A stretch of 64,000 nt of DNA from assembly GCA_032622095.1 (NCBI GenBank), contig CP136061.1:12787287-12851286 (forward strand). Reading direction: 5' to 3'. Shown here one piece after another: positions 1 through 64,000 of this stretch. This DNA comes from Siphonodentalium dalli. Its lineage: Eukaryota > Mollusca > Scaphopoda > Gadilida > Siphonodentaliidae. The translations under genes were made by a program, and so were the position numbers. The notes beneath the pieces are model-generated. The model worked only from the letters and a program-made list of their open reading frames with translations, did not search any database and was not told the DNA's origin. The first letter of the stretch is position 1. Every line of letters starts with the position of its first letter.

Positions 1-492
1 ATAGATACGGGATTTACCGAGCTGTCTAAAATGGCCGAAATCATTTGTTCCCTTCCCGATAACCCACACTGCTCACAAAATAGTGTTATTCACGGGAATT
101 TTGGGCAATAAAACAACAAGACTATAAGTGTTATTATAATATTTTAATATTCACGTTTAATTTAAAAATTACTTGCTCAAAGTAACTTATACTTATCTTT
201 ACTTAATCTGGAAGCTGGGTATATTTCCCCGATACTCGGCTTTCATCTATTTCAATATTTTAATAATACACTTCACGGTACCGTACACAATCATGGACGG
301 AGATCGTGAGAACGGCCGTCCTATTTTGGAAGATTGACGGTCAGACATCGAATCCCGTCATTAACCTTGTTACAAAAACGCTACCGCATAGCGGTAATGT
401 CACCGCGTTTGTGCGGTGCATTACCGCGTGTCACCGTGGTAACAACATTCGTTACCGCTGGTAGTGCGGTGGTACCGCGAACGTCGTGGTGG
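1..492. other. intergenic stretch, no gene seen
   Basis: AT-rich sequence without a credible coding frame. From about 371 onward it is rich in short GCGGTA/TACCGC words (for example GCTACCGCATAGCGGTAATG), which resemble the transposon that begins at 493 and may be a more diverged part of the same family. No promoter, RNA gene or splice-bounded exon was recognised. Confidence 0.5.
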
Positions 493-1992
493 TACCGCTA
501 TACTTAAAGTAATTGACCACCGATAACGTGGTGTCACCCCGTTAATATCAGGGCTGGCGATCTAGAAAATCCAGGAGGGCTATTAATAGCCCTCCTAGAT
601 ATGCCTAGGAGGGCTATAGCCCTCCTCAACTTTTAAAGTTATGATTTATTTTATCTGAGTTACTACTGCCGTTAGTTTGTCTATTTTTGATGTTGTATAA
701 CTCCATTTAAATTAATTTTCTTCATGTGGAAACAAAGTGTCCACAGAGTTGTGAATGTCAAAATCCCCCACAGTTAATTATGTATGGTGAATATTTAACT
801 ATGTTTTATATGTTGTGATAATCTATATGTACAAGAAACAAAATGTAAGAGTATTTGTACTCAACAATTTGTCAGTCGGTGTCCAACCCATGCAACGGAA
901 TTGGGTGAGTTTGTCCACATTAAAAGCATTCTCCATGAAAGTGTAATTTTACGTAAAATACACAATCAAGAACAATATTAAATCCAGTATATTTGCACTT
1001 GAATATTGACTGCTTTTTCTCTCAAAGTAATCCATATTCCATTGTTGATCGCAGACTGCTGCTTGCAGCGGTCAAGTCGCTATCTATAGATTTACTGGGT
1101 GTTTCCAATTGAGGACATAGAAAATAGTTTCTGAACTTTAATAATTGAATAACAGTGTAAACTAGAATACGTGGATACATTTAGCTAATTATATTAAAAT
1201 ATTGTCAATCGAAGCGATAAAAGACGGCTGCAAGCTAAATACAATTTTCACTGATAGGAACCGGAAACGGAACGAAAGGTTGAACTTAATTGGGACAGTG
1301 ACATTTGGTTCTCACTATCCACAAACATGTGTCATTTTATCCAGTGAAATATATTGTAAGCTCAATCTTATGAAGAGAAATTATTTATTTTGGTCATAAA
1401 ATGTGTGAGAATCGATCAAAAGATCAGATTTACGAAACAGTTCGTTCCGGAATTTACTGATTCCGCTATAATTCCCATTTGACATTACCGTCAAGTCACG
1501 CATGCGCACAGTCCCCACACTGTACAATATAATTACGATTTCGATGCAGTATTTTACTCATTAAACACAATAAAATAACTAAATAATAAATGTCCTATCG
1601 TAGACGAGGCGGGCTATAAAAAGCCCGCCTTGGAAAATTCTAGGCGGGCTGTAGGCGGGCAGCCCGCCAGCCCGCCTTGAGATTTCCAGGCCTGTAATAT
1701 GGCGGTACTATACCGCGGTATCCTCCAATACCGCGGTACTGATACCGCTTGTTAACGCGAACAAGTATGTGTGAGTAAATACCTCCCCTCAAAGAGTTCC
1801 ATGAAAATCACTGCGGTATTCAACAAAATTAATGCGGTGCCCGCTAAAAGACCGCGGTATCATTATCGCCCAATACCGTAACTCCACCGCCATGACCGTC
1901 TTGATACCGCTACCGGTTATTACCAGTATCACCGCAGTCATGACCGGGGTATCACCCTGTTTTTCTGGTCAATTACTTTGAGAATAGCGGTA
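493..1992. mobile_element. TA-flanked TIR element of the CCGCGGT family, interrupted
   Basis: The ends are inverted repeats: TACCGCTATACTTAAAGTAA at 493 and the reverse complement of a close variant ending ATAGCGGTA at 1992. A second copy in the opposite orientation lies at 26466-26854 and shows what the uninterrupted element looks like. Removing the insertion 549-1694 and one copy of its 6-bp duplication leaves about 348 bp, made largely of degenerate CCGCGGT/TACCGC words. There is no coding capacity, so this is a non-autonomous MITE. The TA at each end suggests a TA target, but the family was not identified. Confidence 0.8.
549..1694. mobile_element. nested TIR element with AGGMGGGCT terminal arrays, 6-bp TSD
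   Basis: The insertion begins CAGGGCTGG and ends CCAGGCCTG. It is flanked on both sides by TAATAT (543-548 and 1695-1700), and the empty site is visible in the sister copy near 26790-26810. Just inside each end lie several copies of a short motif: CTAGGAGGGCTA on the left, and GGCGGGCT with its complement on the right, arranged as local palindromes. Nothing coding is seen inside. The CAGGG...CCTG ends recall hAT elements, but the duplication is 6 bp rather than 8, so I leave the superfamily open. Confidence 0.75.
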
Positions 1993-2618
1993 CATGCGTC
2001 GTAGTGCAACCGCGAATCAGCGGTATGTCGCGGTATTAACGCATGTACACCTCGTTAAAAAAGGTCGCTTAATTTGAGCAGTGCTGTACATTGGGTTCAG
2101 TTCAGGTCAGTTCACCACCTGTGCACGACTGATGGCAGTGGCATCGTTAAAGGAAAAATGCAATAAGGCTTTAAGAAGTTAATATGTGTTAACTGTTACA
2201 GATTACGTGATAATATGGCCGTGCAATGGCACTGCTGTCATGATAGCACATAGGTAGTGCTTTTCCTGACTAATCGATTAGCAGATTTCGGGATCGACTA
2301 ATTTAATAATCGCGTCGACTTCGACTAGTCGATTAATCGTTTCAACACTACTTACTACATCACATATGGAACACCACTGGACTTAGGCACGCAGAAAAAT
2401 ACGACGTGGAATTAAAATTGCGCAAGCGGTAGGAGTGTGATCAAATAACACCAGCCAGGACTAGAAAAGCATTATTTTCATGCAAAATTGTTCACTTGTG
2501 ATCAGTGTTAGTGGGCAATTCAACAGTTTTAGTTAGTTGTCATATATCCTAAATTAAAATCTTGAACAGAATATGTATTTGATTCCGTGAATTTTTAATT
2601 AGTCAAACTCTTGTGCCA
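1993..2618. other. intergenic stretch with iterated CGATTAAT palindromes
   Basis: No gene seen. At about 2268-2340 the words CTAATCGATTAG, CGACTAATTTAATAATCG and CGACTAGTCGATTAATCG follow one another, a short cluster of overlapping palindromes of the kind found in transposon ends. No partner cluster was found nearby. Confidence 0.4.
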
Positions 2619-3727
2619 GTTGTCAGGTCGGGCAATTCCCAGATATAGCTACAATAGCCATATATAGCTATTGTAGCCACATTTGACTAGTGCAAAACCA
2701 CATTTTGCTTGTTTGCGTCGGAATAAGGTAACTCCGCAAGCTGTTGCAAACACAAACCCTCCGGTGCATGTTTTGACATCGATCGGTGCCACTTCCAAGA
2801 ACTCACGACTTGCAAGGCTTTGCGGAAAAGAAGATATTTAACGCTATTTTTTATAAGTATACCTTCTAAATCAGTTTTTTTAAAGAAAACTTGGAGAGTC
2901 GTGAACAAATTCTGCCCAAGTATATGCATGGTATATCCCCCATTCTACGTAATAAGTTGCATTAGCCAATCAGCTTCCCGATAACTAAAATTTTAATCTT
3001 TATTTAAATATCTACCTTGTTTGCTGAAAAAACTACGGTAAGTCGATTCGTTATGTGATACGACTTTTTGTACCACCTTCATCGTGTGGGAAAATTATAT
3101 AACAGATAAGCCAGTATGCTACTAGTAACATATAACAGTAAAGCAATATATTAACAAGCAATGTTATTGCTTAAATTAATGCAATTAAACCGCATTAAGC
3201 TTGCATATCTCCATTAACAATTTAAACAACACTAACAATAATACATCGTCTAAACTCACAATGAACAACTTCAACTAAAATTATCAAATTTCACTTGAAA
3301 AAGATTATTTTAATTTTGGGATCTGAAATTGGGAAAAACATGTCTATTTCCTATTGAGAAAGGGCCAACAAACGATCCCTGTTGCTATCCAGAATTACCC
3401 CTGATATCTTTATGATTAAGACAAAATAATGGACAATTTGACATCATAACCACGGCATTATATGTTTATTTATAATGTAGTTATGGTATAAACTCAGCAA
3501 CCCATTTATGACAGATATCCATAACTTAAAATTAGCATTTTTTTTGAAAAATGCAATTTTGCTGAATTTAACATGTGACTGATTTCGACCAAAGATACAC
3601 TATATATAACATGCGTAAGAGCGTGTGCTAGTACCGGTACACAATTTTTCAATTTCGTTAAATAATTGGTCATAAACGGACATGTATGCATTGAATTCAC
3701 CTTGTCACGTTTGATCTTTGATCTACG

Positions 3728-3896
3728 AGGTCCGGTTCCGTGGTTTCGGAGATTCAATCAGCTGGTTTTACAGTTACAAGTCAAAGTTCTGGAGTAGCAT
3801 TTACATATATGAAGCTTTTGAATATTTATTACTTCCATTTATGAAAATGCAACTCAAAAACTTTGGCAGTAGCACTAAAACCACGGAACCGGACCT
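3728..3896. repeat. fold-back element with 19-bp perfect inverted ends
   Basis: AGGTCCGGTTCCGTGGTTT at 3728-3746 is matched exactly by its reverse complement at 3878-3896, and pairing resumes inside (CAAAGTTCTGG against CTTTGGC). The loop region, with TATGAAGCTTTTGAATATT, resembles the fold-back near 33960-34140. Both are followed by an AATATGGCCGCGA word, so they are probably two members of one small palindromic family. Confidence 0.65.
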
Positions 3897-5777
3897 GGTA
3901 AACCATGGATCCAATATGGCCGCGATTTAGTGACGGCGTATACTGGCATATTTACGCATTAATTTACACCTTACACTAAAGCCGACGACATGTTGCAAAC
4001 AACGCGGCATCTCAGAAGTATAATGGAAATACGACGGCTTCGGATGAGTTAACCATCTTCCGGTGACGACCTTTTTTTATAAACACCCCGAATCTTTCTA
4101 TTATATTTGCAAATGCATTACCAGTCTTTATCTACGGTATATATATATATATATTCTTCGATTTGTTTTGACAATTTATAAGGGCATTGTGCCGACCGGC
4201 CGAAATTATATCTCGGCTAAGTTTTCTAAATTCTAATTTGCCTGGGGTCCGTGCATGTATCGTATCTACTCGACTACTAGGGAGCCGCACCAAAGCGTTA
4301 TAATGGGTATACCATAATCACCACTTACCATTAATGGCTAAACACACAACCACATCTTAGTATGAGGTAAATCTGTTGCGACGATTACTCTATATTTACT
4401 TTAAAACGTGTAGATCTAGTCATTTTTCATAACGTATTTGAAATTCCCGCTACTTTTAAAAAACCAAAGTATTGCCAATATGTGTTTCCGTATTTTTTCT
4501 GAAATATGAAGGTAGGTTTTTTATAAGTCAAAACTCCGTTAAATGCAGCCAATGAAAATGCATCTTACATCACAGGTATGTCGCCAATGCTTTCAAGATA
4601 TGGCCATGCGCACAATTTCCTCGCGAATCTTTAAGAAAATCCTTAATTTCAACGTTTTGCAGAGGCACAACGTATAAAAGTAAGTAAAAAAACTGACAAA
4701 CTTATATTTTTAACGATGTAGATGGGCAACGTGTCACTTAAATCATCGGTTGCAGTAGTCCGTAAACCTGACTTTTATTATCAGAGCATAGCTCTATAAA
4801 AGTCAGGACTGTATATCACTGAAAGCAGTACTCCGTCACTAATCATTGGTATGGACATTTACTCGACTTTTCACAAGCGATAACACACACTAAAAAATAT
4901 TATTTAACAACCAAAACTACCACATACTTGTAGATCAGAGCTTCTAGTACATTTCTAGTGTGGTGTCAATGCATGTTTCAGATGTTAGTCGTGACATTCT
5001 TCGCATAAAGCGAGAGCATATTTCTACCGCCTCGAACTTTCAGCCATTTTGTATTTGTAAAAATCCGTCAAAACAGTGAATAAGGAATCGGAAACGGAAC
5101 GAACATAATTGGATTCCGGCTATAACATGTTCTTGTTTGTTTCGAGTTTATTTTCGATTCAAATATTTTTAAACTTTAAAAGCACATATAATAACAATGG
5201 ATAACACGATGAGTTTGGAGACAACGATATATATATGTATATTCAAATGTTTTTAAAGGTTACCCATGCATATACTTTCTATTTTTGTTTTAAAATATGC
5301 ATGTTCAGACCTGCACGTTTTGAGCTTTGGTGGGGGTATTTAATTAAAATTTCATCATGGGTCATGTTGGAAGGTGCGACCTTGTTTGGATATTAATCTC
5401 ATATTAACCTCAATAATTCAGTATACTTTTAATTATCAGTGTGCTCTCGTTGCCTGTGAGCTTATTTTGACCCAAAGAGTCTATCCCCGCGTCGATTGGT
5501 AGAACATGACTATTTAAAATATGCGGAAACCGCATTAGAATGTCCTAACACACGTTAAAGTGTGCCATTAATATCATTGTCAGCATGTCTACCAACACGA
5601 AGAAAAGCCTCAATTTCCAAAAGCTGAGCATCTACCCAATACGCCAAACATATTTATGTGGCGTACATATGACCCATCGGCTGCCATTGTGTTTATATCT
5701 CCATACCTATGTGTGTGTATAGGTTCATGAGAAATAAACTTATTGATTATATATGTATATATGCATGTAACCATTTC

Positions 5778-5875
5778 ATAATCACCATCGTCATCATCCG
5801 ACATCAACATATTATTATTATTAAAATCATCATCGCCATGACATCATCATATATCATCAAATCATTTTTTTTAAG
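5778..5875. repeat. ATC/ATT trinucleotide-rich microsatellite
   Basis: Degenerate run of CATCATC, ATTATTATT and ATCATCATATATCATC words. No other content. Confidence 0.5.
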
Positions 5876-7280
5876 GGCGTGGCTAAAGTGCCTTATTGGG
5901 TGTCCAAATTGTTATTCCAACCTCTTTCGTGAAGACCAAAATGTTTACATCCTAATTGAGTGAGAATTTTCCAAATTGACACCCTAACTTACCAACTGTC
6001 GTCAAATTGTAATATATATGTAAGGTAGCCATACGGTGTTTTAGCGGCGTAGGTAATCGGCTTTAACTAATTGACGACTCTTAGACTATAATATTCAGAT
6101 AGTTGTCTCGGTTTCGACTCCATATTGTCGCCAATGCTTTGTCAACGTTATTGGCACGTATATCTTATATATATACGCATAGCGATGGCGACGTGGTCGG
6201 AACTTGGGCGTTTGATACCGAGACCACTATTTGAATATTAATGTGTGTTCCAGAACGAAAAAGTTGAAGAAAATCAACAAATTTGTTAATTTAAAAACAA
6301 TTCAAACGTTAGTGTATTCCATGCCTCAGCCCGGACATATATACCAAATTTCATTAATATCCATTGAGAAACAACGGTCCAAACATAACACTCCGTTTAC
6401 ACATTTTATTTGGAGCCGGCCACGGCCTTGGCTTACACTTTATATTGTGTCCCCACACATATCGCCACGCCCTTGGTCATTGTTTCTTTGAAATCAAACT
6501 CCATTGTTTATTAAAACTTAAAATTCAAAAAATAGTTGTTGCTGTTGCTTTCACTCGGCCGATCGTCTGATCTCCTTTCCGGTTATGTAGTTGTAAGTTC
6601 GTTCCGCCTGTTCCGTTCCGTCAATTTACTACAGATAAAGTTTTAAATGTTGACAAATTAACGGTCTCGGATTTATCTCAAAGTTCGGATTATATTTCGA
6701 GAGTCAGGTATTGTACACAATGCCTTCGTAATCTGCCATTATCACTTGATCTTACAACATAATGGTAGCAGATAAAACCATCTAGTTATATGTGAATTTG
6801 GTGATTGAAATGAGGCGGGGTAGTGTCTAATTTTTTGCCGAAATAGTTTTTCGGCAAGCAGTCTACCATGTATTTTTAAAACAACTACAAATGTCACATT
6901 TTTATTTTTTTCGTCGGGTAGCTTGTTGATACTCACTCAGAACAGATTAGTCTTCAACATAATTTATATACAATGTTTGTATTTTCATGTTATAAGTGGG
7001 AAAAAAATTCATAATAATGGAAAAGCACTTGGAGGTCGTGAATAAAGCTACGGCGGCCCAACTATTCGAGAGCGTCTAGCTCTGTTTGAATAGTTGGGTT
7101 CACCAACTACGGTTGCAGATGCAAAAACATTCTATAGGTACGACCGGAAGTCATTTATGTTGATATTGTTGGTTTTGTCGAAGTAATCGGACAATTTGCA
7201 AAAAGTGATAGTCAAATGTAGCTACAATAGCTATATATGGCTATTGTAGCTATATCTGGGAATTGCCCGACCTGGTTGTG

Positions 7281-8266
7281 GTCGGAACATGCAAATTCTG
7301 CCTTGTTCTTGAAAACCGACAACCTGATTCTGCATGTGGGAGTGATCTAAATTCAAATTTGAATGTTTTGTTAACACTGTATATAGACCAAACAGCTAAC
7401 ATAGAACATTTGTTGACAGATACCATACAAAATTGGCAAAAATGAAAATAAATAAATTTTTCAATAATTTTATTTTCCGCCAAGTTTTGATTTATGATTT
7501 TGAAAAATGTTCAAAAAAGGCGCGACACATACATCACTCGTTTACTTTTATGTCTAATATTAATATACCTCCATCTTTATCTGTCATTTTCGTAAATTCT
7601 TGTTTGATAAACTAGTTTACAAAACAAAGAGCCGAAAAACCGGCGAAAAACACACGGACGCGCCAAATGTATAATTGGATTGATAATGCGTTTAGGCCTT
7701 CCTTTTACGGCTTTTGTGAATTGCCAAACGGAAAAATATGACCGGTCCTACTAAACACCGCGGCTAATCGCTAGATACAAACTTGTTGCAATGCAGTTGA
7801 AGTTGGCAGTCCACAATGTTAAACAACTGCAACTCCACCAGTCACTAATATTATTCGTGAGTTGCAGTGAACTGGGCCCTTCTATAATTCATCATATAAG
7901 ATTTGGTCTAATAAAATTTCCAACTATATAGGATTTGGTGTTGAGTATTGCAACATTTCAATATTGGCTTAATTCATAATTTGGGTTTCTATATTTTCTT
8001 TTTAAGAGTATGGACTTTGTAAATAAAGACACTAGTAACAAGAATGACATAGCATTGATCCATATTTTATATACCGGTATTTGGTACGCTGTGCGTGCAG
8101 TAAATTATACATGATATTAATAAGAATATGGTTGAGGAACGAATACGAGTTGCATGTATTCAAATGACAATTAATGAGTCACACGTTATAACTCACACAA
8201 TGGTAACAAGTATGAATGCTGAGTGGTTGTTATATTGTTAAAGCTGTCCTCAGAATTATATGGATG
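7281..8266. other. intergenic stretch, nothing recognised
   Basis: AT-rich sequence between the 4.65-kb element and the next transposon. The open frames here are short, overlap on both strands and have no recognisable domain. Confidence 0.4.
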
Positions 8267-8274
8267 TTTGAAAT

Positions 8275-9036
8275 GGGAACGGGAAGATTCGGCGGAGGGA
8301 AGTTTCGGCCATGTATTTTTCGGCGGAGGGAAGATTCGGCAGGGAAGATTCGGCGGGGAAGATTCGGCCAGTCGTTTGATCTTACTAATTAGTGGAGGGA
8401 TTACGGCTTGGGGATTACGGCTTATGTGGGACTAAGCTTGTGTGCGCACTTATTCTTTGTTGCCACAATAACAACTAATTAGAGGGATTGTATCATTGTA
8501 GGGTCTTGATTAACTCATTTTTAGTAATGACATATTTTATTAGACTTATTAGAATGGATGAAACATATTTACACAAGCTGATAACATAAGGTGTAACAGA
8601 AATACAAACAAAACAAATAAAATACATTTATAACCGGCATTCTTTATTTGAAACATACAAAATCAACTAATAGTCTTGTCTTGTTATCTTCTTGTCTTCT
8701 TGTCGTCTTATTTCTTGCCTTGCCGATTCTGTAGATCTTGGTCACTTCTTGTAGGAATTCCGATGTTCCGATGTCCTCTTCTCTGTATTTTGCCCATAGG
8801 TCGCTGATCTTCGTATCTATTTCTGTGTATTTTTTCCTCACGTCTGTCTCGAGATCCATGGCTGCAACGGCAATTTCTACATGGGCTGCTTCAAATTGAA
8901 GAATTGGCACCAGCTTGTAGACTGATAGGCCTGATAGACTGATAAACCTAGGAAGATTCGGCCGATAAAACCCGCCGAATCTTCCATGCCGAATCTTCCC
9001 TGCCGAATCTTCCCTCCGCCGAATCTTCACGGACCC
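8275..9036. mobile_element. TIR element with GAAGATTCGGC terminal arrays, 8-bp TSD
   Basis: TTTGAAAT lies directly outside both ends (8267-8274 and 9037-9044). The left end reads GGGAACGGGAAGATTCGGCG and the right end, read inward, GGGTCCGTGAAGATTCGGCG. Each end then repeats GGGAAGATTCGGC several times (about 8281-8370 and 8947-9030), so the inverted ends are themselves short tandem arrays. A - strand frame at 8644-9030 begins inside the right array, so its N-terminus (GRFGG-like) is repeat translation. The remaining 90 or so residues look weakly helical and match nothing I know. Confidence 0.85.
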
Positions 9037-9126
9037 TTTGAAATAGACTGGTGACCATGAATCTATATTTGGTAAAACATACCAGTCTGAACTTGAAGGA
9101 AATGCTTTGCTTTCAATTTCATATAT

Positions 9127-10907
9127 GGGTCATTCTCCCAAAAGCGTATATATTATGTTCATTTCATTTTTCAAAATTGCTGCTTTATGTACAATGGAAC
9201 AAGGTTCCGTTTTTATGAAAGGGGAGTCCGTTGTATAAAATAACATGATCTATCTCCATCTTCCATTTATCTATGCATATTTATGAACCTTCAAACTAAC
9301 CAGAAGTCAGTGGTGTTACCTGTTCAAACAATGAACATTCAAGTTAGCAACACCCAAAAGACAACAAAGCGCGGATAGTGTCCGTTGATATTACACCCAA
9401 AGTTATTATTCTATACTCAATATTCATATTAAAATATATAGACATCACATCAGGTTCTGATTTTTGTAGCGGGTTGAGTGACGGTGTTGTACAACGGAAA
9501 GTGGTCAGTGGTGTTACCAACATCTAATTATTATTTATGGTAATACAAAACAGTTGAGAGTAGAATTACTGATCTTTGCCAAGTTCTGTTGCAGTCATTC
9601 TTGAAAGTCATGGGGGAGTTTTGAAATATTCCAGAAGGTTAAAGTGGATCTAAACCATCAAAACAGATTAATTAAAAATTGTATCTTTTTAAGTGTGTGG
9701 TGTTAACTCCAATATGCAGGCATGCTATCACAATTTTCCCACAAAAGCACCATAAAATTGTAAAATTTATGCAAACAAAACAACCTTGGTATAAAGCAAA
9801 GGCAGGTAAATTTGATTGTTTGTTGAAATGTCTGTGGTGTTACCATGTCAGTGGTGTTACTATAGATGCAACTTAATTGACACAATTTATAACTTGAACA
9901 TCTTAAATCTTAAGAGTTGTTTGCAGAAAAGGAATATGTTTATTGTTGTCGAAAACCTGGGTCATTTGATTCTCATAACACCAGACCTTGCATTGCACCG
10001 TGCATGGCTTGTGTTTTATGTCACACAGATAGAAGGCCACATGGGTTAAATATTTGAGTAAATGTATGAGTAGGTTATATCAACAAAGAATTGGTCTACT
10101 ATATGACAGAGATTCTCATTCAGTTTGGTCGAATAGACCTGTTCGCACACTTTAAATGGTTAGTTGAAACAGCATTCCATAGCCTTGGGTATGAGAAATA
10201 CATGTAGATGTATGGTGGTTAGACCCTTTAATATGGGTTAATATTGGAACGACTCCGAACATTAAAAATATAAACATGGTTTCCATACGATTGTACGTGG
10301 CTGTTAATAAAGGCCAAAATGGTGAATGTCATTGGTGTTACAATCGGCGTCAGTGGTGTTACTTTTTGTCAGTGGTGTTACCTGTGATTAATGATTTATC
10401 AAAATTTCCCATATGAGCTGCTTTTGCGAAGTGTGCACTTATAGACAGACAATGTATAGTCACTCCCTTACAGTTGGTGAAATGTCACATACCGCTGGTA
10501 TTCTCAGAGCCATCAGAACATGGGTACTCAACTATTGACCCACTTTACGCTTTCTCGAGTGTATGGTGCTGGTTCAACATTTCATGGGCCAGTTAATGTG
10601 CAAATTTTCACCACAATTCTATGTTAACACATCTAATCTATTTGTAGAAATATACGGAATGTGTACACCTTACGCATAGAACTACCTCATGGGGCACCAT
10701 TGTGCAGTAACACCACTGACATCGTTTATTGCGTCATCTTCTAAGAACGTTTCCTGCCTGCAAGATAAAGAGTGTCACAGTGCGCCACTATCGATAGCTT
10801 GCTGGTCACATATCTGATTTTCACTGGGGATAAAAATAGAACTTGTTGAATAGTTTGAATTTTTTTATTTTTCAAAACGAATCTATACGCTTTCGTGAGA
10901 ATGACCC
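9127..10907. mobile_element. TIR element carrying dispersed GTCAGTGGTGTTACC motifs
   Basis: GGGTCATTCTC..AAAGCGTATA at 9127 is matched in inverted form by TATACGCTTTCGTGAGAATGACCC ending at 10907 (a few mismatches). ATAT follows the right end and also precedes the left end, so a 2-4 bp duplication is possible. Inside, GTCAGTGGTGTTAC or a one- or two-base variant occurs at about 9307, 9503, 9832, 9847, 10328, 10348 and 10367, and inverted at about 10710. No coding frame of note. Confidence 0.7.
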
Positions 10908-11347
10908 ATATGTGTTCAAGTAATGAGCATTACTGGAATTTATTTACTCAAATGACCATGTTTTGACTTGAAATATTGGCATTACATTGCTATCTTGCAG
11001 GATAAATTTAAATAATCTTATTAATATACTGCTTTGAGAGGAACTAAATCTATAAGTATAAGTACAACTATATATTGGAATTTGAGTCATGAAATATCCA
11101 ACTATTAAAAATTATGGTCCTCAATAGGGGATGAGACACCACACCCCTGTCTGTATATGCCTGATGACTGGTCTTCACTACAAGTAGATGGAACACAGCA
11201 CCCCACTAACTCAATTGACGCCAATTGGTCGGCGATTACGACATTATCGAAGAGGAGCACTGCAGGTTAAAACAGGTAATTATATAAGCGAAGCTAGAAA
11301 ATATAGACAGCATGCAGGTCTGATTGTTACTGGAAGTATCCCTGAGT

Positions 11348-13207
11348 CGTAATTTCGCTAAAATCCGGATTGAGAATCCGAAGCCGATTACGGGGGCGGG
11401 TCTAATTCCCGATTCTAGGTCAGATTTTGAAATCCACGTGGTCTCCGAAACTATGTTTAATGTTCTCCAAGCGTCAAACATGGCTCATGTATTTGACACA
11501 CGTATCATTTGTATCTTATATTTATAAAGTTCATGTTTGTTGTGAAAGTCATGCTTTTCTTCTATGTGTATATACACGGCACATAATTTGCTGCCAATCC
11601 GACTTAATCGCATCTTTTTTTTTCAAGTTAAAGTGAGTTTATTGATGATGGAAAGCATATCTAAACGTGACAGCTCTAGGCCTCCTGAATCAAATTGCGA
11701 AGATGTTGTGAAGAACACACGAAACTTGTCGTGACGACAGGGGTTGATTGTGTGTCTCGACCCCCACCCCGAACTTTGGTACAATTTGCTAAGCTGTGCA
11801 GTCATTCATACGTGAGGAAAATCAGGATTATTTTGACTAACTGTTTCAAATAATGATACGTACAAGCCAACAAACGCAACAAACGCAACAAACAAACCCG
11901 ATTTTAAATAAATACATATACAAACTTAGGACTAACTCGGGAGAGGGAGTGTCCAGTGATCTGTATATATGTTCAACTTGTTTTGGTAGTCATGTTGCTT
12001 TGCCATTACTAATTATTTATTTTTTCAGTGTAATAACATATGGGAGAGGGGGTACCCTTAAGTGAGCCAGTACTTGTCCCCCAATTCCTTTGTATGTATA
12101 AACAAATGTATGTGTTATATATCATGTGTTATCTAAATTTGACATATATTTGAAATAAATATATCTAAACTAAACTTTGGTACATTCCAGCAGTCGGAAA
12201 TTTCATGCATGACACAACATTAGTTGGACATTAATTTGACACCATATATAGGTTGGCATTGTTCTCATTGTTTGATTTTTTTCAACCAGTAAAAGTTGGT
12301 AATTTTCAAATCTTAGTGTTTGTCAGATTGGATATTTCCAAGAGGAGCAAATTGAATTCTGCGAACCTGTTAGATTGATGTTTGGTTCAATGTGGGGGGG
12401 GGGTGTGCAGTTGGCCGGAAATTTGAGGAAACTTCTAGCCACGACCCTAGAACATGTGTCTGTTGTCTATACAGAGACTATTGTGCAAAACGACTGCATT
12501 TAACGAAAAAAACATGTTAAACATGAAATTGCTATAACTGTAAGACTAGATGATAGTACATACGTGTATCTGATAATCCATCGATACCATATAATCCTAC
12601 TATTTCTTGAGTAAGAAGAAACATTATAATAACGAACACAGCAGAAGACATATCCATGCAGGTTCATATGAATTCGGTCAATGGTGACGTATCCGCCGAA
12701 TTCGAAATCGACATGCGTTCGGGCGGTATTTTAAGGATGGCATTATGAAATGGACATATGAAAGTGACAATCAACAATGATTTGCAATTGCTTCGCCATC
12801 AACCGAAGTGCTCCCCCAGCGTTACTATCAATAGCGTTATTATTTGGCTAATTTCAGTAATATTCTCCCAGTTTACATTCAATAAAACAAATTTGTCTCC
12901 GCATTTAAAATTCTTTGATATAGATCGTTTATATTCGGCAATAATTTGTACACAAGATACGGATTCTTATGTTTTATTGTGTTTTTAAACTCTGAGGTGG
13001 CGAAATCTCGGTTTGTTTACATTACGAACATTTGAGTCCGTAATCGGAATCCGAATCCCAATCGGATTACCACGAAATTGAGATTACGGTCTGTTCGCTT
13101 ACTGATTCTGCCAATTTCTGGTCTGTTCTTTTGCCGAACCAAGTCGTACGGGGACCAATCTGTAATCTGAATCCAGAATCTGAATCGGATTTTAGCGAAA
13201 TAACGCC
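11348..13207. mobile_element. possible diverged TIR element
   Basis: TAATTTCGCTAAAATCCGGA at about 11350 has an inverted counterpart (ATCGGATTTTAGCGAAATAA) ending near 13203. Similarity beyond the first 25 bases is patchy, and no target duplication was found. The segment includes the retrotransposon-like tail at 11935-12175. The pair could also be two independent copies of a short repeat. Confidence 0.35.
11935..12175 (+). repeat. retrotransposon-like 3' tail, copy 1
   Basis: This stretch is a direct, diverged copy of 15903-16112. Shared landmarks in order are GTTCAACTTG, TGGTAGTCATGTTGC, TTTTTCAGTGTAATA, a GGGAGAGG..GTAC block, AGTACTTGTCC/AGCACTTGTCC and a terminal AAATAAATAT. The GA-rich/CT-rich pairing followed by an AAATAAATA end looks like the 3' UTR of a non-LTR retrotransposon, but no reverse transcriptase fragment adjoins it. 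Confidence 0.5.
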
Positions 13208-13300
13208 TCTGTGGAGAAACGTTTTATAGACTATCATATATTGAAAATAACCGTATATTGCCGAGATTGTCATTATACATGAAACGTGCTTTTAAAGAAT
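12176..13300. other. no gene recognised
   Basis: AT-rich sequence with a G run at about 12396 and several GAATCCGAATC-type words near 13040-13200. Small frames at 12758-12988 and 13067-13273 show no domain. Confidence 0.35.
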
Positions 13301-13553
13301 TGCCATCTAAATCACATCAATTTTTGTTTTTTGATCGGGGTTACCTAACAACTGTTCCCCTGCAATATTCGATGTGAATGACAGAATAGAAATGGGCGTG
13401 CTCCCAGAGTGGTTGAGCTCTTTATTGGAGGTTTTGGGACTGGGCCCAGGGAGGATTCGAAAGGGGCGGAACCCCTCTCCTACAACCCACTTAGGAGTAA
13501 TGTGATGAGTTATGAGATGAAAAACATAACAATGAATCATGAAAAAAGATGAT

Positions 13554-14399
13554 CTAGACAATATTATTATTTTTTTCTTTCTTTTTCTTCCTTTTTTTGA
13601 TTTTTTCCTTCTGTTGTTGTTGTTGTTGATGATGATGGTATTGATGGAGCGCTGCTGCAATTTGCCTGTCTTTTTCTTCATTTAGCTTGTCTTTTTCTTT
13701 CCATCTCTTTTCGCGTGCTACCGATTCTGCTGCTACCTCTTCAAGGGTACAAGTTGAGCTAACGCTGTTGTTGTTGTTGTTGCTGTCCGTGGAGATGGGG
13801 GACACCGGTTTTAGATGGAATTCCGGTGTCCGAGGTGGTAGAGTGTCCATCTCCACATCGAAGCTGGCGGCAGGCACGTTCGGGGTGGTGTCGGCGTCCC
13901 TGTCTCCGCTAGCCTCGATGACGACAGCAGGGACTTTCGGAAGATCAACGGTGTCCCTGCTAGCTGGTAGAATGTCGTCGACGACCGCTTCAGCAGCCAA
14001 GTGGAGGGGAGCTGGACGTCTCTCAGCTCGCTCCTGTCTCCACTTGGCTCTTCTTTCGGCGTCCCGTCTCTTCCTGGAGGGGGTCTTCTTCCGCCTCTTC
14101 TTCGCATTCTGGTCCCAGAGGTCCAAGTCTCCGTACCGGATGGTAGGTCGCTGGTGGGGTCCAGCTTCCGATGTACCGCCAGCAGATGGTACTGCTGGAG
14201 CAATCCGGTACTCAAAGGATAGATGCACAAAGCCCCCTTTAGCCTGGGTTAGATTCCAGCTAAAGGTGTCCACAATGCGCAATCTATCCAAGACCGTAAC
14301 CACGGCAGAGGGGATTAGCTGCATAATCCTCTGCCAAGTCCAAAACAGCTCACTCCGAATCGCTCGGGTGGCTAAGTTCTTTTCAGAAATGCCACACAA
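13554..14399 (-). CDS. unrecognised 281-codon frame, possibly transposon-derived
   Basis: This is the only long frame in the left 23 kb that is not tandem-repeat translation. Residues 1-65 form a compact, tryptophan-containing segment (RSELFWTWQRI, then FVHLSFEYR) that looks like a folded domain. About residues 98-130 are extremely basic (KKRRKK..RKRR), a likely nucleic-acid-binding or nuclear-localisation stretch. The middle is Pro/Asp-rich and acidic. The C-terminal third has an Asn run, a Glu/Lys-rich helix, a His/Gln run and a lysine-rich tail. Basic patch plus low-complexity tail resembles gag-like or ORF1 proteins of mobile elements, but I do not recognise the family. No splice-bounded partner exon or flanking TIR was found, and it may be a single exon or a pseudogene. 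Confidence 0.45.
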   Translation of the reverse strand: MCGISEKNLATRAIRSELFWTWQRIMQLIPSAVVTVLDRLRIVDTFSWNLTQAKGGFVHLSFEYRIAPAVPSAGGTSEAGPHQRPTIRYGDLDLWDQNAKKRRKKTPSRKRRDAERRAKWRQERAERRPAPLHLAAEAVVDDILPASRDTVDLPKVPAVVIEASGDRDADTTPNVPAASFDVEMDTLPPRTPEFHLKPVSPISTDSNNNNNSVSSTCTLEEVAAESVAREKRWKEKDKLNEEKDRQIAAALHQYHHHQQQQQQKEKIKKRKKKKEKNNNIV

Positions 14400-14801
14400 C
14401 TCACAAGCGATCCGGGCTCAACTATAGATAGCCGGAACAGCGACAAGACGCAGAGCGAAAAGTTTGCGATTTGTCCGCTCAACAGCTAACCGAGGATTTG
14501 AGTTATATATTATGAACTATATATATATGTCCACGGGTATATATGGGTGTGGCTTGTGTATACATTGTACGCCCGGGTTGGGTTCTGTTGTATACATACT
14601 TGATTAAGAGTATATAAGAGAATCGTCCTCATTGATGTAATATATTAGAAAGGATAATCTTAAACCTTTAATAGCTCTTGTGATATGTCAAGAAATCAAC
14701 CCAAAATCAGCCCAAAAACACAATCTATTTTACCAAAATCGGCCAACGGGTCTGAACGGGCGGGTAAGTATGGCTGAATAGGTCACTCTCATCGGTTTTC
14801 T

Positions 14802-14880
14802 GTGATAAAGTTACCCAGGTTCCTGAAATTGTGATAAAGTTGCCCAGGTTGGAGAGAATTGTGACAAAGTTACCCAGGTT
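14802..14880. repeat. three-copy tandem repeat, about 28-31 bp
   Basis: TGTGATAAAGTTACCCAGGT and two close variants follow one another with short, different spacers. Nothing coding is associated. Confidence 0.7.
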
Positions 14881-14889
14881 AAGCAAATC

Positions 14890-15800
14890 TCACAATAAGA
14901 ACTTGATTTAAAAGTTACTGAGGGAAATACTGTTCAGTTTTGGCAAGTAAAAGCCCATATTAAGCACACATTAAGACATAGTAGTACTGTAGCTCATCAT
15001 TTTGATAGCAAAAATGAATAATTTGTTGATAAACATGAAATATTGGCCTCGCTCTCGATAATAATGTAAAGAACATGATATTTCCATAAGTATACGTACG
15101 ATCCACGTGAATAAAAAAGTAGTATACAATATATATGGAATTCTGATATAATAGATATATACATGATGATATGTGGTCCATAAAATGTGCGTCTCTGCTA
15201 TACAGTCTTGCCTATGTTACTTTAAGAGCTTCAACATTTTTACCGCCTTCGGTAAGTTGAACCTATATGTATGTTTGTACAAAATTGAATAACTTTCTAT
15301 TTAAATTCTCGTTAGGCGAGATGTCACCAATAAGTAGATTTTCGACAGTAATATTTGATATACCTAAACCTGTTAAATTATTTGCTAGAGTAATTCTTTG
15401 AAGTGTGACAGCACGTATAAGTAAAGAAAAAAATGACTTGCATATTAAACTGGATGACCACACCGACAACTAGGATTATCACTAATAAAGTTGCAAAATT
15501 TGTCAGCATAATTTAGGTCGCTACATAAGTTACGGAGCTTGCAATGTATTATGTTCAGTTGTCGTTTTCCAGTATTGAAATGATCAGGTTGTTTCAGGAC
15601 TATGTTTTTGTGATGCTAATTTTGTTTTTGAAAACGTTTAGTGAGCAACTAGTTCTTACTTCTTTCGGAAGTAAGTTCCAGTTCTTAGTTGATCGCGGGA
15701 AGAATGAATTACAAAACTGTTCAATCCACCATTGATATGGGTGTGTTTTCCCGTGAATATCCGGACATTAAAACTTCGCCCTGTATTTGTGCAGATTTAT
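14890..15800. other. no gene recognised
   Basis: AT-rich sequence. The small frames at 14960-15181, 15263-15469 and 15544-15735 have no recognisable domain or exon borders. Confidence 0.35.
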
Positions 15801-15801
15801 T

Positions 15802-15895
15802 GTATGGGAGGACACATTCACTTTTAATAATTATTTGCGCATAAATGTAATTATTTGTGCTTAAGCTTAATTATTAGCTCTTAAGCACAAATAAA
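15802..15895. mobile_element. CTTAAG palindromic MITE, short copy
   Basis: It starts with a TGGGAGG..CATTCACTTTTAATAATTATTTGCGC end, followed by inverted words around CTTAAG (TTGTGCTTAAGC, GCTCTTAAGCACAAATAA). The same end and core recur at about 16712 and, inverted, at about 23722, which defines a small family. Confidence 0.55.
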
Positions 15896-15902
15896 CGACC
15901 GG

Positions 15903-16112
15903 TGATATGTACATGTATATAAGTTCAACTTGCCTTTGGTAGTCATGTTGCAATGCCATTATTCTTGATTTATTTTTCAGTGTAATAGCAAATGGGAGAG
16001 GAGGTACTCATAAGTGAGTAAGCACTTGTCCTCCAATCCCATTGTCTATATAAAAATGTATGTATCATTTCCTATATGTGTTATTGAAATCAGACAAATA
16101 AATATTTGAAAG
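15903..16112 (+). repeat. retrotransposon-like 3' tail, copy 2
   Basis: Second copy of the tail at 11935-12175, in the same orientation, with the same ordered landmarks and ending GACAAATAAATATTTGAAA. It lies directly beside the CTTAAG element. Confidence 0.5.
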
Positions 16113-16635
16113 TCTGTTGAGTACGAAGTAGTGTTACGGATGACAAATTTACCGGAATGCAAAAATACAAATTGTCGTTGTCGAGTAATTTTTGTACAGT
16201 TTTCAACCAAATGAATCAAATAAAAGTTATATTATAGGCATACTAGTCCAATATAATCATTTAAGTTATTGTATCGTCGCTAGTCAGTGAGTGACTTGAG
16301 TGTTCTCCCCGTATCATTATAATATTTTAAGCAATCGTGTGTGCGAGCGGTTTAACATCCAGTATCCCTCAATTACTTTATTTTGATTACGGAAATTCGT
16401 AATTTAATTGACGCCATTTTATGGCTCCAGTCATAAATTCAATTTATATCAAATTATTAACTTTTAAATTATTAAATTTTAAGATAGCATATTAACCTGA
16501 GCGTTTACAGAATACATCTTCGACTCAAATTACTTATGTTTCTATATATTATCGATATTAGATCGTTGTTGTCACCGGAAATTTTAATGCAAATGGCGTA
16601 CAGTACCCCTTTAGCACATATAAGTTATATATGCT

Positions 16636-16830
16636 TGAAAACAATTATTCGGGCTTAAGCGCAATTATTTGCGCTTAAACGCAAATAAGGAAATTAAAAA
16701 GTATTACCAAACAATGGGAGGCCAGATTAACTTCTAATAATTATTTGCACTTAAGCGCAATTATTTGCTTAAGCGCAAATAATAGAATTACGATTAAGTA
16801 CAACTAAGCTATTTATGCTTAAGTGCATGT
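16636..16830. mobile_element. CTTAAG palindromic MITE pair
   Basis: GGGCTTAAGCGCAATTATTTGCGCTTAA and, after a gap, TGGGAGGCCAGATTAACTTC followed by more GCACTTAAGCGCAATTATT words. This looks like two adjoining or one rearranged member of the family at 15802 and 23470. Confidence 0.5.
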
Positions 16831-16953
16831 ATACAATTGTTGGCAGAGTCCACCACACATTGAGTTCTTTTGTTAACAAAGGATGTAATTAACATAAGAC
16901 TCAGGCAGTTCCTTTTGTTAGCCTTTTGTTTCCGATTACTTCTCTATTTCATA

Positions 16954-17187
16954 GGGCAATTTTGTTATCAAAATGTGTAATTTCTAAACCGGAAATATTT
17001 ACTCTATAGACTATATATTACTCCGACGATACCGATAGACTTATGTTACACGAACTATAGTGACCTTTGAACTTCCCATGATTCTCTTGGATTTCCCATA
17101 ATTCTAATATCGGGTATAAAATACTTTTCGCGCCGAAAATATTCACTCGATTTCGAATTTTTCGACATGGCACTTCGATTAAGTTTT
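16954..17187 (+). repeat. 234-bp segment identical to 22255-22488
   Basis: Every base from GGGCAATTTTG to CGATTAAGTTTT is the same in both copies by eye, although they lie 5.3 kb apart. There is no coding frame and no inverted terminal repeat. Absence of divergence means a recent copy, gene conversion, or an assembly effect. Confidence 0.85.
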
Positions 17188-18358
17188 TAGTTCCTTGTTT
17201 AGTTATTTAAAAAAAACTTTCGACAGATCGATATATTGTCATCCGAAGTCAGCTCTAAGGCCGGAACGAGAGATTCAATCAGTATATTGACAGAGCACAG
17301 CAATATTGTCATCGAGATACCGAATTAATCAGTTAATTATTGCTAATGTATCGGCCAATGGAGGAATGTATTCACTCAGGAGCAATTACATGTGTTCATT
17401 CCGTGGGCGCTTCTGTGGTAATTCTTATTATATCAAGGAAATGGACTCCCGACTATCTGGACTTTAAGGTAATATAAATCCTTAATATCATCGTTCGTCG
17501 AACCATCAGAGCGTTTAATGGTCAATGGTTATGGAAGTTTTAATTACATTTTATCAAATGTTAACGCTACACGATATTCACGGTTAACTACGAACTTGGT
17601 TCTGGGGCTTTCTCAGCAATGCCCGCTATTGAACGATTGACGTCCGTGCTAACAACGATGTATATATCATTTACGTTCATGGTGCTAACTGCTTGTTCGA
17701 ATGGAGTTCTGTGCTGCATCCATGTTTAGCATGTGGACATGACGTTAAGAGTTATTTATAACCTGAAACTGTTATTACTATTGGAAGTGACATCATCTGT
17801 GACATCACGATCTATTTATACTATTGCCATGTTTATCAGTGACGTCAATTCTATATGGACCATGCAGTGTCTACTTTCATATTGTGACATCATCGTGGAA
17901 TTCAAGATGGACATTAATGACTTATTCACTTATTGAATGTTATACTTCAAATTTTGACTTTAATTAATTTTTTTTAATTCTAAATTTTATACATTGATAT
18001 TTAATTTTTAAATGTTTTGAAATGAAATATATTTTAATTTTCTTATTCAGTCAACTTTCTCTGAAATTTGTTCTCAATTTTGAACATGTAACTTAATTTT
18101 TATGTTTTCAATATGAACTTTTTGAGTTATGAATTTTTCAAATCGAATCTATCCTAGTTTTGATTTTTGCATACCCAATATTTTCTTGTCAACTTTTTAA
18201 GAAAGTTTTTAAACATTATTTTGTCAGCCGTCCGACTTTGAATAATTTAGTATTAGGTATTGCAAATATAGTTTGATAGTCTGACTTAGATATAAGTTTG
18301 GCTAGTTATCATTTTTCAATGGAGAAGTTGAACTTTGAAAATTTGGTTCTAATTTTTA
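17188..18358. other. no gene recognised
   Basis: AT-rich intergenic sequence with only short frames (the longest, 17733-17936, has no domain). No repeat unit was recognised. Confidence 0.35.
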
Positions 18359-18793
18359 CAAATTTCATGAAAGGGCATACATATATTACATGTGTCCGAT
18401 CATAACATGGATCAATATCACTACAAATGTCCAAGTAAACTTAATAGTTGCTTTTCTCTGTATGTAGAAGTTCGGTTCTATGTAGGTTATACTTTATATT
18501 TTTGAAATTACAGAGATTATATTTTGACTTGAGCAATCTTTTTTTTAAATCTATTGGATGCTGGTTGAATTATCACATGGAGATAACAAATTTCATGAAA
18601 TGGCATACATGTGCCCGATCATAACATGATCAATATCACCACAAATGTTCAAGTAAACTGAATAGCTGCCTTTCTCTGTATGTAGAAGTTCAGTTATATG
18701 TAGGTTATACTGAATATTATTCAAATTACAGAGCTTATATTTTGACTTGACAAATTTGGTTGGATGCTGGTTGAATTATAACATGGAGTTAAC
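18359..18793 (+). repeat. diverged tandem duplication, about 229 bp x 2
   Basis: AATTTCATGAAAGGGCATAC near 18361 and AATTTCATGAAATGGCATAC at 18589 start two copies. These share CCGATCATAACATG, CTCTGTATGTAGAAGTTC and GGATGCTGGTTGAATTAT in the same order. Scattered substitutions and indels show that the duplication is old. Confidence 0.75.
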
Positions 18794-19318
18794 TTTAGTG
18801 TTAATGTCACATACATGTATAGATTACTAAATATCCAATACGTTATACATTGTAACAATCTCTTGTCAATATTCACGAGTTGCTTACTATACAAAAAATT
18901 GTAGCCTGCAATCCGCTCCTTGCAATCAAGTTGATCATTTTTAATTAATTATATTAATTAAAAGTAATTTTAAAATATTTTCAGTTTGCATATATATATT
19001 TATAACATGCTTGCTTAAGAAAAATGGTTTTATGTCTGCATAAGCTATATATTTTTAGTAATTTACTCTCTTGTTTTAGTACATAAACTATATACTGTAT
19101 TATATCATAAGATTATCATTATTACAGTAAAATGCTCTAGTGGCTAGGTCCCCTCGCCTTTGTTTTGGAATATATATATGTGTGTGTGTAAGCATAGCTT
19201 CCTTTTGAGACATTGGCGAGTCGACTTTGTCGCTTTGAACCGACGAACTTCTTTGTCTCGGTGTCTCGAATTTGAGACATGCATCCGATGACTTTTGGAG
19301 GTGAAATTTAAGCCATCC

Positions 19319-20275
19319 AGCTATGGCAATTTCGACGCCCATTGGGCAATATCGACGCCCATCGGCCAATTTCGACGCATTTTATCGGGCAACTTCGACG
19401 CCCATCGGGCAACTTTGACGCCCATCGACCAACTACGACGCCCATCGGGCAACTTCGACGCCCATCGGGCAACTACGACGCCTACAAGGGCAACTTCGAC
19501 GCACATAAGGCAATTTCGACGCCCATCGGACAACCTTTTATCGGGCAACTTCGACACCTGTTATCGGGCAACTTCGACGCCCATCGGGCAACTTTGACGC
19601 CTACATGGGCAAATTTGACGCATACATGGGCAACTTCGACGCCTACATGGGCAACTTCGACGCCCATTAGGCAATTTCGACGCCTATCGGGCAACTTCGA
19701 CGCCTTTTATCGGGCAACTTCGACGCCCATCGGGCAACGTTGACGCCTACATGTACATGGACAACCTCGACGCCTACATGGGCAACCTCGATGCCTACAT
19801 GGGCAACCTCGACGCCTACATGGGCAACCTCGACGCCTACATGGGCAACATCGACGCCTACATGGGCAACCTCGACGCCTACATGGGCAACCTCGACGCC
19901 TACATGGACAACTTCGACGCCCATTGGGCGATTTCGACGCCCATTGGGCGATTTCGACGCCCATTAGGCGATTTCGACGCCCATCGGGCAACTTCGACGC
20001 CTTTTATCGGGCAACTTCGACGCCTGTCGGGCACTTCGACGCCCATCGGGCAACTTCGACGCCTTTTACCGGGCAACTTCGACGCCTTTTACCGGGCAAC
20101 TTCGACGCCTATCGGGCACTTCGACGCCCATCGGGCAATTTCGACGCCCATCGGGCAACTTCGACGCCTTTTACCGGGCAACTTCGACGCCTATCGGGCA
20201 CTTCGACGCCCATCGGGCAACTTTGACGCCAATCGGGCAACTTCAACGCCCATATGGGCAACTTCGACGGGTGTT
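19319..20275. repeat. 21-bp GC-rich minisatellite (GGGCAACTTCGACGCCCATC)
   Basis: About 45 units of a 21-bp motif. Subtypes are clustered: CCCATCGG, CCTACATG (a homogeneous block at about 19745-19910), CCCATTGG, and longer units with an extra TTTTATC/TTTTACC. The period of seven codons keeps several frames open, so the 198-codon and smaller frames across it are repeat translation. The GC content contrasts sharply with the AT-rich flanks. Confidence 0.9.
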
Positions 20276-22037
20276 ATTGACGTCCCAGAGGTACCATTGA
20301 CGTCTCACAGACAGTTTGACACCCGCCGAGAAATTTTCATGCGATGACAATTTCGTCCCAGAAACAATGACATTACCCGTATTTTGCGATTAGATGACAT
20401 ATCATAATTTATATATTTTGATATGCGACGATATCCACGGTATTTTTAAAACCGTTAAGCATAAATTTTGGTAATGTACAGTTCTTAAGTTAGACTTAAC
20501 AAGGCAACATATTCAGCAATACTATCAGTGTACACAATTATACCGACAATTAAATGTCACGTATAGCAATTCAAACTGTAATTATTGGACATTTATGCTT
20601 GTTTAATACTACTATCCGACTCGAAATTACAGTTCCGAAACAACTTGTAGCCAACCTACAAGTACAACATTACTTCAACAACTCGAAAGTTTTATATGGA
20701 AACTTTGTAATTGGAAAATTAACTTTGAATCTTGAGGTACATGTACATTGTAACATTCGTACTTCTATAATAACAAACTGTTACCCTTGTAACACTCGTA
20801 CTTCTATAACAGAAACATTACTACCTTGTTATGTAATTCGGAGCATCAATATAGATATCAATATACATGTATATATAGATATATATACAATTGCAAAAGA
20901 AGTGAATGCCTCACATTGCTCTCAACTGGATCACGTTACTGACCGCAATTGAAGATACATACTCTAAATTATTTTTTAACGCTCCTAAATTTATATAATA
21001 TCGTTCACAGTGGTTAACCGTATGTGTTGGCATTAAATCATACCTGACAAAATTGATGACAACCAAACCATCTTTTGTAGAAATATTGTTAGAATCTGAT
21101 GATACGCGACCACCGAATCGAATCGTCCCCTTCCAGTGAATTTTAAGCATAAATATGGACTTTATCCTGCATAACATAAACATTTTTTCTTTATCAGCTT
21201 ACAACTGAATCTGTATTAACTATTCAATCAAATAGAATCACTTGACCAATTGGAACATGCATTCAGGTTTAGTGATGGTGTATTCCCAAGACATGCATTT
21301 ACATTGATGTAGATCAGTTCTTGGTAATATATTCAACGTACACATATATATCCTATCACATAAGTATGACGTTGATAAACAACATTGCTTTAATAAATAG
21401 TATGTTCCGCCGTTGTATCATATTTTGTTTCGTTCGAAGTCTATAATGCCAAATTATAGGAGTAGATGAGAATTTGTTCTCTCAGTTTACTGATATTAAG
21501 TTCTGACTTTTACAAATTGTAACTCGATTATCTCTACTTTCTTACATACACCTGTTTTGAATTCTACCACACAAAACAAAGATACCAGGGTTTTAAAATC
21601 ACCCTTTTAATGTGTGAAACATCGCATTGAATATTTAATTTTTTTTATGGAATATATTGACAATCAGTCTGTGTGTGTAACGCTTACAGTATAAGTCTCT
21701 ATTTATAGTGTACCCTTCCCCAATTGGTATTATGATGACTCTTGTCAATTAGATTGGATCATTCATTGTGCATCAAATTACGTAGAGTACTTTCTGGTAA
21801 AGGATTGAAATATATTTGCTGTTGTGGAAGTACATATTTATACTGATATATATTGAATCATGTATGACTGTTGAAGTATCATATAATTTAATACTGATGT
21901 CTCCTCAAATTGTCCCTTTTAGGAGATAGTGTGAACCGCATCTCCTCCCAGAGTGATCAGAGGCCCAGATGACTCCTCTGACCTTTGGGCCCCTCTCCAA
22001 GAATGCATCATTATGAATTTCTGGTGGCCGTTGGCTT
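20276..22037. other. no gene recognised
   Basis: AT-rich sequence. The frame at 20554-20952 (132 codons) is low in complexity and partly made of a duplicated CGTACTTCTATAA word, so I do not call it a gene. Confidence 0.35.
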
Positions 22038-22254
22038 GGCAGAAGTTGGAGAATTCATAATCATTTCATGTGTAAAAGGTAGAGTGCAAGCATGAGGAGG
22101 AGAGAAAAGTGAGAGTAAGGTTTCATTATTGTTCACATGTTTAATGTATGTTTGTTGGGAGATCAGATCTCAATAAATAATATTATGGCCATTCCGTCTT
22201 AGTCATATTTTCCAAATGGAGTGGTTCTAATTAATAGTGAAGGGCATAGTAATT
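22038..22254 (+). repeat. 217-bp direct repeat, left copy
   Basis: Identical by eye to 22642-22858 (offset 604 bp). The copies flank 387 bp that begins with the 234-bp segment also found at 16954. The arrangement looks like a small LTR-type unit, but the repeats do not start TG and end CA, and no primer-binding site was recognised. A tandem duplication is therefore an equal explanation. Confidence 0.85.
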
Positions 22255-22488
22255 GGGCAATTTTGTTATCAAAATGTGTAATTTCTAAACCGGAAATATT
22301 TACTCTATAGACTATATATTACTCCGACGATACCGATAGACTTATGTTACACGAACTATAGTGACCTTTGAACTTCCCATGATTCTCTTGGATTTCCCAT
22401 AATTCTAATATCGGGTATAAAATACTTTTCGCGCCGAAAATATTCACTCGATTTCGAATTTTTCGACATGGCACTTCGATTAAGTTTT
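22255..22488 (+). repeat. 234-bp segment identical to 16954-17187
   Basis: Second copy of the exact repeat. It starts precisely where the left 217-bp repeat ends, so its left boundary is shared with the duplication junction. Confidence 0.85.
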
Positions 22489-22641
22489 CCCACCCACCCT
22501 ATTCCCCTTTATTTCTAATTTAGATAAGTTTTAGATGATTGTTCACGGTAATTCGCTTACCGCTAGAATAATGTTTATTTCTTGAGATTTTGTCTTGTTC
22601 TGATTACATAATATTAATAATATGTGTTATATATTTATGTG

Positions 22642-22858
22642 GGCAGAAGTTGGAGAATTCATAATCATTTCATGTGTAAAAGGTAGAGTGCAAGCATGAG
22701 GAGGAGAGAAAAGTGAGAGTAAGGTTTCATTATTGTTCACATGTTTAATGTATGTTTGTTGGGAGATCAGATCTCAATAAATAATATTATGGCCATTCCG
22801 TCTTAGTCATATTTTCCAAATGGAGTGGTTCTAATTAATAGTGAAGGGCATAGTAATT
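22642..22858 (+). repeat. 217-bp direct repeat, right copy
   Basis: Exact partner of 22038-22254. After the shared AGTAATT the sequence continues into unique DNA with CTCGCTTATTTC. Confidence 0.85.
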
Positions 22859-23469
22859 TGCTTGCCACCTCGCTTATTTCTTTCATGAGCCTTAATGGCT
22901 TTTCATTGTTCACTACACGCCTTCTCGTGTTTACCTGTCAACTCACGTGCGTTCTTCTTGTTTACCTGGTTTCTCATTGGTCAAATTTTAGACACACCTT
23001 TTTCGTATTTGCTTGCTGTAATTCTTCACTTTTGAATCGTCTTTGATCAGAACACATCCAACAAAATAGTTTTTTCCCTCCCTCCCACCCAAATTACTAC
23101 TTGCATGTGTGCATTGAAATTCAACAATGATATACATTTTCAGAAGTTAGGGTCAGTTCAGAGCAGTTGGCAGTTTTTTGTATATATACATGGAATGTTC
23201 AATGTTTGTATGTCAATATATGTATGTGTGTATTCATCCAGTTCATTTGGTGTGAATATTTATTAATGCATGTGCATGTTTTGTGTTCATTTGTGTGTTG
23301 TGTTTGTGACTATGTGTTCTGGTCAAATTCTATTCTATGGCAATAAATAAATTAGTTCATTTACTTGTAAGTTAATACTGCCCTTATGCTAATTATAGAT
23401 GTTTAAACATGGGGAAGTCTATTTCATTTTTGAGAGAAGATCTATATTGATGGGGGATGCAATGTACAT

Positions 23470-23722
23470 ACTTCAACTTAAGCAGAATTTTGTTTAACTG
23501 AAGCACAAACATTTTTTCGTGAGCACAAATATTTTCGCTCAAGCTCAAATAATTTTGGAAATGCGAATATGTGTCCTTGATTGCAAATATTAGTAAGCGA
23601 AAATAGTTGTGCTTAAGCGAAACATTTTTACGCTTAATCGTAAATAAGTGTGCTTAATAGGTACAAATAATTGCGCATAAGCGCAAATCATTATTAAATG
23701 TGAATTTGGCCTCCCATATATA
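23470..23722. mobile_element. CTTAAG palindromic MITE upstream of REPS
   Basis: Iterated words such as GAAGCACAAA, GCGCATAAGCGCAAAT and GTGCTTAAGCG run through this stretch. It ends ATGTGAATTTGGCCTCCCATA, the inverted form of the end at 15805 and 16712. It finishes about 217 bases before the REPS start codon and so lies in the presumed promoter or 5' UTR region. Confidence 0.55.
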
Positions 23723-23939
23723 CCCGGTAGTGGCGGTACTAGATTACTGGTGTGGGTACGATATTTCACGGTACGTTCGCCCGACATTCCCCTTCCGGAT
23801 AAATAAATTCAAAATGGTGGAATTTGTGACAAATCGATGTTTGTGCTATTAAAAAAACATTCGTTTTTCGCATCGAAAATAGCAAAAGTGCACCAGATAT
23901 ATTGTTCTTCTGATTAATTAATAATGCTAGTTATGATAT

Positions 23940-24092
23940 ATGATGGAGTCCTTGAAATTATCTGAACATGAGCGCAAATATTATGATGAACTTTTCCACG
24001 CCTGTGACACAGAAAGTAACGGGAAGATAACTGGAGTACGGGCGACAGAACTTTTCCGTACATCTGGATTAACAAATGAAGTGCTACTGCAG
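23940..24092 (+). CDS. REPS1: REPS1/2-like, coding exon 1 (start codon, EH domain first half)
   Basis: This exon encodes residues 1-51 of a RalBP1-associated Eps15-homology protein, an adaptor that links Ral/RalBP1 signalling to clathrin-mediated endocytosis. The translation opens MMESLKLSEHERKYYDELF and runs through an EF-hand-like helix-loop (CDTESNGKI) to LTNEVLLQ, the pattern of the first EH domain at the N-terminus of vertebrate REPS1/REPS2. Two ATGs are adjacent (23940 and 23943). The exon ends CAG at phase 0, before GTTATT, a usable but weak donor. The frame continues for 12 meaningless codons past this point, as expected for intron read-through. No TATA box was identified upstream. 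Confidence 0.85.
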
Positions 24093-25691
24093 GTTATTGA
24101 TGCTACTCATTTATATATATATATTTAGCTTATTTTCTGATGTAAAAATTCTTCAAAGGGAACTTCAAATGACTATGTTGACATTTTCATGCAAATCTCT
24201 AGTCTTCAGACTTCACTGACTTCAGTCCAGATTATCTCTATCATTGATTCATTCTGTAGATTACTAGTACTACTAGATATTACACTATTTACAGTGCAGG
24301 AAGTTGAGGAACCAATTCTGGTTGTAGACGCACTTGTAGACTAGACTCTACTATCTCTAGTCAGTAATCTAGACAAGAGCAAACAGTTGAAAAACTGTAC
24401 TGTACATCATTTACACATGTATTAATTAATATTAATTATTATTGTATGATTTATCATTTAGTTATTAACAGATTACCGTAACTGAAATGACAATCAACCA
24501 ATATTTGGGATACAGGTATACAGGTATCTATTTATAATGCGATTTTTTGCGCTTTTCCAGCAAAGCGAGTAAGGATGGGTCCGTGACTACCCGCCCCCGA
24601 GACAACCCCCCCCTTTCACTCTGAGACAACCCGCCCCTGGACAACCCGCCCTCAACAAGAAATTATGGCTTTGAAATCCATGTAAAAAAGGACGACCGTG
24701 CAGTCACGACCTGCACTACTCAGACTAATATGTTTTTACTTATATGAACGTCAAGATTTAATTAACTATAAATATTTCTTATAACCAATTACGTACACGA
24801 AGTTGGTTGCTTGTGGTAGGGGGATTGGGTCTGTACCTCATAATTATCATATTGTACTCATACATGTATCTTCCAGCCTTTCGATCGTGGCTCCCTGGAG
24901 CCATTTTTTTGACTGGCACGTATATGCCCATTCTCAATTTGGATGAAATATTAGTTGTACTTGCCTCCACAACCCTTGGCCTTGGTTGGAAATTGGGGTT
25001 ATTATGAGTGAGAACTTGGGTTTACCCCAAATCACAACCCAAATCATTAGAAAATAAGTAAGGAAGAACATTCAATTTTCAAGAACATGTTTTGTTTGTA
25101 CCTGTACAAATTCTATAGTGATTTTATAGGTTGGGATTTGATCAGTTTGATTACAATTGCATGGAGCTACATTTATATCAGCGCGGACTCGGAGCCATGC
25201 ACTATGAAACAACGTCAACCCAACCAAACCTAATGCGAACCATGCCAACATTATGCCTGCTTTGTGTGCTATGTCGCCATGGTCGTGTCGCTGTCAAATC
25301 GTCAATAACTTTCGCGGGAAAATGCGCGTGCCAATATGACGTCGCTTTGGATACAACATATGACGTAACCTAACAGTTTACGTGAACATGCTTCTACTAA
25401 TTTACTAAACTAAAGAAAAGTTTATTTAGTTATATAATAAACGTTCAAGATATTTACGATATGAATTATGTTGTTTTCGCGAGGTGGCTAAGGAAAATTT
25501 GCAGTTTTACGTAAATTTCCGCCATTTCCCGAATGGCATAGCAACCCGAGTCCGGTCGACAATATTTATGATTTAAGTAATGATTATTGTTCAAAGAATA
25601 AAGCATGTAATGCCTTAATGCAATGAATACTTTTATGTTGGCTATATGAAAAGTAACATTTTGTAGTTTTAATTTAATTGCAATGACGTTT

Positions 25692-25752
25692 CAAGATGGC
25701 GGCCCCTCAAATCCAAGATGGCGGTGCCCCTAATTCAAGATGGCGGCGCCCA
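25692..25752 (+). promoter_or_regulatory. three AAGATGGCGGC-like words
   Basis: CAAGATGGCGGCCCC, CAAGATGGCGGTGCC and CAAGATGGCGGCGCC occur in tandem about 22-25 bases apart. The core AAGATGGCGGC matches the known consensus of the zinc-finger factor YY1. Whether they act as regulatory sites in this element or in REPS is untested. Confidence 0.4.
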
Positions 25753-25774
25753 TGTTCGAAAGCGAACTTAGTAT

Positions 25775-25843
25775 AAGGACGACCTGCGCATATGTTGCTG
25801 CGCAACATATGCGCGGCTGGGCTGCGCCCAGCTGGTCGTCCTT
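25775..25843. other. predicted three-way-junction hairpin
   Basis: AAGGACGACC at 25775-25784 pairs with GGTCGTCCTT at 25834-25843. Inside are a hairpin with 13-bp arms (GCGCATATGTTGC/GCAACATATGCGC) and a second with GCTGGGC/GCCCAGC arms. It is GC-rich and sharply bounded by AT-rich sequence. Confidence 0.7.
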
Positions 25844-26465
25844 AAAAAATCAATTAGCGGTAATCAGTGGCTAATTAGGAGGTGTGAGGGGATTATGAGA
25901 TGTTTGTTTAACGAAACTGGGTTGTTTTTTATAGATTTTTATTTGATTTAACAACATGGACAACAATAAATACACATGTAATACAATATAACTTATGAAA
26001 TTAAGGGCGACGGTCCCTCGTTTGGCATGAAAATACTGCACGTGGTCAATTCCAGTGTCACATACATGTAGTCGGTGTTGCCAGCGCCCACAAACATCAT
26101 AATCAACGGCATGCTGCTTTGGTCGGACCTCTAAATCGCAGTGAATGCAAGGAAACATACTTGCAGAATGAAGATGTCCCACACTCAAGAGTTAATATAC
26201 CCAGTTCCGTCGGCATCGTTCAAAGGCTGTTTGTATACTCACCTCCAGTTAACATCAGTGAGATGAATCCCGATCACTAAGTGTTGTGATAACACACTGT
26301 GATAATGAACCATTTGCATCAAATGTTTGTTTTGAAAGCACCCCTTTTAACTAGTCTTCACTTACCTTAAGTGCCGTTAAAACATCGTGTCATTCTTTAT
26401 CTCAGTCCACGCATTGACATAATTAATGAATAAACACATGTTTTGTTGATCAAAATCTTTAATAA

Positions 26466-26854
26466 TACCGCTATTCTCAAAGTAATTGACCAGAAAAACG
26501 GGGTGATACCCCGGTCATGACCGCGGTGATACCGGTAATAAACGGTAACGGTATCGAGATGGTCACGGCGGTGGAGTTACGGTATTGGGCGATAATGATA
26601 CCGCAGTCTTTTAGCGGGCACCGCATTAATTTTTTTGAATACCGCGGTCTTTTAGCGGGCACTGCATTAATTTTTTTGAATACCGCGGTGATTTTCATGG
26701 AACTCTTTGAGGGGAGGTATTTACTCCCACATACTTGTTCGCATTAACAAGCGGTATCAGTACCGCGGTATTGGAGGATACCGCGGTATAGTACCGCGGT
26801 ATTAACGGGGTGACACCACGTTATTGGTGGTCAATTACTTTAAGTATAGCGGTA
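26466..26854. mobile_element. CCGCGGT-family MITE, nested copy
   Basis: Complete 389-bp sister (opposite orientation) of the interrupted element at 493-1992. Ends are TACCGCTATTCTCAAAGTAA and the inverse of TACCGCTATACTTAAAGTAA. It carries an internal tandem duplication of about 44 bp (the GTCTTTTAGCGGGCAC block twice), which accounts for its greater length than the other copy. Confidence 0.85.
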
Positions 26855-26999
26855 TATCATCAAAGAACATAAAAGAACACAATCACTATTAACAATTTCG
26901 GGACAACCCGCCCTCATTTATCGGGACAACCCGCCCCCAAAATAGCATAGGGGCGGGTTGTCTCGGGGGCGGGTAGTCCCGTTCCCAGTAAGGATGGCC

Positions 27000-28046
27000 A
27001 AGGAAAAAAAATAGGTTTTACTCAGGGAACCAGACCGAACCTATTTTATCAGCGCTGACCCTAATTATTTTTCTCAGTTAAAAAAAAGAAGAAAGATGGA
27101 AAGCGCCAATGATCATTGCCCGGCGATCACACATGGTTTACACCGAGTACATTTCCTATAATAATAGGTTCAGTGCATGATTTAAGCGGTATCGCATTGC
27201 TATTTGCGATACAATATACCCGGTTTGACGATGCAATATCAGCCTGTTTCTCGCGAATTGCGATACATGTTTGCATGCAAAACCCACAATCCGGTCCACA
27301 TATTGCCAGCTTGCAGAATACAGTGTAACAGAATGAGGTTGATATAATTTACAAAGCAAGAGGCTTAACTCTATTATTTGACTGGCGCATATTCATGCAC
27401 ATCAAGCATGACCATGCTATATTAAATACATTCTGATTCGTTTGTAATTCCTTGACAACCAATGAAATCATTTGTAACAAAAGTGGTTGATGGGACCATG
27501 TGATATTCTGTTTACAATAAAAAGATTTTCTATCTTAAAAATAAAAACTGTTCAAGCACTTGGCAGAAAGTTTTTCCATGGCTCTATATTTACAAAACTG
27601 ATAATGACAATAAATATGTCACCGCTGTTACGAGCATTAAATGCATGGAAAGTGAGCACAGATTTTGTGAACTGAGGAATTTTAGCAATGCGTTCAAGAA
27701 AGGGGTATTTAGTACCGGTATAGAAAGGGTTCATTACTATAGACAGCATATATAATTTGAGGACCGATAATGTTCCAAAGGCCTTTAATGAAAGCAAGCC
27801 TTAAAATAATTTTTATTTGACTGTCTGACATTTTGTCAAGCACCAAACAGACATGGTCGGACATTTCAAAATGAGGTCTTTTTATCACCCGAAATAATGC
27901 AAAGGGAAACTAATTATGAAGTATTATCCCTCAATTATGTTCCTCTTCTCAATTGCCACTTTTGTTTTACTATAAATAATGCAAATCTGCACACCCTGGC
28001 CACAACATCAAACATGCTTGCCAATTTCATGCTCAAATCTACGGTT
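27000..28046. other. intron 1, nothing recognised
   Basis: AT-rich unique sequence between the two large elements. Frames at 27116, 27487 and 27552 have no domain and no conserved exon borders. Confidence 0.4.
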
Positions 28047-28054
28047 ATAGAAAT

Positions 28055-29357
28055 GAATGCCGGCTGATACGGACCCTGTCTCTTACGGACCCTGGCTCAT
28101 ACGGACCCTGGCTCATACGGACCTCCGGCTCATACGGACCCTGGCTTATACGGACCCTCGCCTTATACGGACCCTGGCTCATACGGACCTCAATTAAAAT
28201 ATACAATTTAATTTTTTATGTTTATTTGAATAAATTAAAATACTGACGACAACATATATACCGAGATAACAAAAATATGATGACAACAAAAATGGAACAA
28301 CGTTACATCAGACGAACATTATCTAAACTGGAGCGTACAGCTTGCATGGCGGCTTCTTTCAGTAGTTTGCTGGCAGTTATCCTCATCGACGAGTAGATTT
28401 TTATTTGGGGGGGGGGGCTAACCCCGGGATGGTCGAAAGGGCCAATAGGCCCTTTCCTTCACCCCTCATATTTTAGCTTTTATTATGAAGAAAGCAAAAG
28501 ACAAAAAAAGATGAAAAAAAACACATTTTTGACATAATTTTCTTGGGTTCTTTATTTCAGTGGTAGTGGGTATCTTGAGTATACAATCTTGCCCTTGTCG
28601 TCGATCCAGGCTTTTCCTGTTGATGGTTCTGCCAGTCAACAATACATCAGTTGAATATATACCAGTTGTGTTTTTACTAACATGTTTTCATAACAAATCG
28701 AACTCAGTGGATTCATCCCGATCATCATTCACTGACCATTTATCACCGCGTGTCCGTTTATAAAACAATATAAAGGGATCACACACGAGTGTTTATACAT
28801 GTACAACGGACAATATATCTGTTGAAACAAGTTGTGTTTTTACTAACATGTTTTCGTAACAAATCAAACTCAGTGGATTCCTCCTGATCACCATTCACTG
28901 ACCATTTATCACCGCGTGTCTGTTTATACAACGACATAAAGGGATCACACACGCGTCTTTATACAACGGTGAAAAGATTAATTAATACGATTCAATAAAT
29001 GCTTTTTCAAGCCAGAACATCACCGAAATTCGCAATTAATACAGATATATGTGTGAAAAGACAATCATAATTATATATTAAATTCAGAAATATAAGTTTG
29101 AAAATCACCGAAAAAATTGGTTAAATTCATAAGTTTGAAAATCACCAAAAAAATCACCGAAATTCTCAATTAATACAGATATATGTGTGAAAAGACAATC
29201 ATAATTATATATTAAATTCATAAATATAAGTTTGAAAATTGCATATTTTAATTGAGGTCCGTATGAGCCGGGGTCCGTATAAGCCAGGGTCCGTATCAGC
29301 CGGTGGTCCGTAAAAGCCAGGGTCCGTAAGAGCCAGGGTCCGTATAAGCCGCATTCC
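28055..29357. mobile_element. 1.3-kb TIR element with ATACGGACCCTGGCTC arrays, 8-bp TSD
   Basis: ATAGAAAT flanks both ends (28047-28054 and 29358-29365). The left end begins GAATGCCGGCTGATACGGAC and repeats TCATACGGACCCTGGC about eight times to 28196. The right end is its inverted counterpart (29256-29357) with about six repeats, and both arrays stop at ACCTCAATTAAAATAT. The interior has an old tandem duplication of about 160 bp (28650-28975) and one of about 122 bp (29020-29240), a G-rich stretch near 28408, and no transposase. Confidence 0.85.
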
Positions 29358-29551
29358 ATAGAAATCTTCAATTGCTCTGATCCCGGCGCTGTTACATGTA
29401 CTACTACCTGATATTATGTCAGACAGTTTCAAAGCAGAGCTTGACAACCTTTAAAAAATTTAATTTGGCATCTGACAATTGTTCGTGTCAGACCACTTAT
29501 TTGAAGCCTTGAATGAAAGCTTGATGAGTTGGTTCTAATCTTCTATTTTAG

Positions 29552-29675
29552 ATATCGGAGCTGTGTGGTGCTAAGCGGCTAGGTCATTTTGGGCGGAGTC
29601 AGTTCTACATAGCATTGAAGCTTATAAGCGCTGCCCAGACTGGGATTGCACCACGATTAGATGCTCTCAATACGG
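29552..29675 (+). CDS. REPS1: REPS1/2-like, coding exon 2 (EH domain second half)
   Basis: This exon encodes residues 52-92 plus one base. After the TTCTATTTTAG acceptor the reading is [19 protein letters not shown], then [12 protein letters not shown]. That is the diagnostic second half of the first EH domain of REPS proteins ([20 protein letters not shown]). It joins exon 1 in phase 0 to give LQ-ISELCG with no gap relative to the vertebrate pattern. It ends in phase 1 before a strong GTGAGT donor. The exon sits 186 bases beyond the end of the transposon 28055-29357, so that insertion spared the splice region. Confidence 0.92.
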
Positions 29676-29710
29676 GTGAGTATCATAGCGTCTCAATTAG
29701 TACTGTTTAT

Positions 29711-30108
29711 CCCTTTACCCAACAAACCGGCCAAAAACGGCCAAATAAAGCTGCAACAGCCTAAATTATCTTGGGTCTGTCTCAATAAAACCATACAAAT
29801 ATGGATATCATTGGAACCGGCTCATTGACCACATTGTGATGGTTACAGTTATGCCCTGTGCCAATGCATTCTCTTATATATGCGAGTCGACCATAGGTCG
29901 CCTCGCATATATACATGTAAGAGAATGCATTGGCCTAAAAAAAATCTTTTTTTAACACTTTTTACCATTTTTTCTTACTTTCTTTAACAATTTTATAATT
30001 TTTAATGTGTTAAGCCAATGCATTCTCTTATATATGCGAGGCGACCTATGGTCGACTCGCATATATAAGAGAATGCATTGGCACAGGGCCGTTCTGTTGG
30101 GTAAAGGG
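29711..30108. mobile_element. piggyBac-like TTAA hairpin MITE, copy 1
   Basis: Ends are CCCTTTACCCAACA and TGTTGGGTAAAGGG, with TTAA on the right and a mutated TTAT on the left. The body has a unique arm (CCGGCCAAAAACGGCC and onward) and then two large palindromes (arms CCAATGCATTCTCTTATATA around GTCGACCATAGGTCG) in opposite orientation, split by an A/T-rich spacer. The CCC terminus and TTAA target fit the piggyBac superfamily; no transposase is present. Confidence 0.8.
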
Positions 30109-30194
30109 TTAAACTTCATAGTAGCTATGAATGTTCAAATATTACCCGGCCGATATTAGGGCCGATTAACGGCACTGGATCTTTAGCGACATAA

Positions 30195-30483
30195 CGTTTA
30201 TAGGGGACAGCGGGCTAGCATCACAAAATTCACTCTCTGGGGACCTTTGACATTCTGCATGGCATCATCTGCTATGGGAGACCTAGACTCAGATTTATGA
30301 TCCCAGATGGTGAAGATGGTGATGTCACCCATGGGGCACCTCGATTACATGTATGCATTGTGTTGTCGGCCAATTTGGGGATATAGAGAAAATATACTAT
30401 ACTGTGCAGGGTAGCATTGATCCTAAATTCACTGTCTGGGGACCTCATTTTGCAAATGTCTGTCACCATATTTCAGGCATGCT
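30195..30483. mobile_element. CAGAATGAGGTCC-family MITE fragment
   Basis: Words shared with 50203-50651 and 51645-52087: GCGGGCTAGCATCAC, TCTGGGGACC, CAAATGTCTGTCACC, GGGAGACCTAGACTCAG. It is diverged and lacks clear ends; its right side abuts the element at 30486. Confidence 0.5.
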
Positions 30484-30485
30484 TA

Positions 30486-30814
30486 CCCTGCTGGACAAAA
30501 CAAGTGTCCACTTAACCGCGGTTACCGTTGCTGAAATGCAACTATACTGGGCTGCGGTGTACTTGCCATTCGGCCATGGTGTAGTTGCCGCGGTGTACAT
30601 TCATTAAACTGAAAAAAGATGATACAAACCAGAAATCTAACCACGGTGTACATGCCGTTCGGCCGCGGTGTAGTTGCCTTTCGGCCGTGTTGTACTTGCT
30701 GTAGTGTACTTGCTGTTCGGCCCGCGGTGCTCAACTGCAGTTACAAACTCTGACACCGCGGCCGAACAGCAAATACAGCGCGGTGCCAATGGACACTTGT
30801 TTTGTCCAGCGGGG
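30486..30814. mobile_element. TA-flanked MITE with CCGCGGTGTACTTGCC-type interior
   Basis: Inverted ends CCCTGCTGGACAAAACAAGT and its partner ending GTTTTGTCCAGCGGGG have about 25 matching bases, with TA outside each. The interior repeats GTTCGGCC, GCGGTGTA and CTTGCC words in alternating order. The two small frames here are repeat translation. Confidence 0.7.
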
Positions 30815-31411
30815 TATTTTGCGCTCCGCGTGTATAATGTTTCGCTGATTCTTGGTATACATGTGCCATGGGCATTTTATTTATAGAAATGGGCATTTTA
30901 TTTATAGAAATGGGAATTTTTGGGACGAATTAAAAGCCGAACTGTGACCCGGAGGCGGAGTCTGGTAAAAGGTGTAGTTGGGAATTCTGGTGAGATGCAT
31001 GAGAAACCTTCAGTGATAAGCCGTATATAGTTGATGTAATAATTTGAAGGATTAGTTGTTTTAACGGAATTATGAGTTGGTCATTCGTGGAACCAATATA
31101 TTTTATATTCTATAATTACAATCACAATCATGGGTATATAATATATGATCTTGAGCGCGTTACCGTTTCTGACATTGGTTTTCTTGTTTCACTATGTCAA
31201 AGTGGTATTTGACTACTCAGCTAGTACATGTACACCCATAATTGAACTATTTACTGTCAAAATAATCATTGATAAACAAATGATTATTATTGTGCCAAAG
31301 AGCGTCACTTTATTGAATTTATACGGCAGAATGGCATTGTGTGCTGACAATTTTGAATATAAATTTATTGAAATACCTGCTTTTAGCAAGTTTATATGAT
31401 GTGAGTCACAA

Positions 31412-31950
31412 CAGAGTGTTTCAAATAACTTTTAATATAGCCACCGGTAACTTATGATTGCTGTGTGAGTGTTTCATATAACTTTTAATACAGTCACCGG
31501 TAATTTATGATTGCTTGATTTTTTTGTGTGAGTGTTTCATATCACTTTTAATACAGTCACCGGTAACTTATGATTGCTGTGTGTGTGTTTCGTATAACTT
31601 TGAATACAGCCACTGGTAACTTATGATTGCTGTGCACGAGTGTTTCATATCACTTTTAATACAGCCACCGGTAACTTATGATTGCTGTGTGAGTGTTTCA
31701 TATCACTTTTAATACAGCCACCGGTAACTTATGATTGCTGTGTGAGTGTTTCATATAACTTTTAATACAGCCACTGGTAACTTATGATTGCTGTGTGAGT
31801 GTTTCATATAACTTTTAATACCACCGGTAACTTATGATTGCTGTGTGAGTGTTTCATATCACTTTTAATACTACCACCGGTAACTTATGATTGCTGTGTG
31901 AGTGTTTCATATCACTTTTAATACAGCCACTGGTAACTTATGATTGCTTT
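31412..31950 (+). repeat. 53-bp minisatellite abutting exon 3 acceptor
   Basis: About ten units of GTGTGAGTGTTTCATATCAC + TTTTAATACAGCCACCGGTA + ACTTATGATTGCT, with small indels. The last unit runs straight into TTATTTTTTGCAG, the splice acceptor of exon 3. Each unit contains TAACTTATGATTGCT, which could serve as a branch-point region. Confidence 0.9.
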
Positions 31951-31961
31951 ATTTTTTGCAG

Positions 31962-32003
31962 GTCTTGATAATCTTCCAAAGTTTATCAGAATACAAGATC
32001 AAG
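31962..32003 (+). CDS. REPS1: REPS1/2-like, coding exon 3 (42-bp microexon)
   Basis: This exon encodes residues 93-106, GLDNLPKFIRIQDQ. It matches in place the short segment that closes the first EH region in vertebrate REPS proteins (a DLPLPRF-like core). The acceptor is ATTTTTTGCAG and the donor GTAAAT. It enters and leaves in phase 1 (42 bases), so skipping it would keep the frame. The next coding exon lies 20 kb away, and the polypyrimidine tract is contiguous with the minisatellite just upstream. Confidence 0.85.
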
Positions 32004-32055
32004 GTAAATAAATATATCATAATTTATAATATACTATCATACCAGGTTCATTATA

Positions 32056-32158
32056 GTGTAATTCCCTAAATAATCGACTCCTTAACCACTGCAGAATTAT
32101 GGATAATTTTTCAGGATTTAGTCGGAAATATGGCTTGTTGCCATTCATCGGAAAGCTG
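32056..32158 (+). mobile_element. mariner-like palindromic MITE, half copy
   Basis: GTAATTCCCTAAATAATCGA and onward to GGAAAGCTGTC matches the left half of the family best seen at 57054-57266. The right half is missing. Confidence 0.7.
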
Positions 32159-32894
32159 TCAACATCTAAACATGCAATGAAGAGATGTGCATACATTGTG
32201 AAAAACAATATTGGACACCAGGGAGGTTATATATTTGGCTACATCATTGCATGTCATGAATCTCTACTCTGCATTACTGCGTCCATAGAACTCATAATCC
32301 ACCAGTACAAATCATGGGAATTTGTCCATTTTATGACAGGGAAGTTTATAACATTGACAAAAACATTGCAGCTATAATATATTTCTTAGGTAATACCTGT
32401 TCTTTATTTAATAATTATGTACCGTATCCACAGTAAGTGTAGGTTCCAGCTTGAGATTGCATGCATTAAATAGAATACATGTAGGTCAATTTGTTGAGTC
32501 AAGTCTGATTTGCTTCCCTTACAATTGTAGAATTTCTTTCCGGGTAATCAATTCAATGTTTATTGCGATATTGACTCACAAACATGGCAAAAAATCATGC
32601 AATCTGGAGTTGGTACCATGGCCATACTGAGAAATAGATTACTAAGGAACAAGTACTAATAAAGAAATATATTCCCTGCTTTGTGTGCTGAATGCTATAG
32701 AGTTCCCCATCAGGTGGATCCCAGAATCTATCTTTAGTTTTATTGTAAATGTTTGGTCTAATTGTGCAACGAAACTTGACTTGTGGTCTGGCGAATGATG
32801 GTGGTTATCTTTCTGACCGTCCATCTGTCTGTGTTTCAATGTAAAAAGTATGAATATCTTGAATGAGTTTGAAAATCATATATCTGGAAAAAAG

Positions 32895-33020
32895 TGTCTG
32901 TCATTTGCTGAATGAGGTCCTCAGAGGGTGAATTTAGTGATTCTTGTGTGGCTAGAATACCAAATTCCCTTTCTGTGAACTTCATTCTGCTTAGGCCTCA
33001 TCTTCTGGGAAGTATCTACA
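32895..33020 (+). mobile_element. CAGAATGAGGTCC-family MITE fragment
   Basis: GTGTCTGTCATTTGCTGAAT, a diverged GAGGTCC..GTGAATTTAGTGAT block, then TCATTCTGCTTAGGCCTCAT. It corresponds to the left part of the element at 51645-52087. Confidence 0.5.
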
Positions 33021-33959
33021 GTCTCAAGTTAACATTGTTTTTAGTTGCTTTTTATACACCCGTTTGAAAAATATTAGTCAGGCCATTAGTGACCATACTG
33101 CGAAGCAGCGAGGTGGGGGGCGAGCTCGAGAGGCAGTGTCCCCTTCTCGTCGTTGGAGTTTTTTTCAAAATACTGTACCTAAAGCGATGTGTTTTTCAAG
33201 GTTTTGGAGCTATTCGATGTCAAGAAGATACTGATACTAAAACGACTATATTTGTGTTATTTATTCTGAAACTGTTTTTTAAATTGTTGATTATCCTTAT
33301 CCTGCCAAAACAGGGCACATTGGCAATCCAATCTGTATTTCCAATCTATGTATTTTAAACCATGTCATATAAATTATTTGACATACATGTAAATTATTAT
33401 AAATTACATTTTACACCCATTTAAGAAATTGACGTTTGTTGTTTACATTTCCATTGGATATGGGCGCATATCTGATATGTTTCCATACCCCCACGAAATG
33501 CAAGAAACAAATGTTCACTACTTATATTTAAACTCAAAGGACAGCAAACAAGGTATTTCGGTTTCAAAGAATTGAATTTGGTGTGATTTTACTTAAGAAA
33601 TTATTTATGCCACAGTGGAACGTTAAAACGATCGATAAAAATACTGATATATGGTATATGAACTGACATCATTACGGCATCGTATACTACCATGGCCCTA
33701 ATAATAAATTGCATTGGAAAAGAGAAACTGATAAATCATTCATAACGTTAACAGAAACACTGTAAATATTGTACATGTGTTCTAATCTGATTGACGCGTG
33801 TATATTTTATCATTCAAATCAGATGGAAATAGAAATGTATCTGGCAGTTTACTCACAGGAGACAGATACATACATATATATTATATAGCCCACAATTTCT
33901 GTCTGCAGAATAATTTCTTTCACTGAGTCGCGACCATATCGGATTCATGCAGCTCCCAA

Positions 33960-34140
33960 TCCGCGGTTTATGTGCTACACGCATGCCAACATTCTGGAGG
34001 TGCCTTCCATATGGGCATTTGAATATTCATGAATTCCATATATGAAGCTTTTGAATATTCTTCAATTCCATGTATGGAATGCACATCCAGAACTTTGACC
34101 TGCATGTAGCACTTAAACTGCACAATGGTGCCTGTATAAA
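33960..34140. repeat. fold-back repeat related to 3728-3896
   Basis: GTGCTACACGCATG and GCATGTAGCAC bracket two TTTGAATATTC..AATTCCAT blocks. The loop word ATGAAGCTTTTGAATATT and the downstream AATATGGCCGCGA also occur in the fold-back at 3.7 kb. Confidence 0.5.
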
Positions 34141-34283
34141 TATCAATATGGCCGCGACTTAGCGATTATATCTCGTATAATATTGTCTGGTCAAGATGCT
34201 GGACCAAAAATATTGCTGCGATGGTCGTGGTTTCTAATGAAATGATTGATAGCTTCAGTCAAGTTTATATTGTCCGATTTGGT

Positions 34284-36560
34284 TTAGTGGACATTCAACA
34301 ACATCAGATGATTTAGATGTGCTTGGCTCATGGTTGATCTGAGATATGATTTTATCCATCGCAGTGTAGAAAATGAACGTTCACTGGAAGCATTTGTGGC
34401 AGGCATAACAGTTATGAGTTTTAGTACATTTACAACCTCGGAACCATGTAATCTAACGTCTTTATTTGCTTTACTGAAATATTGACTAATGTCATCGAAC
34501 TCAACGGGCCTCTCATCTTTGAAGTGTGTTGCCAAACTGTGTAGCTGGGTGCATAGTCTCGATATGTCCAAATCATCGCCGTAGAAGGACACAACTTCCT
34601 CAACGATGGCAGGATATTTTGGTGATTGAGGGCCACCGAACTCAATCAATCCATTGGCCGCGGATAATAACATATCCTGTAACTTTTTGTACATAACAAA
34701 ATCGGCCTGATCGATGCGATCGTTTATAGTGGAAGTTAAGTAATCGATTCCTTCGAAATATTCCCTCCTGTATATATCCGTGGGGGTTTTAGGGTCGTCA
34801 GCCGGTGTCGTTCCTACTTCATATCTGATCGGAACTCGTCTAGCTCTCGGCATAGTGGGTTCGTCTATGACATTATCTCCCAGACCCTTCTTCACCATGA
34901 TAACTTTTGCATAAAATAAATCAATATCACGATCAGTGCGGATGCTTCGCAAGGTCTTAACAGTTTTCTTCGCGATTTCCTGTCCCATTGCTGCAGATTG
35001 AGTTGGGTCTTGTAGTGCTTTGCTTAAGATGTCAGCATGCTTCAGTAACAGTACACCGAGCTGGACACCCCAGTAAAAGCTGAACTTGCTCATATGTGTC
35101 TGAACGCCTCAATTTTTTGCCTTCAACTCAGAGTCAGTGCAATCATCCAGATTTACATGTACCTCCCATAAGTCAAGCAATGTGTTATAATTATCCAGAA
35201 TGCTACATAGGCTGTCAGCACATACTGTCCATCGTGTTGGACACAGGACGCGAATACCTGGCGTACCAGGCGAGATTTCATTCTTGATTTTGACAAACAT
35301 TGCTTCGCTTTTTGGTGAGTTTTTCACAAGTTTGCAGATTTCGTTGGTGGTGTCCAAGCTGTCCGAAACACTTTTAACTAATTTCAGTGCATCATTGGCT
35401 GCCAAGTTCAAAATGTGTCCATAACAATGTGTATACAGAGCGCGTTTCTCCAACGTTTGGATCGTGGTCTTCACACCTTCCCTTTTACCCGACATATTGT
35501 TGGCACCATCATAACATTGCCCACGACACCGATTTATTGGGATCCTCAATCTAACAAGTACATCCTGCATTGCTGCGACTATTGTTGCGGATTTGATGTT
35601 GTCGAGCTGATAGAGGCCCACAAAGTCCTCGTGTGGTTGGAGAGTGTTGTCTACCCATCGCATGACGAATACAGCCTGTTGATTATGGGCCAGATCTGTT
35701 GCCTCGTCTGTCATGATACTGAAGAATTGCGCATTATGTATATCCGATGAAACATCATCGATCACCTCTGCCGCCAGAACTTTTAGTATTTCATTCTGTA
35801 TATCTTTTGACGTATATTTGTCCCTTTTTTTTGGCGAGCCAATTTATTATATCTGGATTATCATTATCACGGAGGTGTAAGAGTTGCATAAAATTGGAAT
35901 CCTCCTCCTTGCCATCACCCCTCAATGCTAAACCCTGCTGACCACAAAACTTTATATTTTCGAAAATTGTGTCTAACATTTCTCTTTTTTTAACTATTCT
36001 GGCTGAGTAGCTTGTGGACATTGTCATGCAGATATCGTGGGTATTTTTTGGGAGCGTTATCAGTCGCTCCTCTGCTTCCTTGTGACTATTCGATTGTTCG
36101 TGAGTTTTGAACGAAATGCATGCATCTTTCCTGTTATAGTAACCGCGGGTCATGAAAGCAGAATCAGTTTTGGTATTATTAAGTTTGTTCTCGTCCTTAG
36201 CTTGAATGCACGTAGCACACACCACCGTGTCATTTGCTTCAATGTAGCTTAGCCACGACCGCAAACCAAACCACTCTGGTTGAAATTTTCTACTACTTTC
36301 TTTTTTCCGAATTGTCTCATTGGGAATGGAAAGTTCGTTGGTTGGTTCAGAGACTTATAAGAATTCATTTGACTCATGATTTGCAAGGGCGTCAGACTCT
36401 GTGCAATGTTAATATGTTCATCTTCTGCACTGGCAGCGCTGGTATGAATTGTGGAAGAATCAACAGATTCTTCAACATCTTCGTGGTCGCTTTCAGAACG
36501 TTTTCTTTTGAAATTTTTAAAAATAGACATGTTTTCAAAAATTGCGCACGAAGCAAACAC
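34284..36560 (-). pseudogene. hAT-family transposase relic (TTF zinc finger, DUF4371-type)
   Basis: Four - strand frames in order encode one transposase. 36560-36249 is a charged N-terminus. 36264-35791 is a TTF-type zinc finger (CATC..SFKTHEQSNSH). 35765-35109 is part of the RNase H-like core (MTDEATD, then RGQCYDGANNMSG). 35093-34284 ends with the hAT dimerisation motif SSERSFSTLRWIKSYLRS. Three lesions separate them: a frame change at an A run near 36307, another at an eight-A run near 35829, and an in-frame TGA at about 35109. Intact relatives move DNA by cut-and-paste; this copy cannot make a whole protein. It lies antisense inside REPS intron 3. A likely right end, CAGGGCCGGC read on the - strand, is at 36852-36861; the left end was not found. 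Confidence 0.9.
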
Positions 36561-36861
36561 TATTTATTAATTGTCTCCCCTTATAAAGGAAAACAACGCT
36601 AATTACAATTAATTATTGATTAATACCATGAAATATGTAAAGTTTGACGTTATGTTTATGATACCGGTAGCTGTCATAAACTATGAAATAATTTACGTGC
36701 AATAATTGAGACGCTTATTGTTGGATGATATCTGGAAGAAGTAGTTGACATGTTCATAATTCAACAGATATTTTATAATTCTGAAAATGTTGAAACTCTC
36801 TTATTGGAAAATTATTGGTCCGGCCATGGCCTGGGTGGCCAGACCGGCTCTGCCGGCCCTG

Positions 36862-37090
36862 CATGATTTTGACTGAGTTATGTCCCTTTTTCGACTTAGA
36901 TTTTACCTGATTTGCGGTTTCCGGATGATAACTTTAGATTGAATCAAGTGAACTGAACCAAATTTGGTATGTTAGTTTACCACCCCAAATTACAGATCAA
37001 GTTGAATATGGGTTTCGTCCGCATGATTTTGACTGAGTTATGCCCCTTTTTCGACTTATATTTTACCTGATATGCGGTTCCAGATTATTA
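36862..37090 (+). repeat. dispersed GAGTTATGTCCCTTTTTCGAC repeat
   Basis: Two tandem copies start GCATGATTTTGACTGAGTTA (36861 and 37024) and include CCAAATTTGGTATG and GATCAAGTTGAATATGGG. The same words occur at 49540-49815. The first copy is cut off exactly at the putative hAT end, suggesting that the hAT element inserted into it. Confidence 0.65.
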
Positions 37091-37532
37091 TGTATTATTG
37101 TTGTTATTATTTCGTCTTACATGTAAGTCAAAGGTTTCATACAAATGAATTAAACCTTGCCCCACTCTACTCCAGAAACGGGCGTATTATGCGACGCCCC
37201 GACGGCGTGCTCATGTTCCCTTCTTTATAGTTTCTATATCGGCTAATTTGCAGAAGATAAAATGCATAATCGAGGTGATAAATTGGTGAACATCACCAAC
37301 TTCAACTGGAAAACTTCAATCTTATTCTACATGTACATGTAGGTCTCGCACAGCAGTTGAGACCGAAGCAGATTTAGCCCCCCAGAGGATGAATTTGGCA
37401 ATGATAGCCCGCTTTGCGGGTTATCATCATGTAATTCACCCTCTGGGGACCTCATTCTGCAAATGACAGATACACTATTTCAATGCTTTTTTTTTTAGAG
37501 ATGCATATCAAAGGGTCAAGATTTTGCATGTA

Positions 37533-37673
37533 CAGTAATGCCCTAAATAATCGACTCCATAACCACAGTAGAATTATGGGTAACTTTTCAGGATTTAGTC
37601 GGAAATATGGCTTGTTGCCATTCATCGGAAAGCTCTCTTGTGGTTATGGAGTCGATTAATTAGGGCATTACTG
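37533..37673. mobile_element. mariner-like palindromic MITE, internally deleted
   Basis: TA precedes CAGTAATGCCCTAAATAATC and TA follows GGGCATTACTG. It is 141 bp against about 213 bp for full copies; most of the right half is lost. Confidence 0.8.
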
Positions 37674-37804
37674 TAGCAAGCAAATGAAATGTTAAAATAT
37701 GTTAATATTTTCTATCTTATCTAACAACACTTCCAACGACCAATAACCTCACTTTATTTGGAGAAATTTAATAACTCAGCCCTGGGAAATGAGGTAAAGA
37801 TGCC

Positions 37805-39278
37805 AGGCAATATGTGTAGGTGGAAGCAGGCAATATGTGTAGGTGGAAGCAGGCAATATGTGTAGGTGGAAGCAGGCAATATGTGTAGGTGGAAGCAGGC
37901 AAATATGTCTAGGTGGAAGCAGGCAATATGCCTAGGTGGAAGCATGAAATATGCCTAGGTGGAAGCAGGCAATATGTGTAGGTGGAAGCAGGCAATATGT
38001 CTAGGTGGAAGCAGGCAATATGTCTAGGTGGAAGCAGACAATATGTCTAGGTGGAAGCAGGCAATATGTGTAGGTGGAAGCAGGCAATATGTGAAGGTGG
38101 AAGCAGGCAATATGCCTAGGTGGAAGCAGGCAATATGTGTAGGTGGAAGCAGGCAATATGTCTAGGTGGAAGCAGACAATATGCCTAGGTGGAAGCAGAC
38201 AATATGCCTAGGTGGAAGCAGGCAATATGTGTAGGTGGAAGCAGGCAATATACCTAGGTGGAAGCAGACAATATGCCTAGGTGGAAGCAGGCAATATGTG
38301 TAGGTGGAAGCAGGCAGTATATGTAGGTGGAAGCAGGCAATATGTGTAGGTGGAAGCAGGCAATATGTGTAGGTGGAAGCAGGCAGTATATGTAGGTGGA
38401 AGCAGGCAATATGTGTAGGTGGAAGCAGGCAGTATATGTAGGTAGAAGCAGGCAATATGTGTAGGTGGAAGCAGGCAATATGCCTAGGTGGAAGCAGGCA
38501 CTATGTGATGGTGGAAGCAGGCACTATGTGATGGTGGAAGCAGGCAGTATGTGTAGGTGGAAGCAGGCAGTATGTGTAGGTGGAAGCAGGCAATATGTGT
38601 AGGTGGAAGCAGGCAGTATGTGTAGGTGGAAGCAGGCAGTATGTGTAGGTGAAATCAGGCAATATGTGTAGGTGGAAGCAGGCAATATGTGTAGGTGGAA
38701 GCAGGCAATATGTGTAGGTGGAAGCAGGCAGTATGTGTAGGTGGAAGCAGGCAGTATGTGTAGGTGGAAGCAGGCAGTATATGTAGGCGGAAGCAGGCAA
38801 TATGCCTAGGTGGAAGCAGGCACTATGTGATGGTGGAAGCAGGCAGTATGTGTAGGTGGAAGCAGGCAGTATGTGTAGGTGGAAGTAGGCAATATGTGTA
38901 GGTGGAAGCAGGCAATATGTGTAGGTGGAAGCAGGCAGTATGTGTAGGTGGAAGCAGGCAGTATGTGTAGGTGGAAGCAGGCAATATGTGTAGGTGGACG
39001 CAGGCAGTATATGTAGGTGGAAGCAGGCAATATGTGTAGGTGGAAGCAGGCAATATGCCTAGGTGGAAGCAGGCACTATGTGATGGTGGAAGCAGGCAAT
39101 ATGTGTAGGTGGAAGCAGGCAGTATGTGTAGGTGGAAGCAGGCAGTATGTGTAGGTGGAAGCAGGCAATATGTGTAGGTGGAAGCAGGCAGTATGTGTAG
39201 GTGGAAGCAGGCAGTATGTGTAGGTGGAAGCAGGCAATATGTCTAGGTGGAAGCAGGCAATATGTCTAGGTGGAAGCA
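37805..39278. repeat. 23-bp minisatellite, about 64 units
   Basis: Unit GGCAATATGTGTAGGTGGAAGCA with variants (GCAGTATATG, ATGCCTAG, ATGTCTAG, CACTATGTGATG) in interspersed blocks, some forming higher-order sets. Translation on the - strand gives PASTYTYCLLPPTHTACFHLH-type frames, which are not a protein gene: period 23 cycles through all frames. Confidence 0.92.
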
Positions 39279-39309
39279 ATCAGTCTGATGCACTGCCCAA
39301 AGTAATTAA

Positions 39310-40293
39310 CCCAGTAAGGCCAAAAAAAAAAAAGGTTTTGGTTCTCAGGCACCGCCGCATTGAATAAAAACGGCCGCATTAGGCCTTTTTATTGCAATGC
39401 CTGATGTTATGACAAAAAAACTTACGAAAAAAAAAAATTGAAAAAAAAAAAAAAAAAAAAAAAATCCTTTTTTTTCGGGGGATACAGATATGTGTTGAAT
39501 AATAGTGTGCATTGAGCTCTAACATGTAATGTGTTAAAAAGTGACTTGCAGGCTTACAACATGAAGTAGATGACTACAATTAAGAAAATGATAAGCTGAC
39601 CCTCATGCTCTTCTTACAATTAGTCATTGTGAACTAACTTACACTAATTGTAACAAAAGAACATAATAGTCAATGATGTGCGAAAATATTTCTTTTCCCA
39701 GAGAGTGATTACAAACTGGAATAGTTTATCAGATTACATTGTTTCCACTGAATCGGTTCAACAATTCAAGGAGTTATTCGATAACAACTGTTATAACAAG
39801 CGATATATGTACGACTAAACGTCATGGATAATTTTAAAACAATTAATTCATTTACGTTATTCTATACATGTATGTTATTATGTGAAAGGGGTAAAAGTCA
39901 TGGCGACTTACTCCCCAAACATTGATGATGATGATGTAACTTTATACAATTGAAAGGCACAGAACTAAATTCAGGATCACATATTAGAATGGAGCGGTAT
40001 CAGTATTTAGACAACAATAACAGTAGTTAATGTCAGGTGCATTATATAATGTTAGGTAATCCCAGTCATACACTGGTAGTACAATGTCATTTTTATATAA
40101 GATTAAATGAGTTTATATGCATAACAGTTCCCTCTACATTTCTGGTTATTACTAGACAGAGGAAGGTATCTTTGTCCATGCTTACTATGCGCAGAAAAAA
40201 ATAAAAAATAAAAATAAAACCCTCCCTCCCTCATTGATTTGAAAAAAAAATTGCCCGAGAACCAAAACTCTTTTTTTTTTTGGCCTAACTGGG
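39310..40293. mobile_element. TIR element with poly-A-containing ends
   Basis: CCCAGTAAGGCC + A run + GGTTTTGGTTCTCAGGCA on the left is mirrored by an inverted copy ending GGCCTAACTGGG at 40293 (about 40 bp, few mismatches). The interior holds a long A run (39420-39465), the tail of a reverse transcriptase, and GATGATGATG. No clear target duplication was seen. Confidence 0.7.
39669..39818 (+). pseudogene. non-LTR retrotransposon reverse transcriptase, last 49 codons
   Basis: The frame VNDVRKYFFSQRVITNWNSL continues to QQFKELFDNN and a TAA stop at 39816-39818. RKYFFSQRV..WNSL followed by a short V..FK helix is the standard C-terminus of reverse transcriptases of CR1/L2/jockey-like LINEs. It is followed by a 3' UTR (AGTCATGGCGACTTACTCC) and a GATGATGATG end, typical of a 5'-truncated LINE insertion. 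Only this terminal piece remains. Confidence 0.8.
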
Positions 40294-40443
40294 ATTATTA
40301 TCTGTTTATAACTGATGTAAAACCATAACTGCACCACAGTTAATGGTTTTTTAATGCTGTGGTGCCCACTGCTATTAAATGCAGAAAGAAACCCTGGTTT
40401 TATTCCTTGACTGCCGATACACTTTCAGCCTTCATAATTGGCT

Positions 40444-40530
40444 ACGGCAATCAGCATTGCCGAAGCAATTTGCTGAAGCAAACTGGGCCACGGCATACTG
40501 TTGCCGTAGCGGATTGCCGAAGCCAAACAA
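40444..40530. repeat. iterated TTGCCGAAGCAA words
   Basis: GGCTACGGCAATCAGC, TTGCCGAAGCAATTTGC, TGTTGCCGTAGCGG and TTGCCGAAGCC follow each other, a small nest of inverted and direct copies. No ends recognised. Confidence 0.4.
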
Positions 40531-40563
40531 TCTGAATTAAGAGGGCTGCACTTTACATATGTT

Positions 40564-41001
40564 ACCCGCCATATCAAATCCAGTCGTAAGTCGGGATTTT
40601 TTTACCCTGTGCCAATGCATTCTCTTATATATGCGAGTTGACCATAGGTCGCCTCGCATATATAAGAGAATGCATTGGCCTAACAAGTTTTTACAATTTT
40701 AATAAATTTTTCTTGTATTCTTTAACAATTTTATAATTTTATGAGACAAACATGAGCAGACGACACTCTTCTATATGCTTCTATATATGTGTGGGGCTCC
40801 CTGCAGGGTAATGGATGTTTTTTTATTTTATGTCCTAAAAAATGTAAGAAACATTTATTTTAAAAAAATGATAAAAAATTGTTAGGCCAATGCATTCTCT
40901 TATATATGCGAGGCGACCTATGGTCGACTCGCATATATAAGAGAATGCATTGGCACAGGGTACAAAAATCCCGACTTACGACTGGATTTGATATGGCGGG
41001 T
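40564..41001. mobile_element. composite palindrome: 36-bp TIRs around the hairpin MITE core
   Basis: ACCCGCCATATCAAATCCAG..GTAAGTCGGGATTTTT at 40564-40602 is repeated in inverted form at 40963-41001. Inside, CCCTGTGCC..GGGCACAGGG-type boundaries enclose two of the CCAATGCATTCTCTTATATA palindromes in opposite orientation. This is the core of the TTAA MITEs without their CCCTTTACCCAACA ends. Confidence 0.75.
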
Positions 41002-41222
41002 CACATATAGGGTATATAAATTTGTTGGAGCCACAATAACCGGCTTGCCAATCTCGATGCCGCCATGTCTGTGATGTATTTGACCCCCACAAGCTTTCCC
41101 GGCATTGCTATCTTTTGTTTGGTGCAGAGTTTCTGTTGGATCTTATTTGTCCCTGTGAGAACAATGATCCCTGTTGAAAATAATTCTGTTTTTTTTTTAA
41201 ATTGCAACTATAGTACAAGCAA

Positions 41223-41240
41223 GGGGGGGGGGGGGGGGGG
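41223..41240. repeat. poly-G run
   Basis: About 18 consecutive G residues, flanked by unremarkable sequence; a possible sequencing or assembly weak point. Confidence 0.8.
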
Positions 41241-41416
41241 TCTTTCAGACAGGAACATTATAATATAATATTAAATAATTATGTTGAGATGCCTTTATAT
41301 TTCAAGCTGATTGCACTCGTTTAAAATATGGCAGTTATAATGAAGAATGAACTGTAACCTACAGGGGACTGATCTCTGGCATGGACCTTGCAGCACACTA
41401 ATAGTAGGCCATCATT

Positions 41417-41483
41417 CGTAACTAGAACTCAGAGATTGGTTCATCGGAATAACTAGAACTCAGAGATTGGTTCATCGGAATAA
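41417..41483 (+). repeat. two-copy 32-bp tandem duplication
   Basis: AACTAGAACTCAGAGATTGG and the following TTCATCGGAAT occur twice in a row without change. Confidence 0.8.
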
Positions 41484-42749
41484 CTATATCTCAAAATTTC
41501 AAACAGTGTATGATGTTCCAGGATTGTTATTGATAATAACCTTTCAACATTGAAAATATTTTTTGCAAAATTCTTTTAGAATTTGCCAAATGCTATCCCT
41601 GATAGTATTTTTTTTTTTTTCACAAAATTGAGTCTTATTTTGTGGTTTATCATATACAACAATAAACCAATCACTGAACAATAAAATGGTAGAAGGGTTG
41701 CTTCATCAGAAGGGCACATTACAAGAGGATTAGCTATGTAAACACCACCACCACACTAAATACGGTAATCCCTCACCCATGAATACTAATACTATCAGAT
41801 TAACAGCATCTTAACAAAGGTGTTAACTTTTCCTAGACCTTATAAAACACCACTAATATAATTATATTGTGACAGTTTCGTGAAATGAATGGTATTGATA
41901 GACCAATATTTTTCAACTTTCTTGAGGAATTAAAAAGTGACTTGGCCAAACTTTTGCCAAATGAAACTATTTTTTGCCAAATATGAATTATTTTTGCCAA
42001 TGGCAAATTTGGCAAGTGGCAGCGCGAATCTGGACCGACCTTACAGTACTGTACTCTCAGGCACCTGGAACAGAAATTCCCTCCATACAGTAGAACAGAA
42101 TGGCAGAAATGTTGAGCAAGAAAAATAAAATAAAAAAAATTAAATAAAATGACTTTACCCACTGCCCCTCCCCTGTTTTTTTTCCCGTTACCCTAAACAC
42201 AGTGTGTTATTTTATTTAACCTTAGTATCATGAAAATGATTGTCATATTGATATTTAGCGAAATTACATTTCATCATTCTGGATGGCTGATTATACCCCG
42301 GTATGAGGAATACTCATGAATGGCCCGATACCATTGTATTCCTATTAGGAAACGCGATATTACACCTGAATGAATATAATGACTAATGCTATTGTGTTCC
42401 TATTTAGTCAATAAGTTTCAACTGGAGATATCGTTAAGCTTGATTTTTGATGCTTGGTTGATTTTGGGAATATATAATATGTACTGGTAACTGCTGTGAA
42501 CATAATGGAAATAAGAAATGTGTTTATATCTTTACATGTACCATACCATATGTTATCGGGTAAGGATGAATGTTGTCATGAGATACATGTAGCACCTCAG
42601 TTAGACCACATTTCGGTTTAGACTTTAAACATGATTATAAATCAATAGACAACCAGATGATTGTGTGGTTAAAATGCATGTAATCATCAACTGGTATGAA
42701 CCTGTAACTTCCAGTACAATTGTGGTTGCAGAAAATTGATATACATGTA

Positions 42750-42962
42750 CATTAATGCTCTAAGTAATCGACCCCTTATCCACAGCAGAATTATGGGTAA
42801 CTTTTTAGGATTTAGTCGGAAATATGGCTTGTTGCCATTCATCGGAAAGCTCTCAGTGAGAGCTTTCCGATGAATGGCAACAAGCCATATTTCCGACTAA
42901 ATCCTGAAAAGTTACCCATAATTCTGCTGTCGTTAAGAAGTCGATTACTTAGAGCATTACTT
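42750..42962. mobile_element. mariner-like palindromic MITE, full length
   Basis: TA, then CATTAATGCTCTAAGTAATC; the two 100-bp halves are inverted copies meeting at CTCTCAGTGAGAG. The right end GAGCATTACTT precedes TA. It is followed after 8 bp by a second copy. Confidence 0.85.
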
Positions 42963-42970
42963 TACATGTA

Positions 42971-43170
42971 CAGTAATGCCCTGAGTAATTGACTCCTTAA
43001 CCACAGCAGAATTATTGGTAATTTCTCAGGATTTAGTCGGAAATATGGCTTGTTGCCATTCATCGGAAAGCTTTCCGATGAATGGCAACAAGCCATATAT
43101 CCAACTAAATCCTGAAAAATTGCCCATAATTCTACTGTGGTTAAGGAGTCCATTATTGAGGGCATTACAG
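42971..43170. mobile_element. mariner-like palindromic MITE at the array border
   Basis: TA then CAGTAATGCCCTGAGTAATT; centre GAAAGCTTTC; right end GGGCATTACAG at 43170. The TA that should be its target duplication (43171-43172) is the first two bases of the 15-bp array. Confidence 0.85.
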
Positions 43171-46100
43171 TATGTCCAATGATAGTATGTCCAATGATAG
43201 TATGTCCAATGATAGTATGTCCAATGATAGTATGTCCAATGATAGTATGTCCAATGATAGTATGTCCAATGATAGTATGTCCAATGATAGTATGTCCAAT
43301 GATAGTATGTCCAATGATAGTATGTCCAATGATAGTATGTCCAATGATAGTATGTCCAATGATAGTATGTCCAATGATAGTATGTCCAATGATAGTATGT
43401 CCAATGATAGTATGTCCAATGATAGTATGTCCAATGATAGTATGTCCAATGATAGTATGTCCAATGATAGTATGTCCAATGATAGTATGTCCAATGATAG
43501 TGTCCAATGATAGTATGTCCAATGATAGTATGTCCAATGATAGTATGTCCAATGATAGTATGTCCAATGATAGTATGTCCAATGATAGTATGTCCAATGA
43601 TAGTATGTCCAATGATAGTATGTCCAATGATAGTATGTCCAATGATAGTATGTCCAATGATAGTATGTCCAATGATAGTATGTCCAATGATAGTATGTCC
43701 AATGATAGTATGTCCAATGATAGTATGTCCAATGATAGTATGTCCAATGATAGTATGTCCAATGATAGTATGTCCAATGATAGTATGTCCAATGATAGTA
43801 TGTCCAATGATAGTATGTCCAATGATAGTATGTCCAATGATAGTATGTCCAATGATAGTATGTCCAATGATAGTATGTCCAATGATAGTATGTCCAATGA
43901 TAGTATGTCCAATGATAGTATGTCCAATGATAGTATGTCCAATGATAGTATGTCCAATGATAGTATGTCCAATGATAGTATGTCCAATGATAGTATGTCC
44001 AATGATAGTATGTCCAATGATAGTATGTCCAATGATAGTATGTCCAATGATAGTATGTCCAATGATAGTATGTCCAATGATAGTATGTCCAATGATAGTA
44101 TGTCCAATGATAGTATGTCCAATGATAGTATGTCCAATGATAGTATGTCCAATGATAGTATGTCCAATGATAGTATGTCCAATGATAGTATGTCCAATGA
44201 TAGTATGTCCAATGATAGTATGTCCAATGATAGTATGTCCAATGATAGTATGTCCAATGATAGTATGTCCAATGATAGTATGTCCAATGATAGTATGTCC
44301 AATGATAGTATGTCCAATGATAGTATGTCCAATGAAGTATGTCCAATGATAGTATGTCCAATGATAGTATGTCCAATGATAGTATGTCCAATGATAGTAT
44401 GTCCAATGATAGTATGTCCAATGATAGTATGTCCAATGATAGTATGTCCAATGATAGTATGTCCAATGATAGTATGTCCAATGATAGTATGTCCAATGAT
44501 AGTATGTCCAATGATAGTATGTCCAATGATAGTATGTCCAATGATAGTATGTCCAATGATAGTATGTCCAATGATAGTATGTCCAATGATAGTATGTCCA
44601 ATGATAGTATGTCCAATGATAGTATGTCCAATGATAGTATGTCCAATGATAGTATGTCCAATGATAGTATGTCCAATGATAGTATGTCCAATGATAGTAT
44701 GTCCAATGATAGTATGTCCAATGATAGTATGTCCAATGATAGTATGTCCAATGATAGTATGTCCAATGATAGTATGTCCAATGATAGTATGTCCAATGAT
44801 AGTATGTCCAATGATAGTATGTCCAATGATAGTATGTCCAATGATAGTATGTCCAATGATAGTATGTCCAATGATAGTATGTCCAATGATAGTATGTCCA
44901 ATGATAGTATGTCCAATGATAGTATGTCCAATGATAGTATGTCCAATGATAGTATGTCCAATGATAGTATGTCCAATGATAGTATGTCCAATGATAGTAA
45001 GTCCAATGATAGTATGTCCAATGATAGTATGTCCAATGATAGTATGTCCAATGATAGTATGTCCAATGATAGTATGTCCAATGATAGTATGTCCAATGAT
45101 AGTATGTCCAATGATAGTATGTCCAATGATAGTATGTCCAATGATAGTATGTCCAATGATAGTATGTCCAATGATAGTATGTCCAATGATAGTATGTCCA
45201 ATGATAGTATGTCCAATGATAGTATGTCCAATGATAGTATGTCCAATGATAGTATGTCCAATGATAGTATGTCCAATGATAGTATGTCCAATGATAGTAT
45301 GTCCAATGATAGTATGTCCAATGATAGTATGTCCAATGATAGTATGTCCAATGATAGTATGTCCAATGATAGTATGTCCAATGATAGTATGTCCAATGAT
45401 AGTATGTCCAATGATAGTATGTCCAATGATAGTATGTCCAATGATAGTATGTCCAATGATAGTATGTCCAATGATAGTATGTCCAATGATAGTATGTCCA
45501 ATGATAGTATGTCCAATGATAGTATGTCCAATGATAGTATGTCCAATGATAGTATGTCCAATGATAGTATGTCCAATGATAGTATGTCCAATGATAGTAT
45601 GTCCAATGATAGTATGTCCAATGATAGTATGTCCAATGATAGTATGTCCAATGATAGTATGTCCAATGATAGTATGTCCAATGATAGTATGTCCAATGAT
45701 AGTATGTCCAATGATAGTATGTCCAATGATAGTATGTCCAATGATAGTATGTCCAATGATAGTATGTCCAATGATAGTATGTCCAATGATAGTATGTCCA
45801 ATGATAGTATGTCCAATGATAGTATGTCCAATGATAGTATGTCCAATGATAGTATGTCCAATGATAGTATGTCCAATGATAGTATGTCCAATGATAGTAT
45901 GTCCAATGATAGTATGTCCAATGATAGTATGTCCAATGATAGTATGTCCAATGATAGTATGTCCAATGATAGTATGTCCAATGATAGTATGTCCAATGAT
46001 AGTATGTCCAATGATAGTATGTCCAATGATAGTATGTCCAATGATAGTATGTCCAATGATAGTATGTCCAATGATAGTATGTCCAATGATAGTATGTCCA

Positions 46101-49100
46101 ATGATAGTATGTCCAATGATAGTATGTCCAATGATAGTATGTCCAATGATAGTATGTCCAATGATAGTATGTCCAATGATAGTATGTCCAATGATAGTAT
46201 GTCCAATGATAGTATGTCCAATGATAGTATGTCCAATGATAGTATGTCCAATGATAGTATGTCCAATGATAGTATGTCCAATGATAGTATGTCCAATGAT
46301 AGTATGTCCAATGATAGTATGTCCAATGATAGTATGTCCAATGATAGTATGTCCAATGATAGTATGTCCAATGATAGTATGTCCAATGATAGTATGTCCA
46401 ATGATAGTATGTCCAATGATAGTATGTCCAATGATAGTATGTCCAATGATAGTATGTCCAATGATAGTATGTCCAATGATAGTATGTCCAATGATAGTAT
46501 GTCCAATGATAGTATGTCCAATGATAGTATGTCCAATGATAGTATGTCCAATGATAGTATGTCCAATGATAGTATGTCCAATGATAGTATGTCCAATGAT
46601 AGTATGTCCAATGATAGTATGTCCAATGATAGTATGTCCAATGATAGTATGTCCAATGATAGTATGTCCAATGATAGTATGTCCAATGATAGTATGTCCA
46701 ATGATAGTATGTCCAATGATAGTATGTCCAATGATAGTATGTCCAATGATAGTATGTCCAATGATAGTATGTCCAATGATAGTATGTCCAATGATAGTAT
46801 GTCCAATGATAGTATGTCCAATGATAGTATGTCCAATGATAGTATGTCCAATGATAGTATGTCCAATGATAGTATGTCCAATGATAGTATGTCCAATGAT
46901 AGTATGTCCAATGATAGTATGTCCAATGATAGTATGTCCAATGATAGTATGTCCAATGATAGTATGTCCAATGATAGTATGTCCAATGATAGTATGTCCA
47001 ATGATAGTATGTCCAATGATAGTATGTCCAATGATAGTATGTCCAATGATAGTATGTCCAATGATAGTATGTCCAATGATAGTATGTCCAATGATAGTAT
47101 GTCCAATGATAGTATGTCCAATGATAGTATGTCCAATGATAGTATGTCCAATGATAGTATGTCCAATGATAGTATGTCCAATGATAGTATGTCCAATGAT
47201 AGTATGTCCAATGATAGTATGTCCAATGATAGTATGTCCAATGATAGTATGTCCAATGATAGTATGTCCAATGATAGTATGTCCAATGATAGTATGTCCA
47301 ATGATAGTATGTCCAATGATAGTATGTCCAATGATAGTATGTCCAATGATAGTATGTCCAATGATAGTATGTCCAATGATAGTATGTCCAATGATAGTAT
47401 GTCCAATGATAGTATGTCCAATGATAGTATGTCCAATGATAGTATGTCCAATGATAGTATGTCCAATGATAGTATGTCCAATGATAGTATGTCCAATGAT
47501 AGTATGTCCAATGATAGTATGTCCAATGATAGTATGTCCAATGATAGTATGTCCAATGATAGTATGTCCAATGATAGTATGTCCAATGATAGTATGTCCA
47601 ATGATAGTATGTCCAATGATAGTATGTCCAATGATAGTATGTCCAATGATAGTATGTCCAATGATAGTATGTCCAATGATAGTATGTCCAATGATAGTAT
47701 GTCCAATGATAGTATGTCCAATGATAGTATGTCCAATGATAGTATGTCCAATGATAGTATGTCCAATGATAGTATGTCCAATGATAGTATGTCCAATGAT
47801 AGTATGTCCAATGATAGTATGTCCAATGATAGTATGTCCAATGATAGTATGTCCAATGATAGTATGTCCAATGATAGTATGTCCAATGATAGTATGTCCA
47901 ATGATAGTATGTCCAATGATAGTATGTCCAATGATAGTATGTCCAATGATAGTATGTCCAATGATAGTATGTCCAATGATAGTATGTCCAATGATAGTAT
48001 GTCCAATGATAGTATGTCCAATGATAGTATGTCCAATGATAGTATGTCCAATGATAGTATGTCCAATGATAGTATGTCCAATGATAGTATGTCCAATGAT
48101 AGTATGTCCAATGATAGTATGTCCAATGATAGTATGTCCAATGATAGTATGTCCAATGATAGTATGTCCAATGATAGTATGTCCAATGATAGTATGTCCA
48201 ATGATAGTATGTCCAATGATAGTATGTCCAATGATAGTATGTCCAATGATAGTATGTCCAATGATAGTATGTCCAATGATAGTATGTCCAATGATAGTAT
48301 GTCCAATGATAGTATGTCCAATGATAGTATGTCCAATGATAGTATGTCCAATGATAGTATGTCCAATGATAGTATGTCCAATGATAGTATGTCCAATGAT
48401 AGTATGTCCAATGATAGTATGTCCAATGATAGTATGTCCAATGATAGTATGTCCAATGATAGTATGTCCAATGATAGTATGTCCAATGATAGTATGTCCA
48501 ATGATAGTATGTCCAATGATAGTATGTCCAATGATAGTATGTCCAATGATAGTATGTCCAATGATAGTATGTCCAATGATAGTATGTCCAATGATAGTAT
48601 GTCCAATGATAGTATGTCCAATGATAGTATGTCCAATGATAGTATGTCCAATGATAGTATGTCCAATGATAGTATGTCCAATGATAGTATGTCCAATGAT
48701 AGTATGTCCAATGATAGTATGTCCAATGATAGTATGTCCAATGATAGTATGTCCAATGATAGTATGTCCAATGATAGTATGTCCAATGATAGTATGTCCA
48801 ATGATAGTATGTCCAATGATAGTATGTCCAATGATAGTATGTCCAATGATAGTATGTCCAATGATAGTATGTCCAATGATAGTATGTCCAATGATAGTAT
48901 GTCCAATGATAGTATGTCCAATGATAGTATGTCCAATGATAGTATGTCCAATGATAGTATGTCCAATGATAGTATGTCCAATGATAGTATGTCCAATGAT
49001 AGTATGTCCAATGATAGTATGTCCAATGATAGTATGTCCAATGATAGTATGTCCAATGATAGTATGTCCAATGATAGTATGTCCAATGATAGTATGTCCA

Positions 49101-49242
49101 ATGATAGTATGTCCAATGATAGTATGTCCAATGATAGTATGTCCAATGATAGTATGTCCAATGATAGTATGTCCAATGATAGTATGTCCAATGATAGTAT
49201 GTCCAATGATAGTATGTCCAATGATAGTATGTCCAATGATAG
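43171..49242. repeat. 15-bp satellite array, 405 units, nearly pure
   Basis: Unit TATGTCCAATGATAG, head to tail. The only deviations seen are loss of TA at 43500, loss of one T at about 44334 and a T-to-A change at about 44999. With the three missing bases restored the length is exactly 405 x 15. A partial unit (TATGTCC) closes the array before TTTTGACTG. The unit lacks a stop in five of six frames, which yields the spurious frames of 280 to 2,130 codons. Each unit contains one CCAAT word. Confidence 0.97.
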
Positions 49243-49325
49243 TATGTCCTTTTGACTGTTAGCTGACGAATATGTCGTTTAATCACAAGAAAACACAGGT
49301 TAAGTTTGAATAATGTGTCGGTCAT

Positions 49326-49825
49326 TAATCCGTGAAACTTAACAGCTCTGGTCATTATAGACCCTATTGGACAGAATACACCAAATTGTATCTTGTTTTG
49401 GACTTGGTCAATGCACAAACACCTGAGATATCAGTTTTTGTCCCCCGAATTTATTTTTTTTGGGGAAATATTAAAACAGCCGGTGTTCGTCCATCCCACC
49501 GTGCGAAAAGTTTCCAGATGAGAACTTTATTTTGGGCTATCGGATTGAAATCAAATTTTGTATGTCAGTTTTCAACTCAAATAACAGTTTAAGTTTGAAT
49601 ATGGTTTCGGTCCACCCATTTTTGCTGGAATTATGGCCCCTTTTCTACTTAGAATATATCCGTCCGTCCATCCGGAAAGTTTCTGGATGGGAACTTTATT
49701 TTGGACTATCGGATCAAACCAAATTTGGTATGTGAATTTATCACCTCAAAACACATGTCAAGTTCGAATATGGGTTTTGCCAGTTTTGCCAGAGTTATGG
49801 CCCTTTTTCGACCAGCATCAATAAA
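49326..49825 (+). repeat. dispersed GAATTATGGCCCC repeat, tandem copies
   Basis: Repeated words AAGTTTGAATATGG, GGAATTATGGCCCC, GGAAAGTTTCTGGATGGGAA, CCAAATTTGGTATG and AGAGTTATGGCCCTTTTTCG match 36862-37090. The frames here are repeat translation. Confidence 0.6.
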
Positions 49826-50202
49826 TTCACCTCTGGGAACCTCATTCTGCAAATGTCAGACACACTATATCCAGGCTTGTTTGGATAATGAAATATGTAT
49901 AGGCTTACTACATGTATGAGGAACTAAAAGTGATAACCTATATCCCTTCATCTCCTTGTCAGTAGATCTCATTGGTCAATTTAGTAGGCCAGCATGATAA
50001 ATGTGTTACACCGGTAGTGAATTTGTCTTTACCAATATCCATTATGATTGTTTTATTGGTTCCGGGCAAACAAACATATATTTTTATTTTTGCATTGGTG
50101 CTGACGGGGGTTGGAAGCCATCAGTTCTGCACTTGATGACGAGGTACCAGCCGATATAATTATTATCCTCGACAGTGTCCCTATTATTGCTGCATCCCTG
50201 TA

Positions 50203-50651
50203 TCAAGTCTGATTATAGTGCGTCTGTCATTTGCTGAATAAGGTCCCACAGAGGGTGAATTTAGTGGGCTAGCATCACTAAATTCACCCTCTGTGGACCT
50301 CATTCTGGTTAGGTGGCTCAGCCCTCATCTTCTCTGGAAAGTTTCTTTATTATCAAATTTCTATAGAAACTTAGATTCTATTTCTTTTTTAGTTTCTCTA
50401 TATCCCCAAATTGGCACACAACACATTGCATAATCGAGGTTCCCAATGGGTGTGCATCACAATATTCACCATTTGGGAACATCAATCTGAGTCTATGTTT
50501 CCCATAGCAGATGACGTCATGCGGAATGAGCTCCCCAGAGGGTGAATTTAGTGATGCTAGCCAACTATGCGGGATAGTGTCACTAAATTAACCCTCTGGG
50601 CAGCTCTGGGACCTCATTATGCAAATGACAGGCACACTAAACTCAGACTTG
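50203..50651. mobile_element. CAGAATGAGGTCC-family MITE
   Basis: Left end region CAAGTCTGATTATAGTGCGT..GTCATTTGCTGAATAAGGTCC, right end CAAATGACAGGCACACTAAACTCAGACTTG: inverted ends of about 35 bp with mismatches. Inside, GGGTGAATTTAGTG and CACTAAATTCACCCTC pair around a GCTAGC centre, twice. Confidence 0.75.
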
Positions 50652-50750
50652 CCCTAAATATGGATGTGGCTGAAGGCATAAAGATATTTGATGATAGCAC
50701 CTGATCTATTGGACCCCTATATTTATCACTCATAGTCTGTTAGTTCCTCA

Positions 50751-51622
50751 TAGTAAGCCCTATATACATATGTACATGTACGTGAGATACGCTGTCTATA
50801 TTAAGCCCTATATACATATGTACATGTACGTGAGATACACTGTCTATAGTAAGCCCTATATATGTGTGATACGCTGTCTATAGTAAGCCCTATATACATA
50901 TGTACATGTACGTGAGATACGCTGTCTATAGTAAGCCCTATATACATATGTACATGTACGTGAGATACGCTGTCTATAGTAAGCCCTATATACATGTACG
51001 TGAGATACACTGTCTATAGTAAGCCCTATTTATGTGTGATACGCTGTCTATAGTAAGCCCTATATACATGTCCGTGAGATACACTGTCTATAGTAAGCCC
51101 TATATATGTGTGATACGCTGTCTATAGTAAGCCCTATATACATATGTACATGTACGTGAGATACGCTGTCTATAGTAAGCCCTATATATGTGTGATACGC
51201 TGTCTATAGTAAGCCCTATATACATGTACGTGAGATACGCTGTCTATAGTAAGCCCTATATATGTGTGATACGCTGTCTATAGTAAGCCCTATATACATG
51301 TACGTGAGATACGCTGTCTATAGTAAGCCCTATATACATGTACGTGAGATACGCTGTCTATAGTAAGCCCTATATACATGTACGTGAGATACGCTGTCTA
51401 TAGTAAGCCCTATATATGTGTGATACGCTGTCTATAGTAAGCCCTATATATGTGAAATACGCTGTCTATAGTAAGCCCTATATACATGTACGTGAGATAC
51501 GCTGTCTATAGTAAGCCCTATATACGTGTGATACTCTGTCTATAGTAAGCCCTATATATGTGAGATACACTGTCTATAGTAAGCCCTACATGTATATACA
51601 TGTATGTGGGATACGTTGTCTG
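50751..51622. repeat. minisatellite of 30/40/48-bp units (TAGTAAGCCCTATATACATG)
   Basis: About 23 units built from TAGTAAGCCCTATATA plus GATACGCTGTCTA. They differ by whether CATGTACGTGA, CATATGTACATGTACGTGA or TGTGT lies between. The TATGTACATGTA segment is itself palindromic. Confidence 0.9.
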
Positions 51623-51644
51623 TTTAAATGCTTTGATGTATTGC

Positions 51645-52087
51645 AAGCCTTGAAATAGTGTGTCTGTCATTTGCAGAATGAGGTACAACAGAGGGTGAAT
51701 TTAGTGCACTACCCCGCTCAGTGGGCTAGCATCTCTAAAAGCACACTCTGGGGACTTCATTCTGCTTAGTCCTCATCTTCTGGGAAGTATCAATAGCCTC
51801 AAATTAACATTGTTTTTAATTACTTTTTCCCTTCTTGGAAGTTTCTATATCCCCTAATTTTAGAAGATAGAATGCATAATTGAGGTGACTAATGGGTGAA
51901 TATCACCAGCTTCAACTGGGGAACTTCAACCTGATCCTAGGTCTCCCATAGTAGTTGAGGCCTAAGCAGAATGAGATTCTCTGAGGGTGAATTTGGTGAT
52001 GCTAGCCCACCAAGGGGGATAGCGTCACTAAATTCACCCTCTGGGGACCTCATATTGCAAATGACAGACACACTATTTGAAGACTTG
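51645..52087. mobile_element. CAGAATGAGGTCC-family MITE, full copy
   Basis: Left AAGCCTTGAAATAGTGTGTC, right GACAGACACACTATTTGAAG. The interior has GGGTGAATTTGGTGATGCTA and TAGCGTCACTAAATTCACCC inverted blocks. It is the clearest of at least six copies or fragments in the window. Confidence 0.8.
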
Positions 52088-52257
52088 ATGTAGCGGTAAT
52101 GTCTATATCCTTTATGATATCATTGAAGCGGTAATGTCTGTACCAATATCCTTTATGATATCATTGAGTAATGTCTGTACCAATATCCTTTATGATATCA
52201 TTGAGTAATTGGAACGGTGCCGTAAGCTACACTTATTGATCTACTTGTTGATTTCAG

Positions 52258-52327
52258 AGAAACGGCGTCTCGCTCAAGGCGGAGGATCAATTGATCAGCA
52301 GTTCCCGGTCACCGGTGACTCTCCAAG
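52258..52327 (+). CDS. REPS1: REPS1/2-like, coding exon 4
   Basis: Residues 107-129 (EKRRLAQGGGSIDQQFPVTG, then DSP and part of R). The acceptor is TTGATTTCAG and the donor GTCAGT. It enters in phase 1 and leaves in phase 2, fitting its neighbours exactly. The content, a charged start then Gly/Ser/Pro-rich sequence, corresponds to the beginning of the unstructured linker between the two EH domains. It has no domain of its own, so the call rests on splice sites, phase and position. Confidence 0.75.
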
Positions 52328-52456
52328 GTCAGTAAAGGTTAAATTGTGTCTAAAATTAGGTTAGGATTATAGAGCCATTTTATTGGTACATGTACTGCAT
52401 TTATATAAAACAAGTTATTCTTAATATAGTAACATTTTGTGGACCAGTTAGCTTAA

Positions 52457-53029
52457 CCCTTTCATGATGGGAGCTGCACTATGAGGCTCCCTATGGGAGA
52501 CTCGCATATATAAGAGAATGCACACTCCAGGAAATTCTTCCAGAAATTTATCACTCTTAGTCTAATTGAATTGAATCTATGACAAGAATATTCTGATCAC
52601 CACAATAATAAAATAATATCTATCTCATCAGTCATATTCAGTCATCTTCTTTCTAGTCATCCATAATCTATCTATAATTTATAGATTAAAATTATGATTA
52701 AGGATTTTAATTTGGATAACTATAGTTAGAACCATATTTGAAGAAATGTATTTCAGTCTCATACAATAATTAGCCTGACAGGCCAAATACGAAATACCAC
52801 ATTGTCTTGGGGTAGCTCAGAGTCGTAATATGTTTATTCTATGGGAGGTGTAGGAAGACGACCAGTTGGTCATACCACCTCCCTGTGATATATACCATAT
52901 TTTATTGATTTTGTACCCTTTATAGTTATGTTGGTTATATACATGTATTACTAAATAAATTATTATCTTTTTATCTATCTATCTGCACAGGGTTTTCACA
53001 AAATTTCAGGAAGCTCTAGTCATGAAAGG
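52457..53029. mobile_element. TTAA MITE, second subfamily (CCCTTTCATGA..), with inserted tail
   Basis: TTAA at 52453-52456 and 53030-53033 flank CCCTTTCATGATGGGAGCTG and AAGCTCTAGTCATGAAAGG. GGGAGACTCGCATATATAAG near 52495 links it to the hairpin family. The middle (about 52740-52985) looks like an inserted retrotransposon tail with GGGAGGTGTAGG..CCACCTCCC pairing, ending in a TATC microsatellite. Confidence 0.65.
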
Positions 53030-53609
53030 TTAAAAGACTATTAAAATTAAAATTGTATTATCACTATAGAAGTTCTATTACTGGTAGTGTCATAAAAAAA
53101 AAACAGATTTAACTAATAAAAATTTAATTAAAACCGGTAATTTAAAAATAATTTAAAAATAGTTTTAAATAATATTAGTTTTAATAATTTTCAATTTCTT
53201 TCCCCGCAACACTTCAAATATCAGCAGTAACAACAATTTCTATTAATCTCGTTTTGAAGACACATTCTTTCACGGAAACCTATGTTTTACGTATTTCAGT
53301 GAATCACTAAGATTTTCAATCCATTTCAGTGATTTCACAATAGGTTGGTGGTCCCAGCTTGATATTGCATTCTGTTTGTGACTTCCCTGAGCCGATATCG
53401 CAATAGACATTGAATTAATTACCTGGGAGAAATTCCATGATTGTGAGCGACACAATGCAAAATCGCTCACATAGTCACTTAATTCATGCAATTTCGAATT
53501 TGGGTCCTTCGCTTACAGTGAAATGCATTATTGATGAACTAGAGGTATTATTACACTATGAAATACGATAGCTGAACTGATTTTTCAATATTATTCACTT
53601 CCCTGTTAA

Positions 53610-53969
53610 CCCTTTACCCAACAGAAGGGCCCTGTGCCAATGCACCATAGGTCGCCTCGCATATATAAGAGAATGCATTGGCTTAACACATTAAAAATTA
53701 TAAAATTGTTAAGGAATGTAAGAAAAAATGGTAAAAAAAGATTTTTTTTAGGCCAATGCATTCTCTTATATATGCGAGGCGACCTATGGTCGACTCGCAT
53801 ATATAAGAGAATGCATTGGCACAGGGCATAACTGTAACTGTCACAATGTGGTCAAGGAGCCGGTTCCAATGATATCCATATGTGTATGGTTCTATTGAGA
53901 CAGACCGAAGATATTTTAGGCTGTTGAAGCTTTATTTGGCCGGTTTTGGCCGGTTTGTTGGGTAAAGGG
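53610..53969. mobile_element. piggyBac-like TTAA hairpin MITE, copy 2
   Basis: TTAA at 53606-53609 and 53970-53973; ends CCCTTTACCCAACAGAAGGG and the inverse of CCCTTTACCCAACAAACCGG. It is the reverse orientation of copy 1. The left palindrome is shortened, having lost the outer CATTCTCTTATATATGCGAG part of one arm. Confidence 0.85.
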
Positions 53970-54079
53970 TTAAACATCAAAACGTTACCAGGAGTGTTCA
54001 ATCTTTTTTTCCAGATTTTCCGTTTTAGTGTTATTCATCTTTGTTTATCTGGAAATGTTGTTTTTTTTTTTAGCTCAAC

Positions 54080-56430
54080 TTTACTTGTAAAGTTTGAGCT
54101 ATTGCCATGGCTTGATATCCATCATCCGTGTGTGTGTGCATGTGCGTGGAGACGTCCGTCAACAATTTCCATTAGCATGGGCTACAGGTCGTACCTTTGG
54201 TCAGATAATTATGAAATTTGTCATGGCTGTTGACATTGACATGTAGATGGGGTCATTCAGCAAAAAAACATTGCCACCAGTGGCCATCTTGGATTTCAAA
54301 ATCCAATCCATTAGCACAGCTACATGTACATGCCGTACTGTTCGTCTGATCATCATGAAATTTGTCATGGATGTTAATATTGACATGTAGTTCGGAACGA
54401 GTCATTTTGGGGTAATTCGACCATAAAACATGGCCACTGGCAGCCATCTTGGATTTTACTCTTTGCATGACTAAATCCTTTGACACGGGCTACAGGTCGT
54501 ACCTTTAGGTGGATCATCATGAAATTTGTCATGGATGTTAATATTGACATGTAAGTGGGATTGAGTTATTTTGGGGTCATTTGGCAAAAAAAAACATGGC
54601 TGCCAGCAGCCATCTTGGATTTCAAAATTCAGTTCATCATTCCATTCATTGCTCATTACAAAAATTTAACTTCGCAAAGTTGAGCTACAGTGTCATGAAC
54701 ACTTTCATTGTCCGTCCGAGCAGATATTTACACCACCGGTTCACAAATTTCAATGAAATTTGGTATGAATGTTTACAACTACATGTATGAGGGCATTCAA
54801 CGGAGTGTTCAATCATTTTTTAGCTCAACTTTATGGCTTGGTATCCGTCGTCCGTGTGTGTGTGCGTGTGTGCATGATTCGTCAACAATTTCCTTTATCA
54901 CGGGCTACAGGTCGTACCTTTGGTCGGATCATTATGATATTTGTCATGGCTGTTGACATTGACATGTAGAGGGGAAAGAGTCATTTTTGGATCATTCGGC
55001 AAAAAAACATGGCCGCCAGTGGCCATCTTGGATTTCAAAATTCAATCCATTAACACGGCTACAGGTCGTACTGTTTGTCTGATCATCATGAAATTTGTCA
55101 TGGATGTTAATATTGACAAGTAAATGGGAACGAGTAATTTTGGGGTCATTCGGCCAAAAAACATGGCCACCAGCAGCCATCTTGGATTTCACTCTTTGCA
55201 TGACTAAATCCTTTGGCATGGGCTACAGGTTGTAGCTTTGGTCTGATCATCATGAAATTTGTCATGGATGTTAATATTGACAAGTAAATGGGAACGAGTA
55301 ATTTTGGGGTCATTCGGCCAAAAAACATGGCCACCAGCAGCCATCTTGGATTTTACTCTTTGCATGACTAAATCATTTGGCACAGGCTACAGGTCCCACC
55401 TTTGGTTGGATCATTATGAAATTTGTCATGGATGTTAACAATGACATGTAGTTGGGAAACAAGTCATTTTGGGGTCATTCGGCCAAAAAACATGGCCACC
55501 AGCAGCCATCTTGGATTTTACTCTTTGCATGACTAAATCCATTGGCACGGTCTACAGGTCGTACCTTTGGTCGGATCATGAGATTTGTCATGGCTGTTGA
55601 CATTGACATGTAGATGGGAACGAGTCATTTTGGGTTTCATTTGGCAAAAAAACATGGCAGCCAGATTTAAAAATTCAATCCATTAGCACAGGCTCCAGGT
55701 CGTACTATTTGTCTGATCATCATGAAATTTGTCATGGATGTTAATATTGACAAGTAGATGGGAACGAGTAATTTTGGGGTCATTCGGCCAAAAAACATGG
55801 CCGCTAGCAGCCATCTTGGATTTTACTCTTTGCATGACTAAATCATTTGGCACAGGCTACAGGTCCCACCTTTGGTTGGATCATTATGAAATTTGTCATG
55901 GATGTTAACAATGACATGTAGATTGGAACAAGTCATTTTGGGGTCATTCGGCAAAAAAACATGGCCACCAGCAGCCATCTTGGATTTCAAAATTCAATCC
56001 ATTAGCACGGGCTACAGGTCGAACTGTTCATCTGATCATCATGAAATTTGTCATGATTGTTAATATTGACTTGTAGATGGGAACGATTAATTTTGGGGTC
56101 GTTCGGTCAAAAAACATGTCCGCCAGCAGCCATCTTGGATTTTACTCTTTGCATGACTAAATCCTTGGGCACGGGCTACAAGTCGTAGCTTTGGTCGGAT
56201 CATCATGAAATTTTTCATGGATTTTAACAATGACATGTAGATGGCAACGAGTCATTTTGGAGTCATTCGGCCAAAAAATATGGCCGCCAGACGCCATCTT
56301 GGATTTTACTCTTTGCATAACTAGGCCTTTCATCATTCCAGATTCCTAATCACTTCATTGACTGTAAAACATGAAATTATTCCCTTTCCAAGTTGAGCTA
56401 CAGTGTCATTGACACTTTCATTCTGGATTT
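54080..56430. repeat. satellite of about 176-bp units in intron 4
   Basis: About twelve units. Landmarks per unit are GGGCTACAGGTCGTACCTTT, CATGAAATTTGTCATGG, TTGACATGTAGATGGGAACG, AGTCATTTTGGGGTCATTCGG, AAAAAACATGGCC and CAGCCATCTTGGATTTT. It is bracketed by AGCTCAACTTT (54073, 54822) and AAGTTGAGCTACAGTGTCAT (54678, 56390) inverted words, suggesting that the tandem block sits inside a larger inverted-repeat element. Open frames here are repeat translation. Confidence 0.85.
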
Positions 56431-56510
56431 TCCCTTCTAGAGTTATTCATCTTTGTATATCTGGAAATGTTTATTTGTCTGTCTGAGCATATATCTCCAC
56501 CACTGCTTAA

Positions 56511-56754
56511 CCCTTTACCCAACAGAAGGGCCCTGTGCCAATGCATTCTCTTATATATGCAAATCGACCTATGGTCGACTCGCATATATAAGAGAATGCA
56601 TTGGCACAGGGCATAACTATAACCATCACAATGTGGTCAATGAGCCGGTTCCAATGATATCCATATTTGTATGGTTTTATTGAGACAGACCCAAGATATT
56701 TTAGGCTGTTGAAGCTTTATTTGGCCGGTTTTGGCCGGTTTGTTGGGTAAAGGG
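56511..56754. mobile_element. piggyBac-like TTAA hairpin MITE, copy 3 (short)
   Basis: TTAA at 56507-56510 and 56755-56758. This 244-bp copy has a single palindrome instead of two. It interrupts a sequence (TATCTCCACCACTGC / CGTATCTCAATGAAATTT) whose uninterrupted relative is visible at about 54722-54760, a natural empty-site comparison. Confidence 0.88.
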
Positions 56755-56888
56755 TTAACGTATCTCAATGAAATTTGTTATGGTTGTTCACTGTTATGAT
56801 GGCAATGTGTTTTCAATCGTTTTGTTGATATATTCCATTGTGCAGTTATTTATTTGATTTATCATGAGAAATCATTTTTATTTTACAG

Positions 56889-56994
56889 GGGACCACAGCC
56901 TGCTGGTCAGCTGCCCCCTCCTCCACAAACAAAGAAGGTTCATGGACGTAATCTCTCGGGACAATATCGCTTTGATGGCTCTCAACAGATTCAG
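56889..56994 (+). CDS. REPS1: REPS1/2-like, coding exon 5 (proline-rich)
   Basis: Residues 130-165. The acceptor is TTTTACAG and the donor GTAAAT. The reading is RGPQPAGQLPPPPQTKKVHG and then RNLSGQYRFDGSQQIQ, entering in phase 2 and ending in phase 0. Vertebrate REPS1 has a PPPP..KKG-like stretch in the same place after the first EH domain, and such prolines are potential SH3 ligands in this adaptor family. Ser/Gln-rich sequence after it is typical of the disordered linker. Confidence 0.85.
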
Positions 56995-57053
56995 GTAAAT
57001 TAACCCTTTAACTTGAGGAATGATTGTTGATTCGCTTACATTTTCATGGAGTA

Positions 57054-57266
57054 CAATAATGCCCTTAATAATCAACTTCTTAACCACAGCAGAATTATGA
57101 GTAATTTCTCAGAATTTAGTCGGAAATATGGCTTGTTGCCATTAATCAGAAAGCTCTCACTGCGAGCTTTCCGAAGAATGGCAACAAGCAATATTTCCGA
57201 CTAAATCCTGAAAAATCACCCACAATTCTGCTGTGGTTAAGGAGTCGATTATTTAGGGCATTACTG
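57054..57266. mobile_element. mariner-like palindromic MITE, full length
   Basis: TA at 57052-57053 and 57267-57268; ends CAATAATGCCCTTAATAATC and the inverse of CAGTAATGCCCTAAATAATC. The two halves pair over about 95 bp each around CTCTCACTGCGAG. CAGT ends and a TA target suggest Tc1/mariner ancestry. Confidence 0.85.
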
Positions 57267-57331
57267 TAGGTGTAAGGTGGTCTGACATTATGTTTGGAAC
57301 CCGAAATCATTGTCAACATAATCTCAAAAGT

Positions 57332-57747
57332 AAGCCTTGAAATAGTGTGTCTGTCTTTTGCAGAATGAGGTCCCAGAAGTTGAATTTAGTGACGCTATCC
57401 CGCGCAGTGGGCTAGCATTATCAAATTCACCCTTTGGGAACCTCATTCTGCTTAGGCCTTAACTGCTATGGGAGACCTGGTATCAGATTGAAGTTTCCCA
57501 GTTGAAGTTGGTGATGTTCATCCATTAGTCACCTCAATTATTATCTTCTGCAAATTAGGGGATATAGAAACTGGACAGAAGGGAAAAAGTTACTAAAAAC
57601 AATATTAATTTGAAACTATAGATACTTTCCAGAAAATGAGATGTAAGCAGAATGAGGTTCCCAGAGGGGCATTTTAGTGATGCTAGCTCGCTAAATTCAC
57701 CCTCTGGGGACCTCATTCTGCAAATGTCAAACACTATTTTGAGGCTT
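57332..57747. mobile_element. CAGAATGAGGTCC-family MITE
   Basis: Left AAGCCTTGAAATAGTGTGTC, right AACACTATTTTGAGGCTT. The internal inverted block is GATGCTAGC..TAAATTCACCCTCTGGGGAC. Closest relative is 51645-52087. Confidence 0.75.
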
Positions 57748-58682
57748 GCATAAAAGAAAGTTTTATTGAACATTTTAAAATGTTTTGTAATTTGCTATAT
57801 ATTACAAAGTCGCCAGTGGTCACGAATTAGGTGATAAATTTACTCTGGCTCTGGATTGGATGGTGATGTGTGATTACTCTCGAGGTCCAAATAAATGTAC
57901 GTTTACAAGAAAAAAAAACCCTGTATGGTGCCTATTTTGGGACCCTACGTTTATTAAAGGCACGTGAGGCCTTAATTGTCGAAAATATTCATATTTGTTC
58001 CAAACACTGTAAACAGAAAAACATTAAAACGCATACAGTTTCGTTCATATATACCATGAGCATCGCGTAAATAGCATGTTATCGTAAAGACCTACTATAG
58101 TTTACCTAAGCAAGAGCCTGATTGTGTTACAGAAGACCTCACAATACTACTGGCTAATCACACACAAATGGCATAAATGCTCTTTATTAGTTCCATATCA
58201 GGAATTCACCAACAAAGAACGCGCTTTATGTTTCCAATCATAATATAAACAAACGCCAGAAAAGTAACTTTTTATGCTTTTGTTTACATAACAATGGTCA
58301 AACATATGACAATAACATACTGTTTATGCGATATTTCTTATTTGTATACGGACAAAGTCTATCTACATGTTGATGTTCTTTCTGTTTGTAGCGGTTTTTG
58401 ACGGGTGGAGATATTTTCACAGGATACCCACCGCCAAGGCCAACCGTACCTTTAAATTTCCTCTAAAAATCATAAGTCACTTGCAAAATGTGTTGATTTT
58501 AATAAAAGTCACCAATGAATTCAAAAGGCTGCGTGTCAGATATTATAAACAATGATTTAATACTTGTACTGTGAAACTGAATATAGTTCTATAGCTACCA
58601 GAGCATGTGATCCTATGTCTTTTCTGGACTGGTTAACATGGACCTGATAGATGATGGTTATTTACTTACAGGATCCATTCCA

Positions 58683-58870
58683 TGACTGGAGCTTCCTGAA
58701 ATATTGTGAAAACCCTGTGCCAATGCATTCTCTTATATGTGCGTGTCTCCCAAAGGTAGCCTCGCATATATAAGAGAATGCAGTGGCCTAACAATATTTA
58801 CCTTTGGGAGACACACACATATATGAGAATGCATTGGCACAGGGTTTTCGCAATATTTCAGGAAGCTATT
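58683..58870. mobile_element. hairpin MITE, second subfamily, short copy
   Basis: TGGAGCTTCCTGAAATATTG..AAAACCCTGTGCC on the left and GGCACAGGGTTTTCGCAATA..TTCAGGAAGC on the right are inverted. The palindrome arm words CATTCTCTTATATGTGCG are diverged. The TTAA ends are not preserved. Confidence 0.65.
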
Positions 58871-59336
58871 TATATATTGTCGATACCAATTACAAATGTA
58901 TGCGGCGATTGATTAACATCACATGTTTCGATCAAAGCACAATCTAAATGGGATACATGATTACGTGTACATTCAAAATTACCTTCTGTGGCCATTTTGT
59001 GGTGCATTGTTTGTGATTCCAGGCGCTTTGTCGCATGTTATCTAGAGACAATACCAAAATCACGCTAATTCGGAAATATCCGAATCAGCGGACCTATTCG
59101 ATGTTGATTCAAATCGGTGACCGATATCAACATCGAATCAAATCTCGAATATTTGCAGGTCCCTGCATGTACATGTACACATGTTCCATACATTGGGGCC
59201 ACATACTGGTTGGTACATGTACATGTAGGGGTGCTATCAGTAGGAGATGTATTTTGTTCTTTATAAATATTTACTTAAAAATGAATCACTATGAAAATAG
59301 CTTGGCTGAAAAGAAAACAATATGGAATAAAAATAA

Positions 59337-60394
59337 TTTACGGGGAGTCCCATACTTCTATTTACGGGGAGTCCCATACTTCTATTTACGGGGAGTCCCA
59401 TACTTCTATTTACGGGGAGTCCCATACTTCTATTTACGGGGAGTCCCATAATTCTATTTACGGGGAGTCCCATACTTCTATTTACGGGGAGTCCCATACT
59501 TCTATTTACGGGGAGTCCCATACTTCTATTTATTTACGGGGAGTCCCATACTTCTATTTATTTACGGGGAGTCCCATACTTCTATTTATTTACGGGGAGT
59601 CCCATACTTCTATTTACGGGGAGTCCCATACTTCTATTTATTTACGGGGAGTCCCACACTTCTATTTATTTACGGGGAGTCCCATACTTCTATTTATTTA
59701 CGGGGAGTCCCATACTTCTATTTATTTACGGGGAGTCCCATACTTCTATTTATTTACGGGGAGTCCCATACTTCTATTTATTTACGGGGAGTCCCATACT
59801 TCTATTTATTTACGGGGAGTCCCATACTTCTATTTATTTACGGGGAGTCCCATACTTCTATTTATTTACGGGGAGTCCCATACTTCTATTTATTTACGGG
59901 GAGTCCCACACTTCTATTTATTTACGGGGAGTCCCACACTTCTATTTATTTACGGGGAGTCCCACACTTCTATTTATTTACGGGGAGTCCCACACTTCTA
60001 TTTATTTACGGGGAGTCCCACACTTCTATTTATTTACGGGGAGTCCCATACTTCTATTTATTTACGGGGAGTCCCATACTTCTATTTATTTACGGGGAGT
60101 CCCACACTTCTATTTATTTACGGGGAGTCCCATACTTCTATTTATTTACGGGGAGTCCCACACTTCTATTTATTTACGGGGAGTCCCACACTTCTATTTA
60201 TTTACGGGGAGTCCCACACTTCTATTTATTTACGGGGAGTCCCACACTTCTATTTATTTACGGGGAGTCCCATACTTCTATTTATTTACGGGGAGTCCCA
60301 TACTTCTATTTATTTACGGGGAGTCCCATACTTCTATTTATTTACGGGGAGTCCCATACTTCTATTTACGGGGAGTCCCATACTTCTATTTATT
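59337..60394. repeat. 24/28-bp minisatellite (TTTACGGGGAGTCCCATACT)
   Basis: Starts with about eight 24-bp units and continues with mostly 28-bp units carrying an extra TTTA, about 39 in all. C-for-T variants (CCACACTT) are clustered in the middle. The 432-codon frame across it is repeat translation. Confidence 0.92.
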
Positions 60395-60483
60395 TTGAAG
60401 GGAATATCTCCTGTGTACTATTATTCCGCTCCTTACTATTATTTGGATACAAGAGTAACCCTTTCCACACTAATACTCATTAA

Positions 60484-60820
60484 CCCTTTACCCAACAGAA
60501 GGGCCCTGTGCCAATGCATTCTCTTATATATGCGAGTCGACCATAGGTTGCCTCGCATATATAAGAGAATGCATTGGCTTAACACATAAAAATTTTTTTT
60601 AGGCCAATGCATTCTCTTATATATGCGAGGCGACCTATGGTCGACTCGCATATATAAGAGAATGCATTGGCACAGGGCATAATTGTAACCATCACAATGT
60701 GGTCGATGAACCGGTTCCAATGATATCCATATTTGTATGATTCTATTGAGACAGACCGAAGATAATTTAGGCTGTTGCAGCTTTATTTGGCCGTTTTTGG
60801 CCGGTTTGTTGGGTAAAGGG
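60484..60820. mobile_element. piggyBac-like TTAA hairpin MITE, copy 4
   Basis: TTAA at 60480-60483 and 60821-60824. It has two facing palindromes with a short A/T spacer, then the CCAATGATATCCATATTTGT arm and GGCCGTTTTTGGCC. It has the same orientation as copies 2 and 3. Confidence 0.88.
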
Positions 60821-61031
60821 TTAACGAGTAGTTTCCTTAGGAAAATGTTCTGATAGGTCTTTGTTGAACTTATTATCTGAACGTTTCCCTCCAACGAATA
60901 TGAATCATTCAGCACTATTACTTGTATACTGTTTTGCACATGTCCGTCTGTCCATCCGTCCTTCTGATGTCTGTTCATGTCATAACTTGAACAATAGTGC
61001 TCGGATTTCAATGAAGTGTTATTCATTTTAG

Positions 61032-61269
61032 AACAATGTCAGCATAGATGCCAGCTCTCCTCCTGTTAAGATTGCGAGTCCTCCACTGTCCCCGAGTGCC
61101 AAGGAGAACCGACCAGCGCTGGCCAATCAACCGACATCTCCACCAGTCCACCCTCAACCTCAACCGGTGCAAATAAATAATCAACCAAGCTCAAATCTAC
61201 CAGGATATGTAAACTCTCATAAAGACGTCGATGACTGGCAGTTTCCCAGTGACGCAGATGATACGAATG
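61032..61269 (+). CDS. REPS1: REPS1/2-like, coding exon 6 (Ser/Pro-rich linker)
   Basis: Residues 166-244 plus one base. The acceptor is TTCATTTTAG and the donor GTATGT. It starts NNVSIDASSPPVKIASPPLS, then PSAKENRP..LANQPTSPPVHP, and ends DVDDWQFPSDADDTN. Multiple SPP/TSPP motifs are candidate proline-directed phosphorylation sites in the linker between the EH domains, as in other REPS proteins. Codon use is unbiased toward repeats and the frame is open over all 79 codons. The gene continues beyond the window: the second EH domain and the C-terminal RalBP1-binding coiled coil are not seen. Confidence 0.85.
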
Positions 61270-61386
61270 GTATGTACATGATCAATCTCTTTGAAAAGCC
61301 GACGAAAATCCTATATCGGATGTACGTCTCTAGTACTCTCTATTAAAATCCTATATCGGATGCACGTCTCTTGAACTCTCTATTAA

Positions 61387-61778
61387 CCCTTTACCCAACA
61401 AACCGGCCAAAACCGGCCAAATAAAGCTTCAACAGCCTAAAATATCTTCGGTCTGTCTCAATAGAACCATACAAATATGGATATCATTGGAACCGGCTCC
61501 TTGACCACATTGTGATAGTTACAGTTATGCCCTGTGCCAATGCATTCTCTTATATATGCGAGTCGACCATAGGTCGCCTTGCATATATAAGAGAATGCAT
61601 TGGCCTGAAACAAATCTTTTTTTAACACTTTTTACCATTTTTTCTTACAATCTTTAACAATTTTATAATTTTTAATGTGTTAAGCCAATGCATTCTCTTA
61701 TATATGCGAGGCGACCTATGGTCGACTCGCATATATAAGAGAATGCATTGGCACAGGGCCCTTCTGTTGGGTAAAGGG
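61387..61778. mobile_element. piggyBac-like TTAA hairpin MITE, copy 5
   Basis: TTAA at 61383-61386 and 61779-61782; very similar to copy 1 over its full 392 bp and in the same orientation. Both palindromes are complete. Confidence 0.9.
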
Positions 61779-61827
61779 TTAAAATTAGGTTCTGTTTTGA
61801 AGGGATTCCCTCCATTTCATTAATGAC

Positions 61828-61884
61828 TGGCAGTTCCCCAGTACGATACGAATACATGATACGAATGGTATGTACATGATTAGC
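61828..61884 (+). pseudogene. partial duplicate of exon 6 end and its donor site
   Basis: GACTGGCAGTTCCCCAGT, then GATACGAATGGTATGTACAT, repeats the last codons and the splice donor of exon 6 (61229-61282) with an indel. The coding sense DWQFPS is kept, but there is no recognisable acceptor upstream and a TGA lies about 30 bases before. A further patch, AAAAGCCGACAAAAAT at about 62100, echoes 61295. Confidence 0.65.
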
Positions 61885-62394
61885 TCTAAAAATAATGTGT
61901 TTCTCCCAGTCTCTTTAAAGTGATGTGAAACGCTCCGGTTGGGTGTATAAATAGAAATGGAGAATAATCTTGTTCAAAGTAGTTATTATTATGAATATTA
62001 ATCCAAACTTCCAGCACACACATACTGTCATTCTTATATATTAATTAAATGCAATCAGTTATCAGTTTCACGCACATGAACAAATCCGTAATATGTCTAA
62101 AAAGCCGACAAAAATTTTACAATATTTACGTCTTGATATTTACAATTGGCCTTGATTGTAATCTTCCAGCTGATTGCCCCACAACGTAACATACCATGAA
62201 CTTTAGCCGACTGAAGTTTCGGACATTGTTTCGGTTGTCAAATTATAAACCCCACACATTACCTGGTGTCAGGCCGCATTGATTGTCTTTACACATGCAG
62301 GCATGAACTTCAAGTTCAATAATTCTCTTTATATCTGTTTAACTTAACGAGATCATCATGGACTTACAGCATTCTTTATTTTCAATTTTTGGTG

Positions 62395-62532
62395 TGACGA
62401 TCCGCTAATAGACCGCAGTGTCATAATAGCATGGCACCGTAAGTTCACCTCAGTGACCATCTCGTTACCACTGTGGACACCGTATACTACCGGTAATACC
62501 ACAGTCATTACCAGGGTATCACCCCGTTTATA
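62395..62532. mobile_element. diverged relative of the CCGCGGT MITE
   Basis: TCATAATAGCATGGCACCGT through ACCAGGGTATCACCCCGTTT parallels the body of the elements at 493-1992 and 26466-26854, block by block, with many substitutions. Ends are not preserved. Nearby, TCTTATGCGCCRCAGGCGCC occurs twice (about 62570 and 62647). Confidence 0.55.
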
Positions 62533-62710
62533 GAGGCTACTGCCCACATACATAATATGTATAAGTATCTTATGCGCCACAGGCGCCCCTCGGTGATTAG
62601 AGTATAACGGTAAGTACCCACCCACCAACCCATCCCACCGCCCATAGTATCTTATGCGCCGCAGGCGCCCCTATATTGTGAATCCTGGTCACATCGGTGT
62701 TGAGTGTATT

Positions 62711-63010
62711 CAAGCCTTGAAATAGCGTGTCTGCAGAATGAGGTCCAATTCACGACTTTTTATTTTAAATTTAATTCGCTAGATAAAATATAGTCCCTCA
62801 ATTACCATCGCTCTTATCGTTAAAAATGCTGATAAACATGAAAAATTGCCACTTCAAATAGAAATAAATATGCACAACAATTAGTTTCTGCATGTACCTG
62901 ATGTCCTTTTCAGATGTTTACCACTTTCAAACTGAAGTTTTGATTTTATCGCGAACTTGATAGCGGGCTAGCATCACCAAATTCACCCTCTGGGGACCTC
63001 ATTCTGCTTA
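62711..63010. mobile_element. CAGAATGAGGTCC-family fragments
   Basis: CAAGCCTTGAAATAGCGTGT..GCAGAATGAGGTCC at 62711-62746 and GATAGCGGGCTAGCATCACC..GGGGACCTCATTCTGCTTA at 62957-63010 correspond to two parts of one element, with about 210 bp of unrelated sequence between. Confidence 0.55.
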
Positions 63011-63024
63011 CAACTCAGCTTACA

Positions 63025-63205
63025 ACTGTACATGTTCACATATTATCGTTGACGATGCGGTGACAGAGTTACTGTACATGTTCACATATTATCGTTGGCG
63101 ACGTGGTGACAGAGTTACTTTACATGTTCACATATTATCGTTGACAATGCGGTGACAGAGTTACTGTACATGTTCACATATCATTGACGACGCGGTGATT
63201 GATAC
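63025..63205 (+). repeat. 46-bp tandem repeat, four units
   Basis: Unit ACTGTACATGTTCACATATT + ATCGTTGACGATGCGGTGAC + AGAGTT; the last unit is truncated. Confidence 0.85.
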
Positions 63206-63304
63206 AAGATGAATCCAATTCCGACATGACTATGTCTCTCTATAATATTTATGACAGTCACTTTGTCTGGAACTCTGCGAACAGTAATTTAATGCGATGG
63301 TGCA

Positions 63305-63480
63305 GCATTGAAGATCCTGTGCCAGTTCATTCTCATATATATGTGAGTCTGCCATAGGGAGCCTCGCATATATACGAGAATGCACTGTCAATGTATTCTC
63401 TTATATATGCGATAGGATATTAGAGAATTCACTGGCACATGGTTTTCACTAAATTTCAGGAAGCTCCAGTCATGGAAGGG
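63305..63480. mobile_element. hairpin MITE, second subfamily, degraded
   Basis: TCCTGTGCCAGTTCATTCTC, two weakened palindrome arms, then GGCACATGGTTTTCAC..TTCAGGAAGCTCCAGTCATGG and TTAA. It matches 58683-58870 and the right end of 52457-53029. Confidence 0.6.
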
Positions 63481-63757
63481 TTAAACAGTTAGTTGATAGA
63501 TTCTGCATGATATATTTCATCGATTAGCATCCAATCAAGCATGACTCAAACATTTATGATTGAGATTTCAGCCGTCAGTCTTCACGTTTTGTAACTATGT
63601 TTGAACATAGTTATCAATTACAGTAACGAATCGCAAATCTGAACTGGGAAACGGATCTGATCTGATCAATCAATGCATCCCAATGTGTATGCCTAGTATT
63701 AATTTTTTGTTGAGAAATTTGTGTTTTAAAAGTTTAAAATTGTAAAAGTTTTTGTTA

Positions 63758-64000
63758 AGATTTCAATCATTTTTACTTCAAATACTTCAGCTCTCATCAG
63801 TGGTGTAAAGAAGTTTTGGTTTTATGGTTTATTGGACTCCATTTCAATCATTTGTACTTTGAATACATCAGCTCTCATCAGTGGTGTAAGGGGAAATGTT
63901 GCATGCTTTTGGACTCCATTTCAATCATTTGTACTTTGAATACTTCAGCTCTCATCAGTGGTGTAAAGAAATGTTGGGACAATTTGGAGCCACCTGGATG
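63758..64000 (+). repeat. tandem repeat of about 78 bp, three units, runs off the edge
   Basis: Each unit contains CTTCAGCTCTCATCAGTGGTGTAA and GGACTCCATTTCAATCATTT. The array is cut by the end of the window. Confidence 0.8.

Follow-up and report, generated by a model that had tools for sequence, protein, structure and literature searches.

How a 15-bp unit came to be repeated 405 times almost without error within an intron of the scaphopod mollusc Siphonodentalium dalli, and whether the resulting array has a function, was examined in a window of 64,000 nucleotides (the whole stretch of DNA that was analysed). Coordinates are positions in this window; the array, the exons and the interspersed repeat segments are given on the forward strand, and no strand is assigned to the palindromic elements. 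Counting of the units agreed with the original prediction of a nearly error-free array with three deviations. The array at 43171–49242 consists of 402 exact copies of the unit TATGTCCAATGATAG and three deviant units, and is followed by a 7-nt partial copy reaching 49249, which is why TRF reported a span of 43169–49249. The three deviants split the exact units into runs of 22, 54, 44 and 282 units, the last being the longest perfect run. They are the 23rd unit (43501–43513, 13 bp, TA lost), the 78th unit (44324–44337, 14 bp, T lost) and the 123rd unit (44998–45012, a single T to A substitution), each change being private to its unit, so that one substitution and two small deletions were found in about 6.07 kb. 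All three deviants are confined to the first 123 of the 405 units (one-sided chance about 0.028).

The greater purity that had been claimed relative to the neighbouring minisatellites was also found, with a position-to-next-unit identity of 99.55% for this array, compared with 91.6% for a 23-bp array and 83.4% for a 28-bp array, which TRF, allowing indels, scores at 97%. No other array in the window, at the sampled loci or in the next 30 kb is as long or as clean. Near-perfect arrays are hard to size, and length and purity such as these might result from collapse or over-expansion of the repeats or from polishing of the consensus. Such an artefact is quite unlikely here. Many unit variants are retained in the neighbouring arrays of this assembly, which indicates that variation was not lost generally when the consensus was made; none of the three deviants is a change in a homopolymer; and a single long read can span 6 kb.

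The array is confined to a single locus in the assembly. All 398 exact occurrences of the unit dimer in the 2.23-Gb assembly are located in this array, and when up to three mismatches in 30 bases were allowed, all 401 occurrences were again located in the window. The exact 15-mer was found 410 times in the assembly, 402 of them in the window, and the reversed control twice. These counts exclude, for the assembly, the alternative raised with the original prediction that the same array is present at thousands of loci. Classification as satellite DNA was considered and rejected, since every tandem copy found sits within one 6-kb array; the head-to-tail arrangement of 405 units of 15 bp, within the range of roughly 7–100 bp for minisatellite units, and the confinement of the dimer to this array are those of a minisatellite, which occupies one or few dispersed loci.

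The proposed intronic location holds: the array lies in the intron between the exons for EH domain 1 and those for EH domain 2 of a REPS1/2-type gene. The first half of EH domain 1 is encoded by an exon whose coding part extends from an ATG at 23940 to 24092, and the second half by an exon at 29552–29675 with AG/GT borders, which is the last recognised exon before the array. The first candidate exon after the array is proline-rich (61032–61269, AG/GT borders, open frame) and had no match in a Pfam search, and the EH domain 2 exons are located just beyond the window end. EH domain 1 was recognised by Pfam (E = 1.6e-12), and its best solved match is an EH domain of Eps15, with no REPS chain among the matches listed. 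The best matches of EH domain 2 are REPS1 (1fi6, E = 1e-16) and the RALBP1-interacting protein (1iq3, E = 1.8e-15). The assignment to the REPS1/2 type is based on the presence of two EH domains, the second of which is nearest to REPS1/POB1. A further small exon, entered in phase 1 and left in phase 0, is required between 29675 and 61032; a search of this interval with a few peptide motifs did not find it.

Immediately to the left of the array, two palindromic elements stand in tandem (42748–43172). Copy 1 (42748–42964, 217 bp) has the ends TACATTAATGC and GCATTACTTTA, and copy 2 (42969–43172) has the ends TACAGTAATGC and GCATTACAGTA; both were delimited by their inverted repeats, by matches to other family members and by termini compared across copies. 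At least 39 distinct further places besides those in the window carry the family among the matches listed, and the termini TACAGTAATGC/GCATTACTGTA are present in many of the 31 copies compared. The elements are identified as TA-target MITEs by their terminal inverted repeats, the TA at either end, the large number of similar copies and the existence of uninterrupted sites, and they probably belong to the Tc1/mariner-like superfamily. The TA target duplication of this pair is where the array begins, its first unit opening with the right-hand TA of copy 2 (43171–43172). This junction with the MITE pair, inside another interspersed repeat, was not part of the original prediction. The arms differ at 7/108 sites in one element and at 10/102 in the other, and the two elements differ from each other at 23 of 204 aligned sites.

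The MITE pair in turn interrupts a copy of an interspersed repeat family of about 350 bp, here called F, whose left half is located at 42590–42747. In F copies without a MITE at the junction, 14 of 26 read TATGTC, which is the start of the array unit, compared with 0.75% of shuffled segments; two such junctions read ATATACATGTATGTCATAG (copy L092) and ACATGTATGTCATAG (copy L113). In one further copy (L020) the same TA is occupied by a MITE, and TATGTC follows it. The count covered 26 of the 27 F copies listed, L091 being omitted as a repeat of the MITE-bearing site L020; in six of these 26, the stretch examined contains a MITE match away from the junction. L087 was not used. When the whole unit was compared with an F consensus built from 24 copies, 2132 of 5000 shuffles scored as well, and derivation from F is therefore proposed not for the full unit but for the position-specific TATGTC alone. 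The right flank of the array (49250–49435) contains a match to a short dispersed repeat at 49271–49323, outside of which the flank had only its self-match among the best 40 candidates listed. A continuation of F into this flank is likewise not claimed: both have GTTAGCT in common, yet 1414 of 5000 shuffles were as good. The seed of the array is thus partly reconstructed, with six of its 15 bases, at the right place, pointing to F. Because the unit and the right flank are no closer to F than shuffled sequences, the rest of the seed could come from elsewhere.

These comparisons suggest the following history. The F element would have been inserted first, as is supported by comparison with its other copies, and the two tandem palindromic MITEs would then have entered its TA in the context ACATG-TA-TGTC, as is again supported by other copies. 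Much later, about 15 bp to the right of the MITE pair, starting with the TATGTC of F, would have been duplicated and amplified to about 405 units, presumably via replication slippage and/or unequal exchange, with growth fast enough for almost no mutations to accumulate. The private nature of the three deviants fits such a burst, and the richness of the surroundings in tandem arrays (see below) is in line with this history. The array appears far younger than the MITEs, because the MITE arms are 6.5–9.8% diverged and the array contains three small changes; this relative dating presumes that the arms were alike at insertion. The recent expansion proposed in the original prediction is supported by the single-locus, intronic and almost error-free array, the scarcity of errors itself indicating that the expansion was recent. 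The array would now be spliced-out DNA that is probably neutral and probably variable in length. Overall, we assign a probability of roughly 0.85 to this history, in which a single-locus minisatellite arose recently through local growth within the intron of the REPS1/2-type gene.

Since the array starts exactly on the MITE target duplication, and three of the four MITE sites in the window are within about 130 bp of a large array, it could be asked whether the MITE pair caused the array, with hairpins stalling replication and repeated template switching spinning out units, and whether MITEs seed arrays generally. Arrays of at least five units with a period of 7–100 within 1 kb were scored at MITE loci and at controls. 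The sample comprised 38 of the 39 listed places, C4:62628824, whose match has the same score as that at C4:62764650, being omitted; a first set of 34 was supplemented by L002, L004, L005 and L008, and none of these four had an array of at least five units. For 36 of the 39 MITE places (three were omitted as duplicates or near neighbours), a control was taken at a distance of about 100 kb, in one case on the lower side and in the others on the higher side. Such arrays were present at six of the 38 MITE loci and at five of the 36 controls (Fisher p 1.0), and the tandem fraction was 4.8% at 34 MITE loci and 3.4% at the 36 controls. In a filtered list, in which the best row of each overlapping set was retained and rows inside a MITE were removed, none of the 38 loci had such an array abutting the element. 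MITEs are so common that 5 of the 36 controls hold a match to the family, and these were retained in the comparison. Tandem arrays make up 19% of the window (10.5% without the array studied here), 14% of the next 30 kb and 3.4% of the 36 control pieces, and the proximity of three of the four MITE sites in the window to arrays can be attributed to the abundance of both here. Seeding by MITEs as a general rule is unsupported by this comparison, and, as the MITEs are also much older than the array, a causal role of the pair is unlikely.

Also doubtful is a further possibility, in which the array originated in very few steps, perhaps in one burst, at a DNA end or stalled fork beside the double MITE and is now a hypervariable, polar germline locus, a larger-unit counterpart of the mouse ESTRs, with older, variant-bearing units on the MITE side and fresh units at the right end.

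No sign of a function was found for the array. It had been suggested as conceivable that CCAAT words at a regular spacing of 15 bp provide potential binding sites, possibly as decoys, for NF-Y, and since the unit also contains a perfect WGATAR word (TGATAG), the motif of GATA factors, the same could be proposed for these. However, permutation of the unit yields CCAAT, on one strand or the other, in 3.4% of cases and WGATAR in 6.2%, and the purity of the array is explained by its youth. The NF-Y consensus has purines before CCAAT, whereas the unit context TGTCCAATGAT has a T directly before it, and both the preceding GT and the following GAT fit poorly. In addition, the NF-Y footprint is wider than 15 bp, so that not every unit could be occupied. 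The NF-Y idea is therefore unsupported, and a protein-binding or decoy array in general is very unlikely. Least probable of all, to the point of being negligible, is that the array encodes a repetitive protein. Five of the six frames of the unit are open, giving open reading frames of up to 2134 codons; however, a period of 15 bp repeats the same five codons, so that any stop-free unit yields an endless frame, and five or more frames are open in 23% of permuted units. Both deletions also disrupt the frames, and nothing indicates an exon here. Folding of the array was not unusual either as DNA (z = +3.15, all 200 shuffles folding at least as well) or as RNA (z = −0.67), and a search of the whole window against Rfam at the gathering threshold gave no matches. 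The best reading of the array is a neutral, recently expanded minisatellite.

The array is unusually clean and long, yet of a known kind. Mouse ESTRs are long, homogeneous arrays with units of 4–10 bp; the present array resembles them in being a long homogeneous tandem array, but its 15-bp unit is outside this range. The ESTRs Ms6-hm and Hm-2 are highly mutable, with about 0.03–0.07 mutant bands per band in control mice (PMC3419097). Minisatellites born from transposable elements include mouse Ms6-hm (from MaLR) and (GGCAGA)n (from SINE B1) and human Alu-derived arrays (PMC6947457, PMC9659126). As in those cases, part of a dispersed repeat would have supplied a short unit that was then amplified locally, but here just 6 of 15 seed bases are traceable and 405 nearly perfect units are present. 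The Tetris foldback transposon and TIR-220 satellite of Drosophila virilis (PMC4079207) similarly associate a tandem array with a MITE-related palindromic (foldback) DNA element; in that system the repeats are internal to the element and also form satellite-like arrays, whereas the array described here is located outside the MITE at one locus.

In conclusion, as a functional element the array has nothing to show. The site that preceded it is partly reconstructable, from F through the MITE pair to the array, so that its flanks provide a reference for dating the birth of a minisatellite and the speed of its growth. Should the array prove variable in length, it would be useful as a marker and as a system for studying how the purity of such arrays is maintained.

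Exact matching in the window found 402 copies of the unit TATGTCCAATGATAG at 43171-49242. Three deviant units break them into perfect stretches of 22, 54, 44 and 282 units: one of 13 bp at 43501, one of 14 bp at 44324, and one with a single T to A change at 44998. TRF reports the same array (43169-49249, period 15, 405.6 copies, 99% matches), and the original prediction had described it correctly to the base. Counts were extended to one assembly (2,226,750,531 bases, nine contigs, with gaps or withheld stretches read as N), in which the window is C1:12,787,287-12,851,286. The exact dimer of the unit occurred 398 times assembly-wide and 398 times in the window alone, and the dimer with up to three mismatches per 30 bases occurred 401 times in both; the exact 15-mer occurred 410 times, 402 of them in the window, and the reversed pattern, used as a control, twice. 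Therefore, in this assembly the array is a single locus and not a satellite, which disposes of the alternative of thousands of loci.

An inverted-repeat search identified two tandem palindromic elements directly left of the array, with arms at 42735-42855/42857-42977 and 42969-43070/43071-43172. The element, a MITE with a TA target, belongs to a repeat family with at least 39 further distinct places among the matches listed, and the ends TACAGTAATGC and GCATTACTGTA were present in many of 31 copies compared. Judged by these family termini, copy 1 occupies 42748-42964 and copy 2 occupies 42969-43172, so that the array starts on the terminal TA of copy 2, the TA closing the element being the TA that opens the array.

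The MITE pair interrupts a member of F, a ~350-bp interspersed repeat family; the part left of the pair lies at 42590-42747. In another F copy (L020, C9:62,266,652) a MITE occupies this same TA and is followed by TATGTCATAGAAATG. The uninterrupted site is seen in F copies that have no MITE at the junction: L092, for example, reads ATATACATGTATGTCATAG, in which the left flank of the window, ATATACATG, is joined to the array start TATGTC, and L113 reads ACATGTATGTCATAG. TATGTC was found at the F junction in 14 of 26 copies versus 0.75% of shuffled segments. From these empty sites and this frequency, F most likely supplied the first six bases of the unit, at the MITE target site. The whole unit and the right flank were no closer to F than expected by chance (2132 and 1414 of 5000 shuffles, respectively, were as good).

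Arm-to-arm mismatches within the two MITEs amount to 7 of 108 sites for one and 10 of 102 for the other, and MITE 1 differs from MITE 2 at 23 of 204 aligned sites, whereas the array holds one substitution in a total of ~6.07 kb (95% interval for the substitution count, 0.025-5.6 events), plus two small deletions. Provided that both arms of a MITE started out alike, the units of the array would share an origin younger than the MITE insertion by a factor of tens to hundreds. The recent expansion proposed earlier is supported by the nearly error-free array. Each of the three variants was found once, indicating that no variant-bearing unit multiplied afterwards. All three lie in the first 123 of the 405 units (one-sided chance ~0.028), a slight hint that newer units lie towards the right end.

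A second TATGTC (49271-49276), 21 bp past the right end of the array, opens a short dispersed repeat; it could be the second short direct repeat required by the slippage model of Haber and Louis, as summarised in PMC6947457, or a chance occurrence. Further right, at ~49435-49812, lies one member of a dispersed repeat family that is present at many places and has internal tandem units of ~165 bp.

Further whole or partial MITE copies in the window are located at 32058-32161, 37527-37675 and 57051-57274; two of these are separated by ~110-130 bp from large minisatellites, at 31414-31948 and 37804-39278. Since three of the four MITE sites in the window are within ~130 bp of an array, a seeding rule was suspected and was tested on additional MITE loci, each taken with 1 kb of flanking sequence on either side, and on controls ~100 kb away. 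Arrays with a period of 7-100 and at least 5 units were present at 6 of 38 MITE loci versus 5 of 36 controls (Fisher p 1.0), which leaves seeding by MITEs as a rule unsupported; arrays of at least 3 units covered 4.8% of 34 MITE loci versus 3.4% of the controls, and in the filtered array list an array of at least 5 units abutted the MITE at none of the 38 loci. Seeding of this single array by a MITE is possible.

Tandem arrays with a period of 7-100 and three or more units occupy 19% of the window, or 10.5% without the target array, and 14% of the next 30 kb (C1:12851287-12881286) versus 3.4% of 36 control pieces, a rough contrast, given the short control pieces (2.2 kb) and a window picked for its array. 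The next arrays by copy number have 64 units (37804-39278) and 53 units of 31 bp (downstream), and pure arrays of 16 and 32 bp are present in the 30 kb downstream of the window. Pieces of a hAT-type transposase gene lie on the minus strand at 34287-35843 (hAT dimerisation region PF05699, 34287-35108; DUF4371 PF14291, 35112-35843).

Upstream of the array, the exons 23940-24092 and 29552-29675 each contribute part of one EH domain (Pfam E 1.6e-12). Among solved structures this domain matched an Eps15 EH domain best, with no REPS chain among the solved matches listed. Just past the window, open frames at C1:12,851,333 and 12,852,873, joined by eye for the query, cover the initial portion of a second EH domain; the solved structures that match them best are REPS1 (1fi6, E 1e-16) and RALBP1-interacting protein (1iq3, E 1.8e-15). 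With EH-encoding sequence on both sides, the array is intronic, as the original prediction had stated, and lies on the sense strand of a REPS1/2-type gene.

Between these EH-encoding parts, 61032-61269 is bordered by AG/GT and is a candidate exon rich in proline; it had no match in Pfam. Exon 29552 leaves phase 1 and exon 61032 is read in phase 0; thus, if both are in one transcript, at least one small unrecognised exon lies between them, and the array could lie in either of the introns that this would create. The candidate exon is flanked by inverted repeat arms of 237 nt (60588-60824/61383-61619, 95% complementary) and by a second pair of 116 nt (60480-60595/61667-61782, 97%), which could pair around it in the transcript. 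Arms paired around an exon can favour exon skipping or circular RNA.

An NF-Y role had been proposed from the CCAAT word in the unit. Permuted units contained CCAAT in 3.4% of cases and WGATAR in 6.2%, and therefore the presence of these words means little. Five of the six frames of the unit are open, as were at least five in 23% of permuted units, and no unusual folding of the array strands was detected (DNA z +3.15, RNA z -0.67). The array is most likely neutral.

That minisatellites can grow out of transposable-element fragments is well documented (PMC6947457, PMC9659126); Tetris foldback is treated in PMC4079207, and mouse ESTR mutation rates in PMC3419097. The array is a new member of this known kind of minisatellite, unusually long and clean.
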